Positions 1 through 64,000 of a stretch of DNA of 64,000 nucleotides are shown here, in pieces. The notes under the pieces are model-generated. The model worked only from the letters and a program-made list of their open reading frames with translations, did not search any database and was not told where the DNA came from. The stretch is from NCBI GenBank assembly GCA_033964015.1, contig CM066917.1, positions 30,331,951-30,395,950 on the forward strand, given 5' to 3'. The position numbers and the translations under genes were made by a program. The stretch comes from Scolanthus callimorphus. Taxonomy: Eukaryota; Cnidaria; Anthozoa; Actiniaria; Edwardsiidae. How positions within the stretch are numbered: the stretch's first letter is position 1; the number at the start of each line of letters is the position of its first letter.

Positions 1-188
1 AACAAAGATAAGGAGTTAATCTTGTATTCTGTTCTGGTTATAGCCGACGCGGAAATAAAGTGCGCACTTAGTATCGTTTTCGCCCTTCCACGCTACACTA
101 CAACGCGTATCCGTACTCGTGAAAACGCAATCTCGTACCCAGAGCCCGTCATCTTTTGGCCAGCGGCAAGATTGCTAGTCTTTTTCCA

Positions 189-268
189 GAGCCTAACCCA
201 AAGACTAACCCAAAGCCTAACCCAAAGCCTAACCCCAAAGCCTAACCCCAAAACCTAACCCAAGGCAA
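189..268. repeat. CTAACCC-containing minisatellite
   Basis: About six imperfect copies of a 12-13 base unit (cctaacccaaag and variants) lie head to tail. The unit contains CTAACCC, which resembles the metazoan telomere repeat (TTAGGG complement), but the extra AAAG makes true telomeric origin doubtful. No coding potential is evident around it. Confidence 0.8.
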
Positions 269-630
269 GACTAGGGTTTTGGCAAGTCAGAAGATTGATG
301 ATAATCGTCAATTTGAAGGCAATTAAGATATGATGATAATCATCAATTCGTTTTATTGACCATGTTGGCTTTCAGTGGGTATGCTCAAACAAGCTCAACG
401 CATGCGCATTTCGATCTGTTGGCCCGCGAAATTGATCGGGTTTGCTGTGGTGACGTCATCGTTTTCACATAGCATCGTTTTCACACGTCCACACCAGAAA
501 ACAGCGTTTTCAAACAGCTCCGTTTTCAAATCGCTTTCGTATGCCGTGAAAAGTGCCACACTACGACGCGGCGCGGCACGGAACCTGGCCTGCTAGTAGC
601 TAGAACAATGCTTTCGAGTTATATACCATA

Positions 631-725
631 CACTTAATGACTGCTCTCGAGGGAAACAGCGAGTTTTGTTTTCCCTCGAATCTCGATGTTTCCCTAGACG
701 AAGTCGAGGAAGCAGTCATTAAGTG
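631..725. repeat. Foldback hairpin element, copy 1
   Basis: The block starts CACTTAATGACTGCT and ends with the reverse complement AGCAGTCATTAAGTG; inside, gagggaaacagcgag and ctcgatgtttccc arms also pair. Two more copies are at 2371-2515 and 20774-20911, so this is a small dispersed palindromic element. Confidence 0.75.
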
Positions 726-754
726 TGTTATTATATAGCAAAGAAAATACGGTA

Positions 755-950
755 AAAATAGTCCGCCGAAATTTCTCGCTCTAGCGATGTCGCCCGCGCG
801 CGCAACAATTTTTTACTTCCGTGCGGGCTACATTGAATTTGTAGCCCGCCACGTGACCATGATAGAACCAATCAGAGCGCGCGCTTTGTTTGAATAAACA
901 CAGTCATTAAGTGTTTTATTATATAGCAAAAAGAAAATACATGGTTAAAA
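755..950. repeat. Inverted arm of a composite repeat (partner 2165-2345)
   Basis: The stretch with gcgggctacattgaatttgtagcccgcc, followed by an accaatcagagcgcgcgc box, is repeated in reverse orientation at about 2165-2345, where each arm sits beside a copy of the CACTTAATGACTGC hairpin. The 0.6-2.5 kb segment is therefore a composite of nested inverted repeats. Confidence 0.65.
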
Positions 951-1494
951 TAGTTTATGTTTTTATTTTTATTTTCCCACTCTAGTAGATATGTAAGAAA
1001 GAATAAAAACTTGAATGGTTGATTAACAGCTTATAATTTTCATTTACACGATATTTCGGTCAGCCAGTACCGACCTTCTTCATGTTTTTATTGAGTTTGT
1101 ACTTTACCACGTGACCATGATAGATCCAATCAGAGCGCGCGCTTTGATCGAATAAACTGGAGCCATTATAATAATGCAGAATATCTCACGCGTCACTTGT
1201 ATTTCCTGGTATACACACGAGCCTTCACTGGCGAGGGTCTCAGGTACCCACCCCCCTAAACTGATACTTATAAAGTACCGTTTTTGACCTCTTCCCTATA
1301 ACTATTTTATACCACGCTACAGGAAATGAAAGGCAATGTTTTACGTACATGCAGTTCACGATGGGAAGGTTAAGTGGAATTAATAGCGCCGAATATACAA
1401 CGCCATTCCTACTCTGATTGGCTGTATTAATCTGTGTCGAACCAGTATAAATATAAACGATATATGAAATTGCGTAGTCGCAGAGTCAGGGCAG

Positions 1495-1570
1495 CGCCGG
1501 CACGGTCACGGCGCGGCACATCTTCGTCGTGGCACTTTTCGCAGTCATACGAAATCTGCTCTATTGATAG
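1495..1570. repeat. Right-end fragment of the ATAGAGCAGATTTCGTATGA terminal-inverted-repeat family
   Basis: Contains the GC-rich subterminal part (cacggtcacggcgcgg) and ends in cagtcatacgaaatctgctctat, the same end as at 14570-14603 and, more diverged, 38080-38102. A degenerate mate with similar GC-rich sequence lies at about 540-595. Confidence 0.6.
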
Positions 1571-2033
1571 GAAACCGTGTTGCGCCAAGAGTGATTGCAT
1601 CGCCTAAAAGCAAAAGCTCGTGTGCATGATTTTCCGTGGTGTTTTTAGATAGCGCTGCGGTATTAGGCCATCAAGTGGTAAATATGGCCATGGGCTCAGT
1701 TGGCTGTTTCTCGTGAACTCACGACATAGAGTAAAAGAGTAAAAGATCAAAAGGTAACACGAGCTCCAATATTAATATCAGTTTTTGCTCTTTTAACCCT
1801 AAGGAAATTAATACAGGCCAAGATCACCTCACCATGGATTAATATAAATTAGAAAATAACACCTATGTTGTATTGTGAATGTGCGCATTCTGATTGGTTA
1901 AAAAGCGTGTTTGTAAGAGACCTGAAAACACGATTGTCACGCAACGCTGTCGCGCGTGTGTATGTTATTTTCTAAAAGCAATAAAAATACTTTCTGCGTG
2001 CTCTCTGGTTTCTTACAAACACTCGGGGAATGT

Positions 2034-2112
2034 TGGTCGAACTGATAAAACTTGAAAGACACTCGCCTTCGGCTCGTGTCTTTCAAGTTTTGATCAGTTC
2101 TCCCAACATCCC
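2034..2112. repeat. Perfectly paired hairpin
   Basis: gttggtcgaactgat with aacttgaaagacac pairs with its reverse complement around a short ccttcggc loop. It sits in a larger repeat (about 1855-2165) whose flanks carry ctgattggtt and tttgtaagaaa elements in inverted order. Confidence 0.7.
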
Positions 2113-2370
2113 CCTCGTGTTTGTAAGAAAGCAGAGAGCACGCGTAAAGTACTTTTATTGCTTAATTATTATATAGCTCGTGTTTATTCGATCAAAGCGC
2201 GCGCTCTGATTGGTTCTATCATGGTCACGTGGCGGGCTACAAATTCAATGTAGCCCGCGCGGGCTACAATTAAAAATTATTGCCCGCGCGGGCGACATCG
2301 CTAGAGCGAGAAATTTCGGCGGACTATTTTACCCATGTTTACCGTATTTTCTTTTTGCGATATAATAAAA

Positions 2371-2515
2371 CACTTAATGACTGCACCCTCGATCGGGAAA
2401 CAGCGAGTTTTGTTTTCCCTCGAATCTCGATGTTTCCCGAGACGAAGTCGAGGGAAACATCGAGATTCGAGGGAAAACAAAACTCGCTGTTTCCCTCGGA
2501 AGCAGTCATTAAGTG
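2371..2515. repeat. Foldback hairpin element, copy 2
   Basis: Second copy of the CACTTAATGACTGC palindrome; the arms (ccctcgaatctcgatgtttcc) are almost perfectly complementary, which makes both strands open by chance. No protein is inferred. Confidence 0.8.
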
Positions 2516-2529
2516 TATAATATACAACG

Positions 2530-5500
2530 AGCAACACAGGCCAGACGCTCGGCATATGTTATATATACCGTCAACAGGCACAAAACGCTCTCATTTCACC
2601 GCTGGCTTTGTAGCGTCTCGCTAACCCTATGGAAATAAATTTCACCGCGGATTTTTTTAAACCCATAGATTAAATTCTCCTACCGGTTCTTTGTTAACTT
2701 TTTGGCGAAAGGGACAGGAATGGGCTGAGGACGAGGCTGAAACACATTTGATTACGATTAAGGTGGCCCATTGCGTGCCTATGACCCTGGAGATAACAAC
2801 GAGATACTGATTCTCTATAATGTATCCAAATTGTTTTTTCCTCACTGCCAGAGCTCGGAACTTTCACACGTCGTTCGGCCAAGACACTGCTGTGGGGCTA
2901 TGTAAGCGTTTGGTGTCGTCGATCATCCCACACTTGTAATCGGTTTAGTTTCATTTGCATCGATTTATAGGCGATGCAAGGACATAGTGACGTCACACGC
3001 TCAAATAAAATCTGGCAGTGCATTTCCGTTTGGGTTAAACTCTCCGCCCAATGAATGCCTGAGTTGCCATTAACCCATATAACATTAGCTGCACAATAGT
3101 GATGCGGTCACCGTCAATTTAGGTCTTATCTCATTTTTAAACCCTGTGAATTTGTCTGAGGGGCTTAATTGACTTTTCGGCAAGAAAAAAGCAAACAGCA
3201 ATCAGACATGGCTTAAATTTTTGAACAGACTCGAGTCAAAAGAACGCGAGGTCAATTTCTATAACAGTTGCGTATAAACAATTTCAATATCAATCTGCTG
3301 GTGGATACGTGTTGACCATATAGTTAACATAAGAAGCCATAGACAGCGCAAGAGCTTAGCGTATGGCCCTTCAGTAATTCCACTGCGGATCGATATAAAG
3401 CTATGCCGAAAAACTTAAAGCGCTGCCAATTTCTCTTTCCAGCTTGGGCGCCGCAAAGTTCACAATGCCTTGGATTCTTTATTCTCCCTCTAACTGGAGT
3501 ATTCGTTGGTTGGAGTCTGTTTCTGTACAGTAGTTTGATAGCATCTACGTTTCTGATTCTGTGCTCCTTGGTGATTTTCTCAAGCTCTCTGCTGCTTTTC
3601 GTTGCGTTGGGCAATTTCGGAATGACAATGGGTATAGATTTTCAGCGTTATAGTAACGGACCGAGGAATGGACTGAGGACTTCGATCTGAATAACACTCA
3701 ACAGAGCTAAAAACGAAATAATCATGAAATAATTGATTGAAGTAGAAAATGGAGCCCAAGAACAGGAGAAAAGCGAGACCAGTTGGACTGAAAAGTTGGA
3801 TAACTGGCTTATGCCTAACTCAACGTTCTTTCTCGTCGGGGAATTTGCTCCATATCCTGATGGTTTCGTCCTTATAGAAATTCTACAACAGACATTTATC
3901 AACGTGATAAGATAACAGCTTTGACATCAAAACGCAATAACCTATCAATGGCAAGCTCCCCAAGCGAGATAAACAACACTGAAAACCAACCCCGGCTTTG
4001 CGAGTGGAAAAAATTAATTATTTATGCATTTCATTTTTATGCGTATGACAAAACGTCGCAGAGTTTATACACCTTGGATGTTCATTTCGGAAATCAAGCA
4101 TGATGCACTAAATATGCTTCCTTTTCGTGAACTTTGTCTTGTGGTTTACATTGTGTTGACCGATCTATGAGCTAAGTGCACATGAAGTGGCTGAGAGAAA
4201 TTCGTGATATAGAATTAGAATCTTATCTATTATTGATAACTTCCAGCTTTCATAGACGTGCGTCGTTGCAATGATCACTTTTAACTTTTTAACATAAATT
4301 TTTAAACATTTTCCCAGTTAGGGAGACAAAGAGAATTACATTTTCTCAGGACCTTGAGAAGTCCTCAAGGCGACATTTCAGCACTAGAAACGAAATACTG
4401 CTGAGCTTCTTCTGCCGAGAGGCACGAATGCCAAATGGTACATATCTGTAGGCCACGAATGCCAAATGGTACATATCTGTAGGCCAGCAAATGTAAGATT
4501 TGCGGTATATTGTGACGTTTACCGTTCGTTCTGATTATCAGTATACCATAAATTAATGCTGTATATTATAATACCATTTTCTTGCTCTTGGAGCTCCGCT
4601 TTTGGGCACTACAATGCTTTAACAACTGAAAGTGCTCATTGAGATTGAGTCTATTAGCATGTCTGCGAGGCATGAATTAAAAGCCAACCCTAATGTAGTA
4701 GGGTGGCAAAGGAAGCGATGAGGAAGGGTTGAAAAAAAAATTCTGACGCCACTAGATCAACTGCTGCGTTAGAAATGAATCATTGCCTTTTTTGTCCGCT
4801 TTTGTCCGCTTAAAGTGCATACATTTATATTTATGTAAAGCTTTTGCAGGAGCCCATGATTATGATAGGAGCTCTCACACTGGATTGGTCATTTTTACAG
4901 TCCAGCTATTTTTAGAAACAATGCGTGCTTTTTTCTCAACCCTAGTTATCTTATAGCTCACGAAACATTTATCATAGGGTTGGCGAATGGTAAATGCAAG
5001 ATTTTTTTACTGTGCGACTACGTCAACCGGGCCATCCCGTAAAAAGTTTGTTTGAGATTCAAACCATTTTAAGCAAATTTAATACCTGCAATACATCTGA
5101 CGATGAGTGATTAAGTGTTTTGAAGTTATTTCTGCCCATAATTTCCACAATTTTTACGAGAAAAGCGATATTTCGGTGTCTCAGATCTCAGGAAAGTCGA
5201 GAGCCTTTGTTCTGTACTCGCTTTCTGATTGGCTAACTTCTTACAAAATGGCCAGGTTGACGTAGCCGCACAGTAAAACGTCGAGGGTATCAACCTATTT
5301 TTAGGGGTTAAAATCGACCCCAGGTGCTATCTCTTATGGGTGCTCCAAGTCATCACTTAAGGGTGCCGCCTAAAGTAGTTCTTGCTATCTCTGAGGGTAA
5401 AGTTTATAAGAGGCGCCCATATTGATATCTTTTAGGGGTGATTCGTTTTTTCCTGTCGAACAACCTTAATGTTTTTTACATGGGAGTCCCATACCAGGTG

Positions 5501-5630
5501 GTTAAGTTTCAGATCGCTAAACGTTAAGTCTTTCGCTATGGATAATCTTTAATGACCCATTTGACAGTCTTGTTTTTTCTACATTATTTATTTTAGGCAA
5601 CATATATGGTTTTCTTATATAACTCGCGTG
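2530..5630. other. No recognised gene
   Basis: I see no recognisable protein. A plus-strand open stretch at 3403-3690 encodes a hydrophobic 95-residue peptide with two possible membrane segments, but the opposite strand is open as well, so I do not call it. A 31-base direct duplication (gaatgccaaatggtacatatctgtaggcc) is at 4427-4485. At 5290-5450 there is a low-order repeat of taggggt/gatatctttta words related to 27170-27500. Confidence 0.5.
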
Positions 5631-5633
5631 ATG

Positions 5634-7618
5634 CTAACGATGGCGTTTGCCATTATTGCGCCACCAGCCTCCTCCTCCTCCTCCTCCTCCTCCTTCTCCT
5701 CCTCCGCCGCCGCCGCCGCCTCCTCCTCCACTGCGGCAAGTGTTCCCTCTGTCAAATCGCCCTCGCTCCACATTCTGTCTGTACTGCCCGCGCCAGTTCC
5801 CCGGTTTTCGGTAGCGCCCTACCACGTAGGTGCAGCCATTGTTAGCCTTAGCTCTGCCGATTCCCAGCTCTGTGCTCGCCTTCCAGACAACTTGGGTGAA
5901 ATGTCCCGTCTTGCCACTGAATCCCCCTCTGTTAAAGTTGTAGTCGCATACTTCTTTGTACCTGAATTGCACGGCGTGGAAATGCATCGTCAGTTGTCAG
6001 TGATCAGACTAATAACCCTGGAACATTCGAGGTTTAATATAATTTCTATATTATAAATTTCCGATGTGTCTCTGCAGGGAACGTTTCTGATTGGCTGATT
6101 TTTGCCGCACATGCGTACGACAAAGGAAGCCCAACATAAATATTTTGCTATTGTGTAATTAGTCTCTTTCGGCCGCTTTTAAAATACTCGTCACAAGCCA
6201 AGGTGACGGGTTCTTTTCTGGTTATAGTCAGTTATAAAGTGATAGAAGGTCTGTTTTTTATATGAATCTCAGCAAAAATGGCAAAAAGATAACGGTGCAA
6301 TTTTGAATAAAAATTACAGAGACTCGAGATATCGATCTGTCCACCATAATTTTTGGCTTGACAGCCACCCCAGATAACCGAGGCCAGCCCGCACGCGACT
6401 CGAACCGCCAGTGCACTTGACAAAAACGACAGTCATTTATTGAGGCAAGTCATCATTATGAAAAGAAAAGACAATAAATGTGCGTTGTTTTTTTTCGTAC
6501 CACATATCTGTTGCATCAGCCGACGAGAACTCCCTTCCGCAGTACATGGCCAGATTCTCGCCCTGGTCACGGTTACTCGAGTGCACGAGTCTGCCAATGC
6601 GTGCGAGATACTGCGCGTATTTCTCGGCTTGTTGCTGGAGGTCCGTATTCAATGTCATAGCAGGGGTGTTGTGGATGGTTCTGTATTCGTTGTGTCTTGC
6701 TAGTCCGCCATCGGCGTCCACATTTCCGCTGCCTCCACCACCGCCTCCTTCGCCACCGTTTCCTCCACCGCCATCTCCGCCTAAGTAAAGATTCTATAAA
6801 CTTCTATTTTGATTCAATCTATTGACAATACAAGTTGATGCTCTATCTAAGGATCGATCTAATGTCGGGTTTTCCGCCAATGCCGGGCGACTTTCATAAC
6901 TTGTAAAACTCGCACGGGAATTTCTGCAGAAACTCATGCACGGGAAAAGCTGAATTTCCCATGGCACGAGCATGAGAAGTGTTCAAATTCACATGTTTGT
7001 CCATTCCCCTGTCAATCCCATGTAGCTCTAACATACTATGGATGTATGCAATACAAAATCTTGCCCCAAAATAATAATTTGGTGAAATGTTGTCGATGCC
7101 TGAGACATGTGCAACACAATATTGGAGTTTTGAGCAGGTAGTTTTATTGGAGCTTACACCAGTTTATTGTAACCATGGTAACTATAGCCGATCACATCAA
7201 ATAAAAGGAAAGATCAAATAACTGCAGTAAGGCTTGTAGCCAATCAAAAGCGTTATATTTCCGTATCAGCCAATCGAAAGCCAAATAAAATCACTATCGT
7301 TGATCGAACACAGAACACTTGACTGGTTTCTTTGTTAGTCACCCCCACGCATATGCAGTTGGGTTCAGTGCTCAAAATTTGATTGGTGAGATCATTGGCG
7401 ACCAATGCCCTTGCAAAGATACGCAAATACAAAAAGCAATAAGATCTGTCAGTAATAGCAACAGATCATCAGGCTTAGCAAACTCACCATCACCCCGCCT
7501 CCACAGAAATCACAGGTCCGTTTACAGTTCTTCTTCATGTAATTACGATAGCCATCACTGCTACAGTAACCTTGTTGCTTCCAGTAATCACAGCTCGGGT
7601 TTAAATCGTTGCAATTTT
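5634..7618 (-). CDS. Secreted ShK-CAP domain protein (5' end not found)
   Basis: Three minus-strand exons read in phase: 7618-7488, 6793-6501 and 5961-5634 (stop TAG). The first encodes a ShKT domain with six cysteines spaced C-6-C-8-C-12-C-3-C-2-C. The second starts with a glycine-rich linker and carries the first half of a CAP (SCP/TAPS) domain, including LARHNEYR and QGENLAM. The third starts at MWY|KEVCDYNF and holds the signature GHFTQVVWK, then ends in a polyglycine tail of about 25 residues. The CAP cavity residues His, Glu, Glu, His are all present. CAP proteins are extracellular and bind lipids or other partners; ShK domains occur in cnidarian channel-blocking peptides but also in many enzymes, so a venom role is only possible. 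The ShK exon starts in the phase expected for a preceding signal-peptide exon, which I could not locate. The donor of the ShK exon could also lie a few bases upstream of 7488. Same strand and layout as the two CAP genes that follow. Confidence 0.8.
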
Positions 7619-7935
7619 CTGCGAAATTTTCAGGATGATTATCATTATTTATTTTGGCATTACATAGTGGAACAAACGTTTCTAACTAATTCGTCACTTT
7701 TTCGACGAATTTGTTCCGCCAGTCAAATCATCAAGTTGTTGCTTTGTATCCCTATGCATTGGGCTGGCGAAACAGGCAAGGCTTTGATTGACCCGCAGAT
7801 GGATAGATACATCCCTGGGTTAATGGACGATTCCAGCTATAACACACGCGCGCCCTGCATGTCGCTAGATGTGGGACATTTGTCGAGAACAAACTGTCAA
7901 AAAAGCGCGCGCTCTATTTCTGAATAAAGAATAAT

Positions 7936-8022
7936 TAACAATTATTCGCCGAAGGCGAAGTGAATAGTGGCGGTCGAGGGGACTATTCGCCACTATTCAC
8001 GGAGCCTGAGGAGAATAATTGT
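7936..8022. repeat. Foldback hairpin
   Basis: aattattcgccgaaggcgaa and a matching reverse-complement gagaataatt end, with gaatagtggcg / cgccactattc inner arms. One of the small hairpin elements typical of this window. Confidence 0.6.
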
Positions 8023-8029
8023 TTTAGTA

Positions 8030-9600
8030 TATACTACACGGGAACACTCCAAAAAATATCCGACTAACGACACTAAATGTGGCATTTGCCGACATTTTGT
8101 AGCCTCTATCTGTATGCGTGACGTTTGTCACGCACACGACATTACGTCAGACTTCACTACAATACACTTGGTGGAAACTTGCTGCTGTTTTAGAGAAGCA
8201 AAAACGCTAGAAAACACTTTTTTTAAAACCTTAATATCGACTACGATAAATGATTTAAGTTTGTAGAAGAATGCAAGGATGGATTCGAGGGATAAATTCG
8301 CATTTTGCGCCTTGGATTATCGATTGTGAACTGCAGAGTTGCTTCGCTGAAAACACTTTGCCTTTGGTCGCCATTTTCACCACCGATAGATGACTATATT
8401 TTTCAACTTCAACCCGCTGGCAGAGAAATTCAAGATTCGATTGGAATATTCAAACAGAATTTGGGAAATTAACCTCTTCAAGCTCTGGGACAATGAGGAA
8501 GACCTTGTTCATAAAAAGAGATACCACTTTAAATACGTTTGATGTCGGATGGCTCGTGATCAAGCGAATCAACATGGCGACGGTAAGCTTAAGGTTATTC
8601 CCCTGTTTTGCACGGCGCACGCTGTTCTGCGCATGGACGCGCGATCAATTTGTTCGAAAATGACGCAATCGAGCGCGCGCGCGCAAGCTAAAGATCCCCA
8701 TTTGAGCGAGAAACACCAAGAAAAAGTCACTTTTTGGGATATTGCGCGAAAACAAGATTGGGCACCCCCATTTTTTATTTTACCATTTTGATAAAACTAT
8801 CATTCCCCTGTTATAAAAAAAGTTTAAAGAAATTTCCACGACAAGTTTTTGAGCTATCGTCATAAAAAGCCCCAAAATGAGACACCAAAGACTCTCAAAT
8901 TATCACGAGCGGTGCGCACATTTTTGCACATTTTCCAGAGTAGCGTCAACATACATAGAAAATTAAACATTCCAATGTTCGTCCTAGGTAGTGAAGCATC
9001 CAACAGTTCTGTTGAAACTTGCAAGCGAACTGGATTGCTTCATTAGTGAGCATTTTATCACAATTTTCTTGTTTCGCGTATTCCTTCACAAAATAGCCCT
9101 CAGGCACTAAAAATGGGGTATGTTTGCGCCATCACAGTTTCTAAACGAGCATGGGCACCCCTCTTTTTATTTCATATTTTCATTCCTTATATACTAATTA
9201 GTAAATAGACAAATTAAGAAAAAATTCTACGACAAGTTTTATTTCAGGGGAATTACCTTAACTGAAATTCTCTCTCAATGAATGGCTTCTACGATTTACT
9301 GTGCCTTTCAACCTACAGGTAAATGTTCGGCAAAGTAGATTAAGAGTTTCTTGTGATATGTTTTCGACAAAATTGCCTTAATTTAGTATGTTGTTGTGAA
9401 TGTAATTTGTCTCTCAAAAGTGCCGTGAACGAATCATCGATCTCTGATTCCGAAGAAGTTCAAGAAATAAATTCTCTCTCTGATTCACCTTGAAAACTAA
9501 AGAGACAACATAAGTTAATTGAGAAGGATTTTAGTTGCATTTCGAATCAGATAGTTCCTTTAGAAAGTAAAAATATCCGAACCACTTGCACTCGGGCTTC
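8030..9600. other. No gene recognised
   Basis: Short open stretches only, no family recognised. The signal-peptide exon of the ShK-CAP gene would be expected upstream of 7618, possibly here, but no ATG followed by a hydrophobic stretch and a GTAAGT-type donor resembling those of the sister genes was found. Confidence 0.5.
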
Positions 9601-9617
9601 TCAATCTCGGGATAATT

Positions 9618-10327
9618 AGTCTAGTCGCCAGAGGGGGTTCACGTGCACCCCCGGAACATTTATGGGGACATATATTTTTAGAACCCTTAGGGTGTCTAGA
9701 ATCTGGTTTGAGGTGTCCCCAGCCCGAAAAAGTGTCCCACGGCCACTTTTTGGGCCGGTTTTTGTTTTTTAATTATATTCTTTTGTTATTAAATGAGATT
9801 CCATGAGCCAATTTTATAGATTGTAGCACTGTACAAAAAAGCTCTTTAGATTCTAAAACTATACTTTTACGATCTTGGGAATACTCTGATCACATGTAGA
9901 CTAGTTAAATTGCTGTCTCAGCCTTTTCCCGTCACATATGCATATCGTTTTGATATTTCCTAATAGAAATACAAAGGCTGACAGAGTCTTAGAAAGTATA
10001 TATCAGTAAGGAACATAACATTTATAAAATGGGCATGTAAATTGTACATATGTGTTCAGTCTATTAATGACACTATAATAGCGTACGTGGTAAGACTGGA
10101 ATGCTTTTCTGAACAGTGCTACAGTCCATAAAATTGCCTCATTGAATCTCATTAAATAACAAAAGAATATAATTAAAAACAAAAATCGGCCCAAAAAGTG
10201 GCCTTGGGACACTTTTTGGGCCGTGGGACATCTAAAACCAGTTTCTTGATATCCTAAGGGTTCCAAGAAAGTATGCCTCGTTACTAGTTCCGGGGGGTGC
10301 ACGTGAACCCCCTCTGGCGACTAGACT
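9618..10327. mobile_element. 710-base element with long terminal inverted repeats
   Basis: Ends AGTCTAGTCGCCAGAGGGGG and its reverse complement. The inverted arms match for roughly 230 bases on each side, including the GTGTCCCacGGCCacttttt segment and an A/T-rich stretch, leaving a short unmatched centre. No open reading frame for a transposase, so this is a non-autonomous foldback or MITE-like DNA element. Confidence 0.85.
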
Positions 10328-10844
10328 AAATGCTTTCGATCTCGGAATATTGTGGCAATATCCCGAGATAGCGAACCAATCAAAACGCGCGATCTATGGA
10401 GGTTCCCGTGTAGTATATACTAAACTATATTATTATTCAGCCGTGCCACTATCTCGGTTCTGATTGGCTAAGAGTACGCAGCGAAACTTGTTGGCGCGCA
10501 GTGCCTGACGTCATACTACAGACATTAGGATTGATGCACTCTAATGACGTCATAACGCAAGCCAATAGGTTTGGCCGCCATCTTGGTTTTCATTTCCGAA
10601 TTGAAAGCCGGTTTTGCGAATATTCTCGTTGAATCTGTTATGATTTTTGCCAAGAGATCATTGCTTGTTGCTCAGGATATCTAAACATCAACTATGGCTA
10701 TTTGAATTGAATACAAAAGGAAAATACCAATGGACGTAAGATGAAGTTGAAAAACCGTGTCGCCGTGCACGGCCTCATCGCTGACTTCGTTTAGCTAGGT
10801 AAGAATTCTTGGTTGCTGAATAATAAAACAATTATTGAATTCGG

Positions 10845-10960
10845 TTTTCGCACGATAGTGAGATTTGTCAACGCCTCGGGTTAGTGTTATCCGCCTCAGC
10901 TTCGCTTCGGCAGATAACACAAACCTCGGCGTTGCCAAATCTCACTATCATGCTCAACCT
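10845..10960. repeat. Foldback hairpin
   Basis: atagtgagatttgtcaacgcc pairs with ggcgttgccaaatctcactat; the inner arms gtgttatccgcc / ggcagataacac also pair. Small palindromic element. Confidence 0.75.
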
Positions 10961-11043
10961 CATCCAATAAGTGTTAATTATTTTAAATCTTGTTTTCGCC
11001 CTTATTTTACCTGACAATAAATTGGACACTCGCGCGCGCGAAT

Positions 11044-14000
11044 TTAACCTGACTGGGTATGTTGCTCTTTATAGATCATTCCTTGTCGCATACCTGGGGG
11101 ATTCGTATTTGGTGGTGGTGGTTTCTGAGCCCCCGGTAGTCCACCCGGGCAGGGGTTCCCCTTTTTGCTGCAGTACCTCCGATCAAAGCATCCCTTTACC
11201 ACGTTCTGTTCGAATGCTCCCATCATGTTTCCAGCCTTTCTGTATCGCCCTACGACAAAGTAACAGATTCCTCCCCAGTTACTTTTCTTGGACGCGATGC
11301 CAATACCTAATTCAGTACTTCCTTTCCAAACTACTTGTGTGAAGTGTCCAGTGGCGCCACTGAAACCGGGTCTGTTAAAGTTATACTTGCAGACCTCTTC
11401 ATACCTAGGGGAGAACGACAGATTACCATGAGGTGGCCCAGGGCTAGTGGCTAGATTGCATACAGACACAAGTGTTTCGTCTGCTTTGCGCGCGAATCGC
11501 GGACTAGGAAATACACCTGCGCGCCAACGAATCACCGAATAGAACAACAAAAGAGCCCGTTTATAGGTTAGCCCAAGTCTTAGCTACAGGAAAGCACAGT
11601 CTAAAATCACACTAAAGCGGAAAATTCGGGCACTACTGTGAGCTTTTTCTTAGCGTTTTTTTCCGTCATCCTTTCGGCGTTTCGGCGTTACTGTATGTCG
11701 TACCCCTTTTCAACTGTTTTTAATAAATCCCGTTTCACGGTTACTTGAAGAAATTCGTAAATACGGCTCTAAAGTTGTGTTATCATCCCCAGATTACTTG
11801 TATCGCTTGATACTAACCTAATAAGCAATGTAGGTAGGTTTTATGATATAACTTCAACCGGCGTTGAAAGCTGTTCATCCTAACAAGATTTCAAAAACTT
11901 ATAACTGCAATCCGTTTCTATCTGCTCTGTAATAGATCCATGAAACCTATAGCTGTGATCGCTTTGTGGTGGAGGGACTATCTAACAAACCTCTAGTATC
12001 TTGGCTTTTCATCCGTTTTGTTTTTTGGATGTTTTTTTACATCACCAAAAGTGTTCTAACCAATCAATACCCACCACATATCAACCGCCGTAGCCCCACT
12101 AAAGTCTCTTTGGCATGTCATGGCCAGGTTCTCACCCTGACCAGGCCTTTCATTTGAGCTTGAATGCTGGAGGCTACCCATCCTCGCTAATTTCTCGGCG
12201 TACGCCTGCGCAGAACGGGACATCGCTGAATCCAGGGTCATCATGGGAGCATTGTGGGCGCGCCTGTAGTAGTTATGACGCTCAAGGGCTTCCTGCTCTG
12301 TTGAAGCTGTAAACGTAAAGCATTGCGATCATATGGTCGCCAATAGCGACTTAATTTGGAGGCTTGGCGACCAAAATTTTAGAGCTAGTCACCAAATGGC
12401 CACCCATCCTTCTAAGTTCAGCTGAGATCCATGTTAATGTGGCGACTGAATATAGTGTTTTTTGGCGACTAAATATTGGTATTAAATAATGTCGGGCTCT
12501 GGTAGAAGTCCCTGAGGATGACTAGCGGAGAACAACGATAGTCGTATTTATTACTATGATAGAGCAGATTTCGTATGAACTGTGAAACGTACCGTGACAC
12601 GGCGCGGTACTGTCGCGGTGGCGGTACGGTGTTGAGGCCACATTTGTAATAACCTGCCACATTTGTAATAACTGCCACATTTGTAATAACATTGTGCCAC
12701 ATTTGTAATAACTGCCACATTTGTAATAACATTGTGCCACATTTGTAATAACTGCCACATTTGTAATAACATTGTGCCACATTTGTAATAAGTGCCACAT
12801 TTGTAATACCACTGTGCCACAGTGTAATAGCGGAGCTCCTTAGCGGCCTAAGGTTCGTAGAGCGGAGCACCATAGCTATCGCAGGAAGAATGCAATAACT
12901 CAAACTAGAACTCAGGTATACGATCGACTTTCTTATGGTTCAGCGGTATTCCCATATGGGTATCACGGGCGCGTCCGTGCGTGCCTGCGCGCCCACAGGT
13001 AACCAAGACCCTTCTCCGTATAAATCATATCTCAGGAAGGGATGAAGCCAGACAACCTGGGTGGGGGTGGGGGTGCCAGTGGCAAGGGGATGCAATTACC
13101 TGGTCACGTGGTATGACGTCATCGATGACGTCATCGAGGAAAAGAATATATCTCTGTAAGGGTTTACCCTCAGACAACCAAGCTTTGGTGAAATTGTCTA
13201 AGGTCACGTGGTATGACGTCATCGTTGAGGTCATCGTTGAGGTCATCATAGAATAAACAATATATGTCGGGGAGGGATGAACCTCAAGCAACCAAACTTG
13301 GGTTTAAATTGTCTAGTTGACAAGAGAAGCACAGCGAAGTGGTCATGTGCCGTGACATCATCGATGGCATCATTAAAGTTTGAAAATTCATATCTCGTGA
13401 AGGGTCGTAGCAAGGAATTTTGGTTGTGGGGGGGGGGGGGGGGGGGGGGGGTGGCGGATACTGAGAACATAGGACGAAAATTTCCTCCAGTAAATACAGT
13501 AGAATGCATGGGAAAATATCCCGAGAAAGGTGGGGGGACGGCCCCTTGTGCCCCCCCCCCCCCCCCCCTCCCCCGGCTACGCCCCTGAAAATGATACATT
13601 TTCACAAACCTGACGTATCTAGCCGAACGTTCGGGAAAGACTCAATCAAATCCCATTCGTTCGATTGAGTTTGATTGGGTTCAGTAATCACCATAACTCT
13701 CCAAAAATGTTTGCAATCAAACGTTCGAGTGCTAAATTTGTTTTCAATCGAACACATTCGAACTTCAAGTGAAAAACAGCAACACACAAAAAGCCAAAAA
13801 CATTCTGTGCTGTTTGGCGAGCAAAAATACTAAATGAACTGTAAAGTCTGTGTAGTGTAGTGTGTAATCATAGTGTTTTTCGTTGACACAAAGATAATAT
13901 ATAGATTGGGGCACTACCTAAAAGTGGAGCTCGAATCAATACATATTGTCATCGATGTGTCGACTTTTCTACATTTGATGACGTCATTGATGACGTAATG

Positions 14001-15236
14001 CTACGTGATCTGGCAGTGCACCCCCTTGCCTCTAAAAAAAACTTAACACAAGTATGGTCACCTAGCGATATTGCCTTCTTGAGATATTGACTTTTCTAGT
14101 TTGATGACGTCATCGATCACATGACCATTTTGTTGCGATTCTCTACTCACCTTTACAAGATTTTGTCCAAGTTTGGTTGTCTTGGATTCTTCCCTTCTCG
14201 AGGTATGATGTTTTTCCACTTTGATGACGTCATTGATGACGTAATGTACCTCCCCCTTACTTTCCACTAGTTATGAAGTTATTACAAATGTGACACAATG
14301 GTGTTACAAATGTGGCACTTATTACAAATGTGGCACAATGTTATTACAAATGTGGCACAATGTTATTACAAATGTGGCACAATGTTATTACAAATGTGGC
14401 AGTTATTACAAATGTGGCACAATGTTATTACAAATGTGGCAGTTATTACAAATGTGGCAGGTTATTACAAATGTGGCCTCAACATACGGAACCTGGCCTG
14501 CTGTAGATACCGAACGAAATCGTGTAGTCGCGGTACGGTCACGGTCGCGGCGCGGTACAACTCTTTCGCGGCACTTTTCACAGTCATACGAAATCTGCTC
14601 TATCCCAACTTTTCCGTTATTGTTTTCATAATAAAAAGACGTGTTTGATCGAAACTTTTTTTTTATTCGTTGTCTAATTAGCCAGAGTTCCCTGGCTACT
14701 TCAAACATTCAAACTTACCTAGAGTAGTCATAATCAACCCTAGAAATGGAAAGCAAATGACAGTAAGAAGTGAATAGATGTAAAAGGTTATAAAAACTTG
14801 ACTTCAAGACAACTTTTGGAATAAAGCAATTTAGGTTTTAATTGGCCATCACCTCCCTTCCATTTAGCCAGCAGCTAAGTTTAGGGCAAAAAGCGGAAAT
14901 TTTCTCCTGTTTTTAATTCAATTGAGAACTGACCACACCTTGCGTTGCCTTTTTGCAACGACGGAAAAAAAAAACAAGAGTCAGCTACTCGAAAATGATT
15001 CAGCAATGGTAAGTCCCATCAACAGTTATCTACTTATCTATGTTAGTGTGAGTTACAATATGAGCTGACTTATGAGCTGTGTACCTGATTAAAAAACTCT
15101 TACTATGAAAGAATAAGGAAGGTTGGATAATAAGCTACAACAAATCCTTGATGGTAATCGTTCTTAGGAAAAATAAAACAGACACCATTTACTTACCAAG
15201 AAAGAGAACAAAGCATCCTAGATGCAAACACGCCAT
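11044..15236 (-). CDS. Secreted CAP-domain (SCP/TAPS) protein, tandem copy A
   Basis: Four minus-strand exons fit exactly: 15236-15197, 14739-14719, 12306-12075 and 11404-11044, giving 654 bases or 217 residues plus stop. Exon 1 and the 21-base exon 2 encode a signal peptide starting MACLHLGCFVLFL with probable cleavage near LAS. The mature protein starts TEQEALERHNYYRRAHN and has the CAP markers HN, GQGENLAM, VDMWYEEVCKYNF and GHFTQVVWK, with His/Glu/Glu/His all kept. The tail is basic then proline-rich. The protein should be secreted; CAP proteins of this size are common in cnidarian mucus, venom and immune secretomes, and the precise role is not readable. A TATA box lies about 90 bases upstream of the ATG. 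Intron 2 (12307-14718) hosts a 2 kb transposon. Gene structure and promoter match the next copy at 19227-22350, so the two are tandem duplicates. Confidence 0.9.
12330..12480. repeat. GTCGCCA-rich dispersed repeat, copy 1
   Basis: A stretch repeating ggcgac / gtcgcc words (catatggtcgccaat, ttggcgactaaat). An inverted, longer copy is at 55590-55805, sharing ttggcgac..agctctaaaat and gttcagctgaga. Dispersed repeat of unknown class. Confidence 0.7.
12637..12820. repeat. Left minisatellite arm (gccacatttgtaataac units)
   Basis: About ten copies of gccacatttgtaataa with spacers alternating between a short form and one with cattgt. It is the mirror image of 14279-14477. The units leave three frames open, which produces spurious repetitive peptides. 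Confidence 0.9.
13090..13400. repeat. Degenerate tandem repeat of about 110-120 bases
   Basis: Three diverged copies each contain a gtcaygtggtatgacgtcatcg core followed by atatctcngnaaggg and caaccaaacttggt words. Inverted relatives with gatgacgtcattgatgacgt are at 13975-14245, so the element interior is itself partly palindromic. Confidence 0.65.
13404..13588. mobile_element. GGGGCGTAGCC-type short inverted-repeat element, copy 1
   Basis: Starts gtcgtagcaaggaattttgg, runs through a long G tract, a conserved middle (gggacgaaaatttcctccag..aaatacag..tgggaaaat), a C tract, and ends ccccggctacgcccctg. A cleaner copy with full ends is at 42711-42883; diverged copies at 16290-16425 and 35826-35952. 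Confidence 0.7.
14279..14477. repeat. Right minisatellite arm (ttacaaatgtggcacaatg units)
   Basis: About eleven units of attacaaatgtggc, inverted relative to the left arm at 12637-12820 and followed by the same GC-rich subterminal block. Confidence 0.9.
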
Positions 15237-15299
15237 TGTGTTTTTGAAGTTCTTTTGAAGTTGCTCAGGCAGTTTCAAAGATGAGTTTAATTCTAAACA

Positions 15300-15500
15300 C
15301 GATGTCTAATGGGATACGCCCGTTTTTATATGCACGTCCCTCTTCACATGTGAGAAGCACTGAGCATGCGCGTGCTTTGCCAGCTTGCCAGCTTGTTAAT
15401 TGTGCATAGAGCAATCACACAGCTGATGCGCCTGTGCTTGTCCCACATGGACAATTCAAGAGGTTGGAACAACCCAATGGGGTTGATATTTGACAGGTCA
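15300..15500 (-). promoter_or_regulatory. Promoter of CAP copy A (TATA at about 15323-15330)
   Basis: On the minus strand a TATAAAA box lies about 90 bases upstream of the start codon. The block upstream shares several runs with the promoter of the next gene at 22420-22610: gatacgcc, gtgcatagag, cccacatggaca, attcaagagg and tggaacaacc, in the same order and spacing. This is conserved promoter sequence after gene duplication. Confidence 0.65.
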
Positions 15501-15919
15501 GTCAAATCCTCGACGTTATGACATACGGAATCATTTGGTTTTCTTTTGATCGATAGCCGCCGATTTTTTACCAGTCCCATCATTGGTAATCCCAGCGTAT
15601 CAGATGAAACTAAAAAATCCCATTCCATTTTCTATTGTTCACAAGTCTTCAAAAAGCCCGGTCCCAGTCCCAGTACGTAACCAAATCCCATTTCCCTAAC
15701 CTAAATAAGGCAAATCTCCGATCCACTTCCATTTACCACGTTTCTGCTTTTTTTGCAATAGCAGTTATGGTACGGTTCACGGTTTGGCAAGACTTTTTCG
15801 CGCTTAGTTCCGTGCGACGGGCAAATGATGACACACGATAATAAACACCTTTTCTAAACTTATGAAATTCCCGTAAAATCGTTCTACAAACGGCTTTTCA
15901 AATATTATCATTCAGCAGA

Positions 15920-16150
15920 TGTACACCCTGCTGGCTGGGAAAAAACTGGAGCTCAGACTTATCTCCTGGGTGCATATCACTCAAGGTGCCTCCTGAGAAA
16001 ATGGAACACATACGTTTTTCTTAGCATTTTTCTTTGAAATTCATAACAAAAGAGAGAAACACCTGCAAACAGCAAAATAGGCCGTTTAGACGTATTTTAG
16101 GAGCTAGGGGTGCTCGTTGTATGGCCCCGAACTTTGCCGTTGGAACTTCA
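15920..16150. repeat. gctgggaaaa repeat family, uninterrupted copy
   Basis: Contains ggctgggaaaa, gtgcctcctgagaaaatggaac, a gagaaacacctgcaa segment and ggggtgctcgttgt. The relative at 18190-18770 has the same words in the same order but is split by a 333-base insertion. Confidence 0.7.
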
Positions 16151-16289
16151 ATCTGTTGCGCTTATGTTCGCAGAGCCTTTTTCACCGACTGCAAAATAGT
16201 ATAATTTAGACTGCTAGTGCTAACTGATCTCTCGAGTGTGGTTTAACCCGACCTCCAACATGGAAACCCATGAAGAATAATGTAATATC

Positions 16290-16425
16290 AGGGGCGGATC
16301 CAGGAAATTTAGAAAGGGGGGAGGGGGGAGGGGGGGAGGGAAGACGGAAAGTGGAAAAATGGAACGAAAATGTTCAAATATCCTACAGCAAATACAGTAA
16401 ATGTATGGGAAATCTCCCGAGAAAG
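16290..16425. mobile_element. GGGGCGGATCCAGG-type element, diverged copy
   Basis: Begins caggggcggatccaggaaatt, has a G-rich run and the conserved aatgttcaaat..ctacagcaaatacag..tgtatgggaaatctcccgagaaag block. The expected right terminus is missing. Confidence 0.6.
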
Positions 16426-16429
16426 AAAT

Positions 16430-17930
16430 CATCTGACATGTTGTATATGCTGATTGTGATCCCACTGTTTTTTGGAAGCCTTGTATTTTCTATTGGCGCC
16501 AATGCGACAAAGTGATTGCTAGCCGTCAAAATCTGCATATTTACTTGAATTGAGGTAAAAGAAACAAAAACAGGACCATACTTCCAGACAAAGAGCTGAA
16601 GCGTCGTATGGCGACCGTACGGTTCTTACGCCCACGCCAGAGATTTCGGCCCTGACAGTCGCTATCCTGGTGTTGAATTGCCCAGTAGCTAGATACCTAT
16701 GGGTGAGAGTACGCCCGGCCACCAGACCATATCAGGACGCCCCTTGTACCGTTAGTGAACAATCAACTAATTAATATGCATCATGAACGTATTTATAGGT
16801 CTGGTTAGAGCCTGAGAGATCCATGTGGGACATATTGTTGGTTCTTTAAAACTTGCTTATCTAACAGTAATGCTGAAATCTTTCTCACAGTTGCCGTTTG
16901 ACATGTTTATTCATATAAATCAAAATTGCGCATTTTATGTGCACGAGAATGAATTTATTTTTAGTGTTTCGTTTGCGCATGCGCATATACGTAATCGCGT
17001 CTGATTTTATTTTCCGTAAACAGAGGACCATTGATCCCCTGAGAGCTCTTCCAAGGATGACAAGTGTTATAATTACAGCTTCTTAAATATTATTCTCAGT
17101 CCATTTATTTTGATATATTTCCATTGGTGTTTGATCGTGTTGGTGTGTCGTTCTGTCATTAGATGAACATCACATTTGCACCTAGATTTTTGCTTGAAAA
17201 TTGGGTTATTTCTAGGATTAAATAAATAAAAAATACATGCACGTGTAAGCCGGTGCTTACACGGCTTAAAGACAGATACGCACCTGCTCTGAGGGGCTTC
17301 TTAAGAAAGCATTATTCTTATCTAATTATTAATGATTAAGACAAAGTGAAAAAGCAGAAGTGCATAAAGGGTATAATCAAAATTCTGAAAACACAGGAAA
17401 AGGGAGCAGTAGCTCTGAATCTGCGTATTTTTGCGCTCGCGTCATAGACCATGCATTTTCAATTTCGAGAAAGTCACCGTGAAACGTTCCGCCTAGTCCC
17501 TGGGCGTTCACAGTGGGCTTCCTGTGCTCAGCCGCGAGGAAGCGCGCGAGGGCTGGACCGAGGTGACGGGGAGAGGGTCTTGGGTGACGTTACATCTCCT
17601 AGTGCTAACCACAGGAAGTATTTATATATATACATATATTCTTGTTTTTTATCTTCACATTTATTGGAACTAATGCCTATGTATTTTTCTTTTTTACAGA
17701 CCACACTAGTGGTCTGTAAGTTATAAGTTATAGCCTACTAGTAGCAAAAAGTGTTAGATTTGAAAGTCAGAAAATCGCAAATAACAGACCAGAAAACGTT
17801 TTTTTGCTACATACATTGACCTACTAGTGTGATTGACTAAAGCAATCCTCTCGCCCTCATGGCCTCTGAGTCAATAGCGAGCCCATTCGGGCTCGAGGAA
17901 TAATTGTTACACGGCACCAATATTATATTC
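16430..17930. other. No gene recognised
   Basis: Open stretches are short and on both strands. Nothing conserved was recognised. Contains short at-rich runs and a ccactagtggtct palindrome near 17702. Confidence 0.5.
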
Positions 17931-18298
17931 TTGCATGCTTTTCACAGGTGCACAAAACGGATCTGTTCCGCAAAATATATGTTCCGCAGCCCCTTCCTTA
18001 GCTGGCTGGGCAAAATTGGACAAACAGATCTGCTGGAAAAAATTTTTTGACAATGATCTGCTGGGGAAGTATTTTTCAAGTTTTTTGAAGAAAAACAATC
18101 CAATTGTCGATAGTGTTCTGCTATGAATTCCTCGTTGCTGGGAAAATATTTTCTTCTTCCTTTTTCCGTGGTTATTTTCGTCAAATGACGACCTACAATT
18201 CCAATATTAATTCCTGGCTGGGAAAAATGGATTGGAGTTGAGGTTGTGCTGGGAAAATATCACTGGACGTGCCTCCTGGGAAAAGGAACAGATAAATG

Positions 18299-18631
18299 GT
18301 ATGACTAGTTTTACGGGAAAACTAGGTGGTCTGCGTCGGCGGAGACGTGAACATGAACAACAACAACCAAAGGGTGGAAAAATGGTGTTTTGCTGACGTT
18401 TCGAGCGTTAGCCCTTCGTCGGAGCAGCAATGCCTTACATTTACACATGTTTACAATGAAGCTTTAGCACAGCAGGCTGCAAACAGATAGAATTAATAAA
18501 TTTCTAAATATAAGAATGTTTATTTTAAGTTGTTGAGTACAACGACGAAGGGCTAACGCTCGAAACGTCAGCAAAACACCATTTTTCCACGGCGTTTAAC
18601 ATAAATCTCAACCTTTGGTTGTTGTTGTTCA
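18299..18631. mobile_element. 333-base foldback insertion with 14-base target duplication
   Basis: The insertion is flanked by GGAACAGATAAATG at 18285-18298 and 18632-18645. Inside, gaacaacaacaaccaaag with ggtgttttgctgacgtttcg and gagcgttagcccttcgtcg is repeated in inverted orientation at the right end. The paralogous uninterrupted repeat at 15990-16010 acts as an empty-site reference. The loop (about 18436-18541) is nearly identical to 18777-18882 outside the insertion. Confidence 0.8.
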
Positions 18632-18776
18632 GGAACAGATAAATGTTTTCCAGCAACTTTTAAATCTTATTTTTATGAACAGAAACACCAGCAATCACCA
18701 AAATAAACCATTTAAACACATTTAAGGAGGGGGTGCTCGTTGTGTGCCCCCGTTTTCAAACAGGAGCCCGTCGTTA

Positions 18777-18882
18777 ACATTTACACATGTTTTACAATGA
18801 AGCTTTAGCACAGCAGGCTGCAAACAGATAGAATTAATAAATTTCTAAATATAAGAATGTTATTTTAAGTTGTTGAGTACAA
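18777..18882. repeat. Direct duplicate of the foldback loop
   Basis: Over 100 bases match 18436-18541 almost perfectly, from acatttacacatg through agcacagcaggctgcaaacag to ttgttgagtacaa. Only one or two single-base length differences are seen. Confidence 0.85.
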
Positions 18883-19226
18883 TTGTTTATGAGTACAAGA
18901 AATTCACTGCAATAACGTCTACCGATCCACGTTTTTCATTCCTTTTGGCATACAAATATTACAATTACATTTTGCTTTTCAGTATTTAATCTGCTCTAAC
19001 AGCACACCTTGATCCTGTAGTAATGTACATACTGAACTACACGAATAAAGTCTAGACTAATATGCTCCTTATATATAATTTTAGGTAAGTTCGTGGAGCG
19101 CAATGTGTTTTTCATGCACTTATTAAAATTGAAATCAGGGTTAAGATTAAGCAATTTACTACCGAGAAGCCCATTACATTCAAGGCATTGCTGCTGATGC
19201 CTTCTTGTTTTATTATCAACTCCTTT

Positions 19227-22200
19227 TTACCACACATTTTGGAAACGGAGACGCATCTTCTCGACACGATTAATAGGCCATCTCTTCTCCGGTTGTCCAA
19301 CCGGGCAGGGGCTGCTTCCCTTCTTTTTGCAGTAACTCCGATCAAAGCATCCCTTCACCACATTCTGTTCGAATGCTCCCATCGTGTTTCCTGCCTTTCT
19401 GTATCGCCCCACGACATAGTAACAGGTTCCTTTCCCACGCTTCATGGACGCGATGCCAATACCTAATTCAGTACTGTCCTTCCAGACTACTTGTGTGAAG
19501 TGTCCAGTGGCGCCACTAAATCCAGGTTTGTCAAAGTTATACTTGCAGACTTCATTGTACCTAGTGGAGAACGAGAGATTACCATAAGTTGGTTCAGGGC
19601 TAGAATACGTACAGTCGCTGATATGCGTGGGAAGCGGACCTGGAAATACACGGCTGCCACGGAATGGGCAGTTGCATTTAATCCGCACTGCCCCTGTTGA
19701 AGATCTCGTAATTCCAGGGTGGGTGTTCATCAAAAAGCACTGGGGGTGGGTACTCTGGTGCTGGAGCAAAATTCCAGGGTGGGTATCCAAAAGGATTTCC
19801 AGGGTGGGTGGGGAAAACCTAAATTACGACCAGGGTGGGTAGCTGAACCTGAGGTCCTCGACAGGGGCAGCAGATTATGTTTGCGACTGCCCACTGGACA
19901 TACATGAAAGAGAGCCTGCTTATAGGTTGTGTAGGTTACATATACAGAATAGGAATACACAAAATCAAATCATTTCAAGCGCTGAGCCTTGTATGTTGTT
20001 TTTTGGTGTTTCTAGACTACTATATTTCGGAAGCCCTTTCGACTGTATACGTGACTGTAATCAAATCTAATCTTCTCAGCTATTTTTAAAAACCACCACA
20101 TATCAACGGCTGTAGCCCCAGTGAAGCCTTTCTGACATGCCATGGCCAAGTTTTCACCCTGCCCAGGCCTCTCATTTGCTTTTGTATGCAGCATTTTCCC
20201 CATACTCGCTATTTTCTCGGCGTACGCCTGCGCAGAACGGGACATCGCTGAATCCAGGGTCATCATGGGAGCATTGTGGGCGCGTCTGTAGAAATTATGA
20301 CGCTCAAGGGCTTCTTGCTCCTTTGAAGCTGATAAGAAAAAAATATTGCAGCGCTAGTTCTAGTCTGGTGAATAATCTGTTATCTAATAGTGTACGCCAA
20401 ACTATTACTACCGAAACCGGTAGACTGTTTATCGGGCTCGACAAAAAGCACTCGTCTCACAAAAAAACCTTGACGAGTCTGCTTGCATTCCTTCACGCGA
20501 AATCATTCATGCGTTGTGTCTCTGGCAAACAAAAACTTAAAGTTTCGGGAAATAATACACTGATTTGTGTTTCTTTACCCCATAAAATTATTAGAACACA
20601 AGCAGATGGCTTTTCTTGTGTTTTTTTAGTTCGAAAAATTGCCAAATAAAATATTTGACTTGCACGCATCGCTGACCTCAACAAAGGAATTCAAACTACA
20701 TCGTGAATGTTTTTGTCTGGAGACGAGTGCTTTTTCTCGAGCCGAAAAAGCAGTCTACCGGTTTGGTAGTATACACTTAATGACTGCTCCCGAGGGAAAC
20801 ATCAGTTTTGTTTCCCGAGAATCTCGATGTTTCCCGAGACGAAGTCGAGGGAAACATCGCCGATTCGAGGGAAACAAAACTGGTGTTTCCCGAGGGAGTA
20901 GTCATTAAGTGTTTTGTTATATAGCAGAAAATGTACTGCAATTATTAAGTCAAAACAAATGTATTTCAAGAATGAAAAGAGAAGTTACAAAGTTTGCGCG
21001 CGACTGCATCATGTAAAGGGAAAACACTCATAAACAACACAATTTTCTTGCATTAGCGAAAACTTATCAAAATTAGCAAAGGTTTTTAAAAAGACTCGCG
21101 TGTTTGCAATAAACTTTCTCTTTTTTCCCGCTCTCAAACGCGACGCTTGAAAGCAATATTCCCCGATCAGTCAATAATTTTTCGAAATATTGACTGATCG
21201 GGGAATATTTGATTTGTTCTTCACCACGTGACCTTGATTAAGCCAATAAGAGCGCGCGCTCGGTTGGAGTGAGCACTCGCTATATAACAAACAGCATTCT
21301 TACTCGACAGCCCGAGATTATTCTTTTTGATCGAAGGCCCTTCGAAAACGCATAGAAATGACTAAATACGCTGTTGCAGGCTTATTTTTGCGAGGGGAGT
21401 TGTGCCCATGACTCGTTTACATAACAAACACAGAGAAGGGTAGACTAGCTGTGGTGCCACAGAGGCAAATATAGGGTAAACGGATTCAAACTTACCGAGA
21501 GTAGTCTTCATCAAGCCTGGAAATGGGAAAATACACGTGAACGATTAGAAACTTGTGAATACATCTAAATAGATACTCAAGTATATTCACTTCTATTCGA
21601 AATTAGTATAAACCAACTAATGGTCTATTACAAATCCTGCATTCTGATTGGCTGAGCTACTAATGGTATATTAGTGATAGACCGTGCCTGGCAAAACCAC
21701 CACCTTTCTTTGCAAGAAAACTTGATTTTTTCAACATAAAATAATGGAATTCATTTCCAAAACCGACCAACTAGTTGGTTTATACTAAAACAATTAGACC
21801 CTCGTCCTCATGTGCTATGATATCAATAGACCATTCGGCCTTCGGCCTCATGGTCTATTCACCATAGCACATTCGGCCTCGAGGTCTAATTGTTAAATAA
21901 TGCTAAAGGATGCTAACCTAATATGTTATGGATAGATTTTAGTGCTTTTCGTCCGCAAATCACATCAATTGATTATATTTATTTAAATGGGCTCGAGACA
22001 ACTGTTGAAAGTAAACAAAATTATTTGTTGCAAGTTCAAGCTACACTTTCGAGAGGGGGTTGTCTTATTTAGGCCAACAATCCGATATTATAGGATTATT
22101 CAAAGCTTCAAGAGGCTAGATCCTTGCGTTGGCTTTTATAAAGGGAGAAACACAAGTTAACTCCATCACAGATTCAAGAATACTTGGCGAGTTTCTTCAT

Positions 22201-22350
22201 TCACTTTTCTGCGCATAAAAGTATATGTAGAAAATGTTCGAAAACCCTACACCGATCCCCTACACCGAGGGACAATAAAATAACGAATTAAGGCACGCAG
22301 GTTTACTTACCAAGGAAGAGAACAAAATAAATGAGCTGTCCACAAGCCAT
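19227..22350 (-). CDS. Secreted CAP-domain (SCP/TAPS) protein, tandem copy B
   Basis: Four exons: 22350-22311, 21516-21496, 20328-20097 and 19560-19227, total 627 bases or 208 residues plus stop. Exon lengths 40, 21 and 232 are identical to copy A. The signal peptide begins MACGQLIYFVLFL and ends near LAS. The mature protein starts KEQEALERHNFYRRAHN and keeps GQGENLAM, VDMWYNEVCKYNF and GHFTQVVWK, so the CAP His/Glu/Glu/His set is complete. The C-terminal tail differs from copy A after KGCFDR: it is short, basic and lacks the proline run. Expected to be a secreted glycoprotein-like defence, venom or mucus protein; which one cannot be read from sequence. Intron 2 carries a foldback element (20774-20911). 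Promoter conserved with copy A. Confidence 0.9.
19710..19850. repeat. CCAGGGTGGGT short tandem-like repeat
   Basis: ccagggtgggta/tgt recurs about six times at irregular spacing of 15-40 bases, in the intron of CAP copy B. The same word in reverse (tacccaccctgg) occurs twice at 43222-43272, so it is a dispersed low-complexity family. Confidence 0.7.
20774..20911. repeat. Foldback hairpin element, copy 3
   Basis: Third copy of the CACTTAATGACTGCT palindrome with gagggaaac arms, lying in intron 2 of CAP copy B. Confidence 0.8.
21150..21215. repeat. Hairpin
   Basis: aatattccccgatcagtcaata pairs with tattgactgatcggggaatatt around a short AT loop; a caataagagcgcgcgct box follows at 21243. Confidence 0.8.
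21604..21792. mobile_element. MITE with TTAGTATAAACCAACTA ends
   Basis: The left end TTAGTATAAACCAACTA is matched by TAGTTGGTTTATACTAA at the right end, 185 bases away. The interior has attctgattggctgag. A second palindrome (caattagacc .. ggtctaattg, 21790-21897) abuts it. Confidence 0.75.
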
Positions 22351-22419
22351 CGTGTTTCTAACTTTTCTCTCGATGTTCCTCGGGCTGTTTGAAAGATGGG
22401 TTTCTAAACCTCTTTAGCT

Positions 22420-22610
22420 GCACACTGTCCCAATGGAGATACGCCTGTTTATATATGCTAGCACTTTCACGTGTGAAGCCTACTGCGCATGCGCGCGCTT
22501 CGCCAGTTTCCCAGCGGCTTTAATGGTGCATAGAGTAATTACACATTCGATGGGTCTCTCCCACATGGACAGATTCAAGAGGGTGGAACAACCATGTGGG
22601 GGAAGATCTC
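22420..22610 (-). promoter_or_regulatory. Promoter of CAP copy B (TATA at about 22448-22455)
   Basis: A TATATAAA box on the minus strand lies about 100 bases upstream of the start codon. The upstream block is conserved with copy A (15300-15500), including gatacgcc, gcatgcgcg, gtgcatagag, cccacatggaca and gtggaacaacc. Confidence 0.65.
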
Positions 22611-22619
22611 ATGTTTAAC

Positions 22620-25380
22620 TAGCGTGGGGACACTGTGCGAGGAAAACCTGAGAAACGAGCAGAACATTCCATTCTGATGACGTAGAAACTGCATCAACTA
22701 AAATGAGCACACGCTTAGATTTTCTAGATAACAAGAAGTAACAAGCTACTGATTTAAAGGCGGTTAAGAGGAAGGAAGGAATATTTTCCAGCAGTTCTTC
22801 GGTAACGTAACACGTCGCTCGCGATCGTGAAATCACACGACTAACCCATGAGCCGGAATCGGTGCGACTCTGGACGCCTGTTTTCTCGGGCTAATATTTG
22901 ACATACCATACCAGATCGTGTTGGGAAATTCATCGAAGTTATGACATATTCAGATAGTGTACCCCTTAGATTTGTCCTTTACAAAAAACATCTCGGCGCA
23001 ATAAGTGGATGTAGCTTCATAGTCGTAATTTATTTGTCAAAGCCCGTTTCTCTCCGAATATGCCCTGTGCAATTCGTTGTCACATGGTTGTACCGGAGAG
23101 CAAAAAACTGAAGCACAGTTGATCTGTAATATTTTTATCTGCTGGTAAAAACGCTTGGTCAAATCAATTCGAATATGCCGGACTATCTCAATCAAATTTC
23201 TTCGCGATTTCGTAAACAAGTCAACTAAAAGGTTTGTTTACCCATAGTCATGCTCTGATGATTTACTTGGGAATGAATAATAATAATAATAATAATTTAT
23301 TAACTTATATTGCGCAAATTAGCAAATAATTTGATCAGATGCGCATTACAACATTTTAAAATAGTAAGAAGAGGTCTGTCCATTAGCGAAATAACATGCA
23401 CATGACTGCTCCGCTGAGCATATAGCCTAGTTCAAAATTTCACATCAGCTATGCAAAGATTCGCGAATTAGTGGCCACATTGTCTTAAGTTTGAACATTC
23501 CATTTTTGATTCCCTTTCCTTCACCAGCTTTTCATTGCACACGACGGCACCCCGGGCACATGATCACAAGCGCGACAGAACCCTCATACTTTTTGGCGAA
23601 TTCCCCTTAAAGAAACCCTTTGTTTTTTACTGCGATTTTCATAATTCTTCGAACTCTACACCGGATCAACAAACCGCGGTTTGGCTTCCGTCAATCAAAC
23701 GAGTGAACAGCTCTGGGTGATTTCACGGAGATTTGATAGATCTTGTGATCTCAGGGATTAGCTAGGCTTCAAATCACAATTTTTCACCGTAAAATGTAAA
23801 ATGCAAGCCAAACTCAGAAAACATGCGTGTGGACTTGACTTTAAAGGTTTGATTGAGGGAAGCCAAACCGCAGTTTGGTGTTCGAAAATGTCAAGTGGGA
23901 GTTCGCAGAATTATGAAAATCGCAGTAATTGATCTGAGGAGCTGGAAATCGTTTTGCTATGATGTTGCAGCCGATTTCACGATCACAATAAGAACATAAA
24001 AATGCAAAATTCAGTAGCGACATCCCCTCCCCTCGTACCAGCTGATCTCGGCTCACGGTGCGCAAAGGGTTGTTCGTCAAACGTGACGTCGTTGCCAGCC
24101 ATGTTGGTGTACAGGAACAAAAGTAAGTTCTTTGTTCTGTAAACCAACATGGCCGCCGCGCTTTTGTGATTTTATTCCCATAGGAATGAGTGCAAATCAA
24201 GAATAGACAGCGAATTTTCACAGTTTTGGAAGGCAAAGACTAGATCTAGATTAACTCATTGTGCAATTGCAACCCAGTTTACATTTGATAAAAGGCTTAA
24301 TTTATTGTATTTTTAGAATCTATTTGAACGCTTGGCGATGCAACAGAAATCGGTTTTGATTGGTTAATTTGAGAGCGAGAAATCCGCTGGTAGTCACTGT
24401 GTCTCGTCACACCTTTCTAGATCGGGCGCACTCGCAGTCCATTCATTCGGATGTCAACAGCGAGACCCATCATATCGATAAGCTGAGTGATCAAAATCAA
24501 GTTTACTTCAAACTTCTATTGCACATATCTTTAAGGATTGCTGCCTTAAGGTGGCGCAGACACATGGACGTCGCCTTAGCCACCTTAAAACTTAAAACTC
24601 GCCTCTGGAACTGCGGTGCTTCAATGATCTTTTAAAATGTTTAGTAATTAGCGACACAATGACTAAAGAGAAAGCCAGTATCATGGCGATGCACAACAGT
24701 TTCATTTATCCGATCTAGCGTGAAGACAATATGCCACTTGAATCACATGTTGGATTTTTGTGAGTGGATGTAATCAGTTCGTCTCGCCTTTTACAAACAG
24801 CGTAAACTCTGAAATTGTACGGAATTGAATTTCTATGTCTTGTTTATATCTACTTGCTCAAAACCCAGCGAAGGCATGTACATCGCTGGGGGAAATGATT
24901 TAATCCAATTTTAATGGCTGAATTCAATGCACAGCTGAGCTAACGTAAGACCCCCTATGCAGATATAATCACGAAATGGGTTTATACTTAGAAAATAAAT
25001 CAACCCAAGCCGTGGGAACTCGTTCCTTTGCGTCATATGGATTTGCGCCCTTGAGAAGAAATTATCGAGTGTGTCGTTCTGTTTCGTGTGCTTCGCGACC
25101 TTCGCTACCTTGGACCGAGTGATTTGCTTCACGCCTGTTTCGAGAGAGAGAGAGAGCTTTGATATTTGTTCTTTCAACAAATCAAGCTAATACGATGTCA
25201 GTGATACTGTACATCCTACATCAGTGGCCATAAAGGATACATTGAAAAGAATATAATTTATTGAAGTGTGTTCGTCTCGAGTCAGTAATTCTTTGTATAG
25301 TACCTTGCGCAAGGCAATGTTCGTCTCATTGATCATCTCATTGATCATCATCTCATATTTAACTAGAAAGGCAGTGCACT
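22620..25380. other. Repeat-rich, no gene recognised
   Basis: No coding exon was recognised on either strand. Holds an (AAT)n run at 23276-23302 followed by a tattgcgcaa segment that resembles the reversed 3' end of a SINE or LINE, and the inverted-repeat element at 23617-23931. Confidence 0.5.
23617..23931. mobile_element. Short inverted-repeat element with ACTGCGATTTTCATAATTC ends
   Basis: actgcgattttcataattct near the left end is matched by gaattatgaaaatcgcagt at the right. Inner arms aaaccgcggtttggcttcc and ggaagccaaaccgcagtttgg also pair. No coding capacity. Confidence 0.75.
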
Positions 25381-25384
25381 TTTC

Positions 25385-25600
25385 AATTCACATGTCTGCA
25401 ACCACATCAATTACTGCTGTGCAGTTTGGGATAGCTGCAATAACACTCTAGCCACCAAATTTCGAAAGCTTCAAAATAGAGCAGCTAGAGTTTTAACTCA
25501 TTCAATCTATGACGCTAATGCCGATCCTCTTATCGAAAGGCTTGGGTGGAAAAATCTCGAATCTCAGCAAAACGTCCATGGTATATATAAAAAAAAAAAC
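25385..25600 (+). mobile_element. LINE reverse-transcriptase C-terminal fragment (CR1/L2-like)
   Basis: The plus strand encodes YCCAVWDSCNNTL followed by KLQNRAARVLTHS and DPLIERLGWKNLE, a hallmark region of cnidarian CR1/L2-group reverse transcriptases just after the polymerase domain. It is cut off by a poly(A) stretch at 25590 and has a stop and no upstream continuation, so it is a dead fragment. Confidence 0.75.
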
Positions 25601-25684
25601 TGGTCCTTGGGAACTCAAACTTAACGTGGGGAAGATTTAATGAAGAAAGATTAATAATATCTTGGTTAATTTCCAAACACTCTT

Positions 25685-25965
25685 ATAATGAACAAGTGAG
25701 CATTCTCGTCCCCAGAGCTCTCCGGCTCGTCTCCTCGCGGGGGAGGCTGACGCATGCGTGAGATTTGCACAGAGCCGTTGAGAGAAATATCTTTCTGCGC
25801 ATGCTCTAACGCTCAAAACCAACCAATCAGCATTCTCGTACCCAGAGCTCCCCGGCTCGTCTGCTCGCAGAGGAGGCTCTGGTGACATCCATTTGAGGAC
25901 CTTGCTGATTGGCTGGTTTTGAACGTTGGTGCATGCGCAGAAAGATCTTTCTCTCAACTCCATGT
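25685..25965. repeat. Imperfect direct repeat with gagctctccggctcgtc motif
   Basis: cattctcgtccccagagctctccggctcgtctcctcgcg and its relative at 25832-25875 repeat with gaggaggct and gcatgcg words. The second block is followed by an inverted relative (aaccagccaatcag and ctgattggctggttttgaacgtt). Confidence 0.55.
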
Positions 25966-26969
25966 AGTCTCATAACCATGCACAAAAATAGCCTTATCCT
26001 TCCTCCTATTATTGAGGAACTCCAAATTTTCAAACATTGCTCCTCTGTGGAAATTTAAGGCCCCTGTACAACCCCTGTGGAAATTCAAAGCAACCCCTCA
26101 GGAAATTACACATTCTAAATGCTCTGTGGAAATTCTTGGGTAAAAAGAAAGGCCCTATGGAAATTCCGGGTCAAACTGAAAGTCCAGGCTCGATAGGGGG
26201 TAGCATTTCCTTCTGAAACCATGATCTAAATTAATCGACATCAGCACAACACCAAAGAAACCTCTGTATCTGCATTTGTTATATTAATAAAAATCATGTT
26301 ATCATATTCAAGTTTAATTCAAAAGTGTAATGCTTTGTTCAATAAAAAAGTTCATGAAACATTTGAAAACGAACAGGAACTGTAGAAATAATGAATTTAA
26401 GTGCCCTATTTTTATAAGGGTCCAATATTACACTCTCAGAATGTGAGCTCAAGTCTCTTTTAAGTCTGTTGACTGACTCTATTAGTCTACTGACTCTACA
26501 GGCGTTCCTCGTCTGGCGGGTTAGCTCACGTGGCAGCACAATTGAGATTTTTGTAGTCCTAACGCCCTTGGCTGAGCAAACGTCTCGTTACCGCCAGGCC
26601 ACACAGATCGCGCTGATTTTAACGCTTATTTCGTTTGTCTTAAAAGTGAGCTACAATCGTGCTGCATTATGCTCCACTGATTCTCGACGCCGCGCCTCTA
26701 TTTCGCTCCGCTCTCAAGCTGAGCTCCCGTTCGCTGCATCTGTCAGCAAAGCATTTCACCACAACTGGTTGGCGTCCGTGTCGTTTAGACCACAATTAAG
26801 AGCCATGTCGCTTGCACTTGATAGATACACACTGCCATCCTACGAATTAAAATTGAACTTTTGGAGCTTAAGTTGAAATCATAACACCAAATAACTAAAG
26901 AAACAGGGCGGGGTGATTTTACCACTAACTAGACCTAGCACGTGATACGGGGGTCCCATATAAAAAGGT

Positions 26970-27720
26970 CGGAGTGCTCCACAATAACGATGTAATTAGA
27001 TCCTAACAGATAGCAATCGGGGCGTGTTTTTCGGAAAAGCGGCACTAAGAGATAGCAAAGACAAAGCTATGCAACATTAATCTTGTAGTTCGCCTTCCCG
27101 GGGTGGGGGGGTGGGGGGGGGGGGGGGGGGGGGTGGACTCCCATTTTCAATTTCACCCCTAAAAGATACCAAACATGGCGTGGCTCAAATAATTAGTTAC
27201 CCTAAAAGCCCTAAAAGATACCCTAAAAGATGCGGCCTTATATGCCATGTAGGCGCGAAGGAGACAGGTAACAGGTAAAAGATACCCATCATGAAATTTC
27301 CGTGTTTGACTAAAATGCTGCCTTCTAATTTATCGTCTTCTCATCGAGTAATCACAGTTTTTAGAAACACCATCATGAGAGAAAACAATTTGGACACATA
27401 TTTCGGCCCTAAAAGATACCAATCTCCATAAAATTCATTGAAGATCACGATCACCCCTAAATGAGACCAAACCCCCATGATTTTAACCCCTAAAAGATAC
27501 GACGATCATCGATCCCCGACAAAAAAATATGGGAGCCCCCTCCCATACCCTATCAGCGAACAAATAAGCGAAAAACGATACCCTACCGTAGACCTCAGGA
27601 GCCCAAAAACCATACCCTATAGGGCGGCGCATACCCGTATACCATATATGAGGGAGTACCTTCCCCCCCTCCCTCCCGGGGGTACGTACGCTTGATCGCT
27701 CTACTGACACCTGCTGTAAA
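26970..27720. repeat. ccctaaaagatacc low-order repeat with long G tract
   Basis: The word cctaaaagatac recurs at least six times (27159, 27214, 27228, 27409, 27488 and others), with a tract of G at 27105-27134. Related reverse words (gatatcttttagggg) are at 5430. Looks like a decayed dispersed repeat. Confidence 0.6.
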
Positions 27721-27901
27721 ATATTTTCCGTACCTCGTTCCTGGCACCAGCAAGTGTCCTGTTTACATCTTGCAGAGTCGAAGAAAATGAGAAATCGGCA
27801 ATGTTCTTATCTGAAATATTGACAAAGACAAGTCAGGAAACGTCCACTAATCTCGCAAAACAGCACTCAAGTCATGAATCATAAATATTTCACCATGTCC
27901 G

Positions 27902-28016
27902 GTAGCCTGCTCGCAGGTGTTAGAGCGCAGTTTTAGGTCGAGAAACGCGAGTTTGCTTTCGCTTGGCCGCCATCTTGGATTTGTGACCTACGCTCTAACG
28001 CCTGCGAGCAGGCTAC
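27902..28016. mobile_element. MITE with GTAGCCTGCTCGCAGG ends
   Basis: gtagcctgctcgcaggtgttagagcg and the inverted cgctctaacgcctgcgagcaggctac bound 115 bases containing ggccgccatcttgga. Flanks catgtccg and atgtcggt look like an imperfect 8-base target duplication. Confidence 0.75.
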
Positions 28017-28019
28017 ATG

Positions 28020-28497
28020 TCGGTGAAAATAGCTCTCAACTAGATGTCAAGGCAGTCTTGTTATATGGAGCAGAGACCTGGCGAATGACAGTGAAGACAA
28101 TGAAGAAACTACAAACATTCACCAATCATTGCCTTCGCAGGATTCTTAAGATACACTGGACAGACAAGGTCACAAATGAGGAGCATTGGGATAGAGCAAA
28201 CCAACTACCAATCGTGACGCAGGTGAGGAAGCGCAAGTGGACCTGGTTGGGTCACACCCTTAGACGTCCCCCAGGCAGTATCACCAGACAAGCCCTGCGG
28301 TGGAATCCTCAAGGCAAGAGGGGAAGGGGTCGCCCTAGAAACACCTGGAGGAGGGATACGGAGAAAGAGATGAAGAAACTAGGATTGAATTGGAGGGAGA
28401 TGGAACACCTGGCTAAGAATAGGAGACAATGGAGGAATTTTGTCAATGGCCCATGCTCCAACTTGGAGCTAAGGGCTTAAGTAAGTAAGTAGTAGAT
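28020..28497 (+). mobile_element. 5'-truncated non-LTR retrotransposon, C-terminal part
   Basis: An open stretch to the TAA at 28480 encodes about 140 residues typical of the region following reverse transcriptase in many animal LINEs: VLLYGAETWRMTVKTM, then CLRRILKIHWTDKVTNEE, KRKWTWLGHTLRR and GRGRPRNTWRRD. Directly after the stop is a (TAAG)n tail. The catalytic domains are missing, so this is a dead 3' end; the MITE at 27902-28016 sits at its 5' edge. It is well preserved and so relatively young. Confidence 0.85.
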
Positions 28498-28609
28498 AGC
28501 CCATATTCCTGACATGCGCAGTGAGACTAGGTGCAGTTCTTCCCTTTCCCTCCTTTACTTCCCCATGCGCGCGCCAGCCCCTAATTTGTCGCCCCTCTTG
28601 CCCCATGCC

Positions 28610-28685
28610 AGGAATCCGGAATCCAGTTGGAATCCGGAATCCGGTCTCTGGAATCCAGAATCAAGATACGATCGTTTCTCTTTGA
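28610..28685. repeat. GGAATCCGGAATCC short tandem repeat
   Basis: Seven ggaatcc/gaatcca words in 60 bases. A diverged, longer relative made of ggatcccgg words is at 44030-44155. Confidence 0.7.
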
Positions 28686-28813
28686 TTCGTAAAGCTCTTA
28701 GATTTCCTCATGTGGCAATCCCTCATCCAAGGTACGCAGTAGTTTGCGTTTGTATAAACCCCATCCCAGGGGCTTAGAGGTGGTGTCTCCTAATTTATGG
28801 ACTACAAACTTAC

Positions 28814-31800
28814 CAGATGTTTGATTATGATGAAGAATATCACTGACTTCTGATTGTTGTTGTTGAACTTTCCCGAGTCGACTTGTCGCTTCTGTATCAA
28901 AGTCATCAGTGGTTAATTTCAATGTTCTAGAATTACTTATGTTCTTTACTCTCTCCTCCTCTTCTCCCTCGCTCAGGATTCTTTCCACGTCGTCGACGCT
29001 AATTCTAGGCAGACTTGGAAACGACGTAAGTTGGGAACTCCAGGCTTCCCCTCTTGAATGTCTATTGTCTCCAACTTCATCGTCCCAAAACGGTCGATAA
29101 TAAGATCCTTTGTCCCGGCGGGGGCCATTAGAATATTCACTACTTTGCAGATATTGATTGAAGTTGAAAATGATTGGCAAGTTATTGTTAAAGTCATTAG
29201 CTGTGTAACCATGTTGATAGTTATACGGTGCATTGAGCCGCACTGCAGCAGCCCCCTCAAGAAACATTTTCTCATAACTCGGATTGTCCATCACATCTGC
29301 TCCGTTGCCAAGGTAACCTGATTGACAACTGTCAGTCGACTCAATGCCAAGAAGACTAGAATCAGAATACGGACCGGGAATGTCATATTCATGTTATATA
29401 GCATCGAAGTCTGTGAAGAGGTAGATTGTGACGACATCACAAAACAATTTTCTCGTCGAAGAATTTTCTGGTCGTCGATGCCTTTGTCGTTATTACCGCT
29501 AGCATGCTGGGAAGGCAAGGGGAGTGGGTGTTGGGTGTCTTGCGAGCTGTCGCTGCTGGAGGATGGCAGGCTCAGTCTACGTCTTCCGTTTCGTGCTTGC
29601 CTGTCGTTCGCTGTAGAATCAAAGCAAGCCCTTAGTCAAATTGTGAATAAACTCACGACTCACGCGACTCGAGTTTAAGTTTGTACAAGAGTGGTGTGTT
29701 ATAAAAATGTTCTTGATATTGGTCCCTTTCATTTACAGCCGACTCAACCAATTATGCAACGAGTCAATTCCAGCGGTGACCATGCCCCCTCCCCTTCCCC
29801 AGCCACCTAAAAACTTCGATAACTGAAGAAAATGATCAATCAAATGTCCTTCTTTCCTGATGTATTGTAATTTTGCGTCATGACATTTTAGGCGTCACTG
29901 ATTTGCATCGCTTCGTTTCTAAACAATAGCAGTTTCTGAGCAGTTTCCGACTTCGATGGAAATAAGCAAAAGTAACGCAGATGTTGTGTTTTTTGCCAAA
30001 TACTGGGGCCCTTGGAGTGAGTATTGCGGGCTTCCTGTGGCGACTTTGATCCCATAATGCAAAGCCGGCAGGTAAAATCAAATGGCAGATTGCGAAACCC
30101 TGCAAGTTTTCACCAAAAATATGCCTGTTTTCGAGCATGTGTTGTTCAAATTTGTAATTAGATAGAGATCCACAGTGCCTTCTTCATTGGTTAGTGATAC
30201 CAAATTTGGTTTGACAGTGAGCGCTCCAAAAATCGATAGTTTTCTAATGCATTGTTTGATTTTTTTTTTACGGTGTTTGAAAGTTACTTCCTTATTTTGT
30301 GCAGCAACACGTGCGTCTCATAGCGAAAGGGTTCGAAAGCGTAAATGGACGGTTCGTTAGTGTCCCTTCTATTATTCTTTTGTATTTAACACGAAGAAAA
30401 ATAACATTTGACAGAAAAAAATTACCAAGATTGTGCCCAAATGGTTCGGTCCACGATTAAAAGATTAGATAAAGCCATCAGAAAAAATTTTTGGAAACGG
30501 ATCTTTCAAAAGCCACGTGTAGATTTAACAAACGTGAAAGCGCTCCAATTTGTCGCCGATAAATCGTGCGTTTCACAGCAGGGAATTTTCAGCTCTTTTA
30601 AAAATCATTTAGGGTAAAGATTTTTAATTTCTTTTTTTGTAACTCGTTTTGAACAGTCAAAACAACTTATAGAGAAACAACGCTGGAAATGAGACACTTA
30701 ACTTTTAATTGTTTTTAAAACACATGTTTTGTTCAGTATGGTTGCTGGGCAAAACGAATTCCTGCAAAAGCTATTAGGAAAACTGCTCATTTAAAGACGA
30801 AAATAATATCGAATTCATTCAAGATCCTGACAAGCACGAAATGCCCGGGCACGCTTTTTGGAAGGTCGGCGCTCAGTCGTTTTTTTTTTCTTTCTCCCGC
30901 AACAAGTGTGGGTAGAGAGAAAAGAAGGCCTTGAAAATTAAGGCTAGGACAAGAGGCATGAATCCGACAACAAAACATGAGTTATTTCTCTTTGTTTTTC
31001 TACTTGAATACTTGAGACAGATCAAGAATCTAGGTCTAGCCATTGTTTCTTAATGGGACGGGTAATTTCACTACACCCGTAGCGGAGAACGGGCCATATA
31101 ACTACTATACGCTACAAAAAAAAGTGTTAAAAGTAGAACGCGAAGCGGAACTAACTTACTTTTTCATTTTCTGTCTATCACATAATTCACTTTTTCTTTC
31201 ATTTCTCAACTCCTTCAAATTGGTTTTGTTATTATGAGAGTTTTTTTTGTTTTTTTTATTTCTTTTCATACGCTTAAAGTACACATTCCATTAGTTTTAC
31301 TGCATTGTTTTTATCAAACTTCTTCCTTTCATATCCTTCTTTCTTAATATTTGAAAACATTTGAGGCCTGGCCCTTCTGATCGCAGAGCTAATCGAGAGA
31401 AGAAAGTAGAGCTATAAATAGATAAAACTGAGTTGACGTGGCTTGCGGTTATAAATACCTTTAAAAAATACATTTAGCAATAGATTAACTACTTTATCTG
31501 CCTTTATTAATGGATTCAGGAACCTCGATTCCTCATTCCAAACAAGTTATAAAAGTTTTTTTTAAACTGCACTTGAATAAGTTCGGTGTATCAAAAATCT
31601 GATAAAAAGCTTTGAAGTTAAAATTGGGGTTCCCTGCTATTTCGACGCAAATTTTGCAAAATAGACAAATATATAAATGCGAAAAAACTGTCCATGTATG
31701 AAAAACATATGACAATAGAAAAAAACAAACAAGCCATGTTTTAACAAACAAGGAAGTAAAAGACATGGCGATTTGAATTAAAAAAAGGACCAGGCTTTCA

Positions 31801-33244
31801 ATCCAACGAAAACACAAATGCCATGGTTCTAGTGCCAAAAAATACAGGCTATAATAGCAATTCAACAAATATATATATATATATATATATACTGTATATG
31901 TGAATATACAGTATATAATATATATATACTGTATATGTCAATATTTTGTGAACAACAAGTTTAACTTTGTAGAGAAGGAAGAGTGCCGGTGGAGTCTCTA
32001 AAAAAAAAAAAGATAATCGGGGTTGCCGTTTTGCATGCGGTAACGAAACAAATATATATAGGCCGACCTAGCTTGGTTTCGAGAGTTGTCTATCCAGGGA
32101 GCAAGGACGGGAAAGATCAGGTGGGTGTTTTGGTGTATCGTAATTCCATTTTCTATCTCAGTGAAGTCGCTAATCACAGTCCTAGATTTATGAGCTGTTC
32201 CGAATTCCGCGACAAAGAAAAGAAAAGAAAGTTCCATTTTAACGAGGAAAATAAAGTGAATCTCAACTCTTGTTACCCTTCATGTCTCTACTTATGTTCC
32301 ACAATCAACCATTCAGAGAGAATACGAATGAAAGTCGGATAAGTACTAAAATCGACTAGATTTTCGTTCTTGTTTCATGTGAGGTATGTATTGCTCATTC
32401 TAAGTAGGCCATTATCACCTATACTTTCGAGTAGATTACTGCTTCTGATTTCGGTTCTTCTCCTTTTCCCACACACCCAACCGGAACCAATGGCATTTCT
32501 CAAAGGAATGCTGTAATTTTTTTGCGAGCTGCTATCTTTTGAAGAAACCCTGTACCCGTCCGACTCGAAAGGTGCCTTTTTTTTCTTGATATTGAATAGT
32601 TCTTCATCTTTCGTAAATCATTGTTTTGATAATGGCAAGAAAATGACGGTGCTTACACAAATACCGTTCGAATTATATTGTTTTATCAATTCTTGGCAAA
32701 TAGTCACTGGAAGTCGCGTCGCAAATTTATTGACCAAATTTTAAAAGGATGCCATGGTGAGTAACCACAGGGAATCTGGCACTAAAGTGACTGAAACTAT
32801 AAAGCAGATATTTAGATAGTCGCATGCTCTAATAAAAGACATTTCAGCACTTTTATAGGAAGTTTTTGATAGCCTACCTTCTCGGAATCTAAACACCCTG
32901 TAAGGCTGATTCCCATCTTTTTCTTCCAAGCTGTTAGGAACCTTGACTTCGACTATATCAGCCATTTTCCGTATAGCACATCTAAACCTTGTTTTCCAGA
33001 CGCTGGGGTCTGCTCTTTCGCCTTTTCGAAAACGCCCCGTAAACTCAGCCCACAATTGAAAAACTACGGCATGTTTGTTCAAATCGAACTCAGGACTATC
33101 TACTCTCATCCAAGGAATTCGAAAAGTTGTCTTATCAGTGTCTAGCCACCTTAAGCCTTCAACTTCGCCACTGTCGACGCGCTCGCGAAGCCAGACCTGG
33201 AATCGCTTTCTAGAAAGCTTTCGAGCTTGTCTCGACATAATCAT
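28814..33244 (-). CDS. Interferon regulatory factor (IRF)-like transcription factor, C-terminus not found
   Basis: Exon 33244-32878 starts with ATG and encodes a complete IRF DNA-binding domain: five tryptophans at residues 18, 33, 45, 65 and 83, with GLRWLD, KTTFRIPW and WKTRFRCAIRK. IRFs bind ISRE-type GAAA sites in the nucleus and in vertebrates drive innate antiviral responses; cnidarian members exist. Exon 32549-32419 (basic, serine-rich) and the long exon 29610-28814 follow in compatible phase; a 25-base exon 32790-32766 is needed to join the first two and is tentative. The long exon is Ser/Asp/Glu-rich like an activation region. Its frame changes once by one base near 29390-29400, so that segment needs a corrected base to read through. 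It ends with a clean GTAAGT donor in phase 1, so more exons follow below 28814, where the IRF association domain should lie. Assignment of the first exon is firm; joining the 29 kb exon to it is inference from strand, phase and composition. Confidence 0.75.
31868..31945. repeat. AT microsatellite with atatacagtatata inversions
   Basis: An (AT)n run is followed by two copies of atatatactgtatatgt in alternating orientation. It lies in the IRF intron. Confidence 0.85.
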
Positions 33245-34390
33245 AGCGGGAAGAGTTTCGTTGACGAAGTTTCGACACTTTTAAGGAGTTTTAGACTGAA
33301 CTTAAATCAACAAAACTGGATCTTTTTTTCAGTTAAAAGCTTCGAGAGCAATAGCCCATTTTAACCAGTGTTTCAAACTCTGTTATCTCATCTGACAAGG
33401 CAGTTATCTGAGCTATACATGCACCTTTTATACTCTAATCAACTTGGGCAACTTTAAGGCACCTCCCCTGGCACCTCTACATACCAGCCAGGGACCCTCT
33501 GTGATTTTGGTTGCAATTACGTCATTGTTTACACTGATGTTACCAGCACGTTTGTTACTTATTTCCGTATACATATTGTATATTGTGACGAAGACAACAA
33601 GTTATTTCCTTTTGGCTTATTAAAAAACAATATGTCGATTTTCCGCTTTTCGTGGAAAAAAGCTCCCATACAACTTCCTTCCGGCAGAGTTGGCTTAATT
33701 AATACCGAGCTTAGAAAAGCATGTTTTACTGTTGTTTGTATGTTTGTATCAGACATTTTTTAGAGATATAGAATTAAATGCACTTCTACAAAAATACAAC
33801 AGATACTAAACCTGTCCTTAGAACAAATTCTGACGAAACTTTTGGCAAAATGCATAGACATTTTTGTGCCGATAATTCCCTAATAACCACAGCATCCCCA
33901 AAAAGTCACCGCGTGAGATATTGAAAAAAACGGTGTCAGCTGTTTTGAAGGCACTTGAACTGCTTGAACACAGTAAGACCGCAGAGATAGAAACGGAAGA
34001 AATGGTTTATTTTATAAACATTTACTAAACAAGTTAAATTACTGAAACGCGCTTGTATGCGGACATAGTGATTAGAGTGCACAAGTGTGTGACCCTGGTT
34101 ATACGTAACACAAGAACCGAAGCAGGCATGAATATTTAAAATATCGTGGAGCTAACTTCTGCTTGCCTTGCCATATAGACTCCACTATAAGCCACGGCGA
34201 TGCAAACCCTGGTTCAGGTATCCTAACTCTTAACAGGTCTTAGCAACATGTCCAACATACTAGGAGGCCTAGCGCTCTCTGTGGGGTAGTCCTTAACTAT
34301 ACCGCCCTTTCAGACGGAAAAAGTAGCAGACATTTGTGTTGTCTGACGTTTGGGGGAATTTCCAGTTTCTTTTTTAAGTTACGGTATTTC

Positions 34391-34523
34391 AGGGACGGCG
34401 GAACAGTTTTCAAAGTGGTGGGGCACATTAGTAAGATTGTATGGAAAGGTGGCGGGGCTGAGTCTAGTGGAACTGTATCAAAACTTTGCGAAATTTGGGG
34501 GCTTAAGGTCCGCCGTCCCTGTA
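34391..34523. mobile_element. Small element with CAGGGACGGCGGA ends
   Basis: cagggacggcggaac at the left and gtccgccgtccctg at the right are inverted; about 130 bases between. No coding capacity. Confidence 0.6.
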
Positions 34524-35825
34524 TTTTTGAGGATTAAAATTTACTCGGATATTCCATTCGGGGTTATATACAACTATCGGAAGGGAAGGCTAATTACCAG
34601 TAGCTACCAGTATAAATATATAAAAAAGTAATGTGCTTTCTTTGGTTATTAAGGAATTTCCTATCCTGGTATTTTGATTAAAGCTCCGCTGACAGATCCA
34701 TCACTCATAATGTCATTTGATAAAAATTTCAATTCTCCTTACAAGCGCGCGCTTTCCGGGTGTGCTCGTTAAGCAATTCTCCTTTCACATTTTCTGTCTC
34801 TTTCCGACAAAAAATATTACTAAAAACCTAGCTAGCTATAAAATGTTATTTCTAACTATAGACAACTAAATCAGTGAAAGACGAGAATTCGGGCTAGCAC
34901 CATAACATATTGGACAACTCACGACAAAACAAAGCGCTATTCGGGGGTCGTCTTCTTCCTTTTTCCGCCTATTTAGATCGGGCACCTATTTTTTTTTTTT
35001 CAAATTATATCGGGCCATCCATCTGCGTCTCAAGCTGCCATTTCTTTGAGTACAACCACGTGTATATAGTTGGACTGAATTAGGGGAAGGTCATGTTTTT
35101 GGAATTTTACGGTACTTAGGTATCCCGGCAGCGTGTTGGGGATCACCCTTTCCTCGCTTTCCAACATGTGCCATCTTATAAAGTGGCACGTTGTGGTATC
35201 CTAAGGCGAAGATGAAACTATTTTCTCTTGTCCTTATAAAACTCCCAACTATCTATTACAAAAACATTCGCCACAATGGTTAAATATCTTTTATTTGTAG
35301 AATCAAGTTTTTGCCATTGTTTGCCATTGGGCCCCGCCAAGCGAAAACGGCACTTTGTCAAATCCCTGTTATGAAGAGTTTTAGGGAGCTAATTTATGTA
35401 TCTAAACACGGAGCATATATATTGGTCATCCAAATTTCGGCACGATAAAGTAGAGATTTGGCAGGTTAAATTATGTTCAATTTTACAAGAGTGTATGGGA
35501 ATTCTTTCATTCTGCCACTTCTCTCGTGTACCTTTTACTTATTTTTAAAACTGTAGAAGGGGTTTCAATTATCACTTCCATCCAATCGTTGTAGTTGATT
35601 TGAAGAAATAACCTTGGCTCAATATTCGATCTTCTCTCTTTCAAAGAAAGTGTTTGTTCACTTTAAACACGTGTTTATTAATCTACATATTAAAACTTTT
35701 ATAAGACTGTGCACATTTTTGCATTTCATGAAAAGTTCCATTATCTAAGTGAACAGTAGCAAAAGAAAAATGTGTTTTGCGCGCGACGTGATACACCATT
35801 TGCATAGTCCATCGATCCATGAAGC

Positions 35826-35952
35826 AGGGGCAGATCCAGGAAATTCAGAAAGGGGGGGGGGGGGGGGGCGGATAGCGAAAAAATGGGACGAAAATTTTCA
35901 AATTTCCTCCAGCAAATAAATACATTAAATGTATGGGAAAATCTCCCGAGAG
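35826..35952. mobile_element. GGGGC(A/G)GATCCAGG-type element, diverged copy
   Basis: caggggcagatccaggaaattcag, G tract, then gggacgaaaattttcaaatttcctccagcaaat and tgtatgggaaaatctcccgagag. Same family as 13404, 16290 and 42711. The right terminus is lost. It lies just upstream of the Scm3-like gene start. Confidence 0.65.
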
Positions 35953-36073
35953 AGACTGTTCTACTGGATAATGGTCTTTTTGATTAAAATGTGGTTGAAA
36001 AAACCCGGGGAGATAACTTATCATCGGGCTTCCTGTGGCTTTATAAGAGGATTGGTAACGAATCTAAACTGTC

Positions 36074-39000
36074 ATGGCGGACGGCGAGCTCGAAAACTCG
36101 AACTCGCACACATATTTGTCGTTTGCTGAGCGATACCAAAGTGATTTGGAGATTATTTACCAAAAGGTGGTTTTCAGTAATTATCCTTTGCTATTATGGT
36201 GTTAAAAACGGGCTTGGATGAGAAATTGGAGCAAATTTTTCCGTGATGAAAATTCCCGCCAAAATGTCTTCACTTCTTCTGGAATCTAAAGCAGTGTTTT
36301 ACGCTAATACGATTGAAAGCACAATAGGGACGGAAGCACAAGCCTTGTTTGTGTGCATAGATTAGCATAGAAGGAGAATTGGCACCCAGTGTATGCAAAG
36401 TTTCTACCTTTTTGAGTCAAGATTGGCTCTGTCTCCTTATAAGACCTTATAAGAATGTGTTCCAGTAAATCAAGTTTACAATAAAATATAATAACTAAGT
36501 TAATTTTGGTATATACCATAATTTATAGGTCCAAAACACCCCAACTCCAGCATTCTGGCAGCTGACATCTCTTTGAATAACTTGCAGGCTGTTCTGATGC
36601 TTCTCACTCTACCTAAAACAAAACAACATATGTTGTCAGGGAAACTCCTCTAAAAGAATATACACAGTATATTTCTACATTTGTCAGAAAAATGCATTGC
36701 TCTAACAGGAAATATAGCAACTCTCTTATTATTTGCAGTATGAGCACAACTTTGACAACTGTACTGTCGAATCAGAGGGGATATTGTTAAGTACTATCTG
36801 TGATGAGGGTAAGTTGATTAGGTTGAAATCTCTAATTTGTTCATCATCATCATCAGCTAGCGACCCTGGGGACCGGGATAAAGTCCACTACCCGCCGCCA
36901 CACCTTGCGGTCTGCCATGGCCACAGGAAAGTCTTCTTTCTCCACCCCCACATCCCTAGTGATGGTATCAGGGTATGTGAGGGCTCTGTAACGGACAGGG
37001 CCACAAGGCCTCCACACCAATACATGATGTATTATTTCCTCAGTGGCCCTGTGGCAGTGCCCAGTGAGCGACAGCCTCCGCTAAATGACCATATGTGACA
37101 GGGGCGGGATATCTCCATATATAGGCTCGAGGGTGGCATGCTCCGACCATTGAATGTTTTGGATGCGTCTGAGCATGTTACAGTGTGATAATTAATTTGC
37201 ATGCTTTCGCCTGCTTAGCCAATAACAGGTGGTGATTGTTAGTGAGACCGCAGAACTGCTTAAGTCACGATACAGCAGATTGCGTTTGACTGTTTAACCC
37301 CAACAGTTTGCACGTTATGTTTGAACATTGCAACGTTGCGTTTCTAGGATGGAACAAGACGTTTCTATGGAGAACTGAAATGTTCTGCCCTCTCTGATTG
37401 GTCAGTGAAAAATAAACATGGCGGTTGCCCTTGGAAACGTCTCACTTTTTGTCTCACAACGCAACTTTCAAACGTTCAAAGGTAACGCGCGAACTGTTTG
37501 GGTTAAACAGTCAAATGCAATCGGCTGTAAGTGTTCACTTCATGAAAACAAAATATAAAACTCACTAGTCAGCCCTAAAATACAGCGAAAATTTCTCGAT
37601 TACAATGAACAGGAAAATTGGCTCCGGTTGACAACAGGAATGTGTAATGTCAAGTGAACAGCCACTGTTAAGGATTGGTATAACTGAAAAGTGATTCTCA
37701 AGGGAAATTACATGTAACAATTAGAAATCCAAGAATCTATTGTCATATTCTTTGTTTTGACAAAACCATGACTCATGGTGATGTGAGATCAGCTGATTAT
37801 ACCTATGTATCTATTCATTAGGATCAATTGAGCCATGGCTGAAGGGATTTCTAGAATGTAAGTGAACAAAAATGATTTGTTTTAACTACTCTTGACAACC
37901 ACTCGATTCTAGTCTATAATGAATGCATGTGCTATATAGAGCAGAATTCATATGACTGTGAAAAGTGCTGTGAAAGAGTTGTGCCGCGCCACGACTAAGT
38001 GATTTCATTCCATATCTACAGCAGGCCAGGTTCCGTACCGCCACCGCGACAGTACCGTGCCGTGCCATGGCACTTTTCACAGTCATCCGAAATCTGATCT
38101 ATCAGTAGTTGTGTTACATTTCAGTGCATAGAATGTGCATGTTGCACCCTGGATGTTGTGTTACATTATGAAGGCATTTCTAAAGAAAAGAGAGAAGTGC
38201 ACATGCTTATAGCTTGAATTGTCCATTGACAAGAAGGTGTTTCTTTTGCTCTAACCTCTGCAAGTAGGCTGCATTTAAAAGAAAAAGTAAGAAGTTTTCA
38301 TTCTCAAGTCAGGTTTTCTAGAGCCTGGTTTGTATTGTAAGCTGATTTAACGTCATCTTGAATTTCAATATGAAAAATTAAGCGTGCGAGTGCCCCTTTA
38401 AAACACTATATTTGGAAAACATTGCTCTTGCGCTAAAGCCTGGTGCACACTAGCGACATAACGACATAAGGACGTTATGTTGCAACGAAAAAAGTACAGG
38501 AAAATAATTAAAACAATCAATATTTTCCATGGATCTTTATTAGATTACTTCACCAAAGCAATCTTATGTTATTTTTTGACGACTTCAACTTCTTGAAACC
38601 ACTAAATTTTGTTTGCGTGACATTTTTCTTATGTCGTTATGTCGCAAGTGTGCACCAGGCTTAAGCCAATCAAAATACAGATGTGACATTTCACTGCATA
38701 GCCACTCAAGTTCAGCTGCCCTGCAGAGCCTTTGGTCCTTTTTCTCCATTGGCAAAGCTACACTGCTGATTGACACTGGTCCATTGATCATGCTTGAAGG
38801 TTTTTGTATCTTTATCTTTTCGGATAGACATTCATCCTTTTAAAGCCTTGCTGGCCTTTTTGCAAGATTTCTTGCTGAAAAATGATCGAAATTTGTAGGA
38901 AGAACTTGCAAGTACAATAAAAGTGCATAAATTTGTCAGAAAGAGATTGAAAATTAATTAAGGAATTGAGCATATTTTGCAAAGTTTAAAAAAAAAACAC

Positions 39001-42000
39001 CATTCACAGTTTTTAAACTGAGACTTCAAGAGGGATTTTGCCGAAAAAAGAGTTGGGAAACAAAGCATTTATGGCTGGGGACTCAGAAACAATTGAAGAA
39101 CTAATCACAACAAGGAAGAGGATATACTGGTCACATCAACAATTGTGTTGACCGAAAGGAACTTACAGGTACGAACAAAGCAGAAAAATAGCTCAGCAAT
39201 TTTTTCGGCCCAAAGTAACCAACATTTACATTTTATCAGTTTATCGGCTTTATTTTTGGTACCTACCAAAACTCCCTCCTCACAAGAAAATCTCATGTCT
39301 GGACTACACCCCTGGGAGTGGGGTGGAGTTCTCATTTTATCATTTTATTATGTTGCTCTACAGCTCAACATGGGATTACAACAGAAGAAGAGGATGTTGA
39401 GGAAGACGATGATGAAGGTTGGGAGTCAGATTCAAGTGGGCCTTCCATCTTGCAGGATGCTACAGCATCTGAACTGAGTGATAATGAGGTAGTACCCCAC
39501 CCTAGCAGCGTACTCTCTGGCAGCCAAGCTGTTGCATTATCAAAAAAGAAATGCAACTATAATACAATAAGATCAGAGAAAGGGGACCAAGATTTGAAAT
39601 CCCCAGAACGCCCATGGACTGGCCAGGGCAATAATGTTACAGAGGAAAACAATCACCTTTTCCTGTTGCAATCCACAAAAAAGCCCCAGAAGAAATCCCT
39701 GTGAGACCCCCAGTGGGAACGCCTGGATCTGCAAAGGATGATTACAAGGTGTCAAGTACAGGATGCTCTCGCAAGGCATTGACCTCTCCAGCACCCCTTA
39801 GTTCTTTCCTATCGGGAATCAGAAATTCTAACGTGCTTACTAGCACACAAATAGAATTGTCTCCAACTTCAAGACCAGATGGTGTCTTTAAGTTTGGAGA
39901 TCAGGACGAGCAACACAAGATATCTAGTTTACCTGACATGCAAAAGGAAGACGCAGCAGTGGCTGATAGTGATACCAGAAACGAAAAGACTTGTGAGGTA
40001 GTTCCTATCAGGCAGGCAACTAATTCCGCACCCAATCTTGCTCAAGCTATTCTGAACTCACGGAACCGCATAGCAAGTGTTCTTTTTAAAGCAGTTTCAA
40101 AGAAGGGGAACAGTTCTCAATCAGTTATTCAAAGAAGCAGTGCTTTTGATTCCATGTCATCCAAAGGTAGCTTCTCTACCTCAACATCGTTTCTTCCAGA
40201 CAAACTTTTGAAAGGATTTAATAGCCTTTTGACAGCGGAAATGAAGCCCCCCACTAATATTCCGCGGCACTTGCGTCTACCAAATAACACCGCTCAAGAA
40301 ATTTCGCGAGGCTCAGAGGTAAAGAGCTCCAAGCGACTCGTAATTACTGGAGTGAACACCAACTCCAGCCACGGGAAAGTCACCTTAGTTGCAAGTCGCA
40401 AAACGGTGAAGTTGAACCCGCAAAAGTCGCGCGCTTGTTTAAAGGAAATCGAGGAGGGCCCTTCGGAAATACAGCGAAGAAAAAGTACGGAGCCTGCAGA
40501 GCACAAAGTTAAGATTGTGGGTAAAGCTGTATGCGTATTTGGAAATACAGCAGCAGCAGATAGCATGCGACATGCAAAGAAGTCTTTTGAAAGTTTGTCA
40601 AGAGAAGCTACTTTGAAAATGTCTAGACCGTTGAGAAGTCAGGAGACTGTGAAACTACTTAATATTGATATTGCTGATACACCCAGACAGAGTGCGCGAA
40701 GAGTTAGTAGTTCAGGGAACAGCATTGCGATAACTAAGAGGGAGGGGCCGCAAGTTATCGACTTCACCCAAGATAGTGGTATCAGTGTCCCACATAGTGA
40801 CATTGCTGAAGTTTGTACTCCAGGACGAAATTGTTTAGCTGTAACGGAACAAGAATTGCATCGACACACGATTCGGAAAAGAGAGATGTTCCATGAAGGA
40901 GAAAGCAAGTCTCGAAAGCGACGACTCAGCGACGTTAGAATTTTATCGCCAAAAGTGAAGAAACCATGCACAGAAAATCTGATGGAGAGTCGTTTGTTAA
41001 GCACCGAGGAAGGACGATACAGCGAAAGAGAAACGACATCCAAGAGGCGCAAAAGCTGTGGCAGTCAAACTAGTGGGAAGGCTCATCAAGAATCACGTAC
41101 AAGCCCCCAGGATGGCCGGTTATCTGATCAAAAACCTCATCCATCACCTCATGGATCAAGATCTTTGGAAGAACCGCTTGTGACACGACGTACCAAAAAT
41201 CCGGCTTGAAGGAGCAACATTGTAGGTCTGGCAACCAAAAGAGTGTGGAAGATAAGAAAACAAAGACTCTTCAGTGCCCTGGTGATTACCGTGTTATGTC
41301 GTCGAAGAAGACCCCGAACGCTCAAGTTAAGAACAATGGTGATTGTGAAGGTCGCACAAAGCGGAAGCGCATTGTTTCCAGTAATGAAATAAAGAATGAC
41401 GCGCAAGATAGCAGAGAGCAAATAGAGGATATGCATGTGTTCTCAGCTGAGAAGATGACATATGGTCGAAGTACAGGTCGTAATGTTGACGGCGGTGCGA
41501 GTCGTGAAAATAAGCATGCAGAGATTCGAGATACGGGTGGTTGTGATTATAAGATTAAAGATTGCAGAGTTACGGGACGAAAGAATAAGACTGCAGATGG
41601 TCGACATATAGGTCGTGAAAAAAGGATTGACGATGGTGGGAGTCTAGGTGGTGCGAGTGAATTGTCAGACGATCGAGGTACAGGCCGTGAAGACAGGATT
41701 GCAGATGGAGGAGGTACAGGCCGTGAAGACAGGATTGCAGATGGAGGAGGTACAGGCCGTGAAGACAGGATTGCAGATGGAGGAGGTACAGGCCGTGAAG
41801 ACAGGATTGCAGATGGAGGAGGTACAGGCCGTGAAGACAGGATTGCAGATGGAGGAGGTACAGGCCGTGAAAGACGTTTTGGAATAGACACGAAGAGATC
41901 ATCGGGGCAATTCCGCGCATCCAAGGATCGATCGAGAGAAGACACGGAAGGGGCATTTTCTGATACGAGAACTCCATTTCGGAATCCGAAAATGGCAGGT

Positions 42001-42705
42001 CGTCGGAAAATCTCAAGCCCTTGGGAGCTCCCTTGCAAGGTGGAGTCTTCTTCAAGAGACAGTCGATTGATGCTGTTTCCGGATAAAGGTCAAACGAAGT
42101 GCGAAAGGTTAGATGTTGAGAGTCGCAATCTAGACCGATTATCTAAGCAATCACGTTTATTGACTCAAACAGATTCCTCGGAAGAAGACGAGGGCACGTC
42201 CCATAGAACAAAGCAACGACAGAGATGGGTTGAAAGTGGCAGAAGTCCAAATGCCCAAGCATCAGGGCCTCGCAGAGTATCAACAAACCGTAGAATGTCG
42301 ATTGATGGATTAGGAACAGGTGCGAACAGAGTCATCAAAGACAGAGAAACGAACAGAAAGGTTCAAAGTTCATTTTCCGTCAAGTGTTACAAAGAGCCAA
42401 CTGAGAGATATGATGAATACGATATCTCAGGTGAGGATATTCTATCAGTCGAATCACTGACGAAAAGTTCAGACAAACGACGTCGCGTTTCGGGCATTCA
42501 GGACAGCAGACACCGGACGCGTCATTCCTCTAGACCGACTGGAAGAGTGATGAGATCAAAGAACTCGCAGGGCAGCGAAGGCACGGATAGGGAGTCTAGC
42601 TCGGCATACGAGTCGTGGGATGAGTCTGGGGCTTGTGAGGGACCTGGGAGGTGTACTAAGCACGTGTGTATAGACTGTGGGAGCTTTTATTTGAATAGAA
42701 GGTGA
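36074..42705 (+). CDS. Large disordered nuclear protein with a candidate Scm3/HJURP (CENP-A chaperone) N-terminus
   Basis: Exons 36074-36166, 36739-36808 and 37822-37857 join in phase from MADGELENSN. They encode SFAERYQSDLEIIYQKYEHN, then FDNCTVESEGILL and ICDEGSIEPWLKG. The pattern II-x-KY-x3-F(D/E) followed by an I-x-D-x-G stretch resembles the Scm3/HJURP domain that binds the centromeric histone CENP-A. A short exon at 39010-39051 is a tentative link to the last exon, 39364-42705, which opens with an acidic run (EEEDVEEDDDEGWES) and continues as about 1,100 residues rich in Ser, Arg, Lys and Asp, as expected of a disordered nuclear protein. It holds six 12-residue GREDRIADGGGT-type repeats and ends in a Cys-rich CTKHVCIDCGSFY tail. 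The long exon changes frame by one base at 39655-39695 and again at 41195-41200, so it is read as three abutting frames. HJURP-type function is inference from a short domain; an unrelated disordered protein is the alternative. Confidence 0.6.
36845..37190 (-). mobile_element. LINE 3' fragment in intron 2 of the Scm3-like gene
   Basis: Read on the minus strand it encodes LTGHCHRATEEIIHHVL, LTYPDTITRDVGVE and MADRKVWRRVV, the typical C-terminal end of a non-LTR retrotransposon ORF2, then a stop and a (GAT)n tail at 36845-36856. Internal stops show it is dead. Different subfamily from the one at 28020. Confidence 0.7.
37936..38102. mobile_element. MITE of the ATAGAGCAGATTTCGTATGA family
   Basis: tatagagcagaattcatatgactgtgaaaagtgc at left and gcacttttcacagtcatccgaaatctgatctat at right are inverted. 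The GC-rich interior (caccgcgacagtaccgtgcc) matches the subterminal blocks of the 12559-14603 element, so this is a 167-base deletion derivative. Confidence 0.75.
38436..38664. mobile_element. MITE with AAGCCTGGTGCACACT ends
   Basis: aagcctggtgcacactagcgacataacgacataag pairs with cttatgtcgttatgtcgcaagtgtgcaccaggctt, 35-base near-perfect terminal inverted repeats, with a 160-base AT-rich middle. TAA/TTA flanks. Lies in an intron of the Scm3-like gene. Confidence 0.85.
41675..41870 (+). repeat. 36-base coding tandem repeat (about 5.4 copies)
   Basis: ggtacaggccgtgaagacag plus gattgcagatggag repeats five times with no substitutions, coding 12-residue GREDRIADGGGT units. Upstream 41440-41675 has decayed versions (DGGS, GREKRIDDGG), so the array grew from an older degenerate repeat. 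Confidence 0.9.
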
Positions 42706-42710
42706 ATAAT

Positions 42711-42883
42711 CCAGGGGCGTAGCCAGGAATTTTGTTGGGGGGGGGGGGGGTAGTGAAAACATGGGACGAAAATGTTCAAATTTCCTCCAGCAAATACAGT
42801 ACATGTATGGGAAAATCTCCCAAGAAAGGGGGCCGCGGCCTCCTGTGCTCCCCCCCCCATCCCCCCTGGCTACGCCCCTGTAA
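42711..42883. mobile_element. GGGGCGTAGCC-type element with intact ends
   Basis: Left end CAGGGGCGTAGCCAGG and right end CCTGGCTACGCCCCTG are perfect inverted repeats around G and C tracts and the conserved gggacgaaaatgttcaaatt and cctccagcaaatacag middle. It starts a few bases after the stop of the Scm3-like gene. Confidence 0.8.
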
Positions 42884-42889
42884 TCTGGG

Positions 42890-44200
42890 TAAAGCATTCT
42901 ACATCTGGGATATTACAATGCTACGCGCCGATCCGTTGTCACAAGGATAAACTTTTTGATTATTTTGGCGCCAAGCCTGACCTAGTAGCAAACAGGTTTC
43001 TTTGAAAGGCGGGGTTCAAGTAGCTCTGTTTGTCTCGCCTTTTGATGCAATCTGTTCTCTAATTGGCCAGGCGGGGCGCCAAACGTGCCAAAGCAAACAA
43101 AGCAATGGTTCGGCTGTAATATAAGTGTTCATTTTTCTTTTAATCGCTATTTGTCACTTTCCATTTTGTATCTTGGGACTACCACAGGAGCGAACGACAA
43201 GTGGGCATTTAAAAACACCCCTAGTTTTAGTTACCCACCCTGGAAATTTGTTTTATGCTTACCCACCCTGGAATACCACTAAATTGTTGATAGGGGCCGA
43301 CCATTTAACTCTGAGGGGGGGGGGGGCTTTTTTGAAAAAAATTTCTCTAACAGAGGTATAAAAAAATCTTGCACCGACAAAAAAAGCCACCCCCAGTCTA
43401 AAAGATCGACTTGTTCGCTACTGGTGGTCGCTTTGGGATCGCTACGAGTCATATTTGACACAAAATAATTGTATTTTTGATTGTCAATTTTTATGAAACA
43501 TTGCCATTTTAGGAGACATTTTAAATGTTAATTAATGTATTAAAATTATTTAATAAAGAAAACATATTGTAGGCGATGTATGACTGAAGTCACTTTGTGA
43601 TTTCCATATTCTGAATTTTGTTTTAAAATAACCAATCAGCGAGCAGAAAATCAATTGAGTGGACTTGTTTAATTAAAATCGAATCCCAACAGCGAATAGA
43701 AAATAAGTGGACATTGCACTTTCGGATCAACAATAAACGTGGGAAAAAAGAAACATGCATAAGAAGCCTCTATTCAACAAGCCTGACAAACATGTCTTCG
43801 TAAATAAATAAGTGGTGACCTTGCCAAAAAATGCATGTTTGTTGCCCTTGGACAAACAGCTGTGTAAAGAAAGCCCTTCTAGTGAGGCAATACGACTCGA
43901 AATATGCAGCCACAGAAGTAGAGCGTCATTACGAAAAAGCGATATTGACAATGTTATTGTCTTGCGTCTAAACTATGCCGCGAAACGGAAAATGCAATTA
44001 AGGATTTGCTTTAGATCCGACCCGTGGATCCCGGGTCCCTTACTCTGGATCCCCACCTCTAGATCCCGGATCCCACATTCTGGAGCCCGGATCCCATACT
44101 CTGGATCCCGGATCCAAAACCTCAAAATTAGCTGGATTCCGGATCCCTTAACATGGGCCTAAACTTTAGATGTTGTAAACCTGCTGAGGCGTGACTGTCA
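42890..44200. other. No gene recognised
   Basis: Intergenic between the convergent Scm3-like and GPCR genes. Contains two tacccaccctgg words (43222-43272), a G tract at 43315-43326 and the ggatccc repeat at 44030-44155. Confidence 0.5.
44030..44155. repeat. GGATCCCGG short tandem repeat
   Basis: ggatcc words recur roughly every 18-25 bases with cttactct / cacattct spacers. Distantly like the ggaatcc repeat at 28610. Confidence 0.7.
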
Positions 44201-44205
44201 GTTTT

Positions 44206-45211
44206 CTAAGGATCCACATTTTGCAAATCAAAACTATGGCCGAGATTCTTTCTTTCACATTTAGCGCATCGCATACTGCTTTTGAAAACTTGGCGAAAAT
44301 CCCCACTTGTTACATGCAGGATTACCGGATTGACGCACGCGTGACTGAAGGACACCATTTTTGTCAACCCCTCCACGTATTCAATGTATTTCCAGGTAGC
44401 GTATTCCGGACTTGCGTATTCCAAGACTATGTGGACATTAATTGGGGTAATTAATATCAGAAAAAGAATAATAAACGCTTTTAAAGTCCTTATCATTTTG
44501 ATATTGCGTCTGCCGCGCAAGTTTTGCACCACTCGCGAACCCAACACCCCGTTAGCAATCAAGTCGTTTTGAAGTCGCTTATTGATTTCCACACAAGCCC
44601 AGCTAAATACAAGACTGGGCAATATTAGCACCATCAAAGGTTGCCATACTGTTGTAAATAACTTGATATCAGTACGAATTGCGTCGCAGAGTAGAATGCC
44701 TTTGACATCTGTTAACCCAAACAGAAATGACAAAGGCAGATCCATGAGAATTAGCGCCGCCACCCAGATGAGGGGAATCAGTATTTTAGTCTGACGTTTT
44801 GTTATCCTCGCTGAAAATGGCTTGCTGATGCTCTATATCGCTCTAAGTTTATCGCCACCAAAGCCAGAATCGATGTAGCTTGTAGCGCATTGGGGATAGG
44901 CCGAATAAATCGACACAAAAAAACTACCAAAAGGCCAGGAGATGCACTCGCTGAAAACCAACAAAGGGACAGACAGAAGCAATCGGCAGAGATCGGCACA
45001 AGCAACGTTTAGGATAAGAAAGTTGAACGGCGTCTGTAGGGACTTAGTCCTGCCAACCGCTGAAATAACCAGGCAATTCCCGAAGATTCCGAAAATGAAG
45101 AAAATCCGTAGACCGTATATGTGGAATGTCGATGGAAAATACACAGATGGCTGGGTCCGAGTTGTTTGAGCGAGTGACGGCCATTGGGAGACCCATCTCT
45201 TCGTCCTGCAT
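44206..45211 (-). CDS. Rhodopsin-family GPCR with three frame breaks
   Basis: Single-exon receptor of about 335 residues if read through. It starts near the ATG at 45211 with an N-glycosylation site (NNS) in the short N-terminus. TM1 has FIFGIFGNCLVI, TM2 the TPFNFLILNVACADL stretch, TM3 starts after a conserved cysteine (LCRFIRPI) and ends in LERYRA, the E/DRY motif. TM6 and TM7 follow, with HACVNPVIL in place of the NPxxY motif, then a short Cys-containing tail ending FDLQNVDP. The frame changes near 45120, in the seven-base T run at 44917-44923 (minus-strand sense) and near 44830. Either these are assembly indels or this is a recent pseudogene. The class resembles cnidarian amine/neuropeptide-like orphan receptors; the ligand is unknown. 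It would act at the plasma membrane through G proteins. Confidence 0.8.
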
Positions 45212-45219
45212 GTCAAAGC

Positions 45220-47065
45220 TTTTCAGACTCCTTTCTTAGATTAACTTGGTTCACACGAAGCTTTCTCGGGGTGAAAATGCTATTCGTAATCCACTACCAC
45301 AACTGATTTCACGATTTATATTATTGATGTTTTGCGATAACATAATATTGAAAATTTGGACCATACTAGATTTGTATCCAAGGTGATCATAAGAGTCAAC
45401 AGCATTTTAAAGATGATCTCATCCAGTTGCACCCAACTATATTTACACAACATCTGTCATTTACACTACTTCGCAAACGGGCACTGGTTCGTAATATTAA
45501 AAGCTGCTCTTTGCGCTTTTGGTGTCAGCAATGGGATGGCTTTTTATAACACAAATAGAGGGTCTTGTTGCGAAATATTATTAATCCCAAGTTTATTAAC
45601 ATATATATGAATTTAATAGTACTAGAGTATTATCTCTTTTTGTATTTTGGTGAAATGATAAGAAAATATACAACTCTTCCATGAAATATTAATTCTCACT
45701 CCGTTCCTTTAATGAACTTTAATATGGAAACAGCCTTGTAGTTGTTGCCTCAGGAAAAGGTTTTAAAAATCTCTGCGTATTGATGGAACCATGTTTCACT
45801 GGGAAGAAATATAATGCATTTACCAGAGTGGAATTTGGAAGCTTATCCAGTTTTATACAGGAAATCGGGGCTCGTTTCACTCTGCGAGTTAAAACTAATA
45901 TTGCTTATGTAAACAAGTTTTTAAGAGAGATTTTTTAGAACTTCGAGCAATTTTGCCAGAAAGCGGCAAAATTTTTTTTTACTCGAAATAAAAAAAAGTT
46001 GTTGCTTTGAATTTAGTCTCATTTCAAAGGTCTTCATGGTAGTGTTCGTGTATTATCGCCACGGTAAAAAATGTCCAGAGGAAGCTGAGAAAATAAATTT
46101 TAGTTTTTACAGATAGACGTATTTATCGCACCTAAAATGGTGATGTCAATCACAGCCTATATAGATTCTAAAGAATTTTTTCATTTTTGAACGCTTATTT
46201 CTGTGGCGGCGCGAACCCAGCCCTCTGCCTTTTGTGATATTTCGAAATGTGGACCACAGATCTACAAATTAGGATAGAAATCATTGAGTAACAGTATTTT
46301 TGGCCAAACGTTGCTCGAAGTTGTAAAATAACCTGTCTTAATAAGATGTTCTTGAAATTAACCCGTACCCAACGGAAACTACATTATTTATGAGACAGTG
46401 AAACTACAGGACACTATAATATTTTACTGAGTAAGTATGAAGGTGAAGGTTTTCTCTCAAAGTAACGAGGTTTACTTAATATTTTTTCTGTGGTTTTGTT
46501 TCCATGGAAACGGGACATGATTTCGTTCTTGCTTTTGTTATGGCAGCCGTTGACATAGGGCTTTCTCGATCGTTTAACACCTTTTTTATTGGAAACTTTT
46601 TTCCCTTTAAATGAATTAAAGAAGATATTAGTAAATATTATAGACGTTTTACATAAGCCGCTTCATTGAAACTTTACAGAGCACCTCATACTATGGCGAA
46701 TATTGTAGTGGGGCAAAAGAAAAACAAACATAAAAACAGTACTCCTGCAGGATACAGCCATTAATATTTATAAAGTCTTTATTTTAAATATTTCTTGAAG
46801 ACATGCAAACGCAAGGAGTAACACAGACGAGGGGAGGAGTCGACCCAAAGTGCTCCAGGAATTGTCCTGAAACATGAACTATTTAAAAAACGTCTTTGAA
46901 TTAAACCAGTTTTATAGTGCTTTCATCAAATCCGAAAACAGGAAAAGAAACCAACGTAGAACTCCATACAGGTGATGTAATACGATGCCGTATTACATAT
47001 AATAATACGATAAAACTGTAATTGTGCCAGAGAATATCTTACACACTCTCTAGAGGACCAGTCGC
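45220..47065. other. No gene recognised
   Basis: AT-rich intergenic DNA upstream of the GPCR. A segment at 45940-46330 (cttcgagcaattttgcca .. tttttggccaaacgttgctcgaa) has a relative at 47995-48345, so it is a dispersed repeat. No exon recognised. Confidence 0.5.
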
Positions 47066-47070
47066 TCTCA

Positions 47071-47375
47071 TTAGGGCCATTCCATTTTTTAGCCGCACCC
47101 CCCCTACGGAAGAAGTTTCCTAGGGGGTATAGCAAAATGGCCATTTCCGAGGGGTCAAACCGAAAGAAAGGCTCTTCCGTGGGTTTTTCCGAGGGGGTAC
47201 AATAAGAAAAAGCCTCTTCCGTGGGTATTTCCGAGGGGGTGGAATAAAAAATAGCCTCTTCCGTGGTCTTTTTCCGAGGGGGAGCAATCCAAAACAGGCC
47301 CTTTTTCCGAGAGGGTTACTAAAGAAAATGAGCTCTTCCGTAGGGGGGGTTCGGCTTAAAATGGAATGGCCCTTA
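47071..47375. mobile_element. MITE with AGGGCCATTCCATTTT ends and internal tandem units
   Basis: agggccattccattttttagccg..cccccctacggaag is inverted at the right end (cttccgtagggggggttcggcttaaaatggaatggccct). Between are about five 50-base tandem units each with cttccgtggg and tttccgaggggg. Flanked by TTA. Confidence 0.8.
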
Positions 47376-47450
47376 GTCCCGTGGAATTTGCTTCCGTGAG
47401 TTTTACGTCAAAATTTCACACTAGGGGACTTATCCCACGACAGCACTCCT

Positions 47451-47648
47451 TAAAGAGCACGTGTCAGCCACTCCTTTGTTATTGTTTTCTTTCAATATTA
47501 GAAGACCAATTTCGTGCGTGTCAGATTTGACTTCAATCAAATTCAATTAAGAACATTGCTATATATTCTTTAAATGGAAATGGATGCTTTCTCTGAGTTG
47601 GTAAGTGTTGCTAGGCTGACAAAATGGCGGTCGACACAGGCTCTTTAA
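47451..47648. mobile_element. MITE with TTAAAGAGC..GTGTCAGCC ends, copy 1
   Basis: ttaaagagcacgtgtcagcc and the inverted ctgacaaaatggcggtcgacacaggctctttaa bound the element. A second copy in opposite orientation is at 49887-50118. It lies just past the FBXO15 stop codon, so may be in its 3' UTR. Confidence 0.8.
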
Positions 47649-47705
47649 CCCAATAACCTATCTCTAATGTTCCTATAGTAGTCTTATCCATATTCCTTCA
47701 CATTT

Positions 47706-50700
47706 CTAATGCTTCGTGCCAAACCACTGGTTGATGAAAACCTTGCGGATGTGAAACAGGACTCTGATCACCATGATTCGATCAACTTCAGGATCCTATG
47801 ATTGAGACGATATGAGATCAGTGTTCCTTGTCTGGGTGCATGGCCTTGCCTGACTACCCGGACAAGGTTGTTGAGTCCCTCCAGACGAATAAAGCGTTTC
47901 CTATGCTTATGAATGATCAACTGCTTGTATAGTTAGTGTTATACTTTGTTGACGGATTGCTTACCACAATTGTAATTAAGACATATTTTATCAGGATTTC
48001 GAGCAATTTTGACAAAAAGTGGCCAAAAATCCTGTTACTCAAAAGTCTTTGGCTTGATTTTGGCTCATGGAAAGCGGAGAAATAAATTTCAAAGTTACCC
48101 ACCTTACGAAAACTCCAATGTCAAGTGATATTCTATACACATTCCGTAGTAGTCTAGACTATATATATTGTATGTAAACTTCGAAGTGTATTTTCATAGG
48201 TTGCCTTCAAGATTTCTTGACGGAACTAACTCGAGTTACTTCTTGCATGCAAATCTTTCAAAAGATCCTAAACTAAAGCCACTAGGTTTCATACTTTCTT
48301 GTAGCCTGATTTTTGGCCACACGTTGCTCGAATCACTAAAACAATCTGTCTGAAGTATTAACTGCGAAATGTGTGAATGATCAACATATATAGTTGATGG
48401 TACAATGAGGCCATCTGGTGTAAAAAGGCCGGTTGGGGCCCCCTTAACAGCTCGCTACTACTCACCCAGACCAAGTCTATATGGACCATTCCTTTATCAT
48501 CACTGTAATCGATGGTATATTTTTGGCCATTCTCAGAGTAATCGACTGCGGAAGATACACCGAGAGGTTAGTGTGGGTAGAAGGTAGGGAAGCTTTTTCT
48601 ATACACGTCTAGAAGGCGAGTGCTCATTTTTTAGTGTCGCCCGACTGAACATTGTGGTGTCGCAAATGACATCTATTCGTCTGTACCTTTAAACCTACTG
48701 TCTGTCATTAACGACAAGTGGCGAAATTTTAGTCGCTCCCGGCCCAGACTTGTGAAAACTATCAACAGTTATAACTATTATACTATTTTATTGATATACA
48801 TGTCAAACACTATTCTCACCATCTGGTTGTGGATTCAATATGACGGCCGCGAGGGAGCTGTTAAATAAAAAAATCACACCAATCAGATAACAGGACGCGC
48901 GTGGTTTCAAAATGGCTAGTTTACATAGTTAAAGAGGTTGTTCAAAAATGAAGTCGCCAGATGGTAAATGGAGATGAAAAGTTATACACAACGCGCGCGT
49001 TTCTTGAATTCTGATTGGCTCGTATGAAAAGTTATACACAACGCGCGCGTTTCTTGAATTCTGATTGGCTCGTATGAAAAGTTATACACAACGCGCGCGT
49101 TTCTTGAATTCTGATTGGCTCGTATGAAAAGTTATACACAATGCGCGCGTTTCTTGAATTCTGATTGGCTCGTAGTATATACCACGGAACGCGCCACCAT
49201 CAGCGCGCGCGCATAAAAGAACCAATGAAAACACCGTTTGGCTACTTGCTGCTCCTACGTCATTCCGTGGTATATATGAGGTCATACCACGGAAAATCAG
49301 CGGTCATTTGTTAATTAGTCGCCAGATATAAACATCTACACTCAGGGACAAAAACAGCTGAGACTCTTTCTTACTGTACACGAAAAATAGTATAGAGAAT
49401 TCGTTAAAACTCACTTTAAACATACTCAGCCCTCTCCCCCCTCTTCAATGTTGGAGGACAACAATTGTTCTGGAACAACACTGATATGGGGGAGGGGGAC
49501 AGCTGGTGAAGGGCTCTGTAAAAGGGATGTTGTAGGTGTTTAAGCGGGGCATTATTTTATTTTAACCGTAACTTGCCTAGGGGGTCTTAGCTATTTTGTC
49601 CCGGAGTGTAGTCAGATTGACTTACCTGACACACCAGAATGGCTTCTTGTGCTCATCAACTATTCGCAAATCCAGGAGACAGGCATTCTGGGGAATAAAA
49701 AAAAGGACTTGTAAATGTAAATGTATAGTGACAGACTCTCCAGACTTGCAGCCCGTAAGCTGTATTATGCTGGATCTCACGGCGACAATGGCTGCCAAGT
49801 GGTCGTAAGCACAGTCAGTGAACCTAGTGGTTCTTTGGCGTGCATGTCACTCCTAGTAATGGACTAATGGATTCAGTCAGTGCTCTTAAAGAGCCTGTGT
49901 CAGCCGCCATTTTGACAGCATAGCAACAAACCAAGTCGGAGAAAGCATCCATTTCCATCGGCTGATTCAGAGAATATAGAGCAATGTTCTCAATTGAATT
50001 GGTAAATCAAATCTGAAACTTTGTTTTTAGATGTTTATTAATAGATTTCTACACGTAATTCGTCTTCTAATATCGAACGAAAACAATAACAAAGGAGTGG
50101 CTGACACGGGCTCTTTAATGGCTTCCAACGTGACAGTTGGGTAGTCCAGTACCCTTCTTGGGCCACCTATGGTGTCACTACCACAGGTAGCCCGGAACCA
50201 CGGATGAAACGCACCTTAAGGGTTCCGCTGAACAGTTCAGTTTTCCACGGTAAAACAGGCTTGTAACCAGGCATGGGGTGAAGCCAACTGCCAAGTGGTG
50301 CGCCGATATCACCAAGTACTATACAATCGCCCGACATATAACCTGAAATCCAAGGCAAACAAAGCAACACTGAGATCTTTGTTTTATCCAGACTGTACCG
50401 AGTAAAGTGATCACATAATTACTCGGTGTGTTCGAGTTGTGATTGCTCAAGCACACTGGGTCATCTCTTTTCTAAAAGCCAATCAGATTGCGTATATCAA
50501 ACAATTACACATTTACTTGTGACTACCGATAGAGCAGTCTCCTCCCGCGCAGCCCGTCCTGTGTCGGTCACGCAACGCTTCCCTTCGTGTATTGGTCGCA
50601 ATTTCGGGCCCTGCTTTGATGTTGACACAACGCACAATACCAACAATGACGCTATCATACTCGTCACAGCACGAACCATACTTGCGTGACATGACGCATG

Positions 50701-53700
50701 TTGGTGTCACGTCACGACCTTCAGAGATTTAGTATGGTGTCACCGAGTTAAAAGGCTTGCTTACCACGATCGAGTGCTCTGTAATGCTGCGACCAGAACG
50801 GGCAGGCGTTGTCCCTGAGGTGAATATCAGCGACGTAACCATGGAGACCTGAATATAAATAGTCTTCCGTCAAAACAACATTAAAGACTGTGTTTAAGAG
50901 ATACAAGATGGGGTTGTGAGATGACGTCACACATAAAATATGTAAATATATTTTACAACTAATGCCTGTCCATATGATAGTCTCCCTTCCCATGCGTCTT
51001 TGTGCACCTCCAATCACCTTCCCAGATTCCTTTGCAAGTTACGGCAATTCCCCCCCCCCCCCCCCCGCCCATGCGCCTTTCACTTCTTTCCCAGATTTAG
51101 CAAAGTGTGTGAGTCCATGTAGTTACTATGGTCCATGCAAAATAGAATATATCGTTACCATATCTAGGGTCTATATCATCATAGTAAGGCTTGTGTGACG
51201 GCTCTCGATATATTCTGTTGAGAACAAAAGTGTTTACACACGAACACAAGCGAAGGACACAAGTGTAGGAGTGTGAATCACAGTTACGCAAGCGCAAGCT
51301 AATTAAGAACTGGTCTACACAAAAGCGCAAACGCATGACGCAAGCTCAACGCAAGTATAAATCATGGCGACAAAAGCGCAAGCCTAAAATCAACATTGAT
51401 TAGTTTGCTTGCGCTTGCGTTCACTTGATTCACACTAGACGCAAGTGCAAGGGAACGCAATATCTCGATTTTCTTGCGCTTAATGCGTTCTAGTGTGAGC
51501 CACAAAAGAGAAATGTATGAGTTTGATGTCCTTGCGCTTGCGTTCCAGTGAGAACCAGCCTTAATGAGCGTTTGCTTGCGCCTGCGTTCGCTTGATCTAC
51601 ACTCAACCACACGGGGACGCAACGTCTGATTTTCTTGCACTTGCGTCTGCGTTCTAGTGTGAACCACAGTCTCGTACCCAGACGTCATGTTTTTGCGTCT
51701 CTTGCAGTATTTCTACGCATATCCCATAACACTCTGCGCGCCCTGTTAAAACTATCCCACAAACCATTGCGCACCTTTAAAAAACGAAACTCTCCGTGCA
51801 AATGAAAACTTGCCACACAAATGGCTACATTGGCCGAAACAGTAGAAACTAAACATTAGCTTGGGTACTCACTGTCTATACGAGGCAAGAAGAATTCTGT
51901 TGATTAGATTGTAATGAGGAATGTTGATGTTCACATATGCCAACTCTCCGCCATCCTGTCAAATAAAATGGTTTCGCAAACGCTAAACGTCTCAGGGCCG
52001 TTTCAAACGTCGTTAACTTTTGAACTTTATTTTACAGTAAATACATTAGCATAAGACTAACCTAGGTGGGTATAAAGGTGAAAATAAACTTAATAAATCG
52101 AGAAAAGACGTGCTCTAACAAAAGCGCGGTTTTATCCATTTCATAAGGGAAAAGAAGATTCACCCATAATGTGTTATCTAATTTTGACCATATATTTACA
52201 TGTTGCACTCGCCAGTTCTGATTCTCTGACAACCACAACTATCACTTTTAACCTTTCAGCCTATTTATTATGTAATACTCAAGTAATGAATATATAGGGC
52301 CGTGACTTTTTATAACCACAACGCGCGCGTTTTCTGAATTCTGATTGGCTCTCAGCCATGGGTACATAAAATTATACACCAGGAACTCGCCATCATCAGC
52401 GCGCACGCTAAAAAGAACCAATGACCTCGACAAATACCAATGACAGGCATCATAACTTGGACAACCCTTTTATTGCCTCACCTTCCAAGATGCTTTCCAA
52501 ATTGCTAAGATTGTCCCCTGGGGGAGAATGTGAGTAGTGATCATGTCATCTTCAGCCACGGCAGAGTTCTGCTTGACAACATTTTCTGAAGTAAATAAGA
52601 GAATGGCTCAAAAGGGATTGTATAAGCCAGAGTTGTTTATAACAACTTTTCTTTCTTTTTGTGACACACTTTCCAACTGCCACCATAAGTGAAACATTAA
52701 AAAGTTTAGAAAGTGGATGCCACATTAGATCTGCATTGCCTGCAAAATTACTTTGAAATAGCCCACTCTATTGAGAAAGGAGATGCAAATATTAAGCATA
52801 ATATGTGAATATTAAGATGATGTAATTCGAAAGCATACCTGATGATTTCATATTGTGCTCCATAATAAGATGTCTAGTAGTGGCACTAAGACAAACAATG
52901 CACAAATAAGACGTTTTACTTGACTATCTCTATTTTTAAAAAACTTTACAGGGTTTGGTTATCATACAAATGCATTGAGCAATACTTATACATGGTACTT
53001 TTACCATAACTGCACATAGTGTAATGTGCCATAATTGCAGAGGAACACTATTAAATTATTGTGATGATACAGATCACTATCTTTTGCTTCATCCTCTTTT
53101 CGTACTGGCCCCAACACTGTGGATGTTAGGATGAACAGTTCTACAGTTTTGTAACAATATGCATCATACCCATGGGGTACTCCCATACGTTGGGGGTAGG
53201 GACATCCCCCTGGAATCATACAGGGGGGACATCCCCTGTCTACACCATCACAGTCAGAGTAGTGCAAGGCCATAGCTAGAAATGTTTGTCTGGGGGGGGG
53301 GGGAAGGGGGCAAGCCTTGGTCATCGTTTGTTTTTGCTAGGGGGGGGGGGGGGGCAAGCAGGTTTTTCCTCACATGTTGACACTAAAAATATTACTTGGG
53401 GGGGGACTGCCCCCGCCAGCTACGGCACTGCAGTGGATGCATAAGAACACCTTCCACTTATAATACCTTCTGACATGGGGCTTGCTCCATCCTTTGTTAA
53501 AAAACACAGGAACAAATGCAAAAAGTCTCATTGTCTTTATTCTTGGCAAAGGTGGCAGATCAAGTGATAACCAATGGAGAGACACAGAAGAGAAAAAGTA
53601 CAACATTTTGCCACCAGAAACCCAATGTTCACTTCCACTTGTATCAACAAAACAAAGTTTCCACCTTGTCGCTAGAAACCTGAGAAGACAAGACACGTAC

Positions 53701-55253
53701 ATATCAATTGATACCCAGGAGTCTCAAGATTTTTCGCTTCGTCTCCCAGGAAAAATTCAAGACAGTTCTGCTATACATTACTGTATTTATCCAGGAGAAT
53801 TTATGAAATGGTGAAATTTTATTTTAAAGAATGGTGAAATTAAAAGGCAGTCTCCAGATTTTTGAAGTCCTGGGTTTGATGTCCCTGCATATAATAGACG
53901 TCATAACCTTAATACCAAGCTGAATAAATAATGAACTCTAAAATGGCTTTCAAGACTTACTTGAAGTGTCCTTGTGGGTCTGGCATCCCATAATATACAG
54001 GTGGCCTTTTTATATGGCCATATACTATGTTATTTCTTGCCTTTATGTTCCTGAGAAAAAGAAAGGTCAAACATGAGGTTTTACTGTTTCTAAATAGTAG
54101 ACTTTATCGCATTTTGGTACTAAATAAATCTCAGTTTTGTTAGGCTATTCAGTTGGTGCTGTGATGGTAGATTTGTGAAGGTACTGGTAATATAACGGTT
54201 ATGATTATGTTATGGTATTGGTGATGAAAATGTAAGGTATGCAGAACATACTTTGAAGTGAGGGGGGGGGGGGGGGGGGTGATAAAAAAGAATGCTTAGC
54301 AATACATGACAAGGGTTGAGTACTAGGAAATGCTCTTCTCAATAGACTATTTAGCATGAAGTGATCAATGAAGCTGATGATGGTGTTGGTGAATCAAGTT
54401 CACAGGGTTTGTATGCATCCTGGAATATCCTCTGCATTTTCATTTCCTTCCTGGAAAGTCCATGAAAGTCCTGGAATTTTAAGGAAAATCATGGAAAAAT
54501 GTTTCACTGCAAATGTGGTTGAATCAGTCAGTTTCGTGAATCTGATTTTTGACTGCAGATTTTGACATCCTGGAGCCCTTTTTGGAAAAATAACTAAAGA
54601 CTTCCTGGAAAATCCTGGATTTTTGTCATTCAGAAAGTGTATGAACCCTGAGTTCAGCTAATGTCACTGTTGTTGTTGTTGATGTTAATGATGGTTGCAG
54701 GCATTGGTATGGTGTTTGGTTAATCATTGTTTCCTAGTGAGAGCAGTGGCAATGGCATGACTATGAGTTTATCATATCAACTATCAGTTTTACCTTTGAA
54801 TCATTTCTTTTCTCCAGTTAAAACCCTCCTTTCTTGTCTCTTCAAACTTGAACAGCTTCCTGACATCTTGAGGGATGTGTGGAAAGATTCCTTCCCATAG
54901 TGAACTTCAATATATTTTCATAATAATGAGGCAATATCATTGAATAATGTTAATATAACAAAATATAGTTGATGTTTGCAGGTGTAAATATGTTTTGGGC
55001 CCGACTCAGGCTTTTCATAGCCCGAGCACAGCAAGCGTTTATACTATTTCCAATGTGGCCTGTGCTCAAAATCTTTCTTTTCAAAACCCTATTTTTCTTG
55101 TACTTATAATTGGTAAGAGTGTTGCTGTTGTTAAAAAGTAAGTCTTACCTATCAGTTGTGAGAATGGCCCAACGATGGCAAACTTGAGCACAAATTAGAA
55201 GCTGAGAGGGGCTCAGGAACTTTAGAATGGTAATTAGGAGCTCATCAGGAAGC
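47706..55253 (-). CDS. FBXO15: F-box only protein 15-like (FBXO15), 5' end not found
   Basis: Thirteen minus-strand exons join with correct phase: 55253-55149, 54904-54794, 54050-53961, 52873-52839, 52585-52482, 51955-51873, 51214-51159, 50848-50765, 50342-50215, 49687-49626, 48857-48820, 48545-48466, 47795-47706 (stop TAG); about 355 residues. The first holds an F-box (LPDELLITILKFLSPSQL, VCHRWAIL) that binds SKP1 in SCF ubiquitin ligases, followed by SSLWEGIF. The rest matches the FBXO15 family in order: ELAYVNINI, DPRYGLHGYVADIHL, LPWKTELFSGTLK, DEHKKPFWC, KYTIDYSDDKGMVHIDLVW and the C-terminus INQWFGTKH. This F-box-linked domain is of unknown structure; a likely job is presenting substrates to an SCF ligase. 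In mammals the gene is an Oct4/Sox2 target in embryonic stem cells; nothing shows that here. The N-terminal exon, and possibly a shared promoter with HSBP1, lies above 55253. No frame breaks in any exon. Confidence 0.9.
48976..49175. repeat. Four exact 50-base tandem units
   Basis: gaaaagttatacacaacgcg followed by cgcgtttcttgaattctgat and tggctcgtat repeats four times with one substitution. Each unit carries an ATTGG box next to an alternating CGCGCGCG run. It lies in an FBXO15 intron; a single related unit is at 52318-52350. Confidence 0.95.
49887..50118. mobile_element. MITE with TTAAAGAGC..GTGTCAGCC ends, copy 2
   Basis: cttaaagagcctgtgtcagccgccattttgaca at left and caaaggagtggctgacacgggctctttaa at right. 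Interior matches copy 1 in reverse (agaaagcatccatttcc, agagaatatag, aaaacaataacaaagg). Confidence 0.85.
51225..51675. repeat. gcaagcgcaag inverted/tandem repeat element
   Basis: Words acgcaagcgcaag and their complements cttgcgcttgcgt alternate across 450 bases, with ctggtctacac/gtgagaaccag and gttctagtgtgaacca sub-ends. Looks like two nested MITEs of one family in an FBXO15 intron. Confidence 0.65.
53265..53435. repeat. G-tract element related to gccgtagctgg repeats
   Basis: aaggccatagctagaaatg, three G tracts and a gcccccgccagctacggcactg end suggest a diverged relative of the short G-run inverted-repeat elements. Confidence 0.5.
54400..54645. repeat. CAGGGTT..-ended element rich in TCCTGGAA words
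   Basis: cagggtttgtatgcatcctggaat at left and ctggatttttgtcattcagaaagtgtatgaaccctg at right, with tcctggaa words in between. Imperfect inverted ends suggest a decayed DNA element in an FBXO15 intron. Confidence 0.5.
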
Positions 55254-55411
55254 CTAGGAGAGGTTTTAATAAATCATGAAACTATTTAACAAATTAGACT
55301 ACGAGTTTGTGTTTTCTATGAGTCAATAGATAGTTAACAAGGCGCGTAGCACTGAGTTGACTATTTGACTCATAGTAAACAAGAATGAGTAGTCCAATTG
55401 TTTTCAGTAGA

Positions 55412-55590
55412 AACCCACTAGCCTACTATCTTTGAGTTGTTGCTTAAACATATTTATTTTCATGGTTTTAAAAAGTAATGTACCTGGCGTTTTCGCTACT
55501 CACTATCTATTACGTGATAGATAGTGAGTAACAGAGCCAATCAGATTGCACGATTCATGATAGTATGCGAGTGGGTTTCTATTAATACTG
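55412..55590. mobile_element. MITE with TAGAAACCCACT ends
   Basis: tagaaacccactagcctactatc and the inverted gatagtatgcgagtgggtttcta bound about 175 bases, with an internal ctcactatctattacgtgatagatagtgag hairpin and a caatcag box. Confidence 0.75.
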
Positions 55591-55805
55591 GTACAGGGCC
55601 CGACATTAACTTCTTTCGCTAGGCGCCATTGCGAGTAATTAAAAAAATTTAGTTGCCAAAATGCAAAGATTTAGTCGCCACATAAATGTGGTTCTCAGCT
55701 GAACTCAGAAAGATGGGGTGCCATTTGGCGACTAGCTCTAAAATGTTGGTCGCCAAGCCCCCACATGTAGTCGCCATTGGCAACCATATGGTCGCAGTGT
55801 CAGGC
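55590..55805. repeat. GTCGCCA-rich dispersed repeat, copy 2
   Basis: Inverted, longer relative of 12330-12480: gggcccgacattaac at left, gtgtcaggccctg at right, and ggcgac/gtcgcc words throughout. Confidence 0.7.
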
Positions 55806-57087
55806 CCTGTGGTATAGTACTCTTTTGGATGGAATGAAAACCCTGAGATTTTTAGAGTTGGCTAACTCAGTCCTCATATGGCAGATCTCATTTGCAGGTC
55901 ACAAGTTGAAGGCCAATGAAAAAATTGTTTCTACCAATTTTTGCTATCATTTTTTGCAACCTATGACCTGCAAGATAGAACTGCCACTCCTCACAACTGG
56001 TTGTCTTCGAATTTCCAGAGCTACCCTCAAAAATGAAGTTTATAGATCTTTGATGCTTCTAACAAAATGTCCAGAATAAAAGTAGATGTAGATGTAGAAG
56101 CAACACTATAAATTGCACTTTCATTTTTACCTCAACATTCTTCACACAAGCATTTTGTACCTGTTCAGACTCTGAGCATGAGAGGATCTAGATCTTGTCA
56201 CTATGCCATCTCTAGTGTGTGAAGCTTGACCATGTGGCTTTGAAAGATTTAGTCGGTTTGGGCTTTTCCCTTGTAATTTAGAAGATTTGTTTGACAAACT
56301 ATTAAAGAGAATAAAAATGACATTAAAAACTGCCTTTGCCTGTGCTCCACTATATGATCAGTAATGGTCATGAAGGAAGCAGCTGTGGTGTACTGGTCAA
56401 AAATGAAGATATGAATGAAGAACCTGCTACCATGGTGCCATCTATTTTAGAGCGTGTGTGTATGGGAGGGGGGAGGCAGGGACGTCAACTCTCCCGGTTT
56501 TGCCAGGAGTCTCAAGATTTTTCACTTCGTCTCCCGGGATAAATTTACGATGACTGCAATACATTTACTGTATTTCTCCTACACCATGCACGATTTAGGG
56601 GATACCACGGTAAATAATTTGTGCATTTCATCGGTCGTGATGGGTTGTGAGCTCTCACAATTATGTACCGTGTTACCATTCCCCCTAAATCGAGCATCAG
56701 ATGATATTTCGAGCCTTTTTCTAATACATTTAAGTTACTGTGTTTCCCCCGCATATTAAACATCATTGGAGGAGACAAGATCTCAAGTCCAAGACCTACC
56801 GACTAGCAGGAGAAGTCTTGACTGGACTTTCTTTCTTGGATTTTAAATATGAAGATAAATGTTTCTGATGTCTCTGATCACTGGACATATCGGCTACGGA
56901 TTACTGTTGCACTATCATGTTTGCATGCATTTCATGTTGTTCATGTTTTTGCCGCCATTTTGTATCTAAGAAGAGAGTTAGACCCAGTCTCCACTGGTAC
57001 GGTCTAGTGGGTACCCTGTGGCCTGAGAGGGCGAGAGTGGGCTGGGTCGCTTGGCATCCAAAGCTTGTGCGAAGAACAGGAGAAAAG

Positions 57088-58886
57088 ATGGCGGATATCA
57101 AAATCAAGACCGACTCTGAAAACCCAGAAAACCTGCAAGATCTCACTGGATTTGTATCCTTTTCTAGAAAATTACTGATAACTATCAGTTCTTTATATAT
57201 CTGCAATTTTGTGTCGCGAGCTTTCTTCTCTCTTGAGATATTTTTAAGTACGTCGTGTTTTACCGGAAACGAACAAAATGTTTATCGAACGCTGAAACGA
57301 ACATTTCTAAAATCTTTGATGATAGCTGAGTTTCCTTGACAAATATTGCTAAAAACCAGGTTCAGACGCTGCTTACACAAATGGTAAGCCATCAACTTTG
57401 TTAAATTCTGATCTTACAGCCTTCTAAGCGTTCGCTACAGCCATTTGATCCATATTTGCTAACTCGTTTTCGTACACAAATTTTGTTCTTTTGCAGCAAG
57501 ACAAGTTCCAAAACATGTCAGACCAGATTATCACAAGAAATATCCTTTAAACTTGATTGTGCTGTATTTTGTGGTGTATTGGATTAGTGCAGATAATTGT
57601 AGTGCAAGCAACTGATTTTTCCGAGCTTGGCGTCTATGGTGTGTTTGTTGACACTCTTTGTGGATTTAACTCACTGGGACGCTGACATTCTCATCAAATC
57701 TGGTTCCGATGTCAATATTTGCCTCTCAGCGGACGCTTCACATAAACTCTTTGTTGTTGTAGAGTGTAAATTGATATCTAATGGCAAAAGCTTATTAATT
57801 TATGAGGTGTTTACGAGGCTACAATGTTTATGATATCATAAACAAAGAAAAAATGTTTTCAGTAACTGAATAAGGCCATTCATTTGCATCTCAATATAAA
57901 TCCAAACGTGACTCACATATTACGCCCTACTTATGATGTATTTTCCTGAATATAAAGGAGTGGTCATTATGGGAAGGGGGCATAGGTTGGGGCTAAAAAA
58001 GTTTTAGGTGTGGAAATTGGAGGAGGAGGGAAGGAAGTCTTTGGAAAATTCTATGGTGTTGTGAGGGGAAACAAATTGTACTACCATTTTCATTCAACCC
58101 TGAATCTTGACGATTTTTTCACGTAGGTTTACGTTTCAAATGTGCACGTTTTGCCAAGAAGTTTTCATGTTTCTGGCTCACTGATTGGCTGAAAAAATGG
58201 TGGTCAAACAGCAGCCAATCAGCGAGCAAGAAACACAACAACTTCTCGACAAAACTTGCATGTTTGAAACGTGAACCTACGCGAAAAAATCGTCACGCTT
58301 CAGGGTTGAACGAAAATGGTAGTATTTTTAATTTGTAGTTTTCAACAGCAATAAACACATAATTTGAATGCATTTTCTGGCAATCCTGTGAGCTTGAATT
58401 TTTAAAATTTTCTTCCAGTCTCCCTAAAAATTTTTCTAAACCAATCCTGTGAGCTTGGAGTTGACAAAGTTTTCAAAATTTGTCTTTCATATTTACCAAA
58501 CTGCCCAGCCACATGGTCATTACTACTGAAAAGTTATGATGAATCTTACCATTTTGAGTAACAACAACAACAACAACAATTCAAATTTACATATGTATTT
58601 TATTCATTTTCCTGTGCTGTAAAAGATCAATATTCATGTACCATAGAACCCTCATAATTAGGGTTTAAAGTTAGCTAGTTATCTACTGTTAGCATTTGAT
58701 TTAGGAAAATGTGACCTGGGAAACAGAATTTGTTATAATTTAGTACAGCTTTCTGTAGATGAATGTCCAAGTGATTCCTTTTCCTTAATTAACATACTCG
58801 ATGAAATGAGCAACAGAATTGATGACTTGGAGAAAAACATAGGAGAGCTGATGAACCAAGCTGGAGTTGATGAACCAGAGAAATAA
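57088..58886 (+). CDS. HSBP1: Heat shock factor-binding protein 1
   Basis: Four exons: 57088-57153, 57360-57383, 57497-57539 and 58798-58886, giving 73 residues plus stop (human about 76). The protein starts MADIKIKTDSENPENLQDL, continues VQTLLTQM, QDKFQNMSDQIITR, then DEMSNRIDDLEKNIGELM and ends near NQAGVDEPEK. This heptad pattern is the HSBP1 coiled coil, a small trimer-forming protein that binds the HSF1 trimerisation domain and dampens the heat shock response; it is also linked to WASH complex assembly. Intron 2 is an ordinary GT-AG intron. Intron 3 must be AT-AC, because no other junction restores the frame and the conserved ITR-I-DEM sequence. Intron 1 also has a U12-type donor. The reading frame is intact. 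It is divergent from FBXO15, perhaps sharing a promoter. Confidence 0.95.
57154..57359 (+). other. Probable U12-type GT-AG intron (HSBP1 intron 1)
   Basis: Donor GTATCCTTTT matches the minor-spliceosome consensus GTATCCTTT. A TTTCCTTGAC branch-site match is at 57331-57340, about 20 bases before the acceptor AG, slightly farther than usual for U12 introns. Confidence 0.7.
57540..58797 (+). other. U12-type AT-AC intron (HSBP1 intron 3)
   Basis: Donor ATATCCTTT is the U12 AT-AC consensus, the branch site TTCCTTAAT is at 58781-58789, and the intron ends ATAC about 10 bases later. Removing exactly this stretch restores the HSBP1 frame; any GT-AG alternative at the donor fails because a stop follows at once. 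Confidence 0.9.
58560..58582. repeat. (AAC)n microsatellite
   Basis: Six uninterrupted AAC units within HSBP1 intron 3. Confidence 0.9.
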
Positions 58887-59419
58887 AGCCTTTGGTCCTC
58901 CTGTGGTGTGTTGTAGCATAACTTGGATCCCCTGTGGTACTACCAGCTGGATGATGAATGTGTATAAAGAGGCTAATTGATCAGAAAAATACGTTCCTGT
59001 AGAAGTGCTTTTAGTTATCTTATTTTATAAAAAATATAGTGTCCATTGTCAAGAAGAGATGGCATTTTATACAACATAATGTATGTAAAAATATTCCAAA
59101 CCTGAACTTGACTTAGTAGTGTTGTGCATGAAACATGTGTTTGTATATAAAACTTGGACAGAAATCAACAAAATCATAGTGACCTGTAAACATTTTCTCC
59201 AAATGAAAGTTATCAGCTCAGACTTGCGATCAAGAGATTATGAGTGTCAATGTATTTTCTATGTTCATTTAGAAATAATAGAGGTTTTTTATTAAAAAGA
59301 TCAATCCACTGGAGCTTATAGTTGTTGTGCTTCTTCTGTCTACCAAACCAGCAGTGTAAAAGGCACAAGCACAATCATGAGGAGTCCTATAATTGTGGTG
59401 ATAACTTCCAAAAGAGGGG

Positions 59420-59530
59420 CAAGAAATTTGCCTGGGAGATATACAGTAAATAATGGGAAGTTTCAATTTTTTTCCAGGAGACTAAGGGTAACTGTGAGTC
59501 TCCCATGAAATCCGGAAGAGTTGGCAGGTA
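59420..59530. repeat. Inverted copy of the caggagtctc dispersed repeat
   Basis: tgcctgggagatatacagtaaataatggg and gggtaactgtgagtctcccatgaaatccggaagagttggcaggta. The plus-oriented relatives are at 53710-53800 and 56475-56570, sharing ctcccgg, caggagtctcaagattttt and tactgtatttat words. Confidence 0.65.
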
Positions 59531-59643
59531 TGCATCTGTCCGTCCATAGTTGACCCCATGGCACTAGGATATTGTTAAATGTAATCATTGTGGTAACTCA
59601 GAAAAATATCCAAAGCTGAATGGGTGATTTCAGAAACATATAA

Positions 59644-60055
59644 GTATGTTTCCGGTTAGCGCAGTGGTAGAGCGCCGGGCTTATGTTCGGGAGGTTGGGA
59701 GTTCAAACCCTGGCCGGGCCAACACTCAGGGTCTTTTTCTAATAATTGAGGAGAAGGTGCTGCCTTTGCTCTAACATCTGCAAATTGTTAGACCTTCGCG
59801 TCTTCTCGGATAAGGACGTTAAACCGTAGGCCCCGTCTCTCACATACACTACACTAACCTGAACCAGAGGGACGTTAAAGAACCACGAGGACCGTCGGAA
59901 GTTGCCCAACCTCAGTGTCACAGAACTCACAATACTAACACACACTCATGTTTATAAAGCTGGTTCTTATAGGATGAGTTATCCATTAATGTAAAGCGCT
60001 TTGAGCCGCGAGGATAAGCGCTATATAAGCACGTTATTATTATTATATTATTATT
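59644..60055 (+). mobile_element. tRNA-derived SINE
   Basis: The head has a pol III A box (TTAGCGCAGTGGTAGAGCG) and B box (GAGTTCAAACCC) at tRNA-like spacing. A body with gataaggacgttaaaccgta and cagagggacgttaaagaacc follows; this resembles the conserved central domain (Nin-DC type) of many invertebrate SINEs, from memory. The tail gtaaagcgctttgag..gcgctatataagc ends in (ATT)n. A fragment of the body (gctctaacctctgcaa) is at 38238-38270. Confidence 0.85.
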
Positions 60056-60280
60056 CTGGTGATTTGCATGCACCAATATAATCATAACATTTAGTACCAC
60101 TGTGCATGATGTGAAATAAAATAAAAATAGCACAGATGAGGTCAAACACGAAGCAGACGGGAGGTTTTCACGAAATTTTACTAACACAAGTCCAGAAATG
60201 TTTCTGCACAAGTCCTAATGCCCTTGTGTCTGTATCTTGACGGGTACCCTGTGTGTAATCTGTTCGCTGGCTCACAAAAC

Positions 60281-60355
60281 ATGGCGGACGTAAAGAGACC
60301 AAAGCAGTTGCTGCATTGTCTTGCACAAATCTTAGCAGAGGAAAGGGTTTGTTAA
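60281..60355 (+). other. Upstream short reading frame before POP4
   Basis: ATG at 60281 opens MADVKRPKQLLHCLAQILAE and stops at 60353. It may be an upstream ORF in the POP4 leader or an alternative first exon; no good donor links it to the next exon. Confidence 0.35.
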
Positions 60356-60407
60356 TCGTATTACAGGTAATTTTTATGTGGAAAGGAGTGGAAGGTCTTA
60401 CGAAGGC

Positions 60408-62651
60408 ATGAACCAGCCCAGCAGTATATCAGACGGTCAGTATATTTAGCTAGGAATTTATCGGTTTGTCTTTTCGGGGTGTCAGTGTGCTATCGACATC
60501 GTCTCGTCATTCGATCTCTTTATAAAGTTTACATTACAGTCTTCGGCTTGTAGCATATATAAACCATTGTTATTTGTTAACTTGCAGCCTCACTTTACAG
60601 TGAGCTTCCGCTGCATGTCAAACATGAGAAAGGACGATTGGGAATGAAGGTAAGAAAACATTTTATACTACTGCTTGGAATAAGCTGACCTTTACAATTC
60701 ATTGTGTAGATTGTTTAAGACTTTATACTAGGGTCAGTAATATAGCATATGAGCGTTATGTATGGCCCCGCTTTAGTGCCTTTTTACTATTCTCTAATGT
60801 TCTTCACAAGAGTGCTATTTCTATCTTTATGAAACCAATGGTTATAGCAAGTTTGCACTATGTTTGTCAATGGTATATTTTTACATTTTCAAGCCTCTCA
60901 ACTGCTCATCCAAAGAATATGTGGCCACCTTTCTCAGTCAAACTGTCAAGAAAAATAATGCTGGTACAGAACTTGAAGAGAAGTTGGAGCGTAAGCCCCT
61001 AATGTTGGACAGTCTGAAGATTCCAAAGAATAGGAACACTCAGAAATCCAAGACCATGTCTGCCAAACTGAGGAAAGCAAGAAAATCTATGATTTAGCTC
61101 CTAAGAATCAAAGTATGTACATACACTTATCATATGTTACATGGTCCATGGTCTACACTCAAATGCAAGCAGCTGTAAAACTGGTTTATACTGTAAATCA
61201 TCATATTGATAGAAGGATAAACATTTTCAGGTTTCAGATGTACCTGCCATTACACAAGCTGTGGAAAGAGTACATGCAAGACACTCTGGAATTGCAGCCT
61301 CATAGGTAATGGGCACTAATCCATTGCCATGACTCTCTTGCCTTTTCACATATACTAGAATTTAAAACTCTCCTGTGCAATAGACATCCAAATGCTTATC
61401 CTTCATCCCTTCACAATCTCAATCAAGAAGGAACAGATTGAGGAATTTGTGATTCCAGAAAAAATCTTATAATTACAACTGAGACCCAAATAGTTCCCTG
61501 CTAGGAAACCCCTGCTAGCAGAGGTCTCTTTTCTCTGCATTTTGCTGGCTGAGGGTCGTGAGGAAAAGAGACAGCGGAAAAACAAAATGAGTTTGACCCA
61601 TGGCAGATGTCTTCTCCTCGTGACCCTTAGCCAATGAAATGCAGAGAAAAGAGGCCTCTGCTAGCAGGGAACCCAAATAGAGGAATAGTCAAGAAACCTG
61701 TCTCCTGCAGGAACCCTATAGAATGACTTTACCCTCCAGTCGACAAAATCATTTTATGTTCTATGTATTTTATGTAAATTTCAGCAATTTAAAGACCATA
61801 TATCCAAGGCTTTTGAAGGCAGACTATCATGGGTGCTTGTTAACAGGTGAAATAATATTCTAGGGTCTAGATTAATGAGTTTTAAAATCCACTAGCTTTG
61901 CAGATACTAACCTACAATTGAATGGAACAAGAACAAAAACTATTTTACCCCAGCTGCAGTTATGTAATGCTTAGTAAATAGAGTAGATAGTAAAGAATCT
62001 TCACACAATCATTTCTGTGCAGTGTAACTTGATGGAATTCATGATGTTTTTTTTTTTTCAGTGTGTCGATCAAAATGCCCTTCCCTTATTGGTACCACAG
62101 GGATCCTGCTGCAGGAAACAAAACATGTTTTCAAAATAATTACAAAGGATGACAAACTGAAGAGTAAGTTAGAAAACTAAATCAATCTGAAGGGAGCTAA
62201 TTTCCATAGAAGGGGAATGAGAAATAATTGAACCATTTCCTCCATGGGACACGAGCCACGCCTATTTTGTGCCTATTTTGTAAAACACAGGCAACTAAGC
62301 AAGTTCAAGTAATTTTTTTCAGTTAGCATGTTTCACATCTTCTCATCCTGAAAATAAGTACATATTCTCTAATCCCAAGAATTCTCTTGCAACTAAAACT
62401 CTATCATTCAACCCTCGTTGTGCACTGTTTTCGAGTTTCTTTGCTCTGAGGGTTTTTGTGCTCTGTTTTCAGAGAAGACCAGCATGAATGATTGTCTTGC
62501 TTCTTTGATTTCAGCTATCCCTAAAACAAACAGCGTCTTTTCGTTCGAGCTGATGGGCTTTATGTTCAAGATCTACGGAAATCAGTTCAGATTCAAGTCG
62601 AGTGAACGATCTGGAAGGAAATTCAAAGCTAAGGCTACCGTGGACTTATGA
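60408..62651 (+). CDS. POP4: Ribonuclease P/MRP protein subunit POP4 (Rpp29)
   Basis: Exons 60408-60435, 60588-60649, 60894-61112, 61231-61305, 61785-61846, 62062-62163 and 62515-62651 (stop TGA). The C-terminal half matches POP4 closely: LPLHKLWKEYM, LLKADYHGCLLT, CRSKCPSLIGTTGILLQET, KHVFKIITKDDKLK, then IYGNQFRFKSSERSGRKF and the end ATVDL. This is the Sm-like barrel domain that contacts the RNA and partner subunits of nuclear RNase P (tRNA 5' maturation) and RNase MRP. The N-terminal part is lysine-rich and diverged. In exon 3 the frame breaks at the AAAA run 61082-61085; one missing A restores RKIYDLAPKNQ, which aligns with the family. The exon 3/exon 4 junction also lacks one base. As an essential gene, assembly errors are likelier than decay. 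The start at 60408 gives the phase needed by exon 2 but is not otherwise proven. Confidence 0.9.
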
Positions 62652-62830
62652 GCACCGCACAGCCTCGATAAACTGAACGGAAGAAGAAAGAAGATGGAAG
62701 AAGTCCGTAGAAAGATTGCAAGTTAAAAACTGCCGCAATATGTGCTAAAGGCGGCAAAGGGTGTTCATATGTCGCGACTGAAAAGAAAATGATTTTTTTT
62801 GTAATAAGAAAAACCCAAAAGAAAAATACA
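62652..62830 (+). other. POP4 3' UTR
   Basis: AT-rich sequence after the stop codon; no canonical AATAAA was seen nearby. It runs into the GATA microsatellite at 62833. Confidence 0.4.
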
Positions 62831-62832
62831 AG

Positions 62833-63060
62833 TATGTAGATAGATAGATAGATAACTTTATTAAAGTGTCAAAAAAACCGTCTAGCGTGGGAGAAATCCC
62901 ACACTAATATGGGGACACAACAAAAAGGAATAAAAAAAAAAATAGAAAAAATGAAAGCTGTAAATACTAAACAAAACAAGTGGAATGTAAATAAAGATTG
63001 TGATTGATAGTGATAACAAGTGTTTCCGTTGAAAAACACCGCGCAGGAATACCCCGCTAG
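62833..63060 (-). mobile_element. Possible LINE 3' tail with (GATA)n
   Basis: tagatagatagataactttattaaagtgtc followed by gtgggagaaatcccacactaatatggggacac. On the minus strand this ends ..aataaagttatctatctatc, a common layout for 3' ends of cnidarian non-LTR elements. No coding part seen. Confidence 0.4.
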
Positions 63061-64000
63061 CCTGTGTTACCGTGTGCTTTCAGGGAAAATAAATCCATAG
63101 AAACAGAGGAAAAGCGGTGAGAAGTTCGACGAGCGAGGTTTTGGCCGCGCGACCCAAAATCTCATTCAAGTTTCTCTCGTCCTGAAAACTCCACGGCAGA
63201 GCTTGCTACGCAGGCTAATAATACCCTGCTAGCAGAGGTAGCAGAACGCTTACTTTTTCTAATACAGCCTACCCCTCGCAACGAGGATTACTGGCTGGGG
63301 GGTCAGCTAAGTATATAGAGATAATTACATAGTAAGAACTTGGTATCGTTTTTATTCACGAGTTTTCGTGTCGTAGCGCGAACGAGCGAGTCTTCGAGCG
63401 AGTGTCATAATTTGTTTATTATATACTCTGAGTCTGGTAAAATAGCAAAAAAATAAAGAAAAATTGCATTTTATTCGTGCCGTGAATGATATCGTATCAT
63501 TCACTGATACGATTTTATTCACAGGTGTTATCACATGATTTCTGGTCAAAGTATATATAATAAATATACAAACTAAGTCTAATAGAAAAGGAAAAATAAA
63601 TAAACGAACATCAATTAACCTGGATTGGCCCATCTGGTTTCTAAAAGAGTCTAATGAGCAGTTTTCACAAAAATAAGGCGGGCAGGGTAGCGCAAAAATG
63701 TGGGCGAGCGAAAAATGGAGAGGGGTTACAAGGAGGGTACAGAACCCAAAATATCTTGATTTTGGACGTGAGCGTAGAAAACCCCTCGTAGTTTCAGTTT
63801 GTCTGGTCAATCTGTAAGGATTTACAGGCTAATAGAGAGGTGCCCCCCCGAATGCCCCTGTCCAACGCGTGCGCGAATGGCTGAAAAGTGCGCGCATGAT
63901 CTGTGGCGGAGAGATGGGATTTACCAAGAGGCCTACACCAGCGCTTAAGCGAGATGAAAGTCGACTGATTTTCCAGGCGTGCCTTATTTTGCATGACAGG
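63061..64000. other. No gene recognised
   Basis: Contains a short gatatcgtatcattcactgatacga hairpin near 63488 and a gctagcagaggtagca word also present at 61512. Open stretches on the minus strand show no family. Confidence 0.45.

Follow-up and report, generated by a model that had tools for sequence, protein, structure and literature searches.

A candidate cnidarian Scm3/HJURP gene with an intron inside the KY motif of its putative scm3 domain

Introduction

Does the gene that starts at position 36074 of the window (the whole stretch of 64,000 nucleotides of Scolanthus callimorphus DNA that was analysed) encode a centromere chaperone of the Scm3/HJURP type? This had been proposed in a preliminary description, which also held that, beyond vertebrates and fungi, proteins of this type are difficult to detect. 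The latter statement is fair as to method but out of date. In the excerpts of Hollis et al. 2026 (PMC13322267) on which we draw, CENP-A chaperones are described as changing fast and as long thought to be missing from many animals, and Scm3/HJURP orthologues are reported for most of the animal lineages examined. A candidate from the octocoral Paramuricea clavata is listed there with a HMMer E-value of 2.0e-5. Our literature search brought up no cnidarian HJURP report beyond this paper among the matches listed. If the assignment is true, the gene described here would be the second cnidarian example beside the octocoral candidate. As the class of finding has already been published (PMC13322267), the surprise is limited: what is proposed here is a further member of a kind already in print and not a new kind.

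Structure of the gene

The gene lies on the forward strand and extends from an ATG at 36074 to a TGA at 42703-42705. Four exons could be read from the sequence. Exon 1 (36074-36166) contains the start codon and the N-terminal helix (residues 1-31) and ends with ...DLEIIYQK; its ATG is preceded by in-frame stop codons and has a G at both -3 and +4. Exon 2 (36739-36808) encodes YEHNFDN...STICDE plus one base and carries the KY tyrosine, the FD, and the I-x-D. Exon 3 (37822-37857) completes D-E-G and continues with SIEPWLKGFLE. Exon 4 (39364-42705) is read in three frames; it encodes an acidic stretch and then a disordered, basic region of about 1,000 residues rich in Ser and Arg, and ends with CTKHVCIDCGSFYLNRR and the TGA.

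The three-exon N-terminus of the preliminary description was confirmed, since exons 1 to 3 have GT/AG borders and agreeing phases (0, 1, 1) and exon 4 carries the reading frame on from 39364. Exon 1 has a weak donor (AAG|GTGGTT); the sole other nearby donor inspected by eye, CA|GTAATT, is situated 10 bases downstream and would break the phase. Exon 2 has the acceptor ttgcag|TAT and the donor G|GTAAGT (phase 0 in, 1 out), and exon 3 the acceptor attag|GAT and the donor AAT|GTAAGT (phase 1 both in and out). The exon 4 acceptor, ctctacag|CTC, preserves the frame, and further acceptors also leave it open. The first splice junction creates the K|Y pair (QK|YEHNF), which depends on the weak donor of exon 1.

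The open pieces comprise 173 amino acids (exons 1 to 3 included), 505 amino acids, and 501 amino acids. At the local base composition, 505 codons without a stop would arise with a probability of about 1.6e-12. The pieces are separated by two frameshifts within exon 4, both on the forward strand and both at A-runs: at 39677-39682 the open frame changes from 0 to 2, and at 41196-41200 from 2 to 1.

The 597-Mb assembly of the same animal was searched at the DNA level with 1,001 bases of exon 4, and only the self-match and no second copy was found. A protein search of the same genome with residues 1-173 gave only three matches, each to an exon of the window itself (exon 1 among them), and no paralogue.

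Layout of the protein

The whole product has about 1,180 residues. It begins with MADGELENSNSHTYLSFAERYQSDLEIIYQKYEHNFDNCTVESEGILLSTICDEGSIEPWLKGFLES, and EEEDVEEDDDE follows shortly after. The candidate domain consists of residues 1-66; residues 67-110 are acidic with a charge of -16.4, and the remainder is basic with a pI of 9.0 to 10.0 depending on the piece. A charge-hydropathy line, a crude measure, classes 95 of 114 segments of 50 residues as disordered. The acidic stretch and the roughly 1,000 basic disordered residues that had been described for this gene are thus borne out. An in-frame tandem repeat (36 nt in 5.5 copies, 41675-41871, forward strand) was found by Tandem Repeats Finder with 100% matches; it encodes the 12-residue units GTGREDRIADGG.

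For exon 1 alone, AlphaFold2 predicted, with no alignment, a single helix from residue 3 to 30 (mean pLDDT 83.0 for the best model, 55.6 to 83.0 over the five models). Together with the KY made by splicing, this single-sequence prediction yields the helix of about 25 residues ending in KY that is expected of an scm3 domain (PMC13322267). The short domain within a long, polar, and disordered protein that is expected of scm3 proteins was found as well. None of the exon 4 pieces matched a Pfam family, and the families of the middle and C-terminal parts of HJURP were accordingly not found on them. The animal HJURPs reported in the part of PMC13322267 used here have a short scm3 domain and are otherwise largely unstructured and polar, which the layout of this protein matches.

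The C-terminal end (42634-42702 of the window) contains four close cysteines, C-x5-C-x4-C-x2-C, and has no Pfam match. It is possibly a metal-binding end.

Comparison with Pfam families

With a 54-residue core piece the Scm3 family (PF10384) was the sole Pfam family matched (E 0.11, 12.7 bits). All Scm3 scores shown lie between 12.7 and 14.1 bits, below the family cut-off of 24.3, so that the search gave a match but a sub-threshold one. We varied the ends of the piece, which gave 80 fragments, and compared 23 of these and the 54-residue piece itself, 24 in all, with Pfam. Scm3 was matched by 19 of the 24 with a best E of 0.029, the SEA family by six with a best E of 0.0061, and no third family appeared. 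Scm3 was absent from the other five fragments, from a 35-residue piece without any Pfam match, and from pieces of 76 and 179 residues, on which SEA was the sole family (E 0.015 and 0.069). On N-terminal pieces SEA outscores Scm3 (E 0.0061 to 0.069).

As a control, 50 shuffled sequences were used in which the motif residues I, I, K, Y, F, and D were kept fixed. None of the 50 matched Scm3. Some other Pfam family was matched by five of them at E 0.09 to 0.22, and an E near 0.1 taken alone therefore means little. In the excerpts of PMC13322267, divergent orthologues were accepted with HMMer E-values up to 0.99; for this reason the sub-threshold score lowers the claim without excluding it.

The Pfam Scm3 alignments span positions 9-29 or 10-29 of the 53 profile positions, that is, the helix and the KY only. 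The motif had been described as II-x-KY-x3-F(D/E) with a downstream I-x-D-x-G. KY-x3-FD and ICDEG are indeed present, but the spacing is II-x2-KY (IIYQKY).

A SEA domain was considered as another candidate for the N-terminus and rejected. The match covers only positions 16-55 or 17-55 of the 106 profile positions, it reaches at most 17.1 bits among those shown against a cut-off of 26.4 (PF01390), and little room is left before the acidic stretch from about residue 74. Nor is SEA the confident match to a different family that the preliminary description had named as speaking against its proposal.

Further similarity tests

A profile was built from three sequences, human HJURP, Saccharomyces cerevisiae Scm3, and Kluyveromyces lactis Scm3. 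The 54-residue piece scored 9.4 bits, which was reached by none of 20,000 shuffled sequences and by none of 1,324 open reading frames of the window. Residues 1-100 scored 7.8 bits and the whole protein 3.7 bits, and the top rank hence depends on trimming. When a similar three-sequence profile was compared with the PDB, 13 of 16 rows were unrelated chains with up to 12.3 bits, more than the 9.4 bits of the 54-residue piece. A phmmer search of the PDB with the 76-residue piece gave four rows without an Scm3 or HJURP chain among them; the best was a designed alphaRep protein (E 0.0017, no single stretch passing).

An HMM-HMM comparison with the Scm3 and HJURP profiles had been suggested in the preliminary description. 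The hhalign profile-profile score of 19.1 beats most shuffled sequences, being reached by none of 600 full shuffles, none of 300 in which KY was kept, and seven of 300 in which the motif was kept, but the nominal probability was only 3.8% and 17% in two runs. In pairwise comparison with human HJURP, four of 5,000 shuffled sequences equalled the score and two of 1,978 decoy peptides exceeded it. The shuffle counts from hhalign weakly to moderately suggest a resemblance beyond chance. The Scm3 signal, as far as profiles and shuffles can tell, is real but weak, and it appears to be situated in the helix and the KY and not in the strand.

Searches for relatives were negative within their scope. 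Residues 1-120 gave 134 candidates in a protein collection, none with an E up to 10, and a fungal-like Scm3 probe gave seven candidates in the same collection, none of them confirmed. As this probe found none, the collection seems to be without the Scm3 family, and consequently no profile of relatives was obtained. Pattern scans of viral and genome contig collections gave five and 38 pattern matches, respectively, of which none was confirmed. PF10384 was also run against the animal's own genome, six-frame and exon-wise; five candidates were scored, none with an E up to 10. This result is no proof of absence, because none of 14 control genomes gave a signal either. A domain split by the intron would explain why such a search misses it. 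An intron placed within the KY motif gives a practical warning: six-frame exon-wise profile searches are blind to a domain divided in this way.

Comparison with known Scm3/HJURP proteins

Human HJURP (PDB 3R45 chain C, PF10384) likewise has an N-terminal helix followed by KY-x3-F(D/E). Over 22 residues, RFQRRMQRLIEKYNQPFEDTPV, the two can be aligned without gaps with six identities (R, Q, K, Y, F, V), and both have hydrophobic or aromatic residues at positions 0, -4, -7, and -11 relative to the tyrosine of KY. At -15 human HJURP has a serine, whereas the residue here is hydrophobic or aromatic, and the human strand region (TLTY...) is not recognisable in this protein. An intron position shared with human HJURP, whose isoform borders may lie near residue 62/63, was considered but given no weight here. 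With 748 residues (PMC10070699, from the part of that paper used here) the human protein is shorter than the approximately 1,180 residues found here.

The fungal Scm3 proteins (S. cerevisiae 2L5A, K. lactis 2YFV) share the hydrophobic residues at -4 and -7 before KY. They differ by II-x-KY in place of II-x2-KY, and their DLxTGE stretch is not conserved in this protein. In S. cerevisiae the distance from the tyrosine to the aspartate of VEDNG is 20, compared with 21 for ICDEG here; the K. lactis chain stops before D-x-G, and the spacing was therefore compared with S. cerevisiae only. The segment after KY, DEGSI, thus stands at near-fungal spacing, and the Pfam alignments end before it. According to PMC13322267, again in excerpt, this part of scm3 (the acidic/hydrophobic strand and DxGxL) is relaxed in animals.

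In the excerpts at hand Drosophila CAL1 has a helix with the key contact residues W22 and F29 seven apart (PMC7110144), which resembles the arrangement found here. In contrast to this protein, CAL1 has DF instead of KY (PMC13322267), and further helices wrap CENP-A-H4 (PMC7110144). The P. clavata candidate (CAB3982230.1) is from the same phylum and has the same expected layout; it was set beside our protein by its description in PMC13322267 only.

Components of a CENP-A system in the same genome

An Scm3/HJURP protein is expected together with its histone, since HJURP and CENP-A are reported to be lost together (PMC13322267, in excerpt). In the animal's own genome 42 H3-like places were found, 35 of which were examined. 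One is a divergent full-length H3 (G000:C5:29408206-29408721); the other 34 are near-canonical H3 or broken pieces. The divergent H3 has 171 residues with an N-terminal tail of its own, ends with ...LALRIRGNSFI, and is identical to canonical H3 in 83 of 133 aligned residues. From its sequence it is a CENP-A candidate.

For exons with a SANTA domain, the mark of M18BP1/KNL2, five matches were obtained; four of the five, at two places each on contigs C5 and C98, are above the Pfam cut-off (E 0.05 to 0.07). One of the stretches on C5 is about 99% identical to one on C98, which suggests a haplotig or a recent duplicate. Two adjoining exons with similarity to the CENP-C cupin (G000:C7:17980247-17980896) are situated on the same contig as the window. 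They score 24.5 and 21.5 bits against a cut-off of 29, and the family also gives sub-cut-off signals in eight of 14 prokaryote controls. From the divergent H3, the SANTA exons, and the CENP-C-like exons it follows that a CENP-A system requiring a chaperone is probably present in this genome. Together with the gene structure of a cnidarian chaperone, these exons and the CENP-A candidate would form a tractable set for the study of chaperone-histone coevolution.

Which protein does the gene encode?

We consider it probable that the gene encodes the Scm3/HJURP orthologue of this animal. This is the best-supported reading with Scm3 in 19 of the 24 fragments, but no score shown reaches the Pfam cut-off, and the identity proposed in the preliminary description is upheld in this weaker form. 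The fuller statement, a cnidarian Scm3/HJURP with an intron that splits the scm3 domain precisely at the K/Y boundary and with an in-frame 12-residue repeat in its tail, is favoured slightly less strongly. Our estimate for the orthologue is a judgement in which the chance of about 4e-6 per sequence, multiplied by an assumed 30,000 genes, was set against the one true gene expected; credit was given for the N-terminal position and the layout, and a penalty was applied for the choice of fragments and the weakness of the independent tests.

The main competitor, clearly less probable although to be taken seriously, is an unrelated disordered, basic, Ser/Arg-rich nuclear protein, chromatin or RNA-binding, whose N-terminal helix is scm3-like by chance. 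The candidate was picked for its motif resemblance, and it has Scm3 scores below the threshold only. Shuffled sequences that keep the motif match some family at similar E-values (five of 50), and a comparably small Scm3 profile gives higher scores to PDB chains that are unrelated. From E 0.11 over 24,736 families the chance of about 4e-6 per sequence is obtained, which would amount to about 0.1 chance matches in a proteome of an assumed size of about 30,000 proteins. Yet the similarity reaches past the chosen motif, as Scm3 was matched by none of the 50 shuffles and the hhalign score was reached by only seven of 300, and position, helix, and layout all fit Scm3/HJURP. Another reading, a secreted or cell-surface protein that starts with a truncated SEA domain, would account for the pieces of 76 and 179 residues, with SEA as their sole family, and for the six fragments with the best E of all; it is nevertheless very improbable, given the low and partial match, the acidic stretch that leaves little space to complete the domain, the start MADGELENSNSH, in which no signal peptide was seen by eye, and the basic, disordered remainder.

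The two frameshifts raise a different question, namely whether the gene is a pseudogene, a decayed copy of such a gene, which would be compatible with its assignment to Scm3/HJURP. A-runs are frequent error sites of long-read assemblies, and both frameshifts lie in A-runs; the simplest reading is a sequencing or assembly error, while decay is possible. Against a pseudogene stand also the 505 and 501 open codons, the splice sites, and the single copy in the DNA and protein searches, and we regard it as unlikely.

As an Scm3/HJURP protein, the product would be a chaperone carrying new CENP-A-H4 to centromeres. In the structures of HJURP, Scm3, and CAL1 the helix lies antiparallel on helix 2 of CENP-A and the formation of the tetramer is blocked (PMC7110144, PMC13322267, both in excerpt). 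By analogy, the scm3 helix would span residues 14-32 or so and pack in antiparallel orientation against helix 2 of CENP-A, with Y21, L25, I28, and Y32 (perhaps also F17) pointing towards the histone. Residues 33-60 may form a strand or loop that reads loop 1 of CENP-A, and the acidic stretch may help to shield the charge of the histone. The basic disordered tail could bind DNA and recruit the protein to Mis18/M18BP1 or CENP-C.

Surroundings of the gene

The neighbouring genes are encoded on the reverse strand. An IRF DNA-binding domain was found at 32741-33280 and a piece of a 7tm receptor at 44206-44832 of the window, and further away there are two CAP-domain pieces at 11044-11583 and 19227-19823. 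These genes suggest that the DNA comes from an animal and are uninformative on function.

The gene is bracketed by two copies of one dispersed repeat (35825-35954 and 42712-42828). They share one orientation, are 74 to 92% identical depending on the piece, and lie about 120 bases 5' of the ATG and 7 bases 3' of the stop codon. In addition, introns 2 and 3 each contain an MITE-like inverted-repeat element (37271-37529 and 38432-38666) with arms of 72 and 60 nt, respectively, and in both elements the arms are 115 nt apart.
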